NCBI GenBank assembly: GCA_017938285.1
Contig: JAGBBW010000148.1
Coordinates: 1-52,550, forward strand
Length of the DNA: 52,550 bases
Direction: 5' to 3'
Origin: Lachnospiraceae bacterium
GTDB taxonomy: Bacteria > Bacillota > Clostridia > Lachnospirales > Lachnospiraceae
The translations under genes were made by a program, and so were the position numbers. The notes beneath the pieces were generated by a model, which was not told where the DNA came from, did not search any database, and saw only the letters and a program-made list of their open reading frames with translations. Every line of letters begins with the position of its first letter. The stretch's first letter is position 1. Of the stretch, positions 1 through 52,550 are shown piece after piece.

Positions 1-266
1 ACAGCTGTTGCCGTTGGCTCCGGTGTGGCGGCTGGTTCTTCCGTCGGGACCGGTGTCGCCGTCATCAGTACCAATGCGGTCGGTGTTGGCGTCTCCGGTG
101 TTTCCGTTGGCGGAAGCGTTGGAACCTCCGTCGGAGTATTTGTTGCGGTTGGAACCGATACAGCGGCAGGTTCCGGTTTTCTTGTTGCCATGTAACTGCC
201 AATCAGCAGGGCAAGAATGATAATAACTGCAAGGATACAGAGTATCCGTTTCGTGCTTTTTTTCAT
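1..266 (-). CDS. Pro/Thr-rich membrane-anchored protein, C-terminus beyond window
   Basis: The gene runs off the left edge; only the first 88 or so codons are present. It begins MKKSTKRILCILAVIIILAL, a short basic stretch and one N-terminal membrane segment (about residues 7-24), followed by a low-complexity stalk of repeated PTxTP/TPEP units. Such stalks usually lift an extracellular domain off the membrane; that domain is not in the window. The start ATG (266-264) overlaps the TAA of the upstream IS200-like gene as TAATG, which suggests translational coupling. The function is unknown. The similar TPTP stalk in the protein at 18208-19314 looks like independent low complexity and not homology. 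Confidence 0.75.
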   Translation of the reverse strand, partial: MKKSTKRILCILAVIIILALLIGSYMATRKPEPAAVSVPTATNTPTEVPTLPPTETPETPTPTALVLMTATPVPTEEPAATPEPTATA

Positions 267-679
267 TACTGCTGTTTCTCCTTTCCTTTGTTTTTCTTCG
301 CCTTAAGTTCTTCATAAAATTCAAAGAACCTTTTTTCCGGTGCCCGGCTTCCCATGGTGGTGATAAAGTACCCGGTATTCCATAACCCTTCTGCTTCCTT
401 CATCCGTACGGCAGACTTCGTTTTAAATGCATTCGTAAACTCTACCGGATTCAGGGTCGGCGGAGCATCAAACTTCATTACCAGGGCATTGTCCAGAACG
501 TAAGAACCGGTATCCTTACACTCCCACCGGTCATACGTGTCCTGCATATATTCCAGGCAGCGGACTCTGGCCTCCTCCTTCCGGAAGATATCCCTGTCTT
601 CTGCCGTGGTGAGTATGATACAGTACTCCAATAAATAAAGCTTATTCCTTGTACGCTTTACATGATATGGATTTTCCAT
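266..679 (-). CDS. IS200/REP-type transposase-like protein lacking the HUH motif
   Basis: 137 residues. The fold pattern resembles the Y1 (IS200/REP-associated) transposase domain: an N-terminal strand region, a central region where PxHVHL would sit, and a C-terminal LWNTGYFITTMGSRAPEKR block matching the family LWxxGYFxxTxG signature. The HUH histidines are absent: the expected position reads NALVMKFDAPP. A tyrosine remains in the last helix (EFYEELK). I infer a domesticated or decayed relative that cannot do standard HUH chemistry. The start was chosen at the ATG at 679, which has AAAGGAGAACCGG in front; the longer frame to 757 has no such site. The stop overlaps the next start (TAATG), so the two genes are coupled. 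Confidence 0.6.
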   Translation of the reverse strand: MENPYHVKRTRNKLYLLEYCIILTTAEDRDIFRKEEARVRCLEYMQDTYDRWECKDTGSYVLDNALVMKFDAPPTLNPVEFTNAFKTKSAVRMKEAEGLWNTGYFITTMGSRAPEKRFFEFYEELKAKKNKGKEKQQ

Positions 680-738
680 CCGGTTCTCCTTTCCAGAAAA
701 ACTCAATCTATTGGCGAAAATAATATTGGTATAGTAAG

Positions 739-767
739 ATATTATCACATTTTCCAAATAATGTCAA
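739..767 (-). promoter_or_regulatory. Sigma-A type promoter of the IS200-like gene
   Basis: On the minus strand, TTGACA (767-762) is followed by a 17-bp spacer and TAATAT (744-739). Transcription would begin near 732, giving a leader of about 50 nt before the ATG at 679. Confidence 0.7.
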
Positions 768-966
768 CTACTTTAATAAACTCCATCCAATTTTCTATAT
801 TCCGGCACATATCCCATACCTTTTCCTCTGTTCATCAGTTCCGTCTCCTGCTCCATTTATAACAAACAGGTCTTATATTCCATATTCAGTTGTCATTCCG
901 GGTGACCCCGGAGTCCATTCCCTTACACAACACCTCCCCGGTACCGTCCTTATAACCCGGTTACCA

Positions 967-1503
967 TTAAAATCCGACATTCTCCTTTATGATTCTCTCC
1001 ACTTCCTCATAATCCTTAATACACCAGAATCTTGCCCGGTACTTCCACGAATCATTCCGCTGCGATGTCAGATAACATCTGGAAAATTCAAATGTCTTTT
1101 TCCTGAGCAGTTTTCCGGATAACCCATAATAACAGGAACGGTACTCCTCCTCCATGATATCGCCCCATTTTATCAGATAGAAACTTCTTCCCTGCTTTAC
1201 CACAGGTCCCTCCGTTGTCAGAAAATACTCTGTTCCGGTATAACGAAACAAGGTCTGTATCAGAGTTACCGCCACACATAACAGGATTACACCGGAACAA
1301 GGAATAAGTGGCGTTGACTCTTCTTCCTCCATAAGCAGAGCACAACCCATCACAAATATCCATACCCAGAAATTCGACTGTGTAAAGAAAAGTGAAAGAA
1401 ACGATGGTTTGCCTGTCCAGTACACGGTCATTCTTTCCAGAGCAGCAGCTTCTGTCTTATGCAGAATATTTCTGTGGTATTTTTTATGTCTGTTCTGTTC
1501 CAT
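967..1503 (-). CDS. PH-like domain membrane protein
   Basis: 178 residues. A short cytosolic N-terminus is followed by two hydrophobic segments (about 38-58 and 66-88). The C-terminal part contains TEYFLTTEGPVVKQG and FYLIKWGDI, which resembles the bacterial PH (bPH_2/YdbS-like) pattern in which a strand pair follows a two-helix hairpin. I chose the ATG at 1503, preceded by GGGAGG; a GTG two codons upstream is possible. The gene stands alone. The role of such proteins is poorly defined, and the assignment rests on layout and short motifs only. Confidence 0.55.
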   Translation of the reverse strand: MEQNRHKKYHRNILHKTEAAALERMTVYWTGKPSFLSLFFTQSNFWVWIFVMGCALLMEEEESTPLIPCSGVILLCVAVTLIQTLFRYTGTEYFLTTEGPVVKQGRSFYLIKWGDIMEEEYRSCYYGLSGKLLRKKTFEFSRCYLTSQRNDSWKYRARFWCIKDYEEVERIIKENVGF

Positions 1504-2412
1504 GTTCACACAACCTCCCTGAATCTGATATTCCAACTGCTCCTGAAATAAAAAACAAAGAGACCAATGATTTTTTATCACTGACCTCTCTGCAATATCC
1601 GATATTCCATTTTTTACTTCGTCTGACTTTCCTTTCTAACTTTTACCGTTCTCCTATCATCCTTTACCTCATCTCATGTGCAACATATCATTTCTGATAC
1701 TGTTTACCCATACCTCATAAAGCGTGATTCCTTTTTCACATTTATCACTTTATCTTTTGTATATTCGTTGATTTTTCGTTTGTAACATTTACTCATAATT
1801 TCTTTGATTTTTTCCCAAGATTATATTTTTATTTAGTTTTTATTAAATTTTATTTAGTTTGATTTGTTTTTCTATGCTCGTCTATTACATTCCCCCTTTT
1901 TTAATACTATACCGAATGTTTCATACACTTTAACCTATTTTACATTCCGTAGTGACTTAAAACGATAAACCGACATTCTTTTTCATCCATATGGGAGAGT
2001 TTCCACAGTTTGAAAACAATATCCCGATTACAATGCTTCTGGTCCCCACCAGCCGCATTTTCAGACACTGCCCAAATACTGCTGAAACAGACTCCCATAC
2101 GATGAACTTCCTATTTGGATTTCCATAAACGCTGTAATCCTATGTCTTACAGCTTATTGCTGCCTGTTTTCAATACCAGGCAACTCCTGCTGACTTTTCC
2201 AACCCCTTGTCTGTTAGAAAAATCCACTTCTACTTGAACAGGCAAACAAAATGTTTACCATGCGTTTTCCATCGCATCACCCCTTTCATTCGACATAATT
2301 CGCGCGATTGAGTAAAAATAAGCTTATTTTTACATAATCATACCAAATAATGCAAGAAAATGCAAGTATTTTATTATCAATGTGCAAAATTTTTTATTAA
2401 TGCACCTTCCAC
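1504..2412. other. Gene-free AT-rich spacer
   Basis: About 900 bp with no credible coding frame on either strand. 1735-1910 is very AT-rich (repeats of TTTTATTTAGTTT). The part next to the Tad-like operon end holds two weak hairpins: GTGCA...TGCAC at about 2384-2410 and the perfect palindrome at 2312-2333. Either could end transcription of the operon. Nothing else was recognised. Confidence 0.5.
2312..2333. repeat. 22-bp perfect palindrome
   Basis: Arms GTAAAAATAAG and CTTATTTTTAC meet with no spacer. It lies about 80 bp downstream of the last gene of the Tad-like operon. It may be an AT-rich terminator stem or a protein-binding site; there is no adjacent gene start for it to control. Confidence 0.5.
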
Positions 2413-3258
2413 TTACTTTCCGCAATATGTACAGGAAAGTGCTCCATACATTCTTACTGCCTGTTCCTTTGAAAATTTTTCTTTCAGGAAATTCCCGTCT
2501 CCTCTTTGTACGAGTTCACAAAATTCTTCATGATAATAACAAAAGGAATCTTCCAGGTCTGTCGGCAGTTCAATTATGTACTTTTTTACCTTCTGTACAT
2601 AAACACCGGTATCCACACAATTTTCATATACAATATTTCCTGCCGCTGTCAGAGGCCACCCCTGAAAAACAGCAAACAACACAGGCATGTCCAGTGACCG
2701 GGCTGTATCCTGTAAAAAATCCGGCACATAAAAGTTATATGAAATCCCATATTGTGCTGCAATATAATTATGGTTTGTAATAATCCCGGAAGCTGTTTCT
2801 TCCAACGTTTCTGCAATAATACTTTTTTTCTTTTCTTCGGAACAATCTTCCGGAAACACAAAACTTTGCAGTTCTGTCCATTCATACCGCAGTTGTTTCA
2901 CTCCGTTTTCCAAAGTTTCCACCGCATAATAGAAAAACGCACCATCTTCCTGTACCAGTACAAGCATCGGAACATGCAGCTTCAATCTTTGCTGCTCCTC
3001 CGTATCGTCCATCACTCCCATATAAATGTAAAACGCTTCAAAAAAAGCAGTTTGAAAAATAGTACATTTTTCTTCCTTTGCAGCATGAACAGCCGGAATC
3101 AGTTCATTCGCTGCATATTCTATCGCCTGTTTCATTCCTTTTTCTATCCTGCATTTTTCCTCCAATACCATATCATAATTTCTTTGTTCTAAATAAAGTG
3201 TAAAAAAGCAGGAAAGATACACTATGATAAATAGTACCGCAAAATGTCCCTGTTTCAC
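2413..3258 (-). CDS. Membrane-anchored protein, distal gene of Tad-like operon
   Basis: 281 residues. One N-terminal membrane segment (residues about 5-23, FAVLFIIVYLSCFFTLYL) is followed by a mostly acidic ectodomain that ends with CTYCGK. The size, the single anchor and the position resemble TadE/TadG-like minor components of Tad machines, but I see no motif that proves it. It lies 4 bp downstream of the 420-residue protein, so it is co-transcribed. No terminator with a clear U-tract follows directly. Confidence 0.65.
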   Translation of the reverse strand: MKQGHFAVLFIIVYLSCFFTLYLEQRNYDMVLEEKCRIEKGMKQAIEYAANELIPAVHAAKEEKCTIFQTAFFEAFYIYMGVMDDTEEQQRLKLHVPMLVLVQEDGAFFYYAVETLENGVKQLRYEWTELQSFVFPEDCSEEKKKSIIAETLEETASGIITNHNYIAAQYGISYNFYVPDFLQDTARSLDMPVLFAVFQGWPLTAAGNIVYENCVDTGVYVQKVKKYIIELPTDLEDSFCYYHEEFCELVQRGDGNFLKEKFSKEQAVRMYGALSCTYCGK

Positions 3259-3262
3259 ATGA

Positions 3263-4525
3263 TTACTCCTCCTTCCAGTTTTTTCTTGAAGGACTTTGCA
3301 GCATGGATACTACTACACCATCTTTCTTTAAACATACGGTCAGCCAGTCTCCTTCTTCCAGTATAAATCCACCTTCCTGATCCAGCCGGGAAATTATCTG
3401 TTCTGATGTTATCAGTGACTCCAGTTCCAGTACTTCACCGGTAAACAAAGGAACCTTTGACATACATTCTGTACAAAAGGGATAAGCCTTATAGTCGGAA
3501 TAACATCTGGCCGTACAGTCTTTGCCACATTTTTTACAGGCCTCTGCTTCGGTAACAGCCACAATCTGCTCCTCCATTCCACCATACCAGAGGTTTACTG
3601 TCTGAATTCCGCAGTAATTTTTGTCAAAATCATCCTGCCATCCCGGTGTTTCCGGTGTTACAAGTTCTTCATGTCCATCCGGAAATGTCACTGTCAGGTA
3701 AAGTCCTGTTTCTGCCAGCGATTGCCCCAGTGCACAAAATAATGTCGCTATATTACTTTCTATTTTTTCCGGACAGAACAGACAATACGGACATTCACCC
3801 CCTTCGATTATTTTCTTGGAATTCACGTACTCATGTCCCCTTTCGCATACTACCTTTCTTGGATAACAAATCAGTTCTGCTTCTGCAGTCAGAACACCAT
3901 CTCCTATTGGTACAGTCAACAGGATTTCTCCTGATTGTTCTGCTTTTACAGGCTCCGCTTCTGCATAATAATTTCCTGTTTCCGAATGTACCATACATAA
4001 TGTAATTACCTCCTCTCCTTCATACACATGCTGCACTTTCCTCACTGCCTCAGCCCAAAGCACCGTTTCCTCCTCCGGTAAAGGAAGAAACTGCCCTGAC
4101 GCTGCTGCCAGAATTGTTTCGTTTGTTTCCTCCTGCATACGCAAAGTCTCTGCATTTTCCTCTTCCACCTGCACCATAGTACGTTCCAAAGGAATTTCCC
4201 GGCGGACATTTCGCTCCATATAGTATGCTTTCAGCAACGTTTCCGGCAGCCTGGCGTAACATGGTTCCAGCTCCATTTTCCGGCAATACAGTTCCACTGT
4301 ATAAGAGGTATTCCAACGATATAACTGATGCTGTAAGGCTTCATACTCTTCCAGAAAAACTCCTCCTTCTCTGGAACTGTTTTCCAAAAACTCCATAATC
4401 AGAAGTTCTGCACATCGTATTTCATACCCACTTCGCCAGTACAGGCAAAATCCGGCCAGCAGACCAGTCAGGAACAACAGAAACAATATTGTATCTACTA
4501 ATTTTTCCAGCCATTTATGCAACAT
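3263..4525 (-). CDS. Membrane-anchored protein with two Cys-rich zinc-ribbon-like clusters
   Basis: 420 residues. The N-terminal membrane segment is about residues 9-29. The centre and the C-terminal half contain paired cysteines: a CxRGHEY...CPYCLFCP block (about 225-255) and CKKCGKDCTARC...CTEC (about 330-355). These look like structural metal-binding knuckles, or disulphide pairs if the domain is outside the cell. It sits between small bitopic proteins in the Tad-like operon, 11 bp after its upstream neighbour. The family is not recognised; I infer a structural or anchoring part of the machine. Confidence 0.65.
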   Translation of the reverse strand: MLHKWLEKLVDTILFLLFLTGLLAGFCLYWRSGYEIRCAELLIMEFLENSSREGGVFLEEYEALQHQLYRWNTSYTVELYCRKMELEPCYARLPETLLKAYYMERNVRREIPLERTMVQVEEENAETLRMQEETNETILAAASGQFLPLPEEETVLWAEAVRKVQHVYEGEEVITLCMVHSETGNYYAEAEPVKAEQSGEILLTVPIGDGVLTAEAELICYPRKVVCERGHEYVNSKKIIEGGECPYCLFCPEKIESNIATLFCALGQSLAETGLYLTVTFPDGHEELVTPETPGWQDDFDKNYCGIQTVNLWYGGMEEQIVAVTEAEACKKCGKDCTARCYSDYKAYPFCTECMSKVPLFTGEVLELESLITSEQIISRLDQEGGFILEEGDWLTVCLKKDGVVVSMLQSPSRKNWKEE

Positions 4526-4536
4526 TTCCTATCCTT

Positions 4537-4959
4537 TCACGAAACAATACCATAATAAAATTCTACACTGCTTCCCTGATCGTCTCTTTGTTCTATCCGC
4601 AGCCGCAATGCACTGTTTTCCTGAAAACAATACATTCCTTCCAATAAAAAAATCTCCTGTATTTCTTCCCATGAAATCTGATACCAGTAATTCTGTCCCT
4701 GCCTGTCCTTTTCCTGCTGATATTCCTCCAGGCGTACTTCCAGATATCCTCCATAAACTGCCAGCCCGGTATAAAACATCAGATATTCTTCATACGAGCA
4801 TCTGCCGTTTTGGGAAATTCGTTCCAAAAATACTTCTGCCTGCATTTGCGTCCACTGCATTCTTCCTTTCTTTTCCCGTTCTCTTTCGAGGAATGCCACT
4901 CCGGCAGTCAGTACACACACAACCGTCAGAAGCAGCAGACACCGCTGCACTATCTGCAT
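4537..4959 (-). CDS. Small bitopic protein of Tad-like operon
   Basis: 140 residues: one N-terminal membrane segment (about 6-23) and a charged, Tyr-rich ectodomain. Its ATG at 4959 lies within the end of the 57-residue gene before it (10-bp overlap), which shows tight translational coupling. The size and layout fit a pilin-like or minor-pilin-like subunit, but no prepilin peptidase site (G followed by [FML]xxxE) is visible. Function not recognised. Confidence 0.6.
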   Translation of the reverse strand: MQIVQRCLLLLTVVCVLTAGVAFLEREREKKGRMQWTQMQAEVFLERISQNGRCSYEEYLMFYTGLAVYGGYLEVRLEEYQQEKDRQGQNYWYQISWEEIQEIFLLEGMYCFQENSALRLRIEQRDDQGSSVEFYYGIVS

Positions 4960-5123
4960 ATTTCTTCCTCCCCTGATACATCAATGGAATCATGGGAAAT
5001 CAGGATACTTAAAGCAGTATATGCCTCCTGATATACCCGGAACTGACGAAACAATATCGATACTGCTGTTATATAAAACAACAGAAAGACAGACAGAACT
5101 ATATATTTCTTTACTACCCGCAT
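4950..5123 (-). CDS. 57-residue bitopic protein of Tad-like operon
   Basis: A short gene easily missed by length cut-offs. It starts MRVVKKYIVLSVFLLFYITA, a basic N-terminus and one membrane segment (about 7-26), then a short tail ending EEEICR and a TAG stop. The start ATG overlaps the TAA of the upstream gene (TAATG), and its end overlaps the next gene by 10 bp. Without it there would be a 163-bp hole in an otherwise gapless operon. The size is that of an Flp pilin, but the Flp motif is not seen. Confidence 0.65.
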   Translation of the reverse strand: MRVVKKYIVLSVFLLFYITAVSILFRQFRVYQEAYTALSILISHDSIDVSGEEEICR

Positions 5124-5578
5124 TACTTCTGTACGAACACAATGGACGAAATTTCCTGATTTTCATCGTAAACCACGGTAGATGTAAAAAAGGCATTTGG
5201 CTTAATATACCTGCTGGCATTTGTCTTATCCTGAATCTCACTCAGCACTGTGGAATCCTTTGCGGCAATGTCACCATAATCATATGATTCTGCCTCCATT
5301 TTATTTTTTACGACATACCCATTCGAAACTACAACCGTTACACCATCCTCTTCCTTCAACGTTTTCAGAAGCTCGATAATCTGACTTCCGGAAGCTGTGG
5401 AATTATCATACGCTTTCAGTTTTTCATTATCAAACTGTGAAATAATTTCATCATATTCACTGATGGAACTATTAATACTTGCATTTCCTTTTTTATAAAT
5501 TGTTACTGCTACAAAGCAGATAGCTACTACGATCAGCAGACCTACCGCATTTTTAATAAAACTTTTTGATGCACTCAT
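5123..5578 (-). CDS. Small bitopic protein, paralogue of its upstream neighbour
   Basis: 151 residues. N-terminal membrane segment SFIKNAVGLLIVVAICFVAV (about 6-26), a short linker, then a compact extracytoplasmic domain. It shares layout and scattered sequence with the protein at 5581-6006: the KAYDNS/KYDG turn, the SQIIELLKT/TAVNYIKT helix, VTVVV/LPVNV, and YIKPNAFFT/YINPFITY near the C-terminus. The pair most likely arose by duplication. I infer paired minor-pilin or pseudopilin-like subunits of the Tad-like machine. The spacing to the upstream gene is 2 bp. Confidence 0.65.
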   Translation of the reverse strand: MSASKSFIKNAVGLLIVVAICFVAVTIYKKGNASINSSISEYDEIISQFDNEKLKAYDNSTASGSQIIELLKTLKEEDGVTVVVSNGYVVKNKMEAESYDYGDIAAKDSTVLSEIQDKTNASRYIKPNAFFTSTVVYDENQEISSIVFVQK

Positions 5579-5580
5579 TT

Positions 5581-6006
5581 TTAATCTCCTTCCATTTCTG
5601 TCTTAAGTTTCACTTTGCATATTTCTCCGTTTTCATCCCGCAGAACTTCACACTGATAGGTAATGAATGGATTAATATAAAATTCCGAACTGATATCCCG
5701 GAGTTTTACATAGTCTTCCTGCTTTGTCACCGTAAAAGTTCCCTGGACTGTATTTACATTTACCGGAAGTCCATACACTCCCGTCACAGTTTTGATATAA
5801 TTTACTGCTGTCATTCCGTCTATCCATAATCCATCGTATTTTACAATTTCATACTCTTCCAGCTGCACAATCTGCTGTTCCTGATTTTCCTCCAAAAGGC
5901 TGGTCAGCCGTGTTCCCCGCTGGAACAGATGAACACCGATTAACATCAGTGCGACCAGGAGTGATAATCCAAACGCCTCTGCCAGAAATTCTTTGCTAAC
6001 CTGCAT
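5581..6006 (-). CDS. Small bitopic protein of Tad-like operon
   Basis: 141 residues. The N-terminus MQVSKEFLAEAFGLSLLVAL leads into one membrane segment (about 11-28), then an ectodomain of about 110 residues with the YINPFITY motif shared with the neighbour at 5123-5578. It follows the TadB/C-like membrane protein by about 50 bp. The position directly after the platform protein is where pilins or pseudopilins often lie in Tad loci. No canonical type III signal peptide cleavage site is visible, so the role remains inferred. Confidence 0.6.
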   Translation of the reverse strand: MQVSKEFLAEAFGLSLLVALMLIGVHLFQRGTRLTSLLEENQEQQIVQLEEYEIVKYDGLWIDGMTAVNYIKTVTGVYGLPVNVNTVQGTFTVTKQEDYVKLRDISSEFYINPFITYQCEVLRDENGEICKVKLKTEMEGD

Positions 6007-6057
6007 AATACCTCCTTTTTTCCAGTATCTTCTTACTCATCTGTACCTCCCGTATTC

Positions 6058-7962
6058 TCACATTTGAAGTTCTTCCAGCATTACAAATACTTCATATACC
6101 CCCTGCAGGGAATATATAAAAAACGGAATAACAAAATATGCTCCTACCGCCAGAACCATTGGTACTTTAGACAACAACTCCGTATTATTCTTTTTCTTTT
6201 CCATACTGATTTCCGTCTCCAGCCTGGACATTTTTTCTAATAAAACCCGATTATTTTCCACTTCCGCAAATGCCAGAGTTACACCTACTTCATCAACAGA
6301 CAGAAAAGAATCTGCCAGTTCCGCAAAGCTGGTATGCAGTTTTTGTCCTTCTTCTTTCATTTTCTGTAAAGCCAGTGCAGGACCACCAGAATACGAATTA
6401 ATGCAGCGCCGCAGCACGCCTTTAAACAGACCTGAAAATATCTCCATATCTTCTAAAAGGCTTAAAATCGTAATCCCATTCAACTGACGCTCCATAATAA
6501 CAACCGACTGGAACTGCTTTACTTCATATATTGCACCACCCAGCGAGGTCTGTACCTGATGCCATATTTTTAATAATGGAATACTTCCCAGCAGCAAACT
6601 TCCCAGAAGGCAGAAAAACAGTTCCATCCAAGTTATTCCAGCAGACTGGTACTGATCCAGCTTTGTCCTGATTTCCTCCAGTATTGCCTGTTCCATGGTA
6701 CGATTTGAGGAACGTATTTCTGTCCTTATTTCCTCCAGCAGCTTTTCTTCTGAAACCTCCGGTTCTTCTTTATATTGCTTTACCAGATGAAGAATCTGCT
6801 GCTCCAGAATCTTTCTGCGTTCTGCCGTCGCCAACGGAGCTATGGTTTCTATGGTACTTACTGATTCCAGTACTGTTTTCTGCTCTCTGGTATGCGTGGC
6901 ACTTACAAAAATAATGGCTGCCATCAAAGAACAACAGGCAATTCCGATCATTTTTATCCACAACTGTGCAAAAGAAATCCTCTCCCCTGCCTGCAGCAAA
7001 AGCTCACGTATTTTCCGGCTGAACTCCCCGTCTTTTCGTTCCAGCCATCGTACCGGATAATGAAGTGCAGGATGGTGGTACAGCCAGTCCCAGAAACTGC
7101 TTTTCTGCTCTTTATGATGTACAAACATGGCAATTTCCTTTGCTCTGTTTATAAGCCCATAAATTACAAACGCAGATCCTATTGTCAAAAGCTCCAATAC
7201 CTGTCCCACACCTGCATAAAAATAGTCCAGTTCCGGTGCAAAATCCAGTCCCCATCGTTTCAGTACCGGCATAAAAAATACCGGTGCAGCAGATACAAAA
7301 ATATATCCGGCAAATTCATATGCCATGCGTTTTCTCCGATACAACTCTTCCATAATTTCTACACGAAGATATTCTGCATTCTCTGAAAAAAGAGAAGTCC
7401 CTTCTTTTCCGGTAATATCTCCCTTTTCCGAAGCCTCGTATGCCTGTACGAGAAAAAGTTTCAGATAACGGTTGGCCGGATTATAAAGTACATATTCCCT
7501 GACTTTCTCTTTCCTGTCACTTTCCATCAGTATCCGGTACAATTCGCCTGCCAGACGCTGTATCTCATAGCTCATACTATCTGCTGCCAGCAAAACCGCA
7601 TTTGGAATATGACGACAGGATAAATACCTGTGCTTTACTCTGGACAAATATACTATCATTTCCTGATACAGACTATTTTCTTTTTTCTGGACCAGCCAGC
7701 CAGGCAGTTCCATTGCCACAAGATAAAGTGCAAAAGCAATACTTCCGGCAAAATACAGCCAGGTGATGTTTTCAAAGCAGCTGTTCCAGATTGTAAGAAC
7801 AAGAACAGCCAGTATGGAACCGAGGCCGGTCATCAGCAGACCGTTCGTCATCAGCCGTTTTAATTCTTCTTCTCCATACGGACAGATTTCCAGAAATTTT
7901 TGCTTCAGCAAGGACGAATACTTACTATTCCCTGCCGTTTTCCACAGCCATTCTTTGTTCAC
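6058..7962 (-). CDS. TadB/TadC-like (T2SF family) inner-membrane platform protein
   Basis: 634 residues. The N-terminal half has two close membrane segments (about 45-85) and a helical T2SF-like cytosolic part (YLSRVKHRYLSCRHIPNAV...). Further segments lie near 220-275 and 345-365. The C-terminal half repeats the pattern with membrane segments near 455-475 and a typical T2SF end (KVPMVLAVGAYFVIPFFIYS). One chain therefore appears to hold what Tad systems normally encode as separate TadB and TadC of about 300 residues each. The start is a GTG at 7962 with GGAGG six bases upstream, inside the end of cpaF; the gene overlaps it by 38 bp. Confidence 0.75.
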   Translation of the reverse strand: MNKEWLWKTAGNSKYSSLLKQKFLEICPYGEEELKRLMTNGLLMTGLGSILAVLVLTIWNSCFENITWLYFAGSIAFALYLVAMELPGWLVQKKENSLYQEMIVYLSRVKHRYLSCRHIPNAVLLAADSMSYEIQRLAGELYRILMESDRKEKVREYVLYNPANRYLKLFLVQAYEASEKGDITGKEGTSLFSENAEYLRVEIMEELYRRKRMAYEFAGYIFVSAAPVFFMPVLKRWGLDFAPELDYFYAGVGQVLELLTIGSAFVIYGLINRAKEIAMFVHHKEQKSSFWDWLYHHPALHYPVRWLERKDGEFSRKIRELLLQAGERISFAQLWIKMIGIACCSLMAAIIFVSATHTREQKTVLESVSTIETIAPLATAERRKILEQQILHLVKQYKEEPEVSEEKLLEEIRTEIRSSNRTMEQAILEEIRTKLDQYQSAGITWMELFFCLLGSLLLGSIPLLKIWHQVQTSLGGAIYEVKQFQSVVIMERQLNGITILSLLEDMEIFSGLFKGVLRRCINSYSGGPALALQKMKEEGQKLHTSFAELADSFLSVDEVGVTLAFAEVENNRVLLEKMSRLETEISMEKKKNNTELLSKVPMVLAVGAYFVIPFFIYSLQGVYEVFVMLEELQM

Positions 7963-9697
7963 CTGCTTCCTCCTTTTTCCATAATTCAAAAAAACGGCAA
8001 AATTCCTGGTATTCCTCCCGTTCCAGAAGGTGCCCTGCGTTCTCATAGGTCAGGGGACCTGGCAGATTCAACAGTTCCCCCTGCTCTTTTTCTTCATCGT
8101 AACGGTAAATACTTCGAATCTGATAAGTGCTCCCCTTTCTGTCCTCCTTCCTGATTTCCGGAATCACTTCATTGATATACTGGACATACCGCCGTCCCTG
8201 TCTTGCCTTTAAATGCACATCAAATCCCAGACAACGCACCACATCCATCTCTGCCAGCACTTCCTCTGAGTATCCGCCGATACAAAGCTTGGCATTGACA
8301 AAATCAGCAATCATATGTTCCGTCGTAACATAGTGTGCGGAAAAAAACAGCTGGGACGCAATTTTTGACAAATCCATTGCCATAGCCGCTACTGCAGCAG
8401 AATTTATTTCTCCCACCGCAAAAATCTGCCCTGTTGTCTTTCTTGCAAAAGCAAGTACTTCTTCTGCAGGAGTCTGTTCTGTCACCCGCATGGTCATGGA
8501 ATTAGCCTCCGGCAGAAATCCCCGCACATTCAATTCAAAAGAATCTGCTTCTATTACCCGGATATTCAACTCTTTTCTTGCTTCTGCGAGACAGGCGCGA
8601 AATAATGTTGTCTTTCCAGAAGCCATTTCTCCTGTAATGGCAATATTCCGTCCCGATTTTACCAGCCACCGGAGCAAACCGCATAATAATTCTTCTTCCG
8701 GGCAGCCATGGTACAGTTTTTCAAGGGAAACTTCCTGTACTGTATCAAACTTCCGTATCAGCCCGACCCATGCATCTGTCATTGGAGGCCTGGAAACAGA
8801 AACTCTTCTTCCGTCCACGGTATCTACTACTATCATAGGATGATTTTTCGTCAGCTCCCCGGACTGGGAATCTTTAATCAGATTTCGCAGTACACGCTGT
8901 AGTTCCTCCTCTGTCCCAAAGGATAAAAACTGCAGCCACACGGTACTTCCATGCACCAGAATATGTACACCATCCCTGCTGAACAAGACTCTGCTTTTTT
9001 GTTTTTCCAGTTCTTCCCGGTAATCATAACGTTGTTCGGACCGTCCACTCATTCCAACCTGAATTTCCTCAATATATCCCTTTTGATGATTCAGTGTGTC
9101 AATGACACCAAGTCCAACGGTAGACGCAAACAGTATCTGGGCAGTTACTGCCAGTTCATCCTGAAATGTAAGTTCCGGTGCCATTGCCGCATAGGTCTGT
9201 CTGACGGTCTGCTCTGTGACAACATATTTCGGATCTCCTGCTGTTCCGGAACGTTTTCCCCAATGGTATGTTTCGCACAGCAGTGCAAATCCCTGTTCTT
9301 TTTTCTGTTTGTCCAGACAATAAATCATTGTTTCCATCTGCTGCCATGGCGTCATTTCTTCCGGCTGATTAAACGGAATCAGCTGCCATAGTCCCTGCTG
9401 GTTCATATTCCGTTCTTCCAGCAGATACTCCTGTATCATTTCCTTCACAGTTTCCCTGGCTCCGTCATTTCCTGTACAGCAGGTCCGAATACTTTTGGAC
9501 AGCAGCCGACGGTATTCCTCCTGGTTTTTCCGCAGTGTTTCCTCCAGTTCTGTATCCATTACACTTGTGCCGGTATATTCCTGCAGCATCTCATGAACCT
9601 GCTCCACCAGTTCCTGAAAACTGCAGCCTGTACTATTTTCCTTCAGCGGCTTTTTTAATGCACTCCGCAGTTCTCTGGGTTTGAATAATAAATTCAT
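7925..9697 (-). CDS. cpaF-like: CpaF/TadA-like secretion ATPase
   Basis: 590 residues, longer than the usual 400-450. The N-terminal 180 residues are an unassigned helical extension. The central N2-type domain (about 185-330) is followed by a RecA-like domain: Walker A GEMASGKT at 356-363, an Asp-box counterpart VIEADSFEL, a Walker-B-like IFAVGEINSAA, and a diverged His box (FFSAHYV in place of STLHAN). This is the only gene of the locus with an intact P-loop, so it is the likely motor. The start ATG at 9697 has AGAGGAG in front and overlaps the upstream gene by 65 bp. Confidence 0.85.
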   Translation of the reverse strand: MNLLFKPRELRSALKKPLKENSTGCSFQELVEQVHEMLQEYTGTSVMDTELEETLRKNQEEYRRLLSKSIRTCCTGNDGARETVKEMIQEYLLEERNMNQQGLWQLIPFNQPEEMTPWQQMETMIYCLDKQKKEQGFALLCETYHWGKRSGTAGDPKYVVTEQTVRQTYAAMAPELTFQDELAVTAQILFASTVGLGVIDTLNHQKGYIEEIQVGMSGRSEQRYDYREELEKQKSRVLFSRDGVHILVHGSTVWLQFLSFGTEEELQRVLRNLIKDSQSGELTKNHPMIVVDTVDGRRVSVSRPPMTDAWVGLIRKFDTVQEVSLEKLYHGCPEEELLCGLLRWLVKSGRNIAITGEMASGKTTLFRACLAEARKELNIRVIEADSFELNVRGFLPEANSMTMRVTEQTPAEEVLAFARKTTGQIFAVGEINSAAVAAMAMDLSKIASQLFFSAHYVTTEHMIADFVNAKLCIGGYSEEVLAEMDVVRCLGFDVHLKARQGRRYVQYINEVIPEIRKEDRKGSTYQIRSIYRYDEEKEQGELLNLPGPLTYENAGHLLEREEYQEFCRFFELWKKEEAGEQRMAVENGRE

Positions 9698-10421
9698 AGT
9701 TCTCCTCTTTTTTTCCCACTAATTTATTTCTCATAAAAAAATCCAGTGTTCTTCCTTCCGTCATGGCATCCAGAAAACCGGCATTCCGTGGAATTGCACC
9801 AAACATCCTGGCACAGTATTTTCTCGCAAAATAGCCGGGACTGTACCTGGAATTTTCCAGACAGCCGCCCAGTACCAGACCTGTTTTTTTCCCTTTCAGT
9901 TTCTCTGCTTCAAATTCCATAAAACGCTGCCAGTATTCCGGGTTCTGGGGCAGAACCACTACCGCCACATCCGCCTCCTGCATCAACTGCAGGGAAGTTT
10001 CTGACCAGCCACATTCCAAATCCAGAATGGTTATGGGGAATTCCTGTACCAGTTTCCTGCTCATAAGCTCATACCATAAAACATCTCTCTCCCCCTGCCT
10101 GCTGTCACCTGGAAACAGATACAATGATTTCATCCGGAGTGGTACGGCACACCTTCTGATTTTTTCCGATGTCAGAACTTCCTGCCGGTAATTCAGCTTT
10201 AAAGCCGCCACACCTGTCTTTTCAAATAACTCCTTTCCTCCGGGACGTCCAGGTCTTCCATCCATTCTTTTTTCCAGCTCCATGGAATCCGTTTGTGCAT
10301 GGCTTAGTGCCAGTTCCAGTTCCGGATATTCCAGCCCAAAGGCTCCGGCAATGGCACATACCGCAGAAGTCACCCCCGCCTGCCCCCGATAAGGCGACCA
10401 GAATGTAATCAGCTTTCCCAT
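9633..10421 (-). CDS. CpaE/TadZ-like protein with degenerate P-loop (second)
   Basis: 262 residues. MGKLITFWSPYRGQAGVTSA has the shape of a MinD/ParA deviant Walker A (KGGxGKT), but the catalytic Lys is missing (GQAGVTS). Later parts fit the fold: ITILDLECGWSETS as a Walker-B/switch region, VAVVVLPQNPEYW, and LVLGGCLENSRYSP. The start was taken at the ATG at 10421, eight bases after GGAGG; a GTG at 10436 is the alternative. In Tad systems CpaE/TadZ localises the machine at the pole. Here nucleotide hydrolysis looks unlikely. Confidence 0.7.
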   Translation of the reverse strand: MGKLITFWSPYRGQAGVTSAVCAIAGAFGLEYPELELALSHAQTDSMELEKRMDGRPGRPGGKELFEKTGVAALKLNYRQEVLTSEKIRRCAVPLRMKSLYLFPGDSRQGERDVLWYELMSRKLVQEFPITILDLECGWSETSLQLMQEADVAVVVLPQNPEYWQRFMEFEAEKLKGKKTGLVLGGCLENSRYSPGYFARKYCARMFGAIPRNAGFLDAMTEGRTLDFFMRNKLVGKKEENYEFIIQTQRTAECIKKAAEGK

Positions 10422-10458
10422 GGACTTTTCCTCCACTTTATCATTCTCCTGTTTCCTC

Positions 10459-11085
10459 CTAAAGCTTTTTTAGCATCTGCTGTATCCGGATTCCATGACA
10501 CTCTTCCTCCAGAAACTCAAGCAACAGCAGCAACAACTGTTTCATTTCCGCAGACAACAGCCGGATGCCGCAACCAGCAGCTGAGCCAAGAGAACACCGC
10601 CGCCGGATATCCTTTTCATTATAGGAGAGACGGTAATAATTGTTTTCTTCTTCCGCAAGCAGTGTCAGATACTGTTCTGTATGTTTCATTGGAACTAAAT
10701 TTCTCAAAATCAAAAATTGTTTTCTTTCCCATTTTCCAAGCCTCCGCAGCAGAGAAGCATGCGCAGGCACGCCGTCTGTCACCATGACCAGACATTCACA
10801 TTCATATAATTTGGGATGCAGCAGGCGATAGCCAAACAGAAAAAAAATATGATCGAATTCCTCAAGATTACTTCCCTGATCTGTAATCCATATCCCGGCA
10901 AACTCTCCTTCCCGTTCTCCTGCCCCATTCTTTTTTCCCTGACAGATTCCCAGCAGTTCCAAAAGCATCTCCTGTTCCGTCCGGTCTACAATGGCAACTT
11001 TCCGGTCCAATGCAGTCAGTATCCTGGCAAGATACAGTACAATATCCTCACTTTCATAACCCACAAATCCGGTCTTTTTTACCAT
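10459..11085 (-). CDS. CpaE/TadZ-like protein without P-loop (third)
   Basis: 208 residues. It opens MVKKTGFVGYESEDIVLYLA and VAIVDRTEQEM, like the first strands of a ParA/MinD or receiver fold, with no Gly-Lys-Thr loop. ECLVMVTDGVPAHASLL and FLILRNLVPMKH fit later strands. It overlaps the upstream truncated ATPase gene by 7 bp (ATGGTAA), and its ATG has AGGAG at proper spacing; a longer frame upstream is rejected for that reason. Either a third TadZ-type scaffold or a regulator. The homology is weak. Confidence 0.55.
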   Translation of the reverse strand: MVKKTGFVGYESEDIVLYLARILTALDRKVAIVDRTEQEMLLELLGICQGKKNGAGEREGEFAGIWITDQGSNLEEFDHIFFLFGYRLLHPKLYECECLVMVTDGVPAHASLLRRLGKWERKQFLILRNLVPMKHTEQYLTLLAEEENNYYRLSYNEKDIRRRCSLGSAAGCGIRLLSAEMKQLLLLLLEFLEEECHGIRIQQMLKKL

Positions 11086-11843
11086 TCCTTCTGCTCCTTT
11101 CCCGATGCACCATACAAAATCCGGATTCCCCAGTCTTTTCCTGCTGGCGGCCGTATTGCTGTAATGCAGCTTCCATCCTCCCGTACACATTCCCAAAACG
11201 GTTCCATTGCTGTCAGTTCTCCTCTGTTTTCTCCTGCAATTATCATTTTAATAATCCGTATCAGCTCTGCCTGATCTTCTATGCTCAGAACCGGAAGCCA
11301 GAGAAGTTCTCCCTGATTTCTGACTGCCGCCTGTCCTCTGCACTGCACCTGTCCTGCCGATGGACATAATTCACCAAGAAATATTCCATCGGCTGCAATC
11401 CTCTGCAGCACAGCAAGTACCCCCAGCCCCATCTGGTCTGCCAGAATCCGGACAAAAAATTCTCTTTTCTCCTCATCTGACAGAAGAAGCCTTCCCTCCA
11501 GTGCCCAGTTCCGGTATATCTGTTCAATTACATTTTCAGTTATAACCGTTTGCCCGGAAACTTCCTGCAGAAAATAAAAACAGTTTCCATAATCTTTTTC
11601 CAGAATAAACAGCATAAGTTCCAATTTTCTTTTTGCTGACAAGTACCCTGCCTGTCCAAAAGGGATAAAATACCGTTCAATTTCTTCCAGTCCCGTCTTC
11701 AGTTCATAAAATATAATGTCGTAAATCTGCTCCCAAAGTTCTGATTCTGAAAAATAATATCCATTCATATATTCCCTTTTTTCCAGTCTGGAGCGGAGCC
11801 ATTTTATCAACCCTTCTTCCGTCAGCCGTACCAGATTAATCAT
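11079..11843 (-). CDS. Truncated CpaF-like protein (N-terminal domain only)
   Basis: 254 residues. It resembles the middle domain of the CpaF at 7925-9697 and not its motor. MGLGVLAVLQRIAADGIFLG aligns with VGLGVIDTLNHQKGYIEEIQ; EDGSCITAIRPPAGKDWGIRI matches the DGxRVxxxxPP strand that precedes the RecA domain in the family. The chain stops where Walker A would begin. It may be an inactive partner in a mixed hexamer or a docking subunit. It overlaps its neighbours by 8 and 7 bp, so it is maintained as part of the operon. Confidence 0.6.
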   Translation of the reverse strand: MINLVRLTEEGLIKWLRSRLEKREYMNGYYFSESELWEQIYDIIFYELKTGLEEIERYFIPFGQAGYLSAKRKLELMLFILEKDYGNCFYFLQEVSGQTVITENVIEQIYRNWALEGRLLLSDEEKREFFVRILADQMGLGVLAVLQRIAADGIFLGELCPSAGQVQCRGQAAVRNQGELLWLPVLSIEDQAELIRIIKMIIAGENRGELTAMEPFWECVREDGSCITAIRPPAGKDWGIRILYGASGKEQKEW

Positions 11844-12582
11844 ATCGGTTCTCCTCCAGTCGTTTTTCCAGTTCTTTCCGCTCCTTTTCCTCTGCTGCCG
11901 GAGCCTCCAGCATTTTCAAAATTTCCAGTGCAGCAGGATAATTAACCCCGCTTTCCTCTGTCTGATGGAATTCCGGATACTTTACTGCGTACAGTCTTGT
12001 ATGTTCATATTCCCCGTAGTCAGCCAGTGCAGAAGAAAACAAAAGAATCTCCTCTTCTGTCATTGGCAGAACCATCCCGGCTCCCTGTTCACAGGATAGT
12101 AAAAGCTTGTCTGAAAGAATCACATAATCCTCTGCATTGGCATATCTGATTCTGACATCAATCCGGTCTCCTGTCAGAAGATGTCCCGGCAGTTCCACCT
12201 CTGCCAGAAACACTTCACGATACTGCTGTTCTTTTTCCGTTACCATCAGTTTTAACAGGCAGACCCCTTCCGGAATATCACAGATTACTGCTTTTCCCAG
12301 ATCTTCTTCCGATAAAAAACAATCCTCATTCTGTTCCAACGTACGTATTACCCGCTGCGTATTTTCTTCTGTAAGTATCGTTCCTTTAGGAAGCATCTTA
12401 GCAGCCACGTATACACTATGCTGATAATCTTCCAGCTGTTGACTGACATTCCATAATTCTTTCTGGCATTCCTTCCGTCTGTCTGTCTCATACCATGCTG
12501 CCACTCCTGCCAGCACAGCAAAGACAAGCAGAACAATACAGCCTGTCAGTTTCCAGTATCCTTTCCTTGGTCTGTGCTTCAT
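11836..12582 (-). CDS. CpaB/RcpC-like SAF-domain protein
   Basis: 248 residues. An N-terminal membrane segment (about 12-29) is followed by a SAF domain: VAAKMLPKGTILTEENTQRV and LGKAVICDIPEGVCLLKLMV match the family pattern in which a conserved Gly-turn precedes two strands. CpaB/RcpC proteins act outside the cytoplasmic membrane in Tad pilus assembly; here, in a Gram-positive type envelope, it probably stabilises the extracellular part. It overlaps the upstream gene by 4 bp (ATGA). Confidence 0.75.
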   Translation of the reverse strand: MKHRPRKGYWKLTGCIVLLVFAVLAGVAAWYETDRRKECQKELWNVSQQLEDYQHSVYVAAKMLPKGTILTEENTQRVIRTLEQNEDCFLSEEDLGKAVICDIPEGVCLLKLMVTEKEQQYREVFLAEVELPGHLLTGDRIDVRIRYANAEDYVILSDKLLLSCEQGAGMVLPMTEEEILLFSSALADYGEYEHTRLYAVKYPEFHQTEESGVNYPAALEILKMLEAPAAEEKERKELEKRLEENRYD

Positions 12583-13352
12583 CCAGCACCTCCTTTGTCT
12601 TTTCTTCGTTTGCAGTCATACAAACGTTCCGTCAGCTGGAGAAGATTCGACATAAAATAGAAATGGGAATTCTGCGTGGAACAATTCCTGTTGTCCCGCA
12701 GAAACATCTCCAGTCTTCCATTTTCACATGCTCGTATAAATTCATTGTCGTAGGGGATAATTGCATTTTTCCAACGTTTCGTCCCATATCTGAGATCAAT
12801 GCTTCGTAATGAAATTCGGTTTTTTTTATGATAGTTTTCAATTACAAGCATTGTCTTGGGAAGATACCTGGTATACTGCTCAAAGAAATTCTGAATCGCA
12901 GTCTCTTCCTGCGGCAGAAATGCCACGATAAGGTCTGCCTCTTCCAATGCAGTTTCTGATGTAGTATAATGTTCACCTGCTGTATCCAGCAGATACATGG
13001 TCTGGGAATCTGTTTGGTAGTAAAACATTTCTTTATCCGCCGCATCCGGAGGATAAAGTATTGTAACTCCCGGCATGGGAATTTCCACAATATTCCCCTG
13101 CCGCTTTTCTTTTTGTTCCCATAGTTCCCTGTAATAATCCAGTGTTCCGTAATAATACCGGAACGGCTGTCCGGAAACCCCTTTTTCACTTATTTTTCCT
13201 GAAAAACAATCCTGCAGCATAATATTACTTATATAATTGCTGCCCAGCACCACCTCGCATTGATAAACCATACTCAGCAGACTACCCACAGCAGCCATGC
13301 TGTATGCTGCACTGTCTGGTCTGCCCGCACTGCTCCAAAAAGCCACTTTCAT
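12579..13352 (-). CDS. CpaE/TadZ-like protein with degenerate P-loop (first, operon leader)
   Basis: 257 residues. MKVAFWSSAGRPDSAAYSMA corresponds to the first strand and P-loop of MinD/ParA proteins but has GRPDSAA with no Lys. ADLIVAFLPQEETAIQNFFE and MLVIENYHKKNRI fit the later conserved strands. The start ATG at 13352 follows AAAGGAGCAGAT; the longer frame upstream crosses the promoter leader and is rejected. It is the first gene of the operon. As with the two other CpaE-like proteins, ATP hydrolysis is unlikely. Confidence 0.65.
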   Translation of the reverse strand: MKVAFWSSAGRPDSAAYSMAAVGSLLSMVYQCEVVLGSNYISNIMLQDCFSGKISEKGVSGQPFRYYYGTLDYYRELWEQKEKRQGNIVEIPMPGVTILYPPDAADKEMFYYQTDSQTMYLLDTAGEHYTTSETALEEADLIVAFLPQEETAIQNFFEQYTRYLPKTMLVIENYHKKNRISLRSIDLRYGTKRWKNAIIPYDNEFIRACENGRLEMFLRDNRNCSTQNSHFYFMSNLLQLTERLYDCKRRKDKGGAG

Positions 13353-13370
13353 ATCTGCTCCTTTGTAACA

Positions 13371-13498
13371 TACAATCTGAAATATCAAGGGAAAATTTAC
13401 GGAAACCGTAATAGGACGCAAAGGCTCTGCCTGGGGTTTTCTGAACTACAGTGTCTTTACTTGATATAATCATATCTCCTGTTCTTCCATTTGTAAAG
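13371..13498 (+). promoter_or_regulatory. Possible structured leader (GEMM-like core) before the Ca2+-ATPase
   Basis: On the plus strand TACAAT (13371-13376) could be a -10. It is followed by an 8-bp closing stem ATATCAAG (13382-13389)/CTTGATAT (13460-13467). Inside are a hairpin TTACGG-AAA-CCGTAA, the stretch GGACGCAAAG (13414-13423) that is a hallmark of c-di-GMP-I (GEMM) riboswitches, and a tiny stem GGC-TCT-GCC. After it, GATAT-AATC-ATATC and CTTTAC...GTAAAG-TTTTTT could form a competing terminator. The usual long P3 with the tetraloop receptor is missing, and the opposite strand is the Tad-like leader, so this may be chance or a variant. Confidence 0.25.
13469..13497 (-). promoter_or_regulatory. 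Promoter of the Tad-like operon
   Basis: Minus strand: TTTACA (13497-13492), 17-bp spacer, TATGAT (13474-13469). The start point would be near 13462, giving a leader of about 110 nt before the first gene. No other candidate of similar quality was found in this gap. Confidence 0.6.
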
Positions 13499-13652
13499 TT
13501 TTTTCTTGCTTTCAACCTATACAAAATCTTCTATAGTTTTTTGTGACATTTTTACAAAAAAACAGGCATAAAATAGGATGATGAAGTCCTTCAAACCCTT
13601 TATTTAAGCGACTTTTTATTCATCAACCAGTAGAGGAGGTTTTTCAAGTAAA

Positions 13653-16253
13653 ATGACACCATTTTCTCTTTCACAAAGTACCGTACTAAAGAAATTAGAC
13701 ACCCAGACAGAAGGATTATCTTCCAAATCAGTCAGGGAACGGCTGGCTTCTTACGGACCAAATGAACTGGCTTCCCAGAAAAAAACAAGTCTTCTGCAGC
13801 GTTTTTTTGCCCAGTTCCAGGATTTTATGATTATCGTCCTGCTTTGCGCTGCTGCCATTTCATTTCTGCTTTCCCTCATACAGGGGCAGGCAGATTATGC
13901 CGACCCGGTTATTATTCTCCTTGTTGTAACCCTGAATGCAGTATTGGGTGTTGTACAGGAGGCAAAAGCAGAACACTCCCTGGAATCTTTAAAAAAGCTT
14001 TCCGCTCCACATGCTTCTGTCCTTCGTGACGGAACCCGCCGTTCAGTTCCATCCGCAGAACTTGTCCCTGGTGATATTATTTTTCTGGAAGCCGGAAATA
14101 TGGTTCCCGCCGATGCCCGTCTGCTTTCCTGCACAGGACTTAAAGTGGATGAATCTTCTCTGACCGGAGAATCTGCAGCCATAGAAAAGCAGGCAGATCA
14201 AACCTTTTCGGAAGCTACTCCTCTGGGTGACCGGACCAACATGATCTACTCTTCTTCCATTATCACTGCCGGACATGGCAGTGCCGTTGTTACTGCTACC
14301 GGAATGCAGACAGAAGTCGGAAAAATCGCAACCATGATTCTGACCAGTGAACAGGCTGACACACCTCTGCAGAAACGTCTGGCCCAGGCCGGAAAAATTC
14401 TTGCCCTGATGGTACTTGGCATTTGTTTTGTCCTGTTCTTTATTGGTATTTTCCAGGGAATCCCCATCATGGAAATGTTCATGACAGCAGTCAGCCTGGC
14501 CGTTGCTTCCATCCCAGAATCCCTTCCGTCGGTTGTAACCATTATGCTCTCCCTTGGTGTCCAGCGTATGGTAAAGAAAAATGCCATTGTACGGAAACTT
14601 CCGGCTGTGGAAACACTGGGCAGTGCCACCTATATCTGTTCTGATAAAACCGGTACCCTGACCCAGAACCACATGACAGTTACCAGAACCACTGGTTTCC
14701 TTGAACCGCCAAACCTGCCTTCCATGCCTCTGATGGCTCTTCTGTGCAGCAATGTAACACTGGAAAAAAATACTGTCATTGGCGAAGGAACTGAAAAAGC
14801 ACTGGGAGAATATGCCCTGAAACAAGGATATACGTTTTCCGATCTTGCAGCATATCCCCGGGTTTATGAGATTCCTTTTGATTCCACAAGAAAATGTATG
14901 ACAACTGTACACCGTCTTCCGGACAAAGAACATTATCTGGTCATTACCAAAGGTGCCTTTGATGTCCTGCTGCCAAAGTGCCGGAGTTCTGCCAAAGAAA
15001 CTGCCTTTCGTCTTGCCCACGATACCATGACCAAAGAAGCACTGCGTGTTCTTGCCCTTGCTTATAAGCTTATTCCTGCTGATTCCGGAAAACTGACAAA
15101 AAATCTGGAAACCGAACTGGATTTGTATGGACTTTTTGGTTTAATGGACCCACCCCGCCCGGAAGCAAAGCAGGCTGTTGCCCTTTGCCAGAGTGCAGGT
15201 ATTACTCCTGTCATGATTACCGGAGACCACAAAAATACCGCCTGTGCCATAGCGGAAAAACTTGGAATCCTGCGTCCTGGTAATTCTGCCATGACCGGTT
15301 CTGAACTGGATTCCCTGTCCGAAGAACAACTGCAGAACTGCATTGGCGGCTGTACTGTATTTGCCCGTGTTTCCCCGGAACATAAAGTCCGTATTGTAAA
15401 AGCTCTGCAGGCCCGTGGAGAAATTGTTGCCATGAGTGGTGATGGAACCAATGATGCTCCTGCCTTAAAAACAGCCGATATCGGCTGTGCCATGGGGCTC
15501 TCCGGTACAGATGTGGCAAAGAACGCTTCTGATATGATTCTTATGGATGATAATTTTGCCACTATTGTTTCTGCAGTCCGGGAAGGTCGCGGCATATACG
15601 AAAACATCCGAAAAGCCATTCAGTTTCTGCTTTCCTGTAATATTGGAGAAATCATTACGATTTTTCTTGCCATTCTGTTCCGCATGCCATCTCCCCTGGC
15701 AGCAGTCCAGTTACTGTGGGTCAATTTAATTACAGACTCACTCCCTGCCATTGCTCTTGGCATGGAACCTCCGGAAGAGGATACTATGAAACGTCCTCCT
15801 GTTTCTCCAAAGGAAGGTCTGTTTACCGGAGGATTGGTATTCAGTATCATCACGGAAGGAGTTCTGATTGGCGCCCTGACTTTGTTTGCTTATGTTTTCG
15901 GTACGAATTATATTGGAAATGGCAGTACCATGGCCTTTGCTGTACTCAGTTTTTCCCAGTTGTTCCATGCATTTAACATGAGAAGCCGCCACTCCCTGTT
16001 CCATATAGGACTTTTCAGCAATAAAGTCATGAATTTCTCCTTCTGCCTGTGCACTATACTGCAGATTCTTGTTATTACTCATCCATGGCTCCAGCAGTTG
16101 TTTCAGGTAACAGCACTCACTGCACCGCAATGGATTATTGTTACTATCTGTTCTATTGCACCAGTTATTTTCATGGAATTGCAAAAGCAGCTTGCAAAAA
16201 GCAGCAAAGAGGATTACAATAAGAATAACAGTTACGGTCTAACTACAAAATAA
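13653..16253 (+). CDS. Calcium-translocating P-type ATPase (PMCA/SERCA type)
   Basis: 866 residues, normal for bacterial IIA-type pumps. Features in order: N-terminal cation ATPase domain; TM1-2; actuator domain with TGES at 171-174; TM3-4 with the ion-binding VASIPESLP; phosphorylation motif DKTGT with Asp331; nucleotide-binding domain; hinge GDGTNDAP (near 594); C-terminal TM5-10 with LLWVNLITDSLPAIALG. It exports Ca2+ from the cytosol at the expense of ATP. The single start ATG lies 13 bases after GAGGAGG, a long spacing, but no nearer in-frame start exists. It is probably co-transcribed with the small gene that follows. Confidence 0.93.
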   Translation: MTPFSLSQSTVLKKLDTQTEGLSSKSVRERLASYGPNELASQKKTSLLQRFFAQFQDFMIIVLLCAAAISFLLSLIQGQADYADPVIILLVVTLNAVLGVVQEAKAEHSLESLKKLSAPHASVLRDGTRRSVPSAELVPGDIIFLEAGNMVPADARLLSCTGLKVDESSLTGESAAIEKQADQTFSEATPLGDRTNMIYSSSIITAGHGSAVVTATGMQTEVGKIATMILTSEQADTPLQKRLAQAGKILALMVLGICFVLFFIGIFQGIPIMEMFMTAVSLAVASIPESLPSVVTIMLSLGVQRMVKKNAIVRKLPAVETLGSATYICSDKTGTLTQNHMTVTRTTGFLEPPNLPSMPLMALLCSNVTLEKNTVIGEGTEKALGEYALKQGYTFSDLAAYPRVYEIPFDSTRKCMTTVHRLPDKEHYLVITKGAFDVLLPKCRSSAKETAFRLAHDTMTKEALRVLALAYKLIPADSGKLTKNLETELDLYGLFGLMDPPRPEAKQAVALCQSAGITPVMITGDHKNTACAIAEKLGILRPGNSAMTGSELDSLSEEQLQNCIGGCTVFARVSPEHKVRIVKALQARGEIVAMSGDGTNDAPALKTADIGCAMGLSGTDVAKNASDMILMDDNFATIVSAVREGRGIYENIRKAIQFLLSCNIGEIITIFLAILFRMPSPLAAVQLLWVNLITDSLPAIALGMEPPEEDTMKRPPVSPKEGLFTGGLVFSIITEGVLIGALTLFAYVFGTNYIGNGSTMAFAVLSFSQLFHAFNMRSRHSLFHIGLFSNKVMNFSFCLCTILQILVITHPWLQQLFQVTALTAPQWIIVTICSIAPVIFMELQKQLAKSSKEDYNKNNSYGLTTK

Positions 16254-16274
16254 CAGTAAAGGAAGTGTATCTTT

Positions 16275-16475
16275 ATGGCAGATGAAGAAAAAAACTATAC
16301 TCCGCTGCTGCCTTTTGACGGCACCTACGGACAGCATTTTACTACATACGAAAACATGTCCTATGTGTGCAACCGTGACCTTTGTCACCCAAACATCATA
16401 AAAAGCACCGGAAACATTGTAAAATATTACGAATATCATCTGAATGAAGAAAAAATGATAATTGAAGAATCATAA
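16275..16475 (+). CDS. Small conserved-looking protein downstream of the Ca2+-ATPase
   Basis: 66 residues, starting MADEEKNYTPLLPFDGTYGQ. It is polar, with no membrane segment and two cysteines (CNRDLC). AAAGGAAG precedes the ATG, and it begins 21 bp after the ATPase stop, followed by a good terminator, so it is the second gene of that transcript. I do not recognise the family. A small partner of the pump is possible but not shown. Confidence 0.6.
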   Translation: MADEEKNYTPLLPFDGTYGQHFTTYENMSYVCNRDLCHPNIIKSTGNIVKYYEYHLNEEKMIIEES

Positions 16476-16517
16476 TCAGAAACCGTCTGCCACCGATATG
16501 TGGATAAACCAGACCAA

Positions 16518-16566
16518 AAGCTGGAAAAGAACGCTGCCGCTGTTTTTTTCCAGCTTCTTTTTTTAA
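16518..16566 (+). terminator. Rho-independent terminator of the Ca2+-ATPase unit
   Basis: Stem AAGCTGGAAAA (16518-16528) pairs with TTTTTCCAGCTT (ending at about 16557), and a run of T follows. Confidence 0.75.
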
Positions 16567-16572
16567 GCCGAC

Positions 16573-16646
16573 GTGTGAGCAGCCCCATCGACGAAGTCAA
16601 TTTTTAATAGGCTGCAAAGCAAAACTCTAAATGAGCCTGTTCACAC
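16573..16646. repeat. Nested inverted repeats upstream of argH
   Basis: GTGTGA (16573-16578) pairs with TCACAC (16641-16646), and GCAGCC (16579-16584) pairs with GGCTGC (16610-16615). This gives a branched fold between the terminator and the argH promoter. It resembles a dispersed intergenic element more than a riboswitch; copy number in the genome would tell. Confidence 0.4.
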
Positions 16647-16664
16647 AGAAATTTCATAAACCCC

Positions 16665-16693
16665 TTGCATTTCCCTGCAAAATTGTCTATACT
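16665..16693 (+). promoter_or_regulatory. Promoter of argH
   Basis: TTGCAT (16665-16670), 17-bp spacer, TATACT (16688-16693). The leader contains an imperfect hairpin at 16701-16726 (AGCAG-TTTAAC/GTTAAA-TT-CTGCT), which could be an operator or an RNA stem. No ARG-box was identified with confidence. Confidence 0.65.
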
Positions 16694-16760
16694 TTAATTT
16701 AGCAGTTTAACAAGTTAAATTCTGCTGACTATTTCTACTATATCATGGAGGTACGATATT

Positions 16761-18134
16761 ATGAAGCTTTGGGGCGGACGCTTTACCAAGGAAACCAACC
16801 AGCTTGTACATAATTTTAACGCTTCCCTCTCCTTTGACCAGAAATTTTATAAGCAAGACATCGGCGGAAGTATTGCCCATGTAACCATGCTGGCAAAGCA
16901 GGGAATTTTAACGGACGAAGAAAAAGATACCATCATTGCAGGTCTTCAGGGCATTGAGGCTGACATCACTTCCGGCATTCTGGAATTTGATGAAGCCCAG
17001 GAAGACATTCACAGCTTTGTGGAAGCTGTATTAATTGACCGTATCGGCAACGTAGGCAAAAAACTTCATACCGGCCGCAGCCGTAATGACCAGGTTGCAC
17101 TGGACATGAGACTGTATACCAGAGATGAAATTGATGAGCTGGACAAGCTGCTCTTTGATTTACTGCAGACTATTTACAATATTATGAAAGAAAATCTTAC
17201 TACCTATATGCCGGGATTCACCCACCTGCAGAAGGCCCAGCCGGTCACACTGGCGCATCATTTTGGTGCTTACTTTGAAATGTTCCTTCGTGACCGTGAT
17301 CGTTTGAAAGACATCAGGAAACGTATGAACTACTGTCCACTGGGAGCAGGTGCCCTGGCCGGAACCACTTATCCACTGGACCGTGCGTACACTGCTTCTC
17401 TGCTCGGCTTTGACGGTCCGACCAGAAACAGCATGGATTCTGTTTCCGACCGTGACTATTTGCTGGAAACATTAAGTGCACTTTCCATCTGTATGATGCA
17501 CTTAAGCCGTTTCTGTGAAGAAATCATTATCTGGAACTCCAATGAATACCGTTTTGTGGATATTGATGACGGCTACTCAACCGGAAGTTCCATTATGCCA
17601 CAGAAGAAAAATCCGGATATTGCGGAACTGGTCCGTGGAAAAACAGGTCGTGTATATGGTGCCCTGACTTCTCTTCTTACCACCATGAAGGGCATTCCTC
17701 TTGCTTATAACAAAGACATGCAGGAAGATAAGGAAATGACATTCGATGCCATCGATACCGTAAAAGGCTGTCTGGCTCTCTTCACCGGTATGCTTGCTAC
17801 CATGAAATTTAATCATGATGTTATGGAAGCCAGTGCCAAAAACGGTTTTACCAATGCAACAGATGCTGCCGATTACCTTGTAAACCATGGTGTTCCGTTC
17901 CGTGATGCCCATGGCATTATTGGTCAGCTGGTACTGCTCTGCATTGAAAAAGATATTTCCCTGGATGAACTTCCTCTGGACGAATACAGAAAAATTTCTC
18001 CGGTATTCGAGGAAGATATTTATGAAGCCATCCGTATGCAGACCTGCGTAGAACGCAGAAATACAATCGGTGCACCGGGACTTCAGGCAATGCAGGAAGT
18101 ACTTGCATCCTATAAAAAATTTTTAGAGAACTAA
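16761..18134 (+). CDS. argH: Argininosuccinate lyase
   Basis: 457 residues, full length for the fumarase/aspartase superfamily enzyme. It cleaves argininosuccinate to arginine and fumarate, the last step of arginine synthesis, in the cytosol. Visible signatures: KLWGGRF at the N-terminus, HTGRSRNDQVALD, the GFTHLQKAQPVTLAHH block, and the family signature GSSIMPQKKNPD at 275-286 with its catalytic Ser loop. GGAGG precedes the ATG. It is monocistronic here: its own promoter lies upstream and a bidirectional terminator follows. No argG is in the window. Confidence 0.97.
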   Translation: MKLWGGRFTKETNQLVHNFNASLSFDQKFYKQDIGGSIAHVTMLAKQGILTDEEKDTIIAGLQGIEADITSGILEFDEAQEDIHSFVEAVLIDRIGNVGKKLHTGRSRNDQVALDMRLYTRDEIDELDKLLFDLLQTIYNIMKENLTTYMPGFTHLQKAQPVTLAHHFGAYFEMFLRDRDRLKDIRKRMNYCPLGAGALAGTTYPLDRAYTASLLGFDGPTRNSMDSVSDRDYLLETLSALSICMMHLSRFCEEIIIWNSNEYRFVDIDDGYSTGSSIMPQKKNPDIAELVRGKTGRVYGALTSLLTTMKGIPLAYNKDMQEDKEMTFDAIDTVKGCLALFTGMLATMKFNHDVMEASAKNGFTNATDAADYLVNHGVPFRDAHGIIGQLVLLCIEKDISLDELPLDEYRKISPVFEEDIYEAIRMQTCVERRNTIGAPGLQAMQEVLASYKKFLEN

Positions 18135-18138
18135 TCTT

Positions 18139-18187
18139 GAAAAGAACGGCTGCTGCAAACCAACGGGTCTGCAGCAGCCTTCTTTTC
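18139..18187. terminator. Bidirectional terminator between argH and the argS unit
   Basis: GAAAAGAA plus GGCTGCTGCA on the left pairs with TGCAGCAGCC plus TTCTTTTC on the right, with A-runs and T-runs outside the stem. It serves the convergent genes on both strands. Confidence 0.85.
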
Positions 18188-18207
18188 ACATTCTAAACAT
18201 TTTCCGG

Positions 18208-19314
18208 TTATACTTTTCTCATCAGTTTCTTTGATACACATCCTGCTTTATCAATAAAGCGCATATCTGTACCAAATCTGACTTCTATTCTTCTGACATC
18301 CGTGTTATCAAACACAACTCCTTTTCCGAAGTATTCATGATATACAATATCTCCCGGATTCAGGCTGTCGATTTCCTCACGCAGTAAATCTTTTTCTTTC
18401 AGACTTTCTGACAACAGCTTTAATTCATCCTCTTTCTTCTTTTCCTCATTCGGATCAAAAAACCGGGATTTCTCCATAAACTCTTCATTCACCATACGGG
18501 CATGCTCTTTTCTTGCCAGCATAGCTGCATCCGATTCATAGCCAGGAGTCTGGGTACGGGCCAATTCCTTTGGTTCTTCCCATACTTCCTGTTTGCGTTT
18601 CATCACATTAATTGGATTGCCATTGGCATCCTCAGGACCCTTTTTCAACTGGATATGCTTTAAGCTGTCAATTTTTTCTGTAGTTTCTGCTGCGGTTGCT
18701 TCCCGTTTCTTTTTCATTATAACAATATAAACCGCTGCAGATGCTATCAGCAGTACCGCTACAATGGCTACTCCGGCCAGAGGCGAAAAACCTCCTTCCG
18801 GCTTTTCTGTTGGTTCCGGTGCTTCCGTCAAAACCGGTGTTGGTGTTGCTTCCGGCGTTGGTGTCGCAACCGGTGTCGGTGTCGCAACCGGTGTTGGTGT
18901 CGCTTCCGGTGTTGGTGTCGGCAGCGGCACAGCACGATTTTCTGAAAGTGTTACGTAGGTAGCATTCACATATCCATGAAATTCTGTCCCATCTTTCATC
19001 CAGCGTACTTCATACCACAAATCTCCATTAGCCGCATTACCGGAGGACATGACGGCAACTTTATCGCCCATCAACAGCATAATATATTCTCCGTTTACAC
19101 TTACACGGTCATAGGTTGCTCCAAACCCCATCCTGACATTTAAATGCTCTGTATTTACCTCTCCTACATAAGCTTCTGCAGCCGCAGTTTCATTTGTTAC
19201 TTCATACGTGGGCTCCGTTCCTGCATAAACAGTCCGGCCCGGAAATACTGCTGCCGAAGTAAGCAGAAATGCGCCGGCTCCTGCTATGGCCAGCCATTTT
19301 CGCACCTTGCTCAT
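18208..19314 (-). CDS. SH3-like / TPTP stalk / membrane / Tudor-like protein
   Basis: 368 residues in four parts. Residues 1-32 are a signal peptide-like segment ending near VYAG. Residues about 48-125 are an SH3-like domain (NVRMGFGATYDRVSV, LWYEVRWMKDGTEFHGYV). Residues 130-170 are a TPxATPTP stalk, and about 178-198 a membrane segment. The cytosolic tail has a helical part and ends in PGDIVYHEYFGKGVVFDNTD...IEVRFG, which resembles the Tudor-like C-terminal domain of UvrD/PcrA or CarD. This links a wall-sensing ectodomain to a possible RNA polymerase or nucleic-acid binding fold. It is the third gene of the argS unit, 15 bp after the ATPase gene. Confidence 0.7.
   Translation of the reverse strand: MSKVRKWLAIAGAGAFLLTSAAVFPGRTVYAGTEPTYEVTNETAAAEAYVGEVNTEHLNVRMGFGATYDRVSVNGEYIMLLMGDKVAVMSSGNAANGDLWYEVRWMKDGTEFHGYVNATYVTLSENRAVPLPTPTPEATPTPVATPTPVATPTPEATPTPVLTEAPEPTEKPEGGFSPLAGVAIVAVLLIASAAVYIVIMKKKREATAAETTEKIDSLKHIQLKKGPEDANGNPINVMKRKQEVWEEPKELARTQTPGYESDAAMLARKEHARMVNEEFMEKSRFFDPNEEKKKEDELKLLSESLKEKDLLREEIDSLNPGDIVYHEYFGKGVVFDNTDVRRIEVRFGTDMRFIDKAGCVSKKLMRKV
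18838..18926 (-). repeat. In-gene minisatellite coding the TPTP stalk
   Basis: About five 18-bp units of the type GGTGTTGGTGTCGCAACC (plus strand), each coding six residues of the (V/E)ATPTP kind. Such tracts can change length by slippage and alter the stalk. Confidence 0.7.
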
Positions 19315-19329
19315 ATCCCTTCCTCCTTT

Positions 19330-20634
19330 TTATTCCTGCTTTCCGAGCAGATACGTAATAAACTGCTGTGCCGTACGGCCGGATTTTCCGCCATGGGAAA
19401 TCTCCCATGCATTGGCTTTCAGCAGTAATTCTTCCTCTGACAAGGTAAGCTCCGGATATTTTTCTGCCAGTCCTTTCACAATTCCAAAAAACTGTTTCTG
19501 GTTTGGAGACAAAAAGCAGATACTGATACCAAACCGGGCAACCAGGGACAATTTTTCCTGCATGGTGTCGGAACGATGCAGTTCATCTTTGGAAATATCA
19601 GAACGGTCGGACCAGGTTTCCCGGATCAGGTGTCTGCGGTTGGAGGTGGCATAAATCAGCACATTATCCGGCTTAATTTCCAGACCACCTTCGATTACTG
19701 CTTTTAAATACTTATACTCAATTTCAAATTCCTCAAACGATAAATCATCCATATAGATAATAAACTTATAATTACGGTTCTTAATTCTGGAAATCAGTCC
19801 CGCCAGTTCTGAAAACTGATGCTTATATATCTCTATCATACGAAGGCCGTCTTTATAATATTCATTCAGAATTGCCTTTATACTGGTGGATTTTCCAGTT
19901 CCGGCATCTCCATACAGCAATACATTGTTTGCTTTTCTGCCCTCCACAAAAGCTCTGGTATTTTCTACCAGTTTATTTTTCTGTTCCTCATAGCCAATCA
20001 GGTCATCCAGGCATACTTCTTCTGTATTGGTAATTGGCACAAGCACCTGTTTTCCGTCTTCTTCCTGTAAGCGGAATGCCTTATTCAGACCAAATAAACC
20101 AACTCCATACTCCTGGTAAAATTCCGTTACTACAGAGAAAACTTCTTCCCTGTCCACAGCAGCAGCAATACGCCTGCTTAATTCACGTACACGGTCACTG
20201 ACACTCTTATTATAGTATTTTTCTGCCTTTGCTACAGAATGATAGTCCGTAATCACAGAAAAGCAGTCAATTTCCAGTTCTTTTTCCAGCCGGGAAAAAT
20301 CATAATGGAACAGTTGCCGGAAAATTTCAAAATCTGCCTTGGCAAATACATTTACACTTCCCTCTGCTGCTCCACGTTTTTCGCAGACCAGACCAAACGG
20401 AGTCTCCGTCATGGCAAGCAGGTACGCCAGATAATTCTGCCACAAATTTCCATCAAATCCATAGCGGGTGGCAACCTCCAGCAGCCGGTTTACCTGCTCA
20501 TACAAGCGATTCACCGTTTCTTCCCTGTCTGCTTTCTGTTTTTCCCACTGCTCCACAATTTCTGCCAGCTGAAATAAAATACTGTCTTTTTCTATATTCC
20601 GGTATACAACCAGTCTGGATAAATAATGGTACAT
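19330..20634 (-). CDS. DUF815 family AAA+ ATPase
   Basis: 434 residues. The C-terminal half is an AAA+ module: Walker A GDAGTGKS at 242-249, Walker [11 protein letters not shown] at 291-300, a sensor-1 region [11 protein letters not shown], and [17 protein letters not shown] before it, which is typical of DUF815. The N-terminal half is helical and unassigned. DUF815 proteins are widespread in Firmicutes and their substrate is not known to me. GGAGG precedes the ATG. It lies 15 bp after argS and 15 bp before the SH3 protein, in one unit. Confidence 0.85.
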
Positions 20635-20649
20635 TACTTTTCCTCCATG

Positions 20650-22437
20650 TTACATACGTTCCGGTGCTTCAAAGCCAAGAAGGTCAATACAGGTTTCCAA
20701 AAGCTTCAGCACCAAAGTAATCAGTGCAATCCACTCACTCTGCTTTTTCCTGTCTTCTTCACCCATAATCTTGTTGTTATGGTAAAAACTATTGAATGCG
20801 TTTGCCATTTCATAAATATACTGGCAGAGTTTGTGCGGAGCCATTTCTTCATAAGTCTTTGCCACAACATCGTTAAACTTTGCTGCTGTCAGCATTAAGT
20901 CAGTTTCCGCTGCACCATATTCTCTTGTCTCAGATTCACCACTATACGGATGGGCAATCACTCCGTCTGCTGCCCCTGCCATCTCAGCATACTTTGTGAG
21001 AATGGACTTAATACGGACCATGGTGTACAGAATATATGGGCCGGTATTTCCTTCAAATGAAGTAAAGCGGTCAATATCAAAAATATAATCCTTCGCAATC
21101 TGGTTGGATAAATCTGCATACTTTAATGCTGCAAGACCTACCGTTTTTGCAATGGCACGTGCTTCATCCTCCGGCATTTCACGTCCGGACATTACTTTAT
21201 TAAATACTTCTTCATTTACACCGGAAATTAAGTTTTCCAGGCGCATAACACCGCCATCTCTGGTTTTGAACGGCTTGCCGTCCTTCCCATTTACTGTACC
21301 AAAACCAAGGAAAGTCAGTTCCTTATCCGCAGATACGAGACCACACTTCTTTGCTGCCCGGAACACCTGGACAAAATGGAGTTCCTGACGCTTATCTACA
21401 ACATAAATGTAACGGTCCGGACCGTAATCCTTCTCTCTCTGGATAATGGTAGCCAGATCTGTTGTTTCATATAACGCTGCACCGTCAGACTTTCTTACAA
21501 TACATGGAGGCAGTTCTTTGGTATCTGTCTCTTCTGCAATGTCCACTACAAGGGCACCCATACTCTCTCTCGCATAGCCCTTTTCCACCATGTCATCAAT
21601 CATGGCCGGAATATACGGCTGTGCATCACTTTCGCCAAGCCATAAGTCAAAGGATACATCCAGATTTTCATAATTTCTCTTTAAATCCTCTACAGAAACA
21701 CGTAAAATATGTTTCCACAGGGCAATATATGGTGCATATCCCTCCTGCAGCTTCGCAGTGGCTGTATGGGCACGCTCCTTAAACTCCTCATCCACCTTGG
21801 ACTTGCCACTGGCGCATGGATAAATTTCTTCCAGTTCACTAATGGTAAAAGGAGCCTCTGCCGGGTATTCTCCAGTGAAGCTTTCATTAAAATAGCAGAG
21901 TTCCGGCTTGCGCTCTTTTAATTCTTCAATAATCAGACCCATCTGTAAGCCCCAGTCTCCCAGATGCACGTCACCAATAACCTCATTTCCGGCAAAGCGG
22001 CAGATTCTCTTAATGCTTTCGCCGATAACCGCAGAACGCAGATGACCAATATGAAGAGGCTTTGCCACATTTGGTCCGCCATAGTCCACAATGATTTTTT
22101 CTCCTCTGCCCTGCTCTTCATAACCATACTTTTCTGCCTTTGCCATATCCTCCAGATACAGGGTCAGATAGTATGGGCAGACCTTAATATTAATGAAACC
22201 TGGCGCAATGGCAGTAACTTCAGAAAACTTCTTTTTATCAAGTGCCGCTACTACCTCCTGGGCAATCATGATTGGTGCCTTCTTATATTCTTTTGCAGCT
22301 GCCATGGCACCGTTACACTGGTACTGGCAGAGATCCGGACGGTTGGATACAGCCGCCTGTCCATATTTTTCTGCATATCCGCAGGCAGTAAACGCCTGTT
22401 TTAATTCTTCACTAATGATGTCGATTAATGTTCTCAT
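20650..22437 (-). CDS. argS: Arginyl-tRNA synthetase
   Basis: 595 residues, a normal class I ArgRS. It charges tRNA-Arg with arginine in the cytosol. It shows the N-terminal ArgRS-specific domain, the HIGH motif as PNVAKPLHIGHLRS (near residues 125-138), GDWGLQMGLII, the DALR-type C-terminal anticodon-binding domain (NSFYHNNKIMG), and the typical ending LLETCIDLLGFEAPERM. No T-box leader was found in the roughly 60 nt before the start. First gene of a three-gene unit. Confidence 0.97.
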   Translation of the reverse strand: MRTLIDIISEELKQAFTACGYAEKYGQAAVSNRPDLCQYQCNGAMAAAKEYKKAPIMIAQEVVAALDKKKFSEVTAIAPGFINIKVCPYYLTLYLEDMAKAEKYGYEEQGRGEKIIVDYGGPNVAKPLHIGHLRSAVIGESIKRICRFAGNEVIGDVHLGDWGLQMGLIIEELKERKPELCYFNESFTGEYPAEAPFTISELEEIYPCASGKSKVDEEFKERAHTATAKLQEGYAPYIALWKHILRVSVEDLKRNYENLDVSFDLWLGESDAQPYIPAMIDDMVEKGYARESMGALVVDIAEETDTKELPPCIVRKSDGAALYETTDLATIIQREKDYGPDRYIYVVDKRQELHFVQVFRAAKKCGLVSADKELTFLGFGTVNGKDGKPFKTRDGGVMRLENLISGVNEEVFNKVMSGREMPEDEARAIAKTVGLAALKYADLSNQIAKDYIFDIDRFTSFEGNTGPYILYTMVRIKSILTKYAEMAGAADGVIAHPYSGESETREYGAAETDLMLTAAKFNDVVAKTYEEMAPHKLCQYIYEMANAFNSFYHNNKIMGEEDRKKQSEWIALITLVLKLLETCIDLLGFEAPERM

Positions 22438-22593
22438 GACATCCCTCCGTTTTCTTATATTTAGGTGGAAACTATTCCATTACACACTAATTTTAGCTTA
22501 TCATAAATAATGTATCACACTGCTGTAGAAAAAACAACAAAAATTTCTGCGGAAGCTGAGGAAAAACGTTACCGTATACAACGCGGACAGACA

Positions 22594-22662
22594 AAAAATA
22601 AGGAGGCCGGAACAGTTCTTCCAAAGTCATTCCTGTCATGACTCCTGAATATCCATTCCGGC
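22594..22662 (-). terminator. Terminator of the PadR-PspC unit
   Basis: On the minus strand GCCGGAA (22662-22656) pairs with TTCCGGC (22612-22606), followed by CTCCTTATTTTTTG. Inside is a second stem, AGTCAT/ATGACT (22625-22643). The region 22438-22722 holds this element and the argS leader and no gene. Confidence 0.6.
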
Positions 22663-22722
22663 ATCCCCACTATATTTTACGACAGTGTTCCACTCTCTGG
22701 GCCAGTTGTTCTGTGCTGCCGT

Positions 22723-22899
22723 TTAATCCGGCATAATAATTGCTGCAATGATATAGGCAAGTAAACCTGCTCCCCCCGCCAGTGTAAATAAAATCCACAA
22801 TAACCGGATTAATGTTGAATCACAATTAAAATATTCTGCTATACCTCCGCATACACCGCAAAGCTTTTTATCTGTCTGAGATTTTTGTAATTTTTTCAT
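22723..22899 (-). CDS. PspC-domain small membrane protein
   Basis: 58 residues, too short for many gene callers. It starts MKKLQKSQTDKKLCGVCGGI, then AEYFNCDSTLIRLLWILF and a hydrophobic end AGLLAYIIAAIIMPD. This is the PspC core: the CGVxGGIAEYF motif with the following membrane helices. GGAGGG precedes the ATG. PspC proteins take part in envelope-stress responses. It is the last gene after PadR, HAAS and DUF4097, a combination common in Firmicutes. Confidence 0.85.
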   Translation of the reverse strand: MKKLQKSQTDKKLCGVCGGIAEYFNCDSTLIRLLWILFTLAGGAGLLAYIIAAIIMPD

Positions 22900-23036
22900 A
22901 TTTTCACCCTCCTGATATTTTACTATTGTGCTGCAAAAACAAATTTGTTCTGCCTGCTATTAGTGTACAATGCTTTTTTCAAAATTGCAACCGACAGGCG
23001 TAATTTCTAATGAACTTCTAAGGAAGACGGGAACGG

Positions 23037-23960
23037 TTACTCTATATCCAATTCAATACGTCCAATACCGCAATCCAGCGTAAACGAATCCGCCTTCGTG
23101 TTTTCTCCCTGGACTCGTTCCACATTTCCTCTGTATTTCTTCCCATCGACTTCCACTTCCCCGATACCACAGTCGATTTCATAATTAAAATCCACTTCAC
23201 TCCGGTCTGTCAGGATAATTTTTACTTCCCCGATACCGCACTCCACAGAATTGTCTCCGGAAACCGCACCTGTCAGTGAAATTGCTCCAACACCATTATC
23301 TACGGTAAGATTATGTGCTGTCAAATCATATACGACAATCTCTCCTACGCCATTAATCAGTTCCAGCCGTTCTTCTGCTTCCAGTTCCATCACCTTCATA
23401 CTTCCCGCAGATACATCTAACAGTACCTGCCCGGCCCTCAATTCTTCTGCGGAAAACATTCCGGCCGCCAGATAAATTTCCATTGTTTCAAAATATACTT
23501 TTTCAGGAAGTACCACTTCTATTTCCGGACAATAATCGGAATGCACACTGCCTTCTTCCATTAAAGCATCCTCGATATACCAGATACCATCCCGGACTTC
23601 ACTGGAAATTGCGTCCTCAAACATATCCCTCACATGCACTTCCATCACATCGCCTTCTTTGATTCTTACTTCACCTACTGCAAATTCAAAACAGATACCG
23701 GTAACTTCCTCTATATCAGAAACTGCAAAGTCATAGGATTCCTTTGTTTCTGTCCGGGAATAATGTGTCCCTGTACGTGTTCCGCTGCCAAATCTGTCAA
23801 ATTCAAAAAAGTCCAGAAAATTTTCTGCATTGATACTTAACTGGTCCTGGTATCCTATAAGTTCATCCGAAAAACCAACTGCCAGTACTACTGCCAGTAC
23901 AATTCCTGCCAGAATACAACAAATTCCCGGAATCAATGTTGCTTTCCAGAATTTTTTCAT
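23037..23960 (-). CDS. DUF4097-type beta-helix membrane-anchored protein
   Basis: 307 residues. An N-terminal membrane segment (about 7-30) is followed by a repetitive beta-rich domain with recurring GVGEI/GIGEV/GIGRI turns (for example INGVGEIVVYDL, VECGIGEVKIILTD, LDCGIGRIELDIE). This is the DUF4097/LiaG-like putative adhesin fold. It overlaps the HAAS gene by 4 bp. In such clusters these proteins act at the envelope together with PspC; the precise role is unknown. Confidence 0.75.
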   Translation of the reverse strand: MKKFWKATLIPGICCILAGIVLAVVLAVGFSDELIGYQDQLSINAENFLDFFEFDRFGSGTRTGTHYSRTETKESYDFAVSDIEEVTGICFEFAVGEVRIKEGDVMEVHVRDMFEDAISSEVRDGIWYIEDALMEEGSVHSDYCPEIEVVLPEKVYFETMEIYLAAGMFSAEELRAGQVLLDVSAGSMKVMELEAEERLELINGVGEIVVYDLTAHNLTVDNGVGAISLTGAVSGDNSVECGIGEVKIILTDRSEVDFNYEIDCGIGEVEVDGKKYRGNVERVQGENTKADSFTLDCGIGRIELDIE

Positions 23961-24679
23961 ACTGATGCCCCCTTTCTTCCATGAAACAGGCGGTTAAGCC
24001 ATTTCACAATACCATTTACAATCCATACTGCCAGACGGATAATTCCGCCAACTGCCGCAATCATCAGACATCCAAAACCGAATAAAAGCAATCCGGCTGC
24101 TACAAAAGCAACGCCAATGACAGGCATGGTAAACATCTCCATAATACCGATAACAAACAGCGCCACACCACCAAGAATACAGAAGATACCACCTGCACCG
24201 AATCCTGCCACCAGACCAATGACCGTACCAAACAGTCCCATTATAATGCCAAACGCTGTACCCAGAACGCCAATCCAGATTGGGAACGTCAGTATTGCCA
24301 CAATAATGGCTATCGCCAGCATACCACCGCTTAATCCCTTCTTCTTTACATAAACACCGGAAGCTCCGGACTCTGTTTTTTGTTGTTCTTCCTGCTTTTC
24401 TTCTCCAGAAGCATAACGTACCGGGGTCTGTCTTTCTGTTTCCTGCTCCTGATAGCCATGCTCCGTATATACACCGGCCGTCTTTTCTGCCTGATAGTCC
24501 CTCAGAATCTGGGCGGCAATCCTGCCCGGTGACCCCAGTTCGTCTATGACAATCTGCTCCTGATCTGCTCCTGCTTCTTCAAAATAAGAGTCATAATAAC
24601 GCAGGGCCTCTTCCTTCTCCTCTGCCGGAAGTTCATCCAGCAGTACTTTTAGTTCTTTCATAAACTCATTCTTTGACAC
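23957..24679 (-). CDS. HAAS/DUF1700 domain membrane protein
   Basis: 240 residues. The N-terminal HAAS helical domain (FMKELKVLLDELPAEEKEEA, then YYDSYFEEAG and ELGSPGRIA) is followed by a variable linker and four hydrophobic Gly-rich segments (about 110-225). The start is a GTG at 24679, placed seven bases after the GAGGAGG inside the end of the PadR gene. HAAS proteins are the standard partner of PadR repressors. Confidence 0.85.
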   Translation of the reverse strand: MSKNEFMKELKVLLDELPAEEKEEALRYYDSYFEEAGADQEQIVIDELGSPGRIAAQILRDYQAEKTAGVYTEHGYQEQETERQTPVRYASGEEKQEEQQKTESGASGVYVKKKGLSGGMLAIAIIVAILTFPIWIGVLGTAFGIIMGLFGTVIGLVAGFGAGGIFCILGGVALFVIGIMEMFTMPVIGVAFVAAGLLLFGFGCLMIAAVGGIIRLAVWIVNGIVKWLNRLFHGRKGASV

Positions 24680-24997
24680 TTACATTACCTCCTCAAACAG
24701 CTGTGATATTTTCCCTGAATAATTCTTCCATTCCTGACAATACAATAGCAGCTGCCGTCTTCCCTGTTCCGTGATTTTATAATATCTCCGGTTCCTCCCG
24801 CCAAACTCCATATCATAAGTTTCCAGGCAGTTGTCTTTCTGCAGACGCCGCAGTACCGGATACAGCGTAGACTCCGAAAGTTCCAGAACACTTCTGGCTT
24901 CCTGGGTAATTTTGTAGCCATACGTTCCTTCCGGCTCTTTGGAGACAGCTGCCAGAACAATGGCATCCAGCAGGGCTGCCCCAGTATTAAATACCAT
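24680..24997 (-). CDS. PadR family transcriptional regulator
   Basis: 105 residues, a short PadR of subfamily 2. It has the winged-helix signature TYGYKITQEARS...LSESTLYPVLRRLQKDNCLE and GGRNRRYYKITEQGRR. It is the first gene of the four-gene unit and most likely represses its own promoter at the palindrome described at 25050-25078. Confidence 0.92.
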   Translation of the reverse strand: MVFNTGAALLDAIVLAAVSKEPEGTYGYKITQEARSVLELSESTLYPVLRRLQKDNCLETYDMEFGGRNRRYYKITEQGRRQLLLYCQEWKNYSGKISQLFEEVM

Positions 24998-25049
24998 TCC
25001 ATCCTCTCCTTCTGCACAATTTCATTTTCTGTTTTGCTTTGTTGAACAT

Positions 25050-25078
25050 ACTATACGCCATATAATATTATATGTCAA
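25050..25078 (-). promoter_or_regulatory. Promoter with PadR operator
   Basis: Minus strand: consensus TTGACA (25078-25073), 17-bp spacer, TATAGT (25055-25050). The spacer holds a perfect 16-bp palindrome, CATATAATATTATATG (25059-25074), so a dimer bound there would block RNA polymerase. This fits autoregulation by the PadR protein. Confidence 0.75.
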
Positions 25079-25135
25079 CACACTTAATCATTTTCTAATC
25101 AAACTGTAATCTTTCCATGCTCTTCCTTACATGCA

Positions 25136-25186
25136 AAAAAACATAGAAGCGGATACTTTGTTCCTGCATCCGCTTCTATGTTTTTT
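25136..25186 (-). terminator. Terminator after the NA37 gene
   Basis: A 19-bp perfect stem with A-run and T-run flanks: AAAAAACATAGAAGCGGAT (25136-25154) pairs with the same sequence inverted at 25168-25186. Confidence 0.9.
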
Positions 25187-25236
25187 GCTGCCATAAAACC
25201 TGCCGTATGTTCACCGTTTTCCTTCTGACACACCAG

Positions 25237-26247
25237 TTACCGGCTCGTAATACGGTTCACATTTTTTATGAGAACCGAAATGGTTCCATCCTGGTTTGTA
25301 ATAAATTCCACATGCTGCTTATTGTTATATTCCTCCATGGGAATATTGATTTCAATGCCGGAATCCGTGGTCAGGAACTGTTTCTCAAATTTCTTTGTAG
25401 TCCGTTCGTTCTGAACTTTGATTTCTTCCTTTGGAAGCTTATATTTTTCCAGCTTCTCCACAAATTCCTCTTTGATTTCCGGAATGTCGCCAAACAGCTC
25501 TTCACCAATTTCCTCAGCTACCAGGGCACCCTGCTCCACATAGCTGTTATGAATGACGCTCTTTGCTTCCATTTTCTTTTCAAAATCATCCTCAAAATAC
25601 TTTTTATTAATCTGGTCCACTGCCTTTGTTACAATATCCAGTTTCGTCTTCTGGGACATTTTTGCATGACACTGTAAGTACACCTCGGAAAGATAATTCG
25701 TTTTTGTACCGTTAATATCATATTTTTTCTCAATCAGCTGCACCGTATTTTCCGCCAGGGAAATCATGACTGCCTCCGACAGTCTGCCTCCTCCTGGAAG
25801 AGCACAGCACTGCTTCATGATATCATTCACATTTTCATCCGAATCATTCAGGGAGGTCTAATGCATATATACTTCCTTGTAATTCATTTTCAGAATAGCA
25901 AGATGCTGCTGCGATTCCAGCTGATAGGTTACAAAAAACACATCCGCCGGAGGAATTGCCATATTGGAATTCATGATTCCATACAACAGTTCTGCCAGTT
26001 TCCGGGTTACCTCCACCATATTTTCTTCTGAAAATTCCTGCAGCAGGTGATACACTTCTGAGTTCTCTTCATCAAATACGCAGGTTTTTAAATCATCTCC
26101 GGATATTACCTTATAAATATGATTTCGTAAAAAATCATTCATATCCGGTGTCAGATTCAGCAGGGTATCGGACAATACCGGCATACCTACCGTAGAATCC
26201 ATAATGTGCATCACTGCACTCCGAATTATAATATCATCTTTTTCCAT
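25237..26247 (-). pseudogene. Nucleoid-associated protein (NA37/NdpA family) with in-frame TAG
   Basis: A continuous frame of 335 sense codons interrupted by one TAG at codon 130 (25860-25858), with no shift in frame. Upstream: start ATG with AAGGAAG, and FFVTYQLESQQHLAILKMNYKE. Downstream: NDIMKQCCALPGGGRLSEAV, KKYDINGTKTNYLSEVYLQC, FVEKLEKYKL, and a C-terminal beta part. This order matches the NA37 family of nucleoid-associated proteins (about 335 residues). CAG to TAG would explain it. It could be a recent nonsense mutation, a read-through stop, or a sequencing error. A downstream restart is conceivable, at the ATG at about 25818. Confidence 0.75.
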
Positions 26248-26324
26248 TTGTTCTTCCTTACTGTAACTGCGGTTACGTCCTATGGTAAACAGTTACCCAA
26301 TTATCATTCTATTTCTTTCTTCCA

Positions 26325-27560
26325 CTATTTTTTCTTCTTTGTCTTCTTTGTGGATTTTACCGGCACTGTTTCCCTGCTATCTGCAAGCAGAACGGTTCCA
26401 CCTCCCAACAGGCTTTTTCTTTGCTTCTCTTTTTTTTCAATCCTCGTATTTACATTTTCCCGGAGCAGTGCATACAAGGTGGACATCAAAGGAATAAACA
26501 CCAGCATTCCCACAATGCCAAACATACTGCCGCCCACCGAAACCGCCACCAGAACCCAGATAGCCGGAAGACCTACGGAATTTCCAACAACCCTTGGATA
26601 AATCAGATTTCCTTCCAGCTGCTGTAAAACAAGAAACATTACCACAAAAAACAACGCCTTAAAAGGATCTACCATTAAAATCAGAAATGCGCCTACCGCA
26701 CAGCCGATAAATGCACCGACAATCGGAATCAGTGCCGTAAATGCAATCAGAACACCAACCAGTACCGCATACGGCAGCTGGAAAATCGTCATACAGATTA
26801 CAAACAATGTACCTAAAATAACCGCCTCAAGACACTGACCCGAAATAAATTTTGCAAAATTGTTGTTGCATAGTGCCAGAACCTTTAAGACTTTTCCATA
26901 TCCTTTTTCCGGCAGGTATGCCTGAAACAGCTTTTTCACCTGTTTGCCCAGCTTTTCCTTGCCAGACAGAATATAAATCGCAAATACAAAGGATATCACG
27001 CCATCAAATATCATGCTGGCAAGATTTCCGGCAAAACCAACCGTTGAAGTCACAATGCTGCTGACACCATTCTTTAAGAAACCTGTCAGATAGCTGAATA
27101 CCGAATTCCAGTCAATGCTGATGCTCTCTAATGCTGCAATGGAATCCTGAAATTCCGGATACTCTGCCAGCAGCACCTCCAGATCAGCAACCAGATTTTC
27201 AAAAAAGGCCGGTACTACCTTGCCAAGCTCCATTAACGTTCTGGTCAACTGTGGCACTACCATCAGAATCACAAACACAATGACAGCAATCACAAAGAAA
27301 ATTGCCAGAACAATGCTCAAACCACGTTTTAAACCTGCTGTTTTTTCATTTTTCCAGCCAGCAAACAGTTTCCGCTCAATGAAACCAGTCGGAAGATTTA
27401 ACACAAAGGCCATTGCCGCACCCACCAGAAACGGAGTCAGCATGCCAAGAAACAGTTCAGCTACTCCAAGCACTTCTTTGCTGTACATTACTCCAAGACA
27501 AATCGTTCCTGCAAACAGAATCAATTTGCATATCATGCGAAACAGCTTTTTTTCATCCAT
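26325..27560 (-). CDS. AI-2E family transporter (PerM-like)
   Basis: 411 residues, with eight or so membrane segments in the typical arrangement: two near the N-terminus, a helical soluble stretch (about 125-165), then the conserved C-terminal block GQCLEAVILGTLF, PIVGAFIGCAVGAFLILM, LQQLEGNLIYPRVVGNSVGLP. The family exports diverse small molecules or ions; the substrate cannot be told. The start at 27560 follows GAAAGGGGAAAG; an ATG at 27578 is less well placed. A second paralogue is at 41223-42623. Confidence 0.88.
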   Translation of the reverse strand: MDEKKLFRMICKLILFAGTICLGVMYSKEVLGVAELFLGMLTPFLVGAAMAFVLNLPTGFIERKLFAGWKNEKTAGLKRGLSIVLAIFFVIAVIVFVILMVVPQLTRTLMELGKVVPAFFENLVADLEVLLAEYPEFQDSIAALESISIDWNSVFSYLTGFLKNGVSSIVTSTVGFAGNLASMIFDGVISFVFAIYILSGKEKLGKQVKKLFQAYLPEKGYGKVLKVLALCNNNFAKFISGQCLEAVILGTLFVICMTIFQLPYAVLVGVLIAFTALIPIVGAFIGCAVGAFLILMVDPFKALFFVVMFLVLQQLEGNLIYPRVVGNSVGLPAIWVLVAVSVGGSMFGIVGMLVFIPLMSTLYALLRENVNTRIEKKEKQRKSLLGGGTVLLADSRETVPVKSTKKTKKKK

Positions 27561-27672
27561 AAAACTTTCCCCTTTCACCGTTTCTTAATTCATTTTCTCT
27601 TCCTGATTTTTCCATAACAAATTTCCATTCCATAAAGCGCAAACCAAAAAGAGAAAGCATACATACACTAAA

Positions 27673-27701
27673 AAAGTATAGCATTATTCTTTCTCTTTTT
27701 C
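27673..27701 (-). promoter_or_regulatory. Promoter of the AI-2E transporter
   Basis: Minus strand: TTGAAA (27701-27696), 17-bp spacer, TATACT (27678-27673) with an extended -10 TGC. An inverted repeat, AAAAAGAGAAAG/CTTTCTCTTTTT (27647-27658 and 27688-27699), flanks the -10 and could be an operator. Confidence 0.65.
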
Positions 27702-27732
27702 AACGATTATCCCGTATTTTTCTATTAGTTTT

Positions 27733-27914
27733 GTAACTATTCAGCCTTATCTGCTATATATACGGACTGCAAGCTTGCTTGCAAGGCTGTATATATGGCA
27801 GATAAGGCGATTAGCCCCCCATCCAAATGAGTAAAACGGATAGCTGCAACGCAGCGACTGACAGCTTGCTGGCAGGTTTTACGAATGCGGATTTGGGGCG
27901 GGCTGAATAGTTAC
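27733..27914. mobile_element. MITE-like Y-shaped inverted-repeat element
   Basis: 182 bp with perfect 14-bp terminal inverted repeats: GTAACTATTCAGCC (27733-27746) and GGCTGAATAGTTAC (27901-27914). Between them are two large internal hairpins: TTATCTGC-ATATATAC paired with GTATATAT-GCAGATAA (27747-27806), and GCCCC-ATCC-GTAAAAC paired with GTTTTAC-GGAT-GGGGC (27813-27900). It has no coding potential. Its right end touches the stop codon of the LRAT-like gene at 27915. The form is that of a miniature inverted-repeat element or a dispersed structured RNA element. Confidence 0.6.
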
Positions 27915-28658
27915 TTAATTTTTGATTAAAAGTTCCAGCACTGTATTTACTGTTCTGTTTACCTGGTACGATTCCGCCACACCCGTCTTACACCACACAG
28001 CAAAATGTTCACAGTTGTTGGAAAGCAAATGATAGCTTTCTTCTCCAAGCCTTGATAATGCCCGTCTTACGGTTTCCTCTGGTGAATATATCCTGGCAGA
28101 TTTGTTTCCTGGTAGTATTGAATTTCTGTCATATCCTATATCATCCAGGTTAAAGGAAGTGCGTACCTGAATTTTTCGCGGCATTGTATAATTCTTATGG
28201 AAAAACAGGACAAAATAGTCGGTATCACCTTTTAAAAAGGACTCCAGGGAAGCTTTTCTTACCGAAACACAGCCACTGAAATCATTACCATCTCCAGCAT
28301 AATGAACCACCTGACCATCTCCAATATATACTGCGTAATGCTCATATATTTTCCATGCTTTTTTTCTGGCGACACCGATTACATCACCAGGCTCCAGAAA
28401 TTCCTCCCGCGTCAACCGCTTAAATTTTTCTTCCATTACTGTTGGACTGCCCCATGCCTTTCGTATATTATTTTCATCAACAACACGGTATAATCCGGTA
28501 ACATAATTGGCCTGTAGCTGCCACCCTGCCTTTTGCTTTATTACTTTCCAAAAGACAGGATCTGCATTTACCGCCAGCTCTACGTTTGGACAGTCCCCTA
28601 TCTCTGTATATAGCAGATTTTTTTCCGGCATTCTCATAACAGAAGACTTGTCCCACAT
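27915..28658 (-). CDS. LRAT/H-rev107-like (NlpC superfamily) protein
   Basis: 247 residues. The LRAT-type catalytic set is visible: His107 in YEHYAVYIGDG, His119 in QVVHYAG, and Cys216 in SNNCEHFAVWC. The PGDVIGVARK strand before it also fits. Eukaryotic members are lipid acyltransferases or phospholipases; bacterial ones are little studied. The first 80 residues are unassigned. There is no signal peptide, so a cytosolic or membrane-surface lipid target is inferred. It lies 10 bp after the YeeP/Era-like GTPase gene and shares its promoter. GGAGG precedes the ATG. Confidence 0.75.
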   Translation of the reverse strand: MWDKSSVMRMPEKNLLYTEIGDCPNVELAVNADPVFWKVIKQKAGWQLQANYVTGLYRVVDENNIRKAWGSPTVMEEKFKRLTREEFLEPGDVIGVARKKAWKIYEHYAVYIGDGQVVHYAGDGNDFSGCVSVRKASLESFLKGDTDYFVLFFHKNYTMPRKIQVRTSFNLDDIGYDRNSILPGNKSARIYSPEETVRRALSRLGEESYHLLSNNCEHFAVWCKTGVAESYQVNRTVNTVLELLIKN

Positions 28659-28668
28659 ACACTACCTC

Positions 28669-29802
28669 CTAAAAAATATCATCCAGAATGCTTCTTACAC
28701 AGCCAACAACTCCTCCCAGAAGCGCTCCTACAATTGCTCCAGGAATTCCAAGAATAGCACTTCCTATCTCGGCACCGGTATCTACACTATCCGAAATATA
28801 ATCGAAGGAATCATAAAAGCTTCCTTTAATCTCTTCGTTATAGTCCTCTTCGTCATCATTGTGCTCATAGTTTTCAGAATTCGTATTAATTCCTTCCATG
28901 ACAGCAACTCTCTTGTGTGCCGGAACAGCATTCATAATGTAATAAAGCAGTTTGGAAAGGTTATACGGATAAACCACATCCCCTGACTCTTCCTTATAAC
29001 CTGCACAGTAATACACCGGTTCGATATCCAGATTGGAATCTTCCTTAATTCTTGCTTTGATGGATGCCACCTTTTCATTCAGGAAATGGATAAGAGTCTC
29101 ATCCGGCTCGTTCTTTTCATAATCCCAATGTCTTCCTGTCTTCATAGCCACATCCGCCTGATTAAGCGCCACCAGGATTCTCTCATTCTCTCCATGCAGT
29201 TCCGGAATGATTACCTCATTCAGAATCTTATAGGAAGTACCCAGATCCCTGGAAGAACCATCCAGAATAACTAACACAAGGTCAATCAAGGCATTGCCAT
29301 CTGCATCCTTGTCTCTAAGCAGTTCCCGGATTCCTTCCTTATGATGTTCATCAATCTCCGTACCATCTCCAAGCCCCGGTGTGTCCCAAAGAACCAGATT
29401 GCCAATTTTGTATCTTTCAATGTCCTTTGTTTCCGGATCCGCCTTGCTGCCCACCCTGGCAACTTCAATAAATCCAGGCTTCTTCACTGTTTCTGAAGCA
29501 AGATCATCTTCGGATGGAACTTCCTCTTCTTCGCCACATGCAAACAGTGCATTAATGGTAGAACTCTTTCCACATCCGGTTGCACCAACAAGCATGATAT
29601 TCGTCTCCGTATTGCAGAAGGTTCTCAGCCGCTTTAATAACTCTTTCTTTTCTTCATCCGTACTCTTACTTTTTAAAATCTCATCTTCCAGAATATCCCG
29701 CAAGTCCTCCATGTTGTCACGAATGGTTCCTTCTCCAGCCTCTGCACCTTTCAAAATATCTTCTAAGCTGGAATTCAGGTTTTTAAATAAATCTGATAAC
29801 AT
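28669..29802 (-). CDS. YeeP/Era-like GTPase with C-terminal hydrophobic glycine-rich segment
   Basis: 377 residues. The G-domain motifs are G1 GATGCGKS (73-80), G3 DTPG (140-143) and G4 NQAD (214-217). The N-terminal 60 residues are helical. After the G domain there is an acidic linker (NDDEEDYNEE) and a hydrophobic Gly-zipper-like tail (about 340-372: IGSAILGIPGAIVGALLGG) that could enter membranes. It resembles the E. coli YeeP/YfjP-type GTPases found in islands. It is the first gene of unit 2, with its own operator-promoter; GGAGG precedes the ATG. Confidence 0.8.
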   Translation of the reverse strand: MLSDLFKNLNSSLEDILKGAEAGEGTIRDNMEDLRDILEDEILKSKSTDEEKKELLKRLRTFCNTETNIMLVGATGCGKSSTINALFACGEEEEVPSEDDLASETVKKPGFIEVARVGSKADPETKDIERYKIGNLVLWDTPGLGDGTEIDEHHKEGIRELLRDKDADGNALIDLVLVILDGSSRDLGTSYKILNEVIIPELHGENERILVALNQADVAMKTGRHWDYEKNEPDETLIHFLNEKVASIKARIKEDSNLDIEPVYYCAGYKEESGDVVYPYNLSKLLYYIMNAVPAHKRVAVMEGINTNSENYEHNDDEEDYNEEIKGSFYDSFDYISDSVDTGAEIGSAILGIPGAIVGALLGGVVGCVRSILDDIF

Positions 29803-29834
29803 TTTGTTTCCTCCATTTCATTTACTGTAACTAC

Positions 29835-29867
29835 ATCATACACTGCCAGCATGACACCCATTGTCAT
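29835..29867 (-). promoter_or_regulatory. Operator-promoter of unit 2 (GTPase-LRAT)
   Basis: The inverted repeat ATGACACCCATTGTCAT (29851-29867, plus strand) is followed, in the direction of transcription, by 10 bp and the -10 hexamer TATGAT (29840-29835). There is no good -35; the operator covers that position. The same arms and the same 10-bp distance occur before the dynamin operon at 39083-39115. Confidence 0.75.
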
Positions 29868-29879
29868 TCTAAAACAAAA

Positions 29880-29937
29880 AAAGAAAATCTATTAACACTG
29901 CCCCACTATTCCATGGCAGCGTTAATAGATTTTCTTT
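29880..29937 (-). terminator. Terminator of the dynamin-WYL operon
   Basis: A 17-bp perfect outer stem, AAAGAAAATCTATTAAC (29880-29896)/GTTAATAGATTTTCTTT (29921-29937), an inner stem CTGCC/GGCAG, and in minus-strand reading a long T-run after the stem. It separates the two units of the island. Confidence 0.85.
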
Positions 29938-29948
29938 ATCACAATAGT

Positions 29949-30026
29949 TTACTTGTCCTTTTTCTTATTTCCTAATCTCTTTTTAATAAGCTGTCCGAAA
30001 AAGAACATCCCGGACAAATTCTCCAT
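29949..30026 (-). CDS. Possible 25-residue basic peptide after the WYL gene
   Basis: Between the WYL stop and the terminator is a frame beginning MENLSGMFFFGQLIKKRLGN and ending KKKDK. A strong TAAGGAGG directly follows the WYL stop. It is too close to a TTG of this frame, and better spaced for an ATG at 30043 in another frame that gives a 23-residue peptide. The hydrophobic-then-basic composition could be a membrane-active peptide, or a remnant. Low confidence. Confidence 0.25.
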   Translation of the reverse strand: MENLSGMFFFGQLIKKRLGNKKKDK

Positions 30027-30058
30027 TCCGGTACCATTGTCATAGACTTCCAACCTCC

Positions 30059-31078
30059 TTATTGATACCTGTCCAGCATTTTCAAAAGAGTCTGCTTCAT
30101 TTCTTCCCGCAAACTCTCCGGACGTAATAGTTCCACCTTATCCCCCTGGGACAACAGCCACATCAGACATCCTTTCCCATACACCTCAGCCTCGATAGTA
30201 CACTCATGCTCATACTGCTCTACAATTCTTGCCGTCGGCAGACGGTCAAGAACCGGTTCCGGATTATCCCCATAATATTTCAGTTTGATGTTCAATAATC
30301 TGCCTGCATACATAAACTGAACCCGTTTGCGGAACTCCCCCTCTTCAAACCGGTTCGCATAGGAAACTTTGAACTTCTCCTCCAAATGCCTGTAGTTCTT
30401 AATCCGGTCAATTCTGAAAACAGCAGGATAATTGTACTTATGTACATACTTCCCATTTTCATCCTTTTCAACAATAAAAGCATTTAAGTAAAAATAATAC
30501 TCCGAAAAAAGAATGGCCAGCGGTTCTATCACTCTCTTTATGGATTCGCGGGGAGCATTCGCCCTGGCGTACCGTATGGACACCAGGTTATGTTCCTGAA
30601 TATCCGAGCCAATGCTCCACAGCTTGTCCTGAATATACTCTTTGTGATTCAGTTCCACATAATGATATTTTTCATTCGCAATGAGTTCACTCACAAGCTT
30701 CATGTTTTCCAGTGGAACGCACCCTTCTACCAGCTTGTCCAGAATGATTTTCAACTCCCGTCTGGTAAATGCCCTGCTCTCCAAAAGGATTTTGGAAACA
30801 GCCAGAATTTCACTGTTAGTCATCATGGAAGCTTCTGCTCCGGTCATGACAAAACCTTTTTTAGCCCGGTCATATATGATTTCCCGGCCATCGCCATTAC
30901 TTATACTTCGTTCATCCAAAAAAGCCCTGATATCGTCTATGTCCCGTTGAATCGATCTTTCATCGACATTGAACAGTTGTGCTTCCACAGATTTATTAAT
31001 TGTTTTTCCTTCACAGAACCGGACGTACATATCTATGGTCCTGTAATTTTTTGATTTTTTATCATTATTATCAGCCAT
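30059..31078 (-). CDS. WYL-domain transcriptional regulator
   Basis: 339 residues. The N-terminal winged helix (about 10-60) includes INKSVEAQLFNVDERSIQRD. The middle is a WYL domain (about 150-235), where the namesake motif reads FYL in EYYFYLNAF with the conserved FRIDRIKN. The C-terminal WCX part is about 245-335. WYL regulators such as BrxR and CapW repress phage-defence operons. As the last gene of unit 1 it is well placed to bind the shared 17-bp operators. The start at 31078 follows AAGGA; a longer version overlapping the upstream gene is less likely. Confidence 0.88.
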   Translation of the reverse strand: MADNNDKKSKNYRTIDMYVRFCEGKTINKSVEAQLFNVDERSIQRDIDDIRAFLDERSISNGDGREIIYDRAKKGFVMTGAEASMMTNSEILAVSKILLESRAFTRRELKIILDKLVEGCVPLENMKLVSELIANEKYHYVELNHKEYIQDKLWSIGSDIQEHNLVSIRYARANAPRESIKRVIEPLAILFSEYYFYLNAFIVEKDENGKYVHKYNYPAVFRIDRIKNYRHLEEKFKVSYANRFEEGEFRKRVQFMYAGRLLNIKLKYYGDNPEPVLDRLPTARIVEQYEHECTIEAEVYGKGCLMWLLSQGDKVELLRPESLREEMKQTLLKMLDRYQ

Positions 31079-31097
31079 AGGCATTCCTTCCCATACA

Positions 31098-33590
31098 TTA
31101 CTGTTCATAGCCAATTCGTTTCAGGGTATCATGATATAGTTTTTCATATCCATTTTTGTTTATATCGATACCATATTTTCTGCTCAAATCCACTACCATG
31201 GCAACATAGATATCCTGCGCCTTTTGCCAGTTCCCTGCCTGTATTTCTTTTACACTTGGGACAATATAATCGGTCCATAATTTGGCGTAAATCATCGAGG
31301 CCTCTTCCTCTAAATCGATTTTCTCAATTATTTTTGGCGCAATATTGTAATATTCCGCAACCAATGCCTGACCTTCCACTGAAGTCTTAATATGTTCATC
31401 CCTGAATCTGCGCAGGAAATTCAGTTCCTCACAATCTCTTCCTTTATTCAAGGCACAACCTGCTGCTGTTGTAATAAAGCACCAACCACCACTACCCACA
31501 GTACTTGAGGAAGAATATCCGCTGTAATCTTCCTCTTCATCATATTCTTCCTGTTTATTCTTTTCACGGGTTTGAATTTTCAACTTTACTCTTTTCTTGG
31601 CATTTGATACTGCTGGTATTTCGCTTCCGCTTACCTTTTCATAACATTTCAGTGCCTTGTCCAGGTCTTTTGTATTATATAGTCCATATTCTGCCAAATA
31701 GCCTTTGCAAAAATAAGCCGCAGCACTTCCTTTGTTATACAAAGCTGCTTGCACTTCAGAAAGATTTCTATTAAGACAAAAATTTATTACCGCAACACGT
31801 TCTTTATTCTTTGACACCTCTTTCTTTTGAGTTATTAATGACTCACATAAAGATAATACGGTTACAAATACTTCAACATAACTACGATTCTTCGGGGCAT
31901 TTTTTATTGGTTTTCCCTTATGGGAAAAATAATCCCAGATAACATTCTGATAAAGTATATCTGCAATTAGTTCTATTCCCCGGCTGTCACCAATTGCCGC
32001 TGCTATCTTTAAGTACGCTAATCTCTTATCGTGAATATCCGTAACGCCTTCTCCCTCATAGGCTTCCTGGATTCCTCTCTCCACACATGCGTCCGGATAC
32101 AGTACAGACGATAATAGATTCTTAATCCCAGTATCATCTCCACACTCTTCATAAAGTTTTCGACCTGCCATATCACATCCCATTTGTACAGCAGTTGTCA
32201 GCGCATTATTATCATTATGAATCAACGACCAGTAATACCATTCTTTTCCTGTCGTAAAATCACCTTTACTTAGACAATTCACTAAATGAATGATGTCATT
32301 ATCAAGCTCTGCACTTTCAGAAAAATGCAATAACATTTTTGCACATTCCCACGAATACACCTGAGAAACATCAAATGCAGGACACTCCGTTTTTTTTCCA
32401 CTCAATGATTTCGAATAAGACAAAAGTAATTCCTGATATTCATATCCACAATCAAATATTCTTTTTATACATTTCTTTTCTTCCTGTGAATCAATTCCGG
32501 CAACTGAAAAATAATAGGTGAATAAACAGTTTCTTAAGCAATTCGTCAAAATTCCATCCGTTTTCGAAACAATCCCCTGATAGCTGGCATCAATTGATTT
32601 GATTTCATGTTCCAGTCTCAGCAGAATACTGTCCACTGTTTCTTTTGCTTCCTGGTGCTTTCCAAGTTTTTCTTTTAAATCATCATGAAATTTTACCAGA
32701 ACATCGTTATTATCCCGTATTAAATCATTTGTCAGCTCACCCAGAATATCCGTCAGACTTTTTATATTTCTATTGTAATAATCTTCCAGAGGACATATCG
32801 CATATTTAAACAGGTCAAAAAACGAAATGACCGCCTTTTTATTTTTGTATAATCCACTATGCTCTATCGTAGAAATAATAATTGTATTACTATTCCCAAG
32901 AAGCTTCTTTTTCGTTATTTTTTTCGCACATTGTTCATTACACAGAAGATAATCCAGAGAATCAAACTCCCCTGGTTTTAAATCTTCCATGTCCTGTGGG
33001 GTTATTTTACCTATTTTTGTAGTGATTAACTCATCATACAATTCGGATAACTGTTTACTCCTGTTATCCAGTAAAAAACACTTATCTTTACTTTTCATAG
33101 GTACTCTGATTACAATAAATTTTATCAGTCTGTTAAGTGCAATATGCTTAGACATACTTTGCGAAAGTAAAAGATCCATCTCCTCTTTATTTATTGATAT
33201 TTTTGAAAAAGAAGTGCTTACTGCTTCCATTTCTGTCTTTTTTGCATTCATGATAAGTATGGGAATCTGCATATTATGTTTTCTAATCCATGAAAAATCC
33301 CCTGTCTTTATTTCAGCTTTCACATCATCTAACAATTGATTCGTATAATGACCATAAACTGCTATTACTTCGTTTCCACACAACTCCGGATACAAGGACA
33401 AAGCATTGATGTATTGTAACATCTGATCAAGACGCCTGGACAACTCTGGTACACTAGGGAATTGCACTTCTTCTAAACATGAATACAATTCTTCATCAAT
33501 AATATGATAAAGAGTATTCCTCCTGTTGGATTCTTTTATCTGTTCACGCATGACTTTCGCCAAAGCGGACAAAAAATTGTCTTCTATCAT
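31098..33590 (-). CDS. Large Sel1-like/CFI-box protein
   Basis: 830 residues. The N-terminal 420 residues are helical with no recognised domain (a possible coiled coil near 300-345). Residues about 430-680 contain Sel1/TPR-like repeats (AAAYFCKGYLAEYGLYNTKD, LDKALKCYEKV). After an acidic linker (EEYDEEEDYSGYSSSS), the end is a CFI-box domain: GGWCFITTAAGCALN (Cys704), ELNFLRRFRDEH, EYYNIAPKIIEKI. CFI-box C-terminal domains occur in many bacterial proteins of unknown role. It is the fourth gene of unit 1, 9 bp after the third GTPase, probably a scaffold or effector. Confidence 0.75.
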   Translation of the reverse strand: MIEDNFLSALAKVMREQIKESNRRNTLYHIIDEELYSCLEEVQFPSVPELSRRLDQMLQYINALSLYPELCGNEVIAVYGHYTNQLLDDVKAEIKTGDFSWIRKHNMQIPILIMNAKKTEMEAVSTSFSKISINKEEMDLLLSQSMSKHIALNRLIKFIVIRVPMKSKDKCFLLDNRSKQLSELYDELITTKIGKITPQDMEDLKPGEFDSLDYLLCNEQCAKKITKKKLLGNSNTIIISTIEHSGLYKNKKAVISFFDLFKYAICPLEDYYNRNIKSLTDILGELTNDLIRDNNDVLVKFHDDLKEKLGKHQEAKETVDSILLRLEHEIKSIDASYQGIVSKTDGILTNCLRNCLFTYYFSVAGIDSQEEKKCIKRIFDCGYEYQELLLSYSKSLSGKKTECPAFDVSQVYSWECAKMLLHFSESAELDNDIIHLVNCLSKGDFTTGKEWYYWSLIHNDNNALTTAVQMGCDMAGRKLYEECGDDTGIKNLLSSVLYPDACVERGIQEAYEGEGVTDIHDKRLAYLKIAAAIGDSRGIELIADILYQNVIWDYFSHKGKPIKNAPKNRSYVEVFVTVLSLCESLITQKKEVSKNKERVAVINFCLNRNLSEVQAALYNKGSAAAYFCKGYLAEYGLYNTKDLDKALKCYEKVSGSEIPAVSNAKKRVKLKIQTREKNKQEEYDEEEDYSGYSSSSTVGSGGWCFITTAAGCALNKGRDCEELNFLRRFRDEHIKTSVEGQALVAEYYNIAPKIIEKIDLEEEASMIYAKLWTDYIVPSVKEIQAGNWQKAQDIYVAMVVDLSRKYGIDINKNGYEKLYHDTLKRIGYEQ

Positions 33591-33599
33591 CGTTCACTC

Positions 33600-34847
33600 C
33601 TATTGCACATTTATTATCTGATGTAATTCCTCAACCAGTTTCTTAAACATATCAGAAACCCTGTCAATTTTCATAAGTCTGATATTCTCATACTTCCATA
33701 ATTTAGCAATCGACTCCACAGAAGTTATATTTTTCGTATCAGACAAAACCTCGAAATAACGTTTTTCACGTCTTTTGCTTAGTTTTTTTTCATTAACAAT
33801 CATCTTCTGAATATCAGCTGAAAGAATACTAATCTGTTCTATAATATCGTTCTCACTTACCTTATTTCTAACAACTTCTGAGAAAAAGGTCTCTATGTTG
33901 TTTTCCCCATATTCTTTCTTTTCAAAGGAAGAATATGCTGTAACTGCATAACAATCGATTCCTGCATTCCATATGGTTTCTTTTGCAAGTCTGACTACTT
34001 CCTGAACTGCCTCAGGCGTTCTCTTATCTGCCTTTGTAAACACCACAAGAATTTTATTGTTCAAACGAAGACCTCTGATAAAATCCAGGTCTTCTGAAGT
34101 AATTGTTCCCTTTGTAACATCCACTAACCAAATCAGATAGTCTGTAATCGCCAATTTGTCATGTGCTTTTTGTCTGTCACTCGTCCTCTCACGAACATTA
34201 TCATCCACATCAGCCTTGGAGTACCCTGGTGTATCCAGCAATACAATACTGTCATCGATTTCATATTTCTTTGTCCGAATAATTATGTTTTCAAGAACAG
34301 ACGAAAATCCTATGGAATACTTATTATAGAATTCATGCGACAATGCCCTCATAGCCTCTTTACTTAATTTTGCTGAATATCCAAACTTTGTATTAACCTC
34401 AATCTCATCAACATCTGCATGGACAATATACGACGAAACGGAGGTCGTAGGATTCTGATCCACGGGCAACGTATCCTCCATTCCGGTTACAGCATTGATA
34501 AACTGGGATTTACCGGAACTAAACCTGCCTCCCAGACTAACAACATGTTTCCCTCTCAGAATACCTGCCGTTCCCCATTCAGACAGTCTTTCCAAAAGCA
34601 CTTCAAACTTTCTTTGCTGTTCAAACATATCCGGAATATCACAATCATTCATCAGCTGAAACAGATCCTTTATTTTTTCTTTTACCTGAACTAACCCATT
34701 ACCTTTTGGATTGCTTTCGTTATGAACCAGCTGGGCAATCAGTTCTATTGCTTTTCCACTGTCAGAAATATAAATATTCTCATTATCTATTTGGATATCC
34801 TCTATAAGTTCATCTAAGCTTACCTCATCTTCTTCCTCAAACAGCAT
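33600..34847 (-). CDS. Dynamin-like GTPase 3 (short)
   Basis: 415 residues. G1 GRFSSGKS (107-114), the switch-I Thr in NPTTS (132-136), G3 DTPG (205-208), G4 TKAD (271-274). The C-terminal 100 residues are helical and basic, too short for a full dynamin stalk, and no membrane paddle is obvious. The start ATG at 34847 overlaps the end of GTPase 2 (11 bp) and follows AAGGAG. It may be a regulatory GTPase that joins the two longer dynamins, as paired bacterial dynamins often do. Confidence 0.85.
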   Translation of the reverse strand: MLFEEEDEVSLDELIEDIQIDNENIYISDSGKAIELIAQLVHNESNPKGNGLVQVKEKIKDLFQLMNDCDIPDMFEQQRKFEVLLERLSEWGTAGILRGKHVVSLGGRFSSGKSQFINAVTGMEDTLPVDQNPTTSVSSYIVHADVDEIEVNTKFGYSAKLSKEAMRALSHEFYNKYSIGFSSVLENIIIRTKKYEIDDSIVLLDTPGYSKADVDDNVRERTSDRQKAHDKLAITDYLIWLVDVTKGTITSEDLDFIRGLRLNNKILVVFTKADKRTPEAVQEVVRLAKETIWNAGIDCYAVTAYSSFEKKEYGENNIETFFSEVVRNKVSENDIIEQISILSADIQKMIVNEKKLSKRREKRYFEVLSDTKNITSVESIAKLWKYENIRLMKIDRVSDMFKKLVEELHQIINVQ

Positions 34848-37053
34848 TTGCCATCTCCTTAAATTTCCTAATAAGTTCACCCAACTGCGTTGCAAACGCA
34901 GCATTTAATTCCAGATATTTCTGTTGTTCCTCCATCTGGACTAATAGTTTCTGCATATCTCCTGAAAACTTTTTCTCCAATTCATCAGCAAAACCAACCG
35001 ATTCCTGCTGCATTATTTTACTGATTGTCTGACCATTTTCAGTCACCTTGGCATCGTATTCCGCGCGTATTTTCCCCAGCAATTCTGCCTGCATGCTGCT
35101 CAATTCATGTATCTCATTATTTTCAGCATACCCATTAATAAAACGTGAATTTAACAAGTCAATATATTTACCAGGATCAACATCTATTGCTGGCAAAGTC
35201 AATTTGACTAACAATTTCTCAACCGGCAGCAGAATGTCTTCTTTCTCATAATCGGTATCACCAGCCGCAAAAGCTTTCATTATGATCTCTTTGATTTTTC
35301 TTACAAACTGCTCCTGATTAAATAAATATGTAAATTCATCATTAATAATCTGCATACTTCTTGCATTATAATTTTGAAGATTAATTTTCACCTGGGCAGT
35401 TGAAGCTTTTTTAGTAACCACCGTGGTCTTTACCGTATCCTTTCGAAGTCCAAGGAAGCCTGCCTGTACGGTATATACATCCTCCGAAGTATCTGTAGTA
35501 GTTTTAAAAGAAGTATAATTTGCCATCTCCTGAGTCAAAATACTCTTTGTGGAAATCAGTTTTTTCTCACATTGTAACCCTGTGGTTTCAAATAATGTTG
35601 TCATCTGTTTTCTTGACAGAATCAACGCATCTCTGATATTCTGCGATTTATCTTCTACTTCTTCTTTTGACATATTCCTCAACTTAATATTATTTGTCTC
35701 AACATATGTCTTTATATCAAATAAAATTTTCGCAAAATTATTAGCTGCATTTTCAATCAGCCTGCTATCGTTTTGTGCAATAATATCCTCTTTTCTCTTC
35801 AATATTGCATTCAGTTTTTTCTTTACCTCGTTCAGTCCTGAAATCTGCGATAAATACTCATCCTTAAATCCGGAATACTCCTGGAGCTGCTCATAAACTT
35901 TTGCCTCCTCAGCAGTAAACTTCATGCCTTTTTTTATTTTCTTACTTAAAACATAACACATCGATGAAATATAAAGTCTGTCCGATTTTTCTATCTTTGC
36001 TGTCAATTCATTGCTTTGACCTGATTTCTTTACCATTTCCATATTCTTAAAAAACGATTTATCACAAGACTCTTTCGTTTTCTTTGCTTTTGTCCGGAAA
36101 TCCCCGCCCTTATCATCCGTTATTCCATCATCAAACCTGCTTCCTACTACCAGTACTTCATCCACACCCGCACTTGGCAGACTATTGACCATAAGGTTAA
36201 TCGTATCTGCAGGAAGAAATTCGCAAACACTGGACAGCAGAAAAACAACGTCACAATTATGCAGTTCCTCTTTTGTTTTCTGTCCTCTTGAAACTACCGG
36301 ATCACATAATCCTGGAGTATCAATAATTTCTATGCCCTCCAGACTCTCATTATCCACCATCAATTCAACGTTCTTTACTACAGCAGTATAGGTACCTTTC
36401 GCATCAATATAGTCATTCAATTTCTCAATAATATTTCCTTCCAGTTCTACTTCTTTCCCCAGGTACTCCAGAACACCATTTGCAGAAGCCATTCTTTTTA
36501 GTTCAACTGCAGATAAAATTCTGTCATCTTTAAATACACTTCTAAAACACCTGATTTCATATTTTTCTTTACTGAAAAATTCTCTTTCTTTTCCTCCGTT
36601 TTGCTTATCCTTCTTTTTTCCTTCCTCAAATTTCCTGCAATAATCAGCATACTCCTTTTCTAATTTAGTTTCGTAACTTGCAACATATTTTTCAATCTGT
36701 TCCCAGTCCTCCCTGCTAAAAAAATGTACAACCGCTTTTGGTGTTTCAGCATAGGATATCTTTGTTAAAGTTGCTGTAGACGGAGTAATTGCTTTTGGAA
36801 GATACTGCTCCCCATCAAACAGTAAAGCATTCAGGAAAGAGGATTTTCCTGCTTTCACTGCACCAATAATACCTATCACCAGCTTTCGTCCTTTGGCAGC
36901 CGCTTTCTTTAAACTGCTTTTTAGTTCTTTTCCGGTATTAATGAAATCATATAAATAACTTACATCGTACAGTTCTGCATTATCCTGATTTTCCAACAAT
37001 GCCTGTCCCTGAGATATTATTTCAAACAGTTCCTTCTTCTTTTCTTCAGTCAT
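34837..37053 (-). CDS. Dynamin-like GTPase 2 (large)
   Basis: 738 residues. G1 GAVKAGKS (64-71), switch-I TPSTATLT (90-97), G3 DTPG (245-248). G4 is unusual: SRFD (305-308) where [NT]KxD is expected, so guanine recognition may be weakened. An insertion of about 100 residues lies between G1 and G3. The C-terminal half is long and helical, fitting a bundle-signalling element and stalk. It overlaps GTPase 1 by 8 bp (ATGACTGA) and GTPase 3 by 11 bp, so expression of the three is coupled and probably stoichiometric. Confidence 0.85.
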   Translation of the reverse strand: MTEEKKKELFEIISQGQALLENQDNAELYDVSYLYDFINTGKELKSSLKKAAAKGRKLVIGIIGAVKAGKSSFLNALLFDGEQYLPKAITPSTATLTKISYAETPKAVVHFFSREDWEQIEKYVASYETKLEKEYADYCRKFEEGKKKDKQNGGKEREFFSKEKYEIRCFRSVFKDDRILSAVELKRMASANGVLEYLGKEVELEGNIIEKLNDYIDAKGTYTAVVKNVELMVDNESLEGIEIIDTPGLCDPVVSRGQKTKEELHNCDVVFLLSSVCEFLPADTINLMVNSLPSAGVDEVLVVGSRFDDGITDDKGGDFRTKAKKTKESCDKSFFKNMEMVKKSGQSNELTAKIEKSDRLYISSMCYVLSKKIKKGMKFTAEEAKVYEQLQEYSGFKDEYLSQISGLNEVKKKLNAILKRKEDIIAQNDSRLIENAANNFAKILFDIKTYVETNNIKLRNMSKEEVEDKSQNIRDALILSRKQMTTLFETTGLQCEKKLISTKSILTQEMANYTSFKTTTDTSEDVYTVQAGFLGLRKDTVKTTVVTKKASTAQVKINLQNYNARSMQIINDEFTYLFNQEQFVRKIKEIIMKAFAAGDTDYEKEDILLPVEKLLVKLTLPAIDVDPGKYIDLLNSRFINGYAENNEIHELSSMQAELLGKIRAEYDAKVTENGQTISKIMQQESVGFADELEKKFSGDMQKLLVQMEEQQKYLELNAAFATQLGELIRKFKEMANAV

Positions 37054-38767
37054 TATAAGCCTCCATCATGTTCTCGATTCTCTCAATATCACCAGCTATC
37101 ATTTTCTTAAATGCTTCGTACTCTTCTTCACTTCTGGCCTTCTTACTTTTTGCGTCATCAATCAATTGAGTAATCGAATCTATACTATTGCCCATTTCTG
37201 TTTCAAAAATAGTAATCATTGTTTCAATATTGTTCTCAAAGCTTTCTTTTATTGCAGGCCACAAAGAATTCGTTATCTGTGGAATAACCATTTCCTCATA
37301 CTGTTTTATCAGTTTTGAATGATTTGATTCACCAAACAAACACTTCAAACCTGCAAGGATTTCAGGCAGTAATACAATGATTGCTTCCACCCAGGTTACT
37401 GTTCCTCCAGTAACAATAGAAAGTGCCGCCGTAACTAATTTATAAATTGCATTACCGCCATTTTCAGATTTCTTCTTATCAGAATCCTGTTCCTCTAATG
37501 CTCCTTCTCTTCCTGCTCCATCAGTCAAAAATGCACCAGACTGAATCAGCCCCTGGACCTTTGCTGCTATATCCATAACTATTTCATCCAGTCCTCTTTC
37601 CTCTTCCTTTGAAACATTAGAAAAATCTGCCTGAAATGATTTTGATATCTCTGTTATCTTTTCAACAGAAAATTCTTTTACTGACTCAATCAATACCGGT
37701 CTTATCGTATCAAGAATAATTGCCTGTAATCCTTCTGTACTACGATTTTCAATCGCTCTTGCCGCCTCATCAGATCTTGTTCTCAGAGCACTCTTTACTT
37801 TCTCTATTACCACTTCAACATCATCATCCACATTTTCGCCCATTTCCCTGCGCTTTGTTTCAAATGACTTCTTTGCCAGTTCTTTCTTACGCTCCTGTAT
37901 TCTGATAATCTCGTCATATTCATAAGTATCCAGAAAGCGATTCTCTGAAACCACTCTCAGTATTTCCAAAATATTTTTAGCATTTGCAGATACAATGTCT
38001 TTTATCGCAGCGTCATACTCCTCCTGTGCATCAATTCCATTGATAATTCCTGATACCTTTTCAATAACCTTATCATCGTATTTAGAAATGCTATAAACCG
38101 GATAATCAAACCCATGCTGATCAAGAATAAATTCTATACTCTCTACTACTTCAGCAACTTCAGAATCTATGCGCTTATCGCATTTATTCACAAGAATCAC
38201 TATATTTTCACTATATTCTGAAATTTCATATAAGTAATTCAAAATCTGTGAATCTATTCCACCTTTTTGAACATCAACAACCATAATGAATCCAACACCA
38301 TATCCCAAATAGGATGCCAGCGCCCTGGTATGATCTTCTCTTGCGGTGTCAAACCCCGGAGTATCAACAATAACAAAATCTTCAATCTCCTTTAAGCCAT
38401 TTGCCTTAAGATAATATGAAATATGGTCATACTCCGAAGGAAGATATTTCCTGCCACTGACAAAAGCCTCCTTTTTCATCTTCTTATCAAAGGAAAAAGC
38501 TTTTTCTTCCTCACTATACCGTAATTCAGATGCAAGAGCTGTTGTCTCTCCAAGATCCACTTCTAAAAATTCCGGTCTTTCAATAAAGCTATTAATCAGC
38601 GAACTTTTGCCAGCATTAAAATGACCGACCACAAGAATTTTTAATTCATATTCATCCCTGGCCTGAAGTATCAGATTCACGGCATTCCTGATGCCCTCAT
38701 TTTCATAATGTCCATTTATTTCCTCTAATGTGTGAATTGCTTCATCAAAATTTGTTCTTAACAGCAT
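37046..38767 (-). CDS. Dynamin-like GTPase 1 with membrane-inserting segment
   Basis: 573 residues. G1 GHFNAGKS (48-55), switch-I ETTA (74-77), G3 DTPG (135-138), G4 NKCD (194-197). A helical stalk region (about 270-400) is followed by a hydrophobic stretch of about 40 residues (about 435-475: LVTAALSIVTGGTVTWVEAI and on) that looks like a membrane paddle or hairpin, then a last helical part (480-573). This is the layout of bacterial dynamin-like proteins such as DynA, IniA and LeoA, which remodel or protect membranes. First gene of unit 1; GGAGGAGG precedes the ATG. Confidence 0.87.
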   Translation of the reverse strand: MLLRTNFDEAIHTLEEINGHYENEGIRNAVNLILQARDEYELKILVVGHFNAGKSSLINSFIERPEFLEVDLGETTALASELRYSEEEKAFSFDKKMKKEAFVSGRKYLPSEYDHISYYLKANGLKEIEDFVIVDTPGFDTAREDHTRALASYLGYGVGFIMVVDVQKGGIDSQILNYLYEISEYSENIVILVNKCDKRIDSEVAEVVESIEFILDQHGFDYPVYSISKYDDKVIEKVSGIINGIDAQEEYDAAIKDIVSANAKNILEILRVVSENRFLDTYEYDEIIRIQERKKELAKKSFETKRREMGENVDDDVEVVIEKVKSALRTRSDEAARAIENRSTEGLQAIILDTIRPVLIESVKEFSVEKITEISKSFQADFSNVSKEEERGLDEIVMDIAAKVQGLIQSGAFLTDGAGREGALEEQDSDKKKSENGGNAIYKLVTAALSIVTGGTVTWVEAIIVLLPEILAGLKCLFGESNHSKLIKQYEEMVIPQITNSLWPAIKESFENNIETMITIFETEMGNSIDSITQLIDDAKSKKARSEEEYEAFKKMIAGDIERIENMMEAYND

Positions 38768-39076
38768 AAAAGCCTCCTCCTATTTTAACTCCATAAAAAA
38801 CAAAGTGGTCAGTACACCAGCCCTTTCTTATGAGGGACTTATTTCTCTTCTTTTCGCTTTGCGTCCTATAGTTTCATCTGCTCTGCCTCATATTCATTAC
38901 ATGGAATATTATAATCGATTATTCGAGCAAAATCAACATAGGGCGTCCTTTCATTTCAATATTTTGCACAAATCTCACTTGCTTTTAAACTTCTTATAGT
39001 GCATTTTGCACAATTTCTAATTTATCATCAACGAACCTTCCATTTTCTATCGTTGTTGTACATTTGTCATTTCCAT
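38768..39076 (-). promoter_or_regulatory. Long leader of the dynamin operon with repeats and a second promoter
   Basis: From the operator-linked start (near 39076) to the first ATG is about 300 nt with no real gene. It holds TTGTGCAAAAT twice in minus-strand reading (38971-38961 and 39013-39003), exactly 42 bp apart. A good second promoter follows: TTGATT (38936-38931), 17 bp, TATAAT (38913-38908). Downstream is the stretch ATAGGACGCAAAG (38869-38857), also seen at 13411-13423, and a weak stem TGGT-GTACTG-ACCA followed by CTTTGTTTTTT (about 38815-38793) that could be an attenuator. Confidence 0.5.
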
Positions 39077-39082
39077 AGTTCT

Positions 39083-39115
39083 ATTCTACCCCCTCTATAT
39101 GACACATTTTGTCAT
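39083..39115 (-). promoter_or_regulatory. Operator-promoter of unit 1 (dynamin operon)
   Basis: The inverted repeat ATGACACATTTTGTCAT (39099-39115) lies 10 bp before the -10 hexamer TAGAAT (39088-39083, minus strand). 14 of 17 bases, and both complete arms, equal the repeat at 29851-29867. A lone right half (TTGTCAT) occurs at 39064-39070. Confidence 0.75.
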
Positions 39116-39168
39116 TCAAAAATAATAATAAACTTCGACACATTTTTCTGTAACATTTTGCGAATATT

Positions 39169-39216
39169 AAAAAAATCCGTGTACCTGCATTATTACAAGT
39201 ACACGGATTCTTTTTT
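39169..39216. terminator. Bidirectional terminator after the RlmI-like gene
   Basis: AAAAAAATCCGTGTAC pairs with GTACACGGATTCTTTTTT around a loop of about 14 nt. It insulates the dynamin operon from the housekeeping genes upstream. Confidence 0.85.
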
Positions 39217-39238
39217 AAAATAATAATCAATCGCCTAT

Positions 39239-40447
39239 TTACGCATCCTCACAAACCTGGAAGATATAGAATTTTAAGTAATACGACTCCTCCGAAGACC
39301 ACAAAATCGGATGATCCGGTGCTTGGGTCCGGTATTCTACCTGTTTTAATCTTCTATGGACACTCTTTGCCGCCTGGCCGATGACTTCCGTAAACAGTTC
39401 CGGTGTCATAAAATGGGAACAGGAGCAGGTAGCAAAATAGCCGCCCGGTTTTACCAGCTTCATTCCTCTCATATTGATTTCCCGATAGCCTTTCATGGCA
39501 TTCTTTACAGAATTTCTGGACTTGGTGAACGCCGGTGGGTCCAGAATTACCACATCAAACAGCTCCCCCTTTGCTTCCAGCTCCGGCAAAAGTTCAAAAA
39601 CATCCGCACACTGGAAGGTTACCCTGTCTTCTAAACCGTTTAAACGGGCATTTTCTTCTGCCTGACGACAGCCAAGGTCGGAAGCGTCCACACCAATCAC
39701 TTCTTTTGCTCCGGCAATTCCGGCATTCAGTGCAAAGGAGCCGGTATGGGTAAAGCAGTCCAGTACCCTAGCGTCCTTACAAAGCTTCTGGATTGCCAGA
39801 CGGTTATATTTCTGGTCAAGGAAAAAGCCTGTTTTCTGGCCATCCTCCACATCTACGATATATTTTACGCCGTTCTCCACAATTTGTACCTTGGTATCGA
39901 AGGGTTCGGATAAAAATCCTTTTTCTCTCTTCATGCCCTCCTGTTCTCTTACCTTGGCATCACTGCGTTCATAAATGCCCCGGATAGTCACACCATCCTT
40001 TGCCATTTCCTCCTGCAAAAGTTCCAGAATCAGCATTTTATAGCGGTCAATGCCAAGAGCCAGAGACTGCACTACCAGCACATCTTCAAATTTATCAACC
40101 ACCATGCCCGGCACGTAGTCCGCTTCTCCAAAAATCACACGGCAGCTGCTGGTGTCTACGGTTTTCTTCCGGTAGTCCCAGGCATCCTGTACCCGTTTTC
40201 TAAAAAATTCACGGTCAATCACCGCATCTTTATTTCTGGTCAGAAGCCGGATGGTAATTTTGGAATTCCGGTTGATAAAACCAATTCCCATCGGATATCC
40301 ATTACAATCTTTTACAAGCACAAGTTCTCCGTTTTCCACCGTGCCGGTAATCGACTCGATTTCATTGTCATAAACCCAGAGCCCTCCGGCCCGCAGGGTT
40401 CTTCCTTCTCCCTTTTTTAATCCTACAATTGCTTTAATCTCGTCCAC
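39239..40447 (-). CDS. rlmI: Class I rRNA (cytosine-C5) methyltransferase, RlmI-like
   Basis: 402 residues. The N-terminal PUA-like domain (AGGLWVYDNEIESI, GYPMGIGFINRNSKITIRLL) is followed by an EEHEE-type middle domain and a Rossmann methyltransferase with motif I VLDCFTHTGSFALNAG, the acidic loop VIGVDAS, and the catalytic-loop motif ILDPPAF. This is the YccW/RlmI pattern; the enzyme methylates a cytosine of 23S rRNA. The start is a GTG at 40447 after AAAGGGG, 13 bp after the gtrA stop; the two form one unit. Confidence 0.88.
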   Translation of the reverse strand: MDEIKAIVGLKKGEGRTLRAGGLWVYDNEIESITGTVENGELVLVKDCNGYPMGIGFINRNSKITIRLLTRNKDAVIDREFFRKRVQDAWDYRKKTVDTSSCRVIFGEADYVPGMVVDKFEDVLVVQSLALGIDRYKMLILELLQEEMAKDGVTIRGIYERSDAKVREQEGMKREKGFLSEPFDTKVQIVENGVKYIVDVEDGQKTGFFLDQKYNRLAIQKLCKDARVLDCFTHTGSFALNAGIAGAKEVIGVDASDLGCRQAEENARLNGLEDRVTFQCADVFELLPELEAKGELFDVVILDPPAFTKSRNSVKNAMKGYREINMRGMKLVKPGGYFATCSCSHFMTPELFTEVIGQAAKSVHRRLKQVEYRTQAPDHPILWSSEESYYLKFYIFQVCEDA

Positions 40448-40460
40448 GTATTTATCCCCT

Positions 40461-40877
40461 TTATTTTTTCTTTGTAAAAACAAACAACTTGCTGAAAATA
40501 TAATTCAGAATGATGACAAGTACTGCAACAACTGCCTTCATTATCATATTCGGGCCATGCAGCAGGTCAACCAACACAAACATTCCAAGTTCTTCCACGC
40601 CAAACGTCACCAGTCTGGCACTGAAAAACTTTACTATCTTTTTGGATTCTCCCGCAGCATCCTCCTGCTTGTCCTGAAATACCCAGCGGGCATTCACCAC
40701 ATAGGCAAAGGACACCGCAATCACCCACGCAATGGCATTTGCCACCAGATTTGGTATGCCAATGACATTACAGAACAAATGGTATGCTATAAAATTAACT
40801 ACCGTTGTACTGACACCGGCAATCCCATACGTGATGGTTTCCCTGTTCACTAATAATTTCCAAAGTTTTTTAATCAC
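40461..40877 (-). CDS. GtrA family membrane protein
   Basis: 138 residues and four membrane segments with the typical GtrA features: YGIAGVSTTVVNFIAYHLF, ANAIAWVIAVSFAYVVNARWVF, and ILNYIFSKLFVF at the end. The family flips lipid-linked sugars or assists cell-wall polysaccharide glycosylation. A clear promoter lies upstream at 41070-41098. Confidence 0.9.
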   Translation of the reverse strand: MIKKLWKLLVNRETITYGIAGVSTTVVNFIAYHLFCNVIGIPNLVANAIAWVIAVSFAYVVNARWVFQDKQEDAAGESKKIVKFFSARLVTFGVEELGMFVLVDLLHGPNMIMKAVVAVLVIILNYIFSKLFVFTKKK

Positions 40878-41069
40878 TTTCCTATTTCCCTTTCTTTTTG
40901 TTTTTTACTTCCATACCCCCACCGTTCCCGGCAGTGCAGCTGTTTTTTTAATTCTGGCAGACCAGGGAAACGCTGGTTAAAACGTTTTCCCCACCGGATT
41001 TACGCAGCAAGCCTGCAATCTTTACTGAATTTTAGCCATCAAAAAACAGCAAAAAAAAAGCACAAATCC

Positions 41070-41098
41070 ATTATATAGTACCTTTTCCGATTACTCAA
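41070..41098 (-). promoter_or_regulatory. Promoter of gtrA-rlmI
   Basis: Minus strand: TTGAGT (41098-41093), 17-bp spacer, TATAAT (41075-41070). The leader is about 190 nt and contains a palindromic AACGTTTTCC/GGAAACGCTGGTT-like part (about 40965-40992) of unknown meaning. Confidence 0.65.
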
Positions 41099-41156
41099 GC
41101 GTCACTTTGAAATTTTCTAATTTTTTTATATTTTTTCTTCCAGAAGTCACAAATTT

Positions 41157-41164
41157 ATGCTATA
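41157..41164 (+). promoter_or_regulatory. Extended -10 promoter of the second AI-2E gene
   Basis: TGC followed by TATACT (41159-41164), the same extended -10 as at the first AI-2E gene (27673-27701). The -35 (TTCCAG) is poor. The gap 40878-41222 holds this and the divergent gtrA promoter and nothing else. Confidence 0.5.
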
Positions 41165-41222
41165 CTGTTATTATAAGTTTTACCGCAAAACTATTCTATC
41201 ACACATGGGGAGGCAGCAGATT

Positions 41223-42623
41223 ATGAAGGAAAAGTACAGCAATTATTTTCGGTGGGGCATTACGGTAATGTCCATTATTGTTTTCGGGGTGTTGTTTCTT
41301 TTCCTCGTTTTCCGTATGGATGTCATTCTTGGTTTCTTAAGCAAAATTTCGTCCATCCTGTTTCCTGTTATTTTTGGCGCTGCCATTGCTTATCTGATCA
41401 ATCCACTGGTTACTATTTCCGACCGCTGGCTGAACCGATTTTTTTCCCTCTGCCACCTTCCGGTAAAGTTGTCCCGTTTTCTGGCAAAGGCAATTTCCAT
41501 TACCATCTGTCTCGGTCTGTTAATTGCCGGTGTTGCCCTGTTGTGCAGCATGGTGGTTCCGGAGCTTTACAGCAGCATCCTGAAGCTGGCTGGAGATTTT
41601 CAGAACTACGTTGACACAATTTATAAGTTTATTAATGAACACCTGGAAAATAATCCGGAACTTTTAAGTTATGCCCAGAATCTTTTAAACAGTCTTACCG
41701 CATTTATCAATAACTGGGTCACCAACGAACTGATTCTTCAGGTGCAGACCATTATTTCCAAGTTATCCGTAGGTCTCTCCTGGATTGTCACACTGCTGAC
41801 CAATATGGTCGTCAGTATTATCATTTCGGTCTACCTCCTCGTCAGCAAGGAACGTTTTCTGGGCCAGTTGAAAAAACTGCTCTACGTATTTTTTAAGCCG
41901 GAAAAAGCAAATGTTGCCCTTTCTATTTTCCGTCAGGTAAATAAAATTTTTGGCGGCTTTATTTCCGGAAAAATTATTGATTCCCTGATTATTGGCATCC
42001 TCTGCTTTATTGGTGTATCTGTACTGGAAATGCCGTATCCGCTTTTAATCAGTGTTATTGTTGGAGTCACCAATGTCATTCCTTTTTTTGGTCCCTACAT
42101 TGGTGCCATTCCAAGTGCCTTTCTGGTACTGCTGATTGACCCGTCCAAATTCCTGGTCTTTGTCATTTTCATTCTTGTATTACAGCAGATTGATGGCAAT
42201 ATCATAGGACCAACCATTCTGGGCGATTCCACCGGCCTGTCTCCATTCTGGGTTGTTGTCTCCATTCTGGTGGGCGGAGGATTATTCGGTTTTATCGGGA
42301 TGCTGCTTGGTGTTCCAACGTTTGCCGTGCTGTATTTTCTCGTAAAGACATTTTCCGAGTACTACTTAAAGAAAAAACAGCTTCCTACTGATTCCATGAC
42401 TTACTGCAGGCTGGATAAAATCGACCCGGAAACAAAAAATGTCAGCTTTCTTCCAAGGCAGCATGTCAGCCGGAGAAAACAGACCGACCATGGTCTTATG
42501 GAAGCACTTGATAAAATTTCTGCACGAAAACGACAGCAGGAACCAAAACCACATACCGAATCTGTGGATTCTTCCAAAACTCCTGCTTCCAATGACAAGC
42601 CGGAATCTGAAGACAGGTCTTAA
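41223..42623 (+). CDS. AI-2E family transporter (PerM-like), second copy
   Basis: 466 residues. It has the AI-2E layout: N-terminal hairpin (VFRMDVILGFLSKISSILFP), soluble helical middle, and conserved C-terminal block GKIIDSLIIGILC, FFGPYIGAIPSAFLVLLI, LQQIDGNIIGPTILGDSTGLSP. A polar tail of about 80 residues is extra. The start at 41223 follows GGGGAGG; the longer frame upstream overlaps the promoter. Substrate unknown. Confidence 0.9.
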   Translation: MKEKYSNYFRWGITVMSIIVFGVLFLFLVFRMDVILGFLSKISSILFPVIFGAAIAYLINPLVTISDRWLNRFFSLCHLPVKLSRFLAKAISITICLGLLIAGVALLCSMVVPELYSSILKLAGDFQNYVDTIYKFINEHLENNPELLSYAQNLLNSLTAFINNWVTNELILQVQTIISKLSVGLSWIVTLLTNMVVSIIISVYLLVSKERFLGQLKKLLYVFFKPEKANVALSIFRQVNKIFGGFISGKIIDSLIIGILCFIGVSVLEMPYPLLISVIVGVTNVIPFFGPYIGAIPSAFLVLLIDPSKFLVFVIFILVLQQIDGNIIGPTILGDSTGLSPFWVVVSILVGGGLFGFIGMLLGVPTFAVLYFLVKTFSEYYLKKKQLPTDSMTYCRLDKIDPETKNVSFLPRQHVSRRKQTDHGLMEALDKISARKRQQEPKPHTESVDSSKTPASNDKPESEDRS

Positions 42624-42664
42624 CCTTCTGTAAATGTCCGCCACAGTGCGTCCCTCACGGAGCG

Positions 42665-42763
42665 TTTGTTTATGATACAGGACGTACTTTCCCGTATCAT
42701 AAACAAAGGGTCTGCCATGACATGCATACGTAACTCCGATTACATGTCTGCGGCAGACCCTTT
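42665..42763. terminator. Tandem long hairpins between convergent AI-2E and sigK genes
   Basis: Hairpin 1: TTTGTTTATGATAC (42665-42678)/GTATCATAAACAAA (42694-42707). Hairpin 2: AAAGGGTCTGCC (42705-42716)/GGCAGACCCTTT (42752-42763), with inner GACATG/CATGTC. The arms share bases at 42705-42707. Hairpin 2 probably ends both convergent transcripts. Confidence 0.65.
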
Positions 42764-42769
42764 GTATTT

Positions 42770-43390
42770 CTACGCATAGGCAGCTTTTAGTTTTTTCAAT
42801 GCTTTTTTCTCAATCCGGGACACATAACTTCTGGAAATCTGAAACTTTTCTGCAATTTCTCTCTGCGTGGTTTCCCGTTCTCCACACAACCCGTACCGCA
42901 GAATAATAATCTCCCGTTCCCGTTTTGTCAGCACTTTATCTATGTAACTCTGTAGTTTACCCAGGTTCTGTTCTTCTTCCATCTGCTCCACAATATCAAC
43001 TTCCTCTGCTACGCAGATATCCAGCAGCTGAATTGTATTTCCTTCTTTATCCGAACCCACCGGGTCAAACAAAGACACTTCCCTGGATTGTTTTTTACTG
43101 CTCCTCATAAGCATCAGAAGTTCATTTTCAATACATCGTGACGCATAAGTGGCCAGCCGTATTCCTTTTTCCTGGTTAAAGGAATCAATTGCTTTAATCA
43201 GTCCAATCGTTCCAATAGAAATCAGATCATCCTGTTCATAAGTACTGTTGCTGTATTTTTTCACAACGTGCGCCACCAGGCGCAGGTTGTGCTCAATCAG
43301 ACGGTCCCTGCAGGAAGTGTCACCTTCTCTCATTCCCTGCAGCATTTGTTCTTCTTCCTGCGTTGACAATGGCTGTGGAAAGGATTGCAT
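42770..43390 (-). CDS. sigK: RNA polymerase sporulation sigma factor SigK
   Basis: 206 residues. Region 2 (LIEHNLRLVAHVVKKY, DLISIGTIGLIKAIDSFN, RLATYASRCIENELLMLMR) and region 4 (LTKREREIIILRYGL, TTQREIAEKFQISRSYVSRIEKKALKKL) match SigK, the late mother-cell sigma factor. The chain starts at MQSFPQPLS, equivalent to the processed end of B. subtilis SigK. An in-frame stop lies just upstream, so there is no pro-sequence, as in C. difficile. The gene is not split by a skin element. Confidence 0.92.
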   Translation of the reverse strand: MQSFPQPLSTQEEEQMLQGMREGDTSCRDRLIEHNLRLVAHVVKKYSNSTYEQDDLISIGTIGLIKAIDSFNQEKGIRLATYASRCIENELLMLMRSSKKQSREVSLFDPVGSDKEGNTIQLLDICVAEEVDIVEQMEEEQNLGKLQSYIDKVLTKREREIIILRYGLCGERETTQREIAEKFQISRSYVSRIEKKALKKLKAAYA

Positions 43391-43512
43391 CTTTTTTCAA
43401 CCTTGTTTCAAAGGTTACTATTACTTTATGCAGGGATACTTCGTCCTGTGAAGCATTTCATCTTATTTTTTTATCATTGCAGCGTGTTTACACCAAAAGG
43501 TCTGTCCTGACT

Positions 43513-44774
43513 TCATGCTTTCTGGCGGAGCAGGTCAAACTCTTCCACACTGGCGGACAGCTTTACAAAAATTTTCTGTTTTGGATGCGGGCAGCTCTCC
43601 ATGGAATTGCCTTCTTCATCCTTGATTTCCAGAATGGCTGCGGAAATGTTATCTCCATTCTTCCGCATAATTTCCACCACATCACCAACAGTAAATTTAT
43701 TTCTCTGTTCCAGAACAGCATAGCCATCTTCTGTCACACTGCCCACAATGCCAAGGTACGTATATTCTTTTACATACACATTATTATCATAAATCTGTGC
43801 ATCATCCTTTGGCTTATCAAAGAAAAATCCTGTTGTAAACTGACGGTAGGTACACTTGGCAATTTCCTCCCGGTAATACTCAAGATTTTCCTGATATTTT
43901 TCCGGACTTTCAAAGAAGTCATCAATGGCACGCCGGTAGGTTCTTGCCACCGCCGCCACATAAAGCGCCGTCTTCATACGACCTTCCACTTTCAGACTGT
44001 CAATGCCTGCGTCCACAATTTCCGGAATGTACTCAATCATACACAAATCCTTGGAATTAAAAATATAAGTTCCCCGGTCATTTTCAAATACCGGCAGATA
44101 TTCTCCTGGACGGTTTTCTTCCATCAGGTAGTACTTCCAGCGGCATGGATGGGTACAGGCACCTAAGTTGGCATCCCTGCCTGTAAAATAATTGCTGAGC
44201 AGACAGCGGCCGGAGTAGGAAATACACATTGCCCCATGGATAAATGTTTCAATCTCCAGGTCTGCCGGAATATTTTCCCGCAGCTCTTTAATTTCTGCCA
44301 GGGAAAGTTCTCTTGCCGACACCACTCTGGTTGCCCCCATACGGTGCCAGAACCGGTAAGTTCCATAATTCACATTATTTGCCTGGGTACTGATATGGAC
44401 ATCAATATCCGGTGCATGCTCCTTCGCCAGGTCAAACACCCCCGGGTCGGAAATAATCAGCGCATCCGGACGCACCGGTGTACCATCCGCCGCCACATCC
44501 AGGCAGGACAATTCACGGAAATACTCCGCAACTCCCTCTAAATCCCGGTTATGTGCTGTAATATTTGCTGTAACATACACCTTTTTTCCGTGAGCATGGG
44601 CAAACTGAATCCCCTCTGCCATATCCTCCCTGGAAAATTTTTTGCCTTCGCCCGGAGACCATACATTTCTCCTCCAATATACACAGCGTCCGCACCATAC
44701 AATACAGCAACCTTCAATACTTCCAGACTGCTTGCCGGTATTAAAAGCTCCGGCTTTTTATTTCCTGTCATCAT
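43513..44774 (-). pseudogene. trhP: U32 peptidase family tRNA hydroxylation protein (TrhP-like), frameshifted
   Basis: Two frames make one U32 protein of 420 residues. The first 47 codons (PELLIPASSLEVLKVAVLYG...GLRAKAKNF) are followed by a needed -1 shift into SREDMAEGIQFAHAHGKKVY. The rest carries the U32 signature ETFIHGAMCISYSGRCLLSNY and the Cys set GACTHPCRWKYY. The break lies at an A6T4 run (44643-44634). In zero frame it reads A_AAT_TTT, a textbook slippery heptamer; without slippage translation ends at 44538. With trmR next door the role would be prephenate-dependent U34 hydroxylation of tRNA. Confidence 0.8.
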
Positions 44775-45457
44775 ACCTGTTTTGTACTCCTTTCAGCTGG
44801 ACCTTCCTGACGCTTTACACTTAACGCCATTCCGTCCCCTACTGCCACAATGGAGGTGGTCAGTAATTCATTATGTTTCAATTCATACAGATATTCCCGC
44901 ATTCTCATGTGAATTGTTCTGTCCCTTCGTGTAATGCTGTATTTGGATTCCACAATGGACCCCTCCTGCAGCACATTGTCCGTCACCAGCAGTGCTCCTG
45001 CCGGCAGCATAGGCAGTATCTGGACCAAAAAGTTCATATACTGTGCCTTTGCTGCATCCATAAAAACAAAATCATACTGGTTTCCCTGTTCACGCAGGCG
45101 TTTTAACACTTCTTCCGCATCTCCGGTCAGAAAAGTTACATCCTGGCATCGTTTCAGTGCTGCCAGATTTTTCTCTGCCTCCACAATACGCATTGGCACT
45201 TTTTCAATTGTGGTCAGTTTACAGTCCTGTGGCATATATTCACACAGCAAGGAGGCGGAAAAGCCGATGGCTGTTCCCACCTCCAGGATTTTCTTTGGCT
45301 GCTTCAGCTCCAGGAGCATTCTAAGGAAACTTTGTGCTTCCTTCCGGATAATCGGCACCTCATGGGCAATGGCGTACTCCTCCAGGGCAGCCAGATGCTC
45401 CGGAAGTTCTGTTTCCAGGGAATTCAGATACTCCACAAGTCTTGGTTCTACAATCAT
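44771..45457 (-). CDS. trmR: tRNA 5-hydroxyuridine methyltransferase (TrmR/YrrM)
   Basis: 228 residues. An O-methyltransferase of the CCoAOMT-like family: ILEVGTAIGFSASLL (SAM loop), TTIEKVPMRIVEAEKNL, FVFMDAAKAQYMNFL, LLVTDNVLQEGSI. In B. subtilis the orthologue YrrM methylates 5-hydroxyuridine at position 34 of tRNA after U32 proteins have added the hydroxyl. Its TGA overlaps the ATG of the U32 gene, so the two steps are encoded together. Confidence 0.9.
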   Translation of the reverse strand: MIVEPRLVEYLNSLETELPEHLAALEEYAIAHEVPIIRKEAQSFLRMLLELKQPKKILEVGTAIGFSASLLCEYMPQDCKLTTIEKVPMRIVEAEKNLAALKRCQDVTFLTGDAEEVLKRLREQGNQYDFVFMDAAKAQYMNFLVQILPMLPAGALLVTDNVLQEGSIVESKYSITRRDRTIHMRMREYLYELKHNELLTTSIVAVGDGMALSVKRQEGPAERSTKQV

Positions 45458-45518
45458 GGTTCCTCCATTTCATGTCCTGCCACAGAAAAAACAGCTGTTC
45501 TGCAGCAGACATTCCTGT

Positions 45519-45932
45519 TTACTCATCCGCCGCTTCCTGGACAATGGAATTGGAATAGTTCGTAATCTGGTCCAGTATTTCATCATAAGTCATCGACGTA
45601 TTTAAAATATACGTACCTGCCAGAATTTTGTGCCCCATCAGCTGTACCTTTAAATAAAACGAATAGCGGCTTGGAATCAGACGGTTCATTTCCAGTGCGG
45701 CTGCCACCTCCATGGTGGAGGCACCGTCCTTGATGGTTATTTCCGCATTTATTCCCGGCTCAGCGTCCATGGAATAAGCACCGAATACCTGATAACAAAA
45801 GTCTCTTGCCGTAATTCCAACCTTATATATCGCAAAAATGACAACTGCATAAAAGACAATATTCAGCAGCAGATGCATAATAAAGCCTGCCACATCTATC
45901 GCAATTTTTGTCCCTTCCTGTTTCTGTGCCAT
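45519..45932 (-). CDS. MltG/YceG-like protein lacking the catalytic domain
   Basis: 137 residues. One membrane segment (about 15-42) is followed by the LysM-like N-terminal domain of MltG: ITIKDGASTMEVAAALEMNR, LIPSRYSFYLKV, LAGTYILNTSMTYDEILDQI. Full MltG proteins have about 350 residues and a catalytic Glu in the following domain, which is absent here. The position before trmR is that of mltG (yrrL) in B. subtilis. It may bind glycan or regulate; it cannot cleave it. Confidence 0.75.
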   Translation of the reverse strand: MAQKQEGTKIAIDVAGFIMHLLLNIVFYAVVIFAIYKVGITARDFCYQVFGAYSMDAEPGINAEITIKDGASTMEVAAALEMNRLIPSRYSFYLKVQLMGHKILAGTYILNTSMTYDEILDQITNYSNSIVQEAADE

Positions 45933-46029
45933 ACTTACCTCTCATTCCGGGACTGCCGGGTGAACCAGCCTCACTCCACACAGCAGCCCCTTTTTCTGAT
46001 TCTGCCGCACAATCTGCAGTCAGTAACAC

Positions 46030-48057
46030 TTATACTTCTACTTCCACGATAATCGGCAGAATCATCGGATTTCTCTTGGTACGTTTCCATACAAAATCCC
46101 CAAGGGAATCCTTTATTACATTTTTCATTTTACCCCAGTCAGAGCTGTTACGGTTCAGACACTTATCCAGTGCATCTTCCACGACAGTCTTTGCCTCAAT
46201 TAAAAGGTTTTCTGACTCTCTTACATATACAAAACCTCTGGATATAATATCCGGTCCTGCTAAAATTTCGTTTGTATATTTTGCCAGTGTCACAACAACT
46301 ACCAGCAGACCATTTTCCGATAAATGCTGGCGGTCACGCAGCACAATGTTTCCTACATCCCCTACGCCAAGACCGTCTACTAAAATTCCCTGGGCAGTAA
46401 CCTTGTCTACCACTCTTGCCTGGTCTGCCTCCATTTCCAGCACATCACCGGAGGAAAGAATAAATACATTATCCTTTTCCACACCCATCGTCTGGGCCAG
46501 TTCCGCATGACGTACCAGATGACGGTACTCACCATGTACCGGAATAGCAAACTTTGGCTTGGTCAGCGCATAAATAAGCTTTAACTCTTCCTGGCAGGCA
46601 TGACCGGATACATGCGTATCCTGGAAAATCACCTTGGCACCCATTCTGGATAAATCATTAATCACCTTGGACACATGCTTTTCATTGCCCGGAATTGGCG
46701 TGGAACTTAAAATAACCGTGTCGCCCGGCATAATGGACACTTTTTTGTGTACATTGGCTGCCATTCTGGATAATGCTGCCATAGCTTCCCCCTGGCTTCC
46801 GGTAGTAATCAGTACCACCTTTTCCGGTGGATAATTCTTAATCTGGTCAATGTCAATCATCAGACCTTCCGGAATATTGATATAGCCCAGTTCAGACGCT
46901 GTTGTAATAATATTTACCATACTCCGGCCTTCAATAACAACCTTGCGGTCATATTTGCTGGCAGAATTAATAATCTGCTGCACACGGTCCACATTGGAGG
47001 CAAAGGTTGCCACAATGATTCTGTGGGCAGTATTTTCTGCAAATAAATTGTCAAAGGTTTTTCCCACGGTACGCTCGGACATGGTAAAGCCAGGACGCTC
47101 CACATTCGTGGAATCCGCCAGCAGGGCAAGTACACCCTTCTTTCCGATTTCGCCAAGACGCTGCAGGTCAAAGCTGTCACCAAATACCGGGGTATAGTCC
47201 ACCTTAAAGTCACCGGTATGGATAATGGTTCCTACCGGAGTATAGATGGCAAACGCTGCCGAATCTGCAATACTGTGGTTCGTGCGGATAAATTCAATAC
47301 GGAAACAGCCAAGATTAATGGACTGTCCATGCTTTATCACCTTACGCTTTGTGGACTTCACAAGATTATGCTCTTTCAGCTTATTTTCAATAATACCCAT
47401 GGTCAGCTTCGTAGCATAAATCGGTACATTCACCTGTGGCAGAATATACGGCAGGGAACCAATATGATCCTCATGGGCGTGGGTAATCACAAACCCTTTC
47501 ACCTTGTCGATATTATCCTTTAAGTAGGTCACATCCGGAATCACCAGATCTACGCCAAGCATATCTTCGGTCGGGAAGGCGAGACCACAGTCTACCACAA
47601 TAATGGAATCCTCATACTCATATGCTGTAATGTTCATACCAATCTGCTCTAAGCCGCCCAAAGGTATGATTTTTACACCATGAAGCTCCGGTAATACCGT
47701 TTTCACCACTTCCGGATGTACTGCCGGCAATTCCTCCGCTGCTTTTTTCGTTCTTCTGCGTGGTGCGGATTTTCTTGTCTTTGGTGCCGGTGTCATGGTC
47801 TCTGCAGTTCCAGGCACTGCATCCTCACCGGCTGCTTCTGCATAAACCGTATCTGCAGCGGTTTCCTCGGTCTGTGCTTTCTTCACTGTCCTTGTTCTTC
47901 TCACAAGTCCTTTCTCTGTCTTACCATCTGCTGTTTTAGACGTTCTTCCTGTTCTGCGTGTACGTTTTTGCGCAGGAACAGTCTCTGCCACGTTTTCTAC
48001 AACCGTAGTATCCACACCCGGCACTCCATCCTTCATATTCACTTTTCTGTTTCTCAA
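46030..48057 (-). CDS. rnj: Ribonuclease J with basic N-terminal extension
   Basis: 675 residues against about 555 for usual RNase J. Residues 1-120 are a low-complexity Arg/Lys/Ala/Thr-rich extension (QKRTRRTGRTSK, RKSAPRRRTKKAA). The metallo-beta-lactamase core starts at about 128 (VKIIPLGGLEQIGMN), with the HxHxDH motif at 193-198, followed by beta-CASP (GSQGEAMAALSRMA, HVSGHACQEE) and the C-terminal domain. It processes and degrades RNA from 5' ends. The start is a TTG at 48057, six bases after GGAGG. Confidence 0.93.
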   Translation of the reverse strand: MRNRKVNMKDGVPGVDTTVVENVAETVPAQKRTRRTGRTSKTADGKTEKGLVRRTRTVKKAQTEETAADTVYAEAAGEDAVPGTAETMTPAPKTRKSAPRRRTKKAAEELPAVHPEVVKTVLPELHGVKIIPLGGLEQIGMNITAYEYEDSIIVVDCGLAFPTEDMLGVDLVIPDVTYLKDNIDKVKGFVITHAHEDHIGSLPYILPQVNVPIYATKLTMGIIENKLKEHNLVKSTKRKVIKHGQSINLGCFRIEFIRTNHSIADSAAFAIYTPVGTIIHTGDFKVDYTPVFGDSFDLQRLGEIGKKGVLALLADSTNVERPGFTMSERTVGKTFDNLFAENTAHRIIVATFASNVDRVQQIINSASKYDRKVVIEGRSMVNIITTASELGYINIPEGLMIDIDQIKNYPPEKVVLITTGSQGEAMAALSRMAANVHKKVSIMPGDTVILSSTPIPGNEKHVSKVINDLSRMGAKVIFQDTHVSGHACQEELKLIYALTKPKFAIPVHGEYRHLVRHAELAQTMGVEKDNVFILSSGDVLEMEADQARVVDKVTAQGILVDGLGVGDVGNIVLRDRQHLSENGLLVVVVTLAKYTNEILAGPDIISRGFVYVRESENLLIEAKTVVEDALDKCLNRNSSDWGKMKNVIKDSLGDFVWKRTKRNPMILPIIVEVEV

Positions 48058-48072
48058 GTCAATCCTCCATTC

Positions 48073-48354
48073 CTAGTCCTGCGTCACCAGTTCGAGGTCA
48101 TCCAGTAATTCCTCAAAAATAGCCGCAACTGCTGTTAATTCTTTTTCGTCTTCTACAATATCATAAAACGCTTCCTCTGCGTCTTCATTCGGTACTTCTT
48201 TTAAAATCAGTGCTTCTTCCTCTTCATCCTCAATATCATCCAGTACAAGAAGGTACTTCACACCGTTAATTTTGGTTTCTTCTATTACACGAAAAACGGC
48301 TACATCGCCATCTTCGGTTGTAAAATTCACTGTCATTTCCTTTTCTTTGTTCAT
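48073..48354 (-). CDS. DUF1292 protein (YrzB-like)
   Basis: 93 residues, acidic (long EDEEEE and EDAEEAFYDIVEDEKE stretches) with the DUF1292 pattern FTTEDGDVAVFRVIEETKIN...YLLVLDD. The start ATG at 48354 follows GGAGAG and is one base from the ruvX stop. It is part of the conserved ireB-ruvX-yrzB block; the function is unknown. Confidence 0.85.
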   Translation of the reverse strand: MNKEKEMTVNFTTEDGDVAVFRVIEETKINGVKYLLVLDDIEDEEEEALILKEVPNEDAEEAFYDIVEDEKELTAVAAIFEELLDDLELVTQD

Positions 48355-48355
48355 A

Positions 48356-48826
48356 CTACTCTCCATTCTGAGCACCAGCGGCTCTCGCAGCATCCATGGC
48401 TGCCTTGTTTGCAAGATAGTCCAGATATCCCTGCAGAATCAGTACTGCTGCCAGTTTATCCACCACCTGCATTTTCTTTCCAAGACCCACAGCTCCCTGA
48501 TCCAGTACCCGGTGGGCTGCCACCGTCGTCAGGCGTTCGTCCCATAATTCCACCGGCAGGCCTGTCCTGCGCTTTAAGTCCTCTGCAAATTCTTCGGATT
48601 TCTGCGCACGTTCCCCAATGGTATTGTTCATATTCTTTGGATACCCAAGGACAATTTTCTCTACGCCATATTCCTTTACCAGTTCCTCAATCCGCTGAAA
48701 AGTCTGACGAAGCTGGTTTTCCTTTTTTCTCCGTATTGTTTCAATTCCCTGTGCGGTCAGCAGAAGCTCATCACTGATGGCAACACCAACGGTCACAGAA
48801 CCATAATCGAGTCCCATAATTCTCAT
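48356..48826 (-). CDS. ruvX: Putative Holliday junction resolvase RuvX/YqgF
   Basis: 156 residues. RNase H-like fold with the conserved acids: Asp7 in [11 protein letters not shown], Glu in [13 protein letters not shown], and Asp in [14 protein letters not shown], plus [17 protein letters not shown]. YqgF proteins are credited with pre-16S rRNA 5'-end processing as well as junction resolution. It lies 12 bp after ireB. Confidence 0.93.
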
Positions 48827-48838
48827 ACAATTTTTCCC

Positions 48839-49096
48839 TTAAAAGTGATGTCTGATATAATCCTGTAATAATTCCTCAATAATTTCATCCCGCTCTACTT
48901 TCATAATCAGGCTCCTTGCCCCATTATGACTGGTAATATAGGTCGGATCCCCGGACATAACATATCCCACAATCTGGCTGATTGGGTTATATCCCTGCTC
49001 TGTCAGTGCCTCATAGACGCTGTCAATCACGTCCTTCACTACCGGCTGGACTTCTTTGGGTACTCTGAAATACTGGGTTTTGTTAATTTCGTTCAT
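48839..49096 (-). CDS. ireB: IreB family regulatory phosphoprotein (DUF965)
   Basis: 85 residues with the family hallmarks TQYFRV near the N-terminus, VYEALTEQGYNPISQIVGY, LMSGDPTYI-type SGDPTYITSHNGAR, and RDEIIEELLQDYI. In enterococci IreB is a target of the Ser/Thr kinase IreK, and the N-terminal Thr is the phosphosite. First gene of the ireB-ruvX-DUF1292-rnj run. Confidence 0.93.
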   Translation of the reverse strand: MNEINKTQYFRVPKEVQPVVKDVIDSVYEALTEQGYNPISQIVGYVMSGDPTYITSHNGARSLIMKVERDEIIEELLQDYIRHHF

Positions 49097-49145
49097 AATG
49101 TTCCTTTCCTGATGTAATATTCCGAACCACGCTCTATATCTTTAT

Positions 49146-49174
49146 ATATTAATATACAATTCCAAAAAAGTAAA
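49146..49174 (-). promoter_or_regulatory. Probable promoter of the ireB unit
   Basis: Minus strand: TTTACT (49174-49169), 17-bp spacer, TAATAT (49151-49146). Moderate match. Confidence 0.45.
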
Positions 49175-49225
49175 GTAGGCATTCGAAAATAAGGATGGGA
49201 AATGCAATTTTTTAGGGATTTTTTA

Positions 49226-50566
49226 TTATTGCAGTTCTGCGCACACTGCTTCCTGTCCCGGAATGTTTTCTGTCACCCGCACGGTTCTTATCTGGTTGGA
49301 AAGGTCCTCTTCGGTCCGGACCACTACCCGTATATAACGTTCGTTATAACCTGTCTGGCATTCCACACCATTCATTGTGGTCTGCTCCTCAAATAATACT
49401 TTTTCTTCTTTTCCGGTAAACTGGCTGCGGTATCGTTCCCCCAGGGATGCTTCCAATGCCATCAGACGCTCACTGCGTTCTGTTTTTATCTGCTCTGCTA
49501 CCTGCCCCGGCATTTTATCTGCCACGGTTCCTTTTCTCCGGGAATACTTAAAAACATGAATTTTGGAAAACCCGATCCGCTCTGCAAAAGCAAGGGTTTC
49601 CGCAAATTCTTCTTCCGTTTCCTGTGGAAATCCCACAATGATATCCGTAGTAATGGCCGGTGCATGATAATACTTCTTCAGCAGTTCCACGCTTGCCGCA
49701 TAATCCTCCGTGGTATACTTACGGTTCATCCTCTTTAACACAGTATCACTTCCACTTTGCAGCGACAGATGAAAATGTGGACACACTGTTCTGCACTCAC
49801 ATAAAGTCTTGACAAAATTTTCCGTAATAATACGCGGTTCCAGGGAACCAAGACGAATTCTTTTTATTCCGCTGATACCATCCAGTTCTTTTATCAGTTC
49901 CAGCAAAGGCTGGCTGCCATCGTCCACAGGCTGTCCATAGGAAGATAAGTGAATCCCTGTCAGCACGACTTCCTGATATCCTGCTGCCGCCAGACGCTCC
50001 ACTTCTTCCTTCACATTCTGTGGCTTTCTGGAACGGATACGTCCTCTGGCATACGGAATAATGCAGTAACTGCAGAACTGGTTGCAGCCATCCTGGATTT
50101 TTACATACGCCCTGGTATGTTCCACCTGGGTATCCAGACTTAATTCTTCATATTCTGTTTCTTTCCCAATTTCCAGACGCTTATTTTCTTCTCCCTGTAT
50201 ATACCGGGCAAGAATCTCCACAATCTGTTTTTTCTGGTTATTTCCAATTACTACATCAATGCCGGTTTCCTTCATGGTCTCCTCATCGGCCGTCTGTGCA
50301 TAACAGCCTGCTGCCACCACAATGGCATCCGGGTTCTTTTTCTTTGCCCTGTGCAGCATCTGCCTGGATTTCCTGTCTGCCATATTCGTCACCGAACAGG
50401 TATTTACCACATAAATATCTGCCATTTCCTGAAAATCCACCAGAACTGCCCCTGCTCCCACAAACAGGGTCTGCATGGCTTCCGTTTCATAAGAATTCAC
50501 TTTACATCCCAGGGTCAGAAACGCAACCTTTTTATTTTTAACAGAAACACAATTATTATTTTCCAT
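49226..50566 (-). CDS. mtaB: tRNA t6A37 methylthiotransferase MtaB
   Basis: 446 residues. The N-terminal MTTase domain has cluster cysteines at 21, 57 and 88 (LGCKVNSYET, VVNTCSVT, AAGCYAQ). The radical SAM domain has CNQFCSYC (Cys161, 165, 168), and a TRAM domain closes the chain. LGCKVNSYE and the CSYCIIPYARGR form mark MtaB and not MiaB or RimO. It adds a methylthio group to t6A37 of tRNAs for ANN codons. GGAG precedes the ATG. Confidence 0.94.
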   Translation of the reverse strand: MENNNCVSVKNKKVAFLTLGCKVNSYETEAMQTLFVGAGAVLVDFQEMADIYVVNTCSVTNMADRKSRQMLHRAKKKNPDAIVVAAGCYAQTADEETMKETGIDVVIGNNQKKQIVEILARYIQGEENKRLEIGKETEYEELSLDTQVEHTRAYVKIQDGCNQFCSYCIIPYARGRIRSRKPQNVKEEVERLAAAGYQEVVLTGIHLSSYGQPVDDGSQPLLELIKELDGISGIKRIRLGSLEPRIITENFVKTLCECRTVCPHFHLSLQSGSDTVLKRMNRKYTTEDYAASVELLKKYYHAPAITTDIIVGFPQETEEEFAETLAFAERIGFSKIHVFKYSRRKGTVADKMPGQVAEQIKTERSERLMALEASLGERYRSQFTGKEEKVLFEEQTTMNGVECQTGYNERYIRVVVRTEEDLSNQIRTVRVTENIPGQEAVCAELQ

Positions 50567-50650
50567 TTTGTTCTCCTTCTTTTTCCAATCCTCTTACACT
50601 TTTTCACACATTTATAGAAAAATCCATTTCATTTTTATCTACTTTGCATA

Positions 50651-50679
50651 TTGATTTTTATGTCAAAAAGAAGTAGTAT
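50651..50679 (+). promoter_or_regulatory. Promoter of the HPr-like gene
   Basis: TTGATT (50651-50656), 17-bp spacer, TAGTAT (50674-50679). AAGGAGG (near 50700) precedes the ATG at 50716. Confidence 0.6.
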
Positions 50680-50715
50680 AGAGATGTAGAAAAACTATAC
50701 AAGGAGGATATTACT

Positions 50716-50943
50716 ATGACTACAGTTAATATTTGTTTAGATTCTATCGATAAGGTAAAGGCTTTTGTAAATACTATTACAAAGTTTGATTCCGATTTCG
50801 ATTTGATCTCTGGAAGATATGTGATCGATGCAAAGTCCATTATGGGTATTTTCAGCCTTGACTTATCCAAGCCAATCCAGCTGGATATCCACAGCGAAAA
50901 CGTAGCTGATATTATGGCTGCTTTAACGCCTTACATCGTATAA
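50716..50943 (+). CDS. HPr-like protein lacking the active-site histidine
   Basis: 75 residues of HPr fold: TITKFDSDFDLISGRYVIDA and KSIMGIFSLDLSKP match HPr around the Ser46 site (here Ser41 in DAKSIMG). The N-terminal GLHARPA loop with the phosphorylated His15 is replaced by CLDSIDKVKAF. It cannot carry PTS phosphate, so a regulatory or structural role is inferred. Monocistronic with its own promoter and terminator. Confidence 0.8.
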   Translation: MTTVNICLDSIDKVKAFVNTITKFDSDFDLISGRYVIDAKSIMGIFSLDLSKPIQLDIHSENVADIMAALTPYIV

Positions 50944-50983
50944 TACATACTACGGAAATCAGGTAAAGGTTAATAAGTTACAT

Positions 50984-51014
50984 GGGGAGGATACATTCTG
51001 TATTCTCCTTTTTT
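50984..51014 (+). terminator. Terminator of the HPr-like gene
   Basis: GGGAGGATACA pairs with TGTATTCTCC around a short loop, followed by TTTTTT. Confidence 0.8.
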
Positions 51015-51112
51015 CATGTCCGCTTTCTCTTCCTGCAGTCATTCTTCTTTTCTCCGATGTACGAAAAAAACAAACAACCGCAAAAAGGGACTGCGGACAC
51101 AACACCTTATTC

Positions 51113-52294
51113 TTATCCAACCTGCACTACTTCTACCGTATCCAGTGCTTCTTTCACCAGTTCTTCAATTCTTTCTTCCAGATGAGTCTCGGACTGTTCA
51201 ATGACTGACAATACCGGATGGGTTACCGGATGCTTTGCCACAAAAATCGTACAGCAGTCTTCATATGGAAGAATGGATGTTTCGTAAGTCTTAATCTTTT
51301 CTGAAATTGTCACAATATCCTGTTTGTCAAAGGCAATCAGCGGACGGTATACCGGCAGGGTACATACCGCATTGGTCGCCACAAGACTCTGCATGGTCTG
51401 GCTGGCTACCTGTCCGATACTTTCTCCGGTAATCAGACCAAGACACTTACTGTCCTTTGCCAGCTTCTCTGCAATACGCATCATATAACGGCGCATAATA
51501 ATGGTCAGCTGCTCATGTGGGCACTGCTCATAAATATATAACTGAATGTCTGTAAAATTCACAATATTCAAACGGATCGGTCCGGTATAGGCGCTGATAA
51601 TCTTTGCCAGGTCCACTACCTTCTGCTTTGCCCTGTCACTGGTATATGGCGGTGCATGGAAATAGGTTGCTTCAATGGCAACACCTCGTTTTGCAATCAT
51701 ATAGCCTGCCACCGGACTGTCAATACCGCCGGAAAGCAGCAGCATACCCTTACCGCCGGAGCCTACCGGCATACCGCCAGGACCCGGAATAATGTGGGAA
51801 TAAATATAGGATTTGTTTCTTACTTCTACCCAGATACGCACCTTTGGGTCATGCACATCCACCTTGATTCCCGCATCCATAAAACGGTACAGAATGGACT
51901 CTCCAAGCTTACGGCACATTTCCGGAGAGGTAATCGGATAACGCTTATCCGCACGTTTTGCCTCTACTTTGAACGTAAAATTCTTATCCTGATAAAATTC
52001 ATCCACATACTTTAATGCCTCTTCGGTAATGGTGTCCCAGTCCGTACTGTCCACAACCACAACCGGACAGATGCCTGCCACACCAAACACCTTCTGCAGC
52101 TCCTCTATCGTTTCATCATAATCATACTCATCCGGACAGGAAACAAAAATACGTCCCTGTTCTCTGGAAACCTCAAAATTTCCTAACTTGTCCAGATGGT
52201 ACTGCACCTGGTCACGCAGAATATTTTCAAATACGTGGCGGTTTTTGCCCTTTAAACCAATCTCTGCATATTTAATTAAAAATGCTTTGTACAT
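51113..52294 (-). CDS. thiI: tRNA 4-thiouridine synthase ThiI
   Basis: 393 residues, the short form without the rhodanese domain that is usual in Firmicutes. NFLD/THUMP domains (1-165; TFKVEAKRADKRYPITSPEM) precede the PP-loop SGGIDSP (188-194), then TYFHAPPYTS and ITGESIGQVASQT. It adenylates U8 of tRNA and passes on sulphur; some short forms also feed thiamine synthesis. A partner cysteine desulfurase is not in the window but may lie just beyond its right edge. Confidence 0.95.
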   Translation of the reverse strand: MYKAFLIKYAEIGLKGKNRHVFENILRDQVQYHLDKLGNFEVSREQGRIFVSCPDEYDYDETIEELQKVFGVAGICPVVVVDSTDWDTITEEALKYVDEFYQDKNFTFKVEAKRADKRYPITSPEMCRKLGESILYRFMDAGIKVDVHDPKVRIWVEVRNKSYIYSHIIPGPGGMPVGSGGKGMLLLSGGIDSPVAGYMIAKRGVAIEATYFHAPPYTSDRAKQKVVDLAKIISAYTGPIRLNIVNFTDIQLYIYEQCPHEQLTIIMRRYMMRIAEKLAKDSKCLGLITGESIGQVASQTMQSLVATNAVCTLPVYRPLIAFDKQDIVTISEKIKTYETSILPYEDCCTIFVAKHPVTHPVLSVIEQSETHLEERIEELVKEALDTVEVVQVG

Positions 52295-52550
52295 TATAGT
52301 TCTCCTTGTTTTTACTCATAAAGTTCTCTGCCTTTTGCGCAAATTATAACATGCCATATTTAAAATCACAATAACAATATCGCTTTTCACAATCGTTAAA
52401 TTCTTTTTATGTTACTGTTCACACTATTTTACGGTTCTGGTAGTTTTTGGAGAGAAAATATCCATGTCCGCCTAGCTCTTCCTACAACAGTTCGTTCTTG
52501 TCGAACATGCCGATAAAAGTGATTGCCACGCACCAGGAAATGTACGGCTA
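52295..52550. other. Right-edge spacer upstream of thiI
   Basis: AT-rich up to about 52430, then a stretch with a GTTCG/CGAAC hairpin (about 52490-52507). A minus-strand frame is open from the edge to 52429, but its Arg-rich product is not recognisable. Another frame (ending FIGMFDKNELL) could be the tail of a gene beyond the edge. Not enough to call a gene. Confidence 0.3.

Follow-up and report, generated by a model that had tools for sequence, protein, structure and literature searches.

The window analysed here, a 52,550-nt stretch of a Lachnospiraceae contig, carries seven intact open reading frames on the minus strand between positions 27915 and 38767. We denote these P1 to P7, and they are grouped as two same-strand units, P1-P5 (unit 1) and P6-P7 (unit 2). 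The genes and the features around them are listed below in the direction of transcription.

39169..39214, unstranded: hairpin in the gap that separates unit 1 from the methyltransferase gene upstream (19-nt arms, 89% complementary)
39099..39115, minus strand: candidate operator of unit 1, ATGACA-N5-TGTCAT (pattern search)
39083..39088, minus strand: -10-like box TAGAAT, 10 nt past the unit 1 operator (by position)
37046..38767, minus strand: P1, dynamin-like GTPase, 573 aa (Dynamin_N 57.8 bits, Pfam cut-off 27)
34837..37053, minus strand: P2, dynamin-like GTPase, 738 aa (Dynamin_N 59.3 bits, cut-off 27)
33600..34847, minus strand: P3, short dynamin-like GTPase (Dynamin_N 47.6 bits, cut-off 27)
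31098..33590, minus strand: P4, Sel1 repeats and C-terminal CFI-box, 830 aa (NF041770 53.5 bits, cut-off 40)
30059..31078, minus strand: P5, WYL/WCX regulator (WYL 28.9 and WCX 28.4 bits, both over cut-off)
29880..29937, minus strand: hairpin and T-run in the P5/P6 gap, probable unit 1 terminator (23-nt arms, 96% complementary)
29851..29867, minus strand: candidate operator of unit 2, ATGACA-N5-TGTCAT (pattern search)
29835..29840, minus strand: -10-like box TATGAT, 10 nt past the unit 2 operator (by position)
28669..29802, minus strand: P6, small GTPase, 377 aa (MMR_HSR1 36.1 and IIGP 26.4 bits, both over cut-off)
27915..28658, minus strand: P7, LRAT/PLAAT-like protein, 247 aa (LRAT 87.7 bits, 9e-25, cut-off 24.3)
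27740..27925, unstranded: MITE-like repeat directly after P7, repeated in its own genome
27568..39238, unstranded: inserted segment as delimited against the congener G251 (9 bp at this site)

All seven frames are open where a preliminary description had placed them, and domain and profile matches agree with the classes it had named (dynamins, Sel1/CFI-box, WYL, small GTPase and LRAT). Its three tandem dynamin genes of 573, 738 and 415 residues are likewise present, with P1 overlapping P2 and P2 overlapping P3, while P3, P4 and P5 almost abut. The length of 415 residues for P3 assumes an ATG at 34847, within a 434-aa frame that opens at 34904; P5 has 339 residues if it starts at the ATG at 31078, its frame opening at 31114. 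The three dynamin-like proteins pass the Dynamin_N test and P6 fails it, at 17.7 bits. By eye, P1 has a paddle-like hydrophobic stretch at its C-terminus. The P2 family profile matches PDB 5owv at 4e-27 and the bacterial dynamin 2j68 at 1e-17.

We found that the aligned flanks of the island lie 9 bp apart in G251 and 11,671 bp apart in the window, and the block is therefore accessory. P2 was found in none of the three other genomes of the genus (97, 86 and 78% complete), in line with an accessory status. The proposed MITE-like element was borne out as a repeat by matches in its own genome, of which there are 24 if the element and the hits to its internal palindrome are included; two other copies span 175 of its 186 bases at 96 and 93%. 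That the genes are richer in AT than their neighbours held for P1-P4 only, at 35.5-36.6% GC, but not for P5 (42%), P6 (42%) and P7 (41%), which are close to the other window ORFs (mean 44%, sd 2.7, for 30 ORFs of at least 150 aa, a reference that may include spurious ORFs).

If the seven genes were one system, as had been suggested, they should be linked elsewhere. The search with alignment A1 gave 80 loci, the best 80 of 213 relatives. P1, P2 and P3 co-occur in 63 of the 96 scored loci (60 of them distinct), from many phyla, so the dynamin linkage is conserved. P4 is present at only 14 of these 63 trio loci. A WYL gene lies within 3 kb in 20 of them and is absent within that distance in 43, some of whose contigs end early. 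The distances for P1, P2 and P3 also correlate strongly across 57 loci, counting the window (r 0.85-0.92, and at most 0.17 under permutation), with r 0.85 for P3 against P1 and 0.92 for P3 against P2. The conserved core is thus P1-P2-P3, and the seven-gene set as a single conserved unit was ruled out by the locus counts and by the surroundings of P7 relatives.

The P4 family profile matches Sel1-repeat structures around profile positions 606-690, and in relatives P4 is found 3' of P3. Within the order, a P4 search matched 28 of 392 genomes including its own, most matches covering the CFI-box end only. Full-length P4 was present at two of seven fetched places (G592, apparently the same contig as locus L063, and G330), and in both it is preceded by P1-P3.

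P6 and P7 are looser partners of the dynamin core. The C-terminus of P6 is glycine-zipper-like, scoring 13.7 bits with Gly-zipper_Omp, under the cut-off of that model. In three of the six other family genomes that carry it (G028, G098 and G112), P6 adjoins a WYL gene or the operator site described below. P7 contains the regions YEHYAVYIG, VVHY and NNCEHF, which supply the His, His and Cys (NCEHF) residues that have a catalytic role in LRAT proteins, and all three regions align with 4fa0 (group XVI phospholipase A1/A2) at 3e-9. P7 relatives occur in four other family genomes, and none of the dynamins of the set was found near them in the up to 20 kb fetched; in one of the four (L177), a P5 relative lies about 10 kb away.

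We therefore considered whether P1-P4 and P6-P7 are two independent systems, a three-dynamin system and a GTPase/lipid module, that are adjacent because P5 serves both. The regulator is 80% identical to that of L060 and 75% to that of G112, compared with only 27-32% for P1-P3 and their L060 partners; the GC content of P1-P4 differs from that of P5-P7; P6 occurs in other genomes with no dynamins nearby; and the promoter pattern described below is also found upstream of further operons, an RtcB-like/AAA set among them. Against such independence, P6, a WYL gene and dynamins occur jointly in L030, L060, L138 and the window (P6 is near dynamins in three other loci), and LRAT proteins follow the trios of two other loci, L106 and L135. 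Taken together, we regard two systems under one regulator as a serious contender that falls a little short of an even chance.

The WYL regulator had been noted previously, and the WYL and WCX domains of P5 confirm it; its N-terminal region aligns, by eye, as a helix-turn-helix. Against solved structures the P5 profile gave weak matches throughout, to PafBC (E=0.0011), PafC (0.0018), CapW (0.025) and BrxR (0.094), with DriD not listed. Both island promoters contain ATGACA-N5-TGTCAT followed 10 nt on by a TANNNT box, and the whole pattern has two copies in its own genome, both inside the island. In 1.50 Mb of related loci, a set from which 14 loci (duplicates and P1-P2 pairs) were excluded beforehand and which does not include the window, all eight exact operators fall in the 500 bp upstream of system units, a zone that makes up 4.9% of the sequence (P=3.6e-11). 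As a control, 60 permuted half-sites gave a mean of 0.15 sites and a maximum of 2. Exact operators are found in few of the 90 tested loci. A TANNNT box stands at +10 in 11 of 13 sites, and in eight of the nine exact sites outside the window (P=1e-11).

Across 397 genomes the whole pattern occurs at 20 sites, against at least 2 for the reversed pattern among the matches listed. For 11 of the 18 sites outside the window, a gene for a WYL protein, P6 or a related GTPase is no more than about 1.6 kb away; the other seven lack one. Loose forms of the operator, including a 10-base form, were not significantly enriched, either in the window (3 matches when one mismatch is allowed, 1.9 expected) or in the genome (6 sites per strand, 5 for the reversed control). 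A gene-by-gene operator test (hits at 6 of 152 system genes and at 10 of 970 others, P=0.014) was dropped for the per-site test because six of the ten control hits came from these same physical sites, assigned to small or divergent ORFs adjoining the system.

P5 had been likened to the repressors BrxR and CapW, in which case it would cover the -35 region and release the promoter upon infection. The domains and helix-turn-helix-like N-terminus of P5 fit such a role, a site over the -35 region could also repress, and a pair of boxes with 5-bp spacers is likewise described for BrxR, the second box lying upstream of brxA (PMC9122601). However, CapW sites overlap the -10 box (PMC9122588) and the island site ends 10 nt upstream of it; the -35 slot agrees with TTGACA at just 0-3 of 6 positions, as in DriD promoters (preprint PMC12340889); and PafBC scores better than CapW and BrxR in the profile search, in which all matches are weak. 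Because the site occupies the -35 position at a constant spacing from the -10 box, as with the DriD and PafBC activators, the repressor analogy is probably wrong in detail, and we consider repression by P5 unlikely.

To what function might an activated island contribute? P2 relatives of any kind were found in 13 of 250 family genomes, nine of which carry a distant P1-P2 pair in housekeeping settings; P1, P2 and P3 occur together in three inspected family loci (the window, G162 and G028). P1-P4 are also carried by E. coli plasmids. A near-identity search for P3-P4 found them in 5 of 5426 complete E. coli genomes, plasmid-borne in all five, and the plasmid copies are close to partition genes. 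On a P. aeruginosa plasmid, a WYL gene and three dynamins adjoin genes annotated as EH-signature and DEAD/DEAH helicase; these must correspond to the one ZorC and the one ZorD hit of our PADLOC tally, in which members are not named. The neighbours in L109, L111 and L128 include MkoA-like, type I methyltransferase and HEC-06-like genes.

The preliminary description had proposed looking for known defence genes nearby, and the outcome is mixed. The Zorya-type and Mokosh-like cases support such vicinity, but clear defence genes are few among the 113 neighbour proteins scanned (of 273). PADLOC matched 79 families at E<=1e-20 among these 113, several of the first 25 being general enzymes, and control proteins matched too (8 families among 56 proteins, including SspH, mad8, mad3, dGTPase, MzaA and RT models). 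We take the neighbour result as suggestive only in favour of defence. P2 relatives were found neither in phage records nor, by single-sequence scans, in viral contigs and genome contigs.

Alternatively, the island could have no part in phage defence and instead be a module for membrane repair under DNA-damage or envelope stress, for vesicles or for plasmid maintenance. PafBC and DriD are described as damage-response regulators, LeoABC dynamins act in vesicle release (PMC4159319), and partition genes stand near the plasmid copies. This is countered by the sporadic distribution, with P2 relatives so thinly spread in the family and missing from the congeners, and by the Zorya-type and Mokosh-like neighbours; we judge a role outside defence to be unlikely. 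We consider it probable that the island represents a defence system not described before, one that is inducible and acts on the membrane. That it was horizontally acquired and that its action is, most likely, directed against phage is a reading we hold at roughly even strength.

We propose the following mechanism for such a defence system. P5 would sense ssDNA or a related nucleic acid arising from damage or phage replication, and a P5 dimer would bind ATGACA-N5-TGTCAT at the position where a -35 box is missing and switch on both units. As unit 1 ends with P5, such activation would form a positive loop. P1 and P2 may be a heteromeric dynamin pair that docks through the hydrophobic stretch of P1 and bridges or remodels the membrane with GTP, with P3 as a third GTPase in the complex and P4 as a Sel1/CFI-box scaffold. 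P6, with its possible membrane tail, and P7, a PLAAT-like lipid enzyme, could be an accessory arm, induced along with the dynamins, that may modify lipids of the same membrane. The outcome might be membrane sealing and delayed lysis, as with DynA (PMC8844932), or else membrane damage and abortive infection.

More broadly, we tentatively suggest, as a possibility we would rate somewhat below an even prospect, that a widespread SOS-independent immune regulon exists beyond mycobacteria and Caulobacter. In it, ssDNA-activated P5-type WYL proteins would act at ATGACA-N5-TGTCAT-N10-TANNNT promoters to induce operons for multiple dynamins and for other GTPases, whose products would remodel the membrane while a phage infects. 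Among its main effectors would be the three-dynamin/CFI-box operon, as an undescribed defence class. If so, defence loci that act on membranes would form a large class spanning phyla, one to which PADLOC gave no name here, and the single promoter pattern would be a readable on-switch by which new members are found without protein similarity. It would also tie WYL activators of the DNA-damage type to immunity and open the trigger of bacterial dynamins to direct testing. With copies on E. coli plasmids, the core could be tested in a laboratory strain.

How does the island compare with known systems? In keeping with the earlier statement that no described system has this exact composition, no named system with this set was matched in PADLOC, NCBIfam or the open-access papers covered by our searches. 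One of its nearest counterparts is Eleos (LeoA-LeoBC), which shares tandem dynamins; tandem dynamins are catalogued as defence, and the PADLOC 'Dynamins' and Eleos calls frequently coincide (PMC11811056). LeoABC dynamins affect vesicle release (PMC4159319). P1- and P2-type proteins match the LeoA and LeoBC models weakly and partially. P1 gave no full-length match, scoring 34.5 bits with LeoA over 66 of 559 positions and 27 bits with LeoBC at positions 311-586 of 601. P2 and P3 of the island did not match either model, P6 matched within its GTPase part (38.5 and 39.3 bits), and the E. coli and P. aeruginosa relatives reached just 16-50 bits. NF041922 was reached by P6 only, at 12.1 against a cut-off of 325. 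Unlike Eleos, the island has three GTPases, a CFI-box protein and a WYL regulator.

The P2 profile matches in sequence both BDLP1 (2j68) and the 5owv/5oxf dynamin pair, presumably Campylobacter jejuni DLP1/DLP2, with which the island shares tandem-pair logic. Neither the pair nor BDLP1 is known to have a third GTPase, CFI-box protein or WYL partner. P7 differs from group XVI phospholipase A/PLAAT by about 85 extra N-terminal residues, and its enzymatic activity is predicted from sequence. B. subtilis DynA, which delays phage lysis (PMC8844932), is unlike the island a single protein of two fused dynamins, and the DynA model NF052648 (cut-off 1600) was not reached by P1 (19.7 bits) or P3 (27 bits).

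In regulation, the island resembles the defence operons repressed by BrxR and CapW in having a WYL regulator inside a defence-like island, and departs from CapW in that its site lies in the -35 region at a fixed spacing. DriD recognises ATACGAC-N7-GTCGTAT at promoters with a poor -35 (PMC12340889), and the PafBC promoter reads tTGTCRgtg-8 nt-TannnT (PMC5656591). The half-site spacing of the island operator, a GAC-N7-GTC palindrome, equals that of DriD, and its operator-to--10 spacing equals that of PafBC; the island sites thus combine this palindrome, a poor -35 and a fixed -10 spacing. As described in these sources, DriD and PafBC are ssDNA-activated WYL activators of DNA-damage genes in Caulobacter and mycobacteria, whereas the island pattern precedes GTPase operons in Bacillota and others, where P5 would, by analogy, bind ssDNA.

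A methyltransferase gene and an AI-2E-family transporter gene bracket the seven open genes of the island, all on the minus strand, on contig 140 of a draft genome (3.2 Mb, 154 contigs, 86.7% complete).

26325-27578: AI-2E-family transporter gene, flank of the island
27740-27925: MITE-like hairpin element
27915-38767, minus strand: island; unit 1 (P1-P5) and unit 2 (P6-P7), one promoter each
39239-40483: methyltransferase gene, flank of the island

Pfam assigns P1, P2 and P3 as dynamin-like, and domain models place a CFI-box in P4, WYL and WCX domains in P5, a 50S-type GTPase domain in P6 and an LRAT domain in P7. The translations of P1-P3 and P6 contain GTP-binding motifs, and that of P7 has the His/His/Cys residues.

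In one congener (G251), the aligned flanks on the methyltransferase and transporter sides are 9 bp apart, as against 11,671 bp in the window; in another (G250), a different gene precedes the transporter gene and the island is again absent. P2 was absent from all three other genomes of the genus examined (97, 86 and 78% complete). Judged from these alignments, the island is an insertion, or else was lost in the relative. Its P7-side end is closed by a MITE-like repeat also found elsewhere in the genome; two further genome copies of the hairpin cover 175 of its 186 bases. The genes had been described as looking AT-richer than their neighbours. This holds for P1-P4, at 35.5-36.6% GC where the other ORFs of the window average 44%, but not for P5-P7 (41-42%).

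We found P2 relatives in 13 of 250 family genomes, the window's own included. The closest among these (G162, 34% identity) has the order P1-P2-P3-P4, as in the window, another (G028) has P6-P5-P1-P3-x-x-x-P2, and a third (G065) is arranged differently. Nine family genomes carry a distant P1-P2 pair, mostly amid housekeeping-type genes. Such surroundings (L025, L027, L028, L031-L034) span several genera, with similar neighbours in some, and the pair may be a core pair there. We scored 96 loci (90 distinct), made up of the best 80 of at least 213 relatives from an alignment-based scan of genomes of 84,980 species, further loci and plasmids. P1, P2 and P3 occur together in 63 of the 96 (60 of the 90 distinct). 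By record title, the trio loci among those scored come from Lachnospiraceae, Veillonella, lactobacilli, Paenibacillus, Synergistales, Gastranaerophilales, Gammaproteobacteria, Campylobacterales, Spirochaetes, Bacteroidales, Flavobacterium, Fusobacteriaceae, Fibrobacteraceae and others. The preliminary description had all seven genes forming one system; as a conserved unit, the core is the three dynamins, joined by P4 in 14 of the 63 trio loci and in 20 by a WYL gene no more than 3 kb away. Between P1, P2 and P3, pairwise distances are correlated (r=0.85-0.92 over 57 loci; permutation maximum 0.17), and although these values still contain shared species history, they fit a trio that would be inherited together as a unit.

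Three gene orders predominate for the trio: P1-P2-P3-P4, P1-P2-P3 and P1-P3-x-x-P2. After the third of these there is often a protein of about 1030 aa (L030:1946-5053, L233:9996-13082), HerA-like in the one tested (L030, PF01935). Searching the order for P4 gave full-length genes in G592 (whose contig is probably that of L063) and G330, and these also come after P1-P3. In G330, P1-P2-P3-P4 is preceded by a tandem run of four genes that look alike, of 263-285 aa (L207:1136-4661). Two genomes (L208:9298-13235, L209:644-4512) encode an 800-aa P4-like protein, then VWA-like and PP2C phosphatase-like proteins (by eye), and three-dynamin operons in Paludibacteraceae (L106:13835-18248) and Treponema (L135:9597-12980) are followed by genes for zinc-ribbon proteins and an LRAT protein.

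The three dynamin genes are also found on one E. albertii plasmid and several E. coli plasmids, two typed IncF, and a CFI-box gene follows them in the E. coli plasmid records. At near-identity search level, P3-P4 occurred in 5 of 5426 complete E. coli genomes, each time on a plasmid. One E. coli plasmid copy (L048:8818-11894) has P2 split next to an element of the IS3 family. On a P. aeruginosa plasmid, WYL and three dynamin genes adjoin genes annotated EH-signature protein and DEAD/DEAH helicase, which must be the one ZorC and one ZorD member in the PADLOC tally of neighbours. Among the other neighbours, L109 has an MkoA-like gene, L111 one for a type I methyltransferase and L128 a HEC-06-like gene. 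A control set of 56 neighbours also gave 8 PADLOC families; the defence-gene neighbourhood is suggestive, a pointer and not a measured enrichment.

Both island promoters contain ATGACA-N5-TGTCAT, and a repeat finder independently lists the two 30-bp copies. The 90 related loci, 1,499,298 bases in all, contain 8 exact copies, of which the genome G112 supplies two and L060 another two; the carriers include a Veillonella and a Shewanella besides Lachnospiraceae. Each of the 8 sits upstream of an operon of these genes, at most 500 bp away, in regions making up 4.9% of the sequence (P=3.6e-11); 60 palindromes with permuted half-sites averaged 0.15 copies (maximum 2). A TANNNT box follows exactly 10 nt after the site in 11 of 13 sites; of the 9 exact sites that are not in the window, 8 have it (P=1e-11). 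The would-be -35 agrees with TTGACA at 0-3 of 6 positions. The window's genome has the full pattern twice, both times in the island. Across 397 family genomes we found 20 sites in 15 genomes, against 2 for the reversed pattern among the matches listed.

Not counting the window's own two, 18 sites remain, and 11 of these have a WYL, P6 or related GTPase gene within about 1.6 kb:

L214, L215, L218, L219, L220, L226, L231: such a neighbour
L223: P6 truncated
L224: WYL gene visible in the longer locus L180
L227: WYL gene of another subfamily
L229: weak GTPase match

The other seven (L213, L216, L217, L221, L225, L228, L232) have none of these nearby. L226/L233 is a complete operon of site, WYL, P1, P3, two more genes, P2 and a 1028-aa protein. 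The L221 site (L240:2147-6122) precedes an RtcB-like and then an AAA ATPase gene; such genes also lie beside a P5 relative (L179:9059-14185; all named by eye). The exact promoter pattern also stands ahead of a 455-aa gene next to a P5 relative (L180:8544-10029). P5-type WYL genes head another GTPase operon (L236:3193-14979, L185:2114-10984), encoding proteins of about 430-500 and 780-850 aa and later >1000 aa, in L185 alongside DndC-like and cysteine desulfurase-like genes (by eye).

P5 could activate or repress from such a site. In the passages cited, the DriD consensus, ATACGAC-N7-GTCGTAT, overlaps a poor -35 at constant distance to the -10 (PMC12340889, preprint), the PafBC motif is tTGTCRgtg-8 nt-TannnT (PMC5656591), with PafBC activated by ssDNA (PMC11804915), and the WYL activator SiwR also has a palindrome upstream of the -10 (PMC10693628). 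From these excerpts, the island promoters agree in design with the sites of DriD and PafBC, two ssDNA-activated activators, and share with PafBC the spacing TGTCA-N11-TANNNT. BrxR, as excerpted, has two boxes with 5-bp spacers, yet represses (PMC9122601), while CapW sites overlap the -10 (PMC9122588). By analogy, this comparison makes activation by P5 the better reading. In sequence, P5 is at most weakly similar to any solved WYL protein (PafBC top, E=0.001).

The P2 profile matches BDLP1 and structure 5owv, the C. jejuni dynamin pair, so that the likeliest core action would be a heteromeric P1-P2 assembly docking on and bridging membrane, with P3 as a third, short GTPase and P4 as a Sel1/CFI-box partner. 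Unit 2 may act on lipids, since P6 carries a glycine-zipper-like stretch at its C-terminus (below the Pfam cut-off) and P7 is alignable with PLAAT and group XVI phospholipase A proteins. The regulator and the dynamins differ in history, P5 being 80% identical to its counterpart in L060 and P1-P3 27-32% to theirs; this favours a shuffled cassette under a common switch. We infer a phage role from gene context and from DynA, a bacterial dynamin reported to delay lysis by phage (PMC8844932).

PADLOC, NCBIfam and Pfam named domains and matched no system to the island, LeoA/LeoBC (Eleos) models matched only partially, and the open-access literature searched yielded no paper describing this gene set; the earlier remark that no described system of this exact composition was known to its author stands within these sources. 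We file the island with bacterial dynamin defence, and its regulatory side may be newer than its parts.
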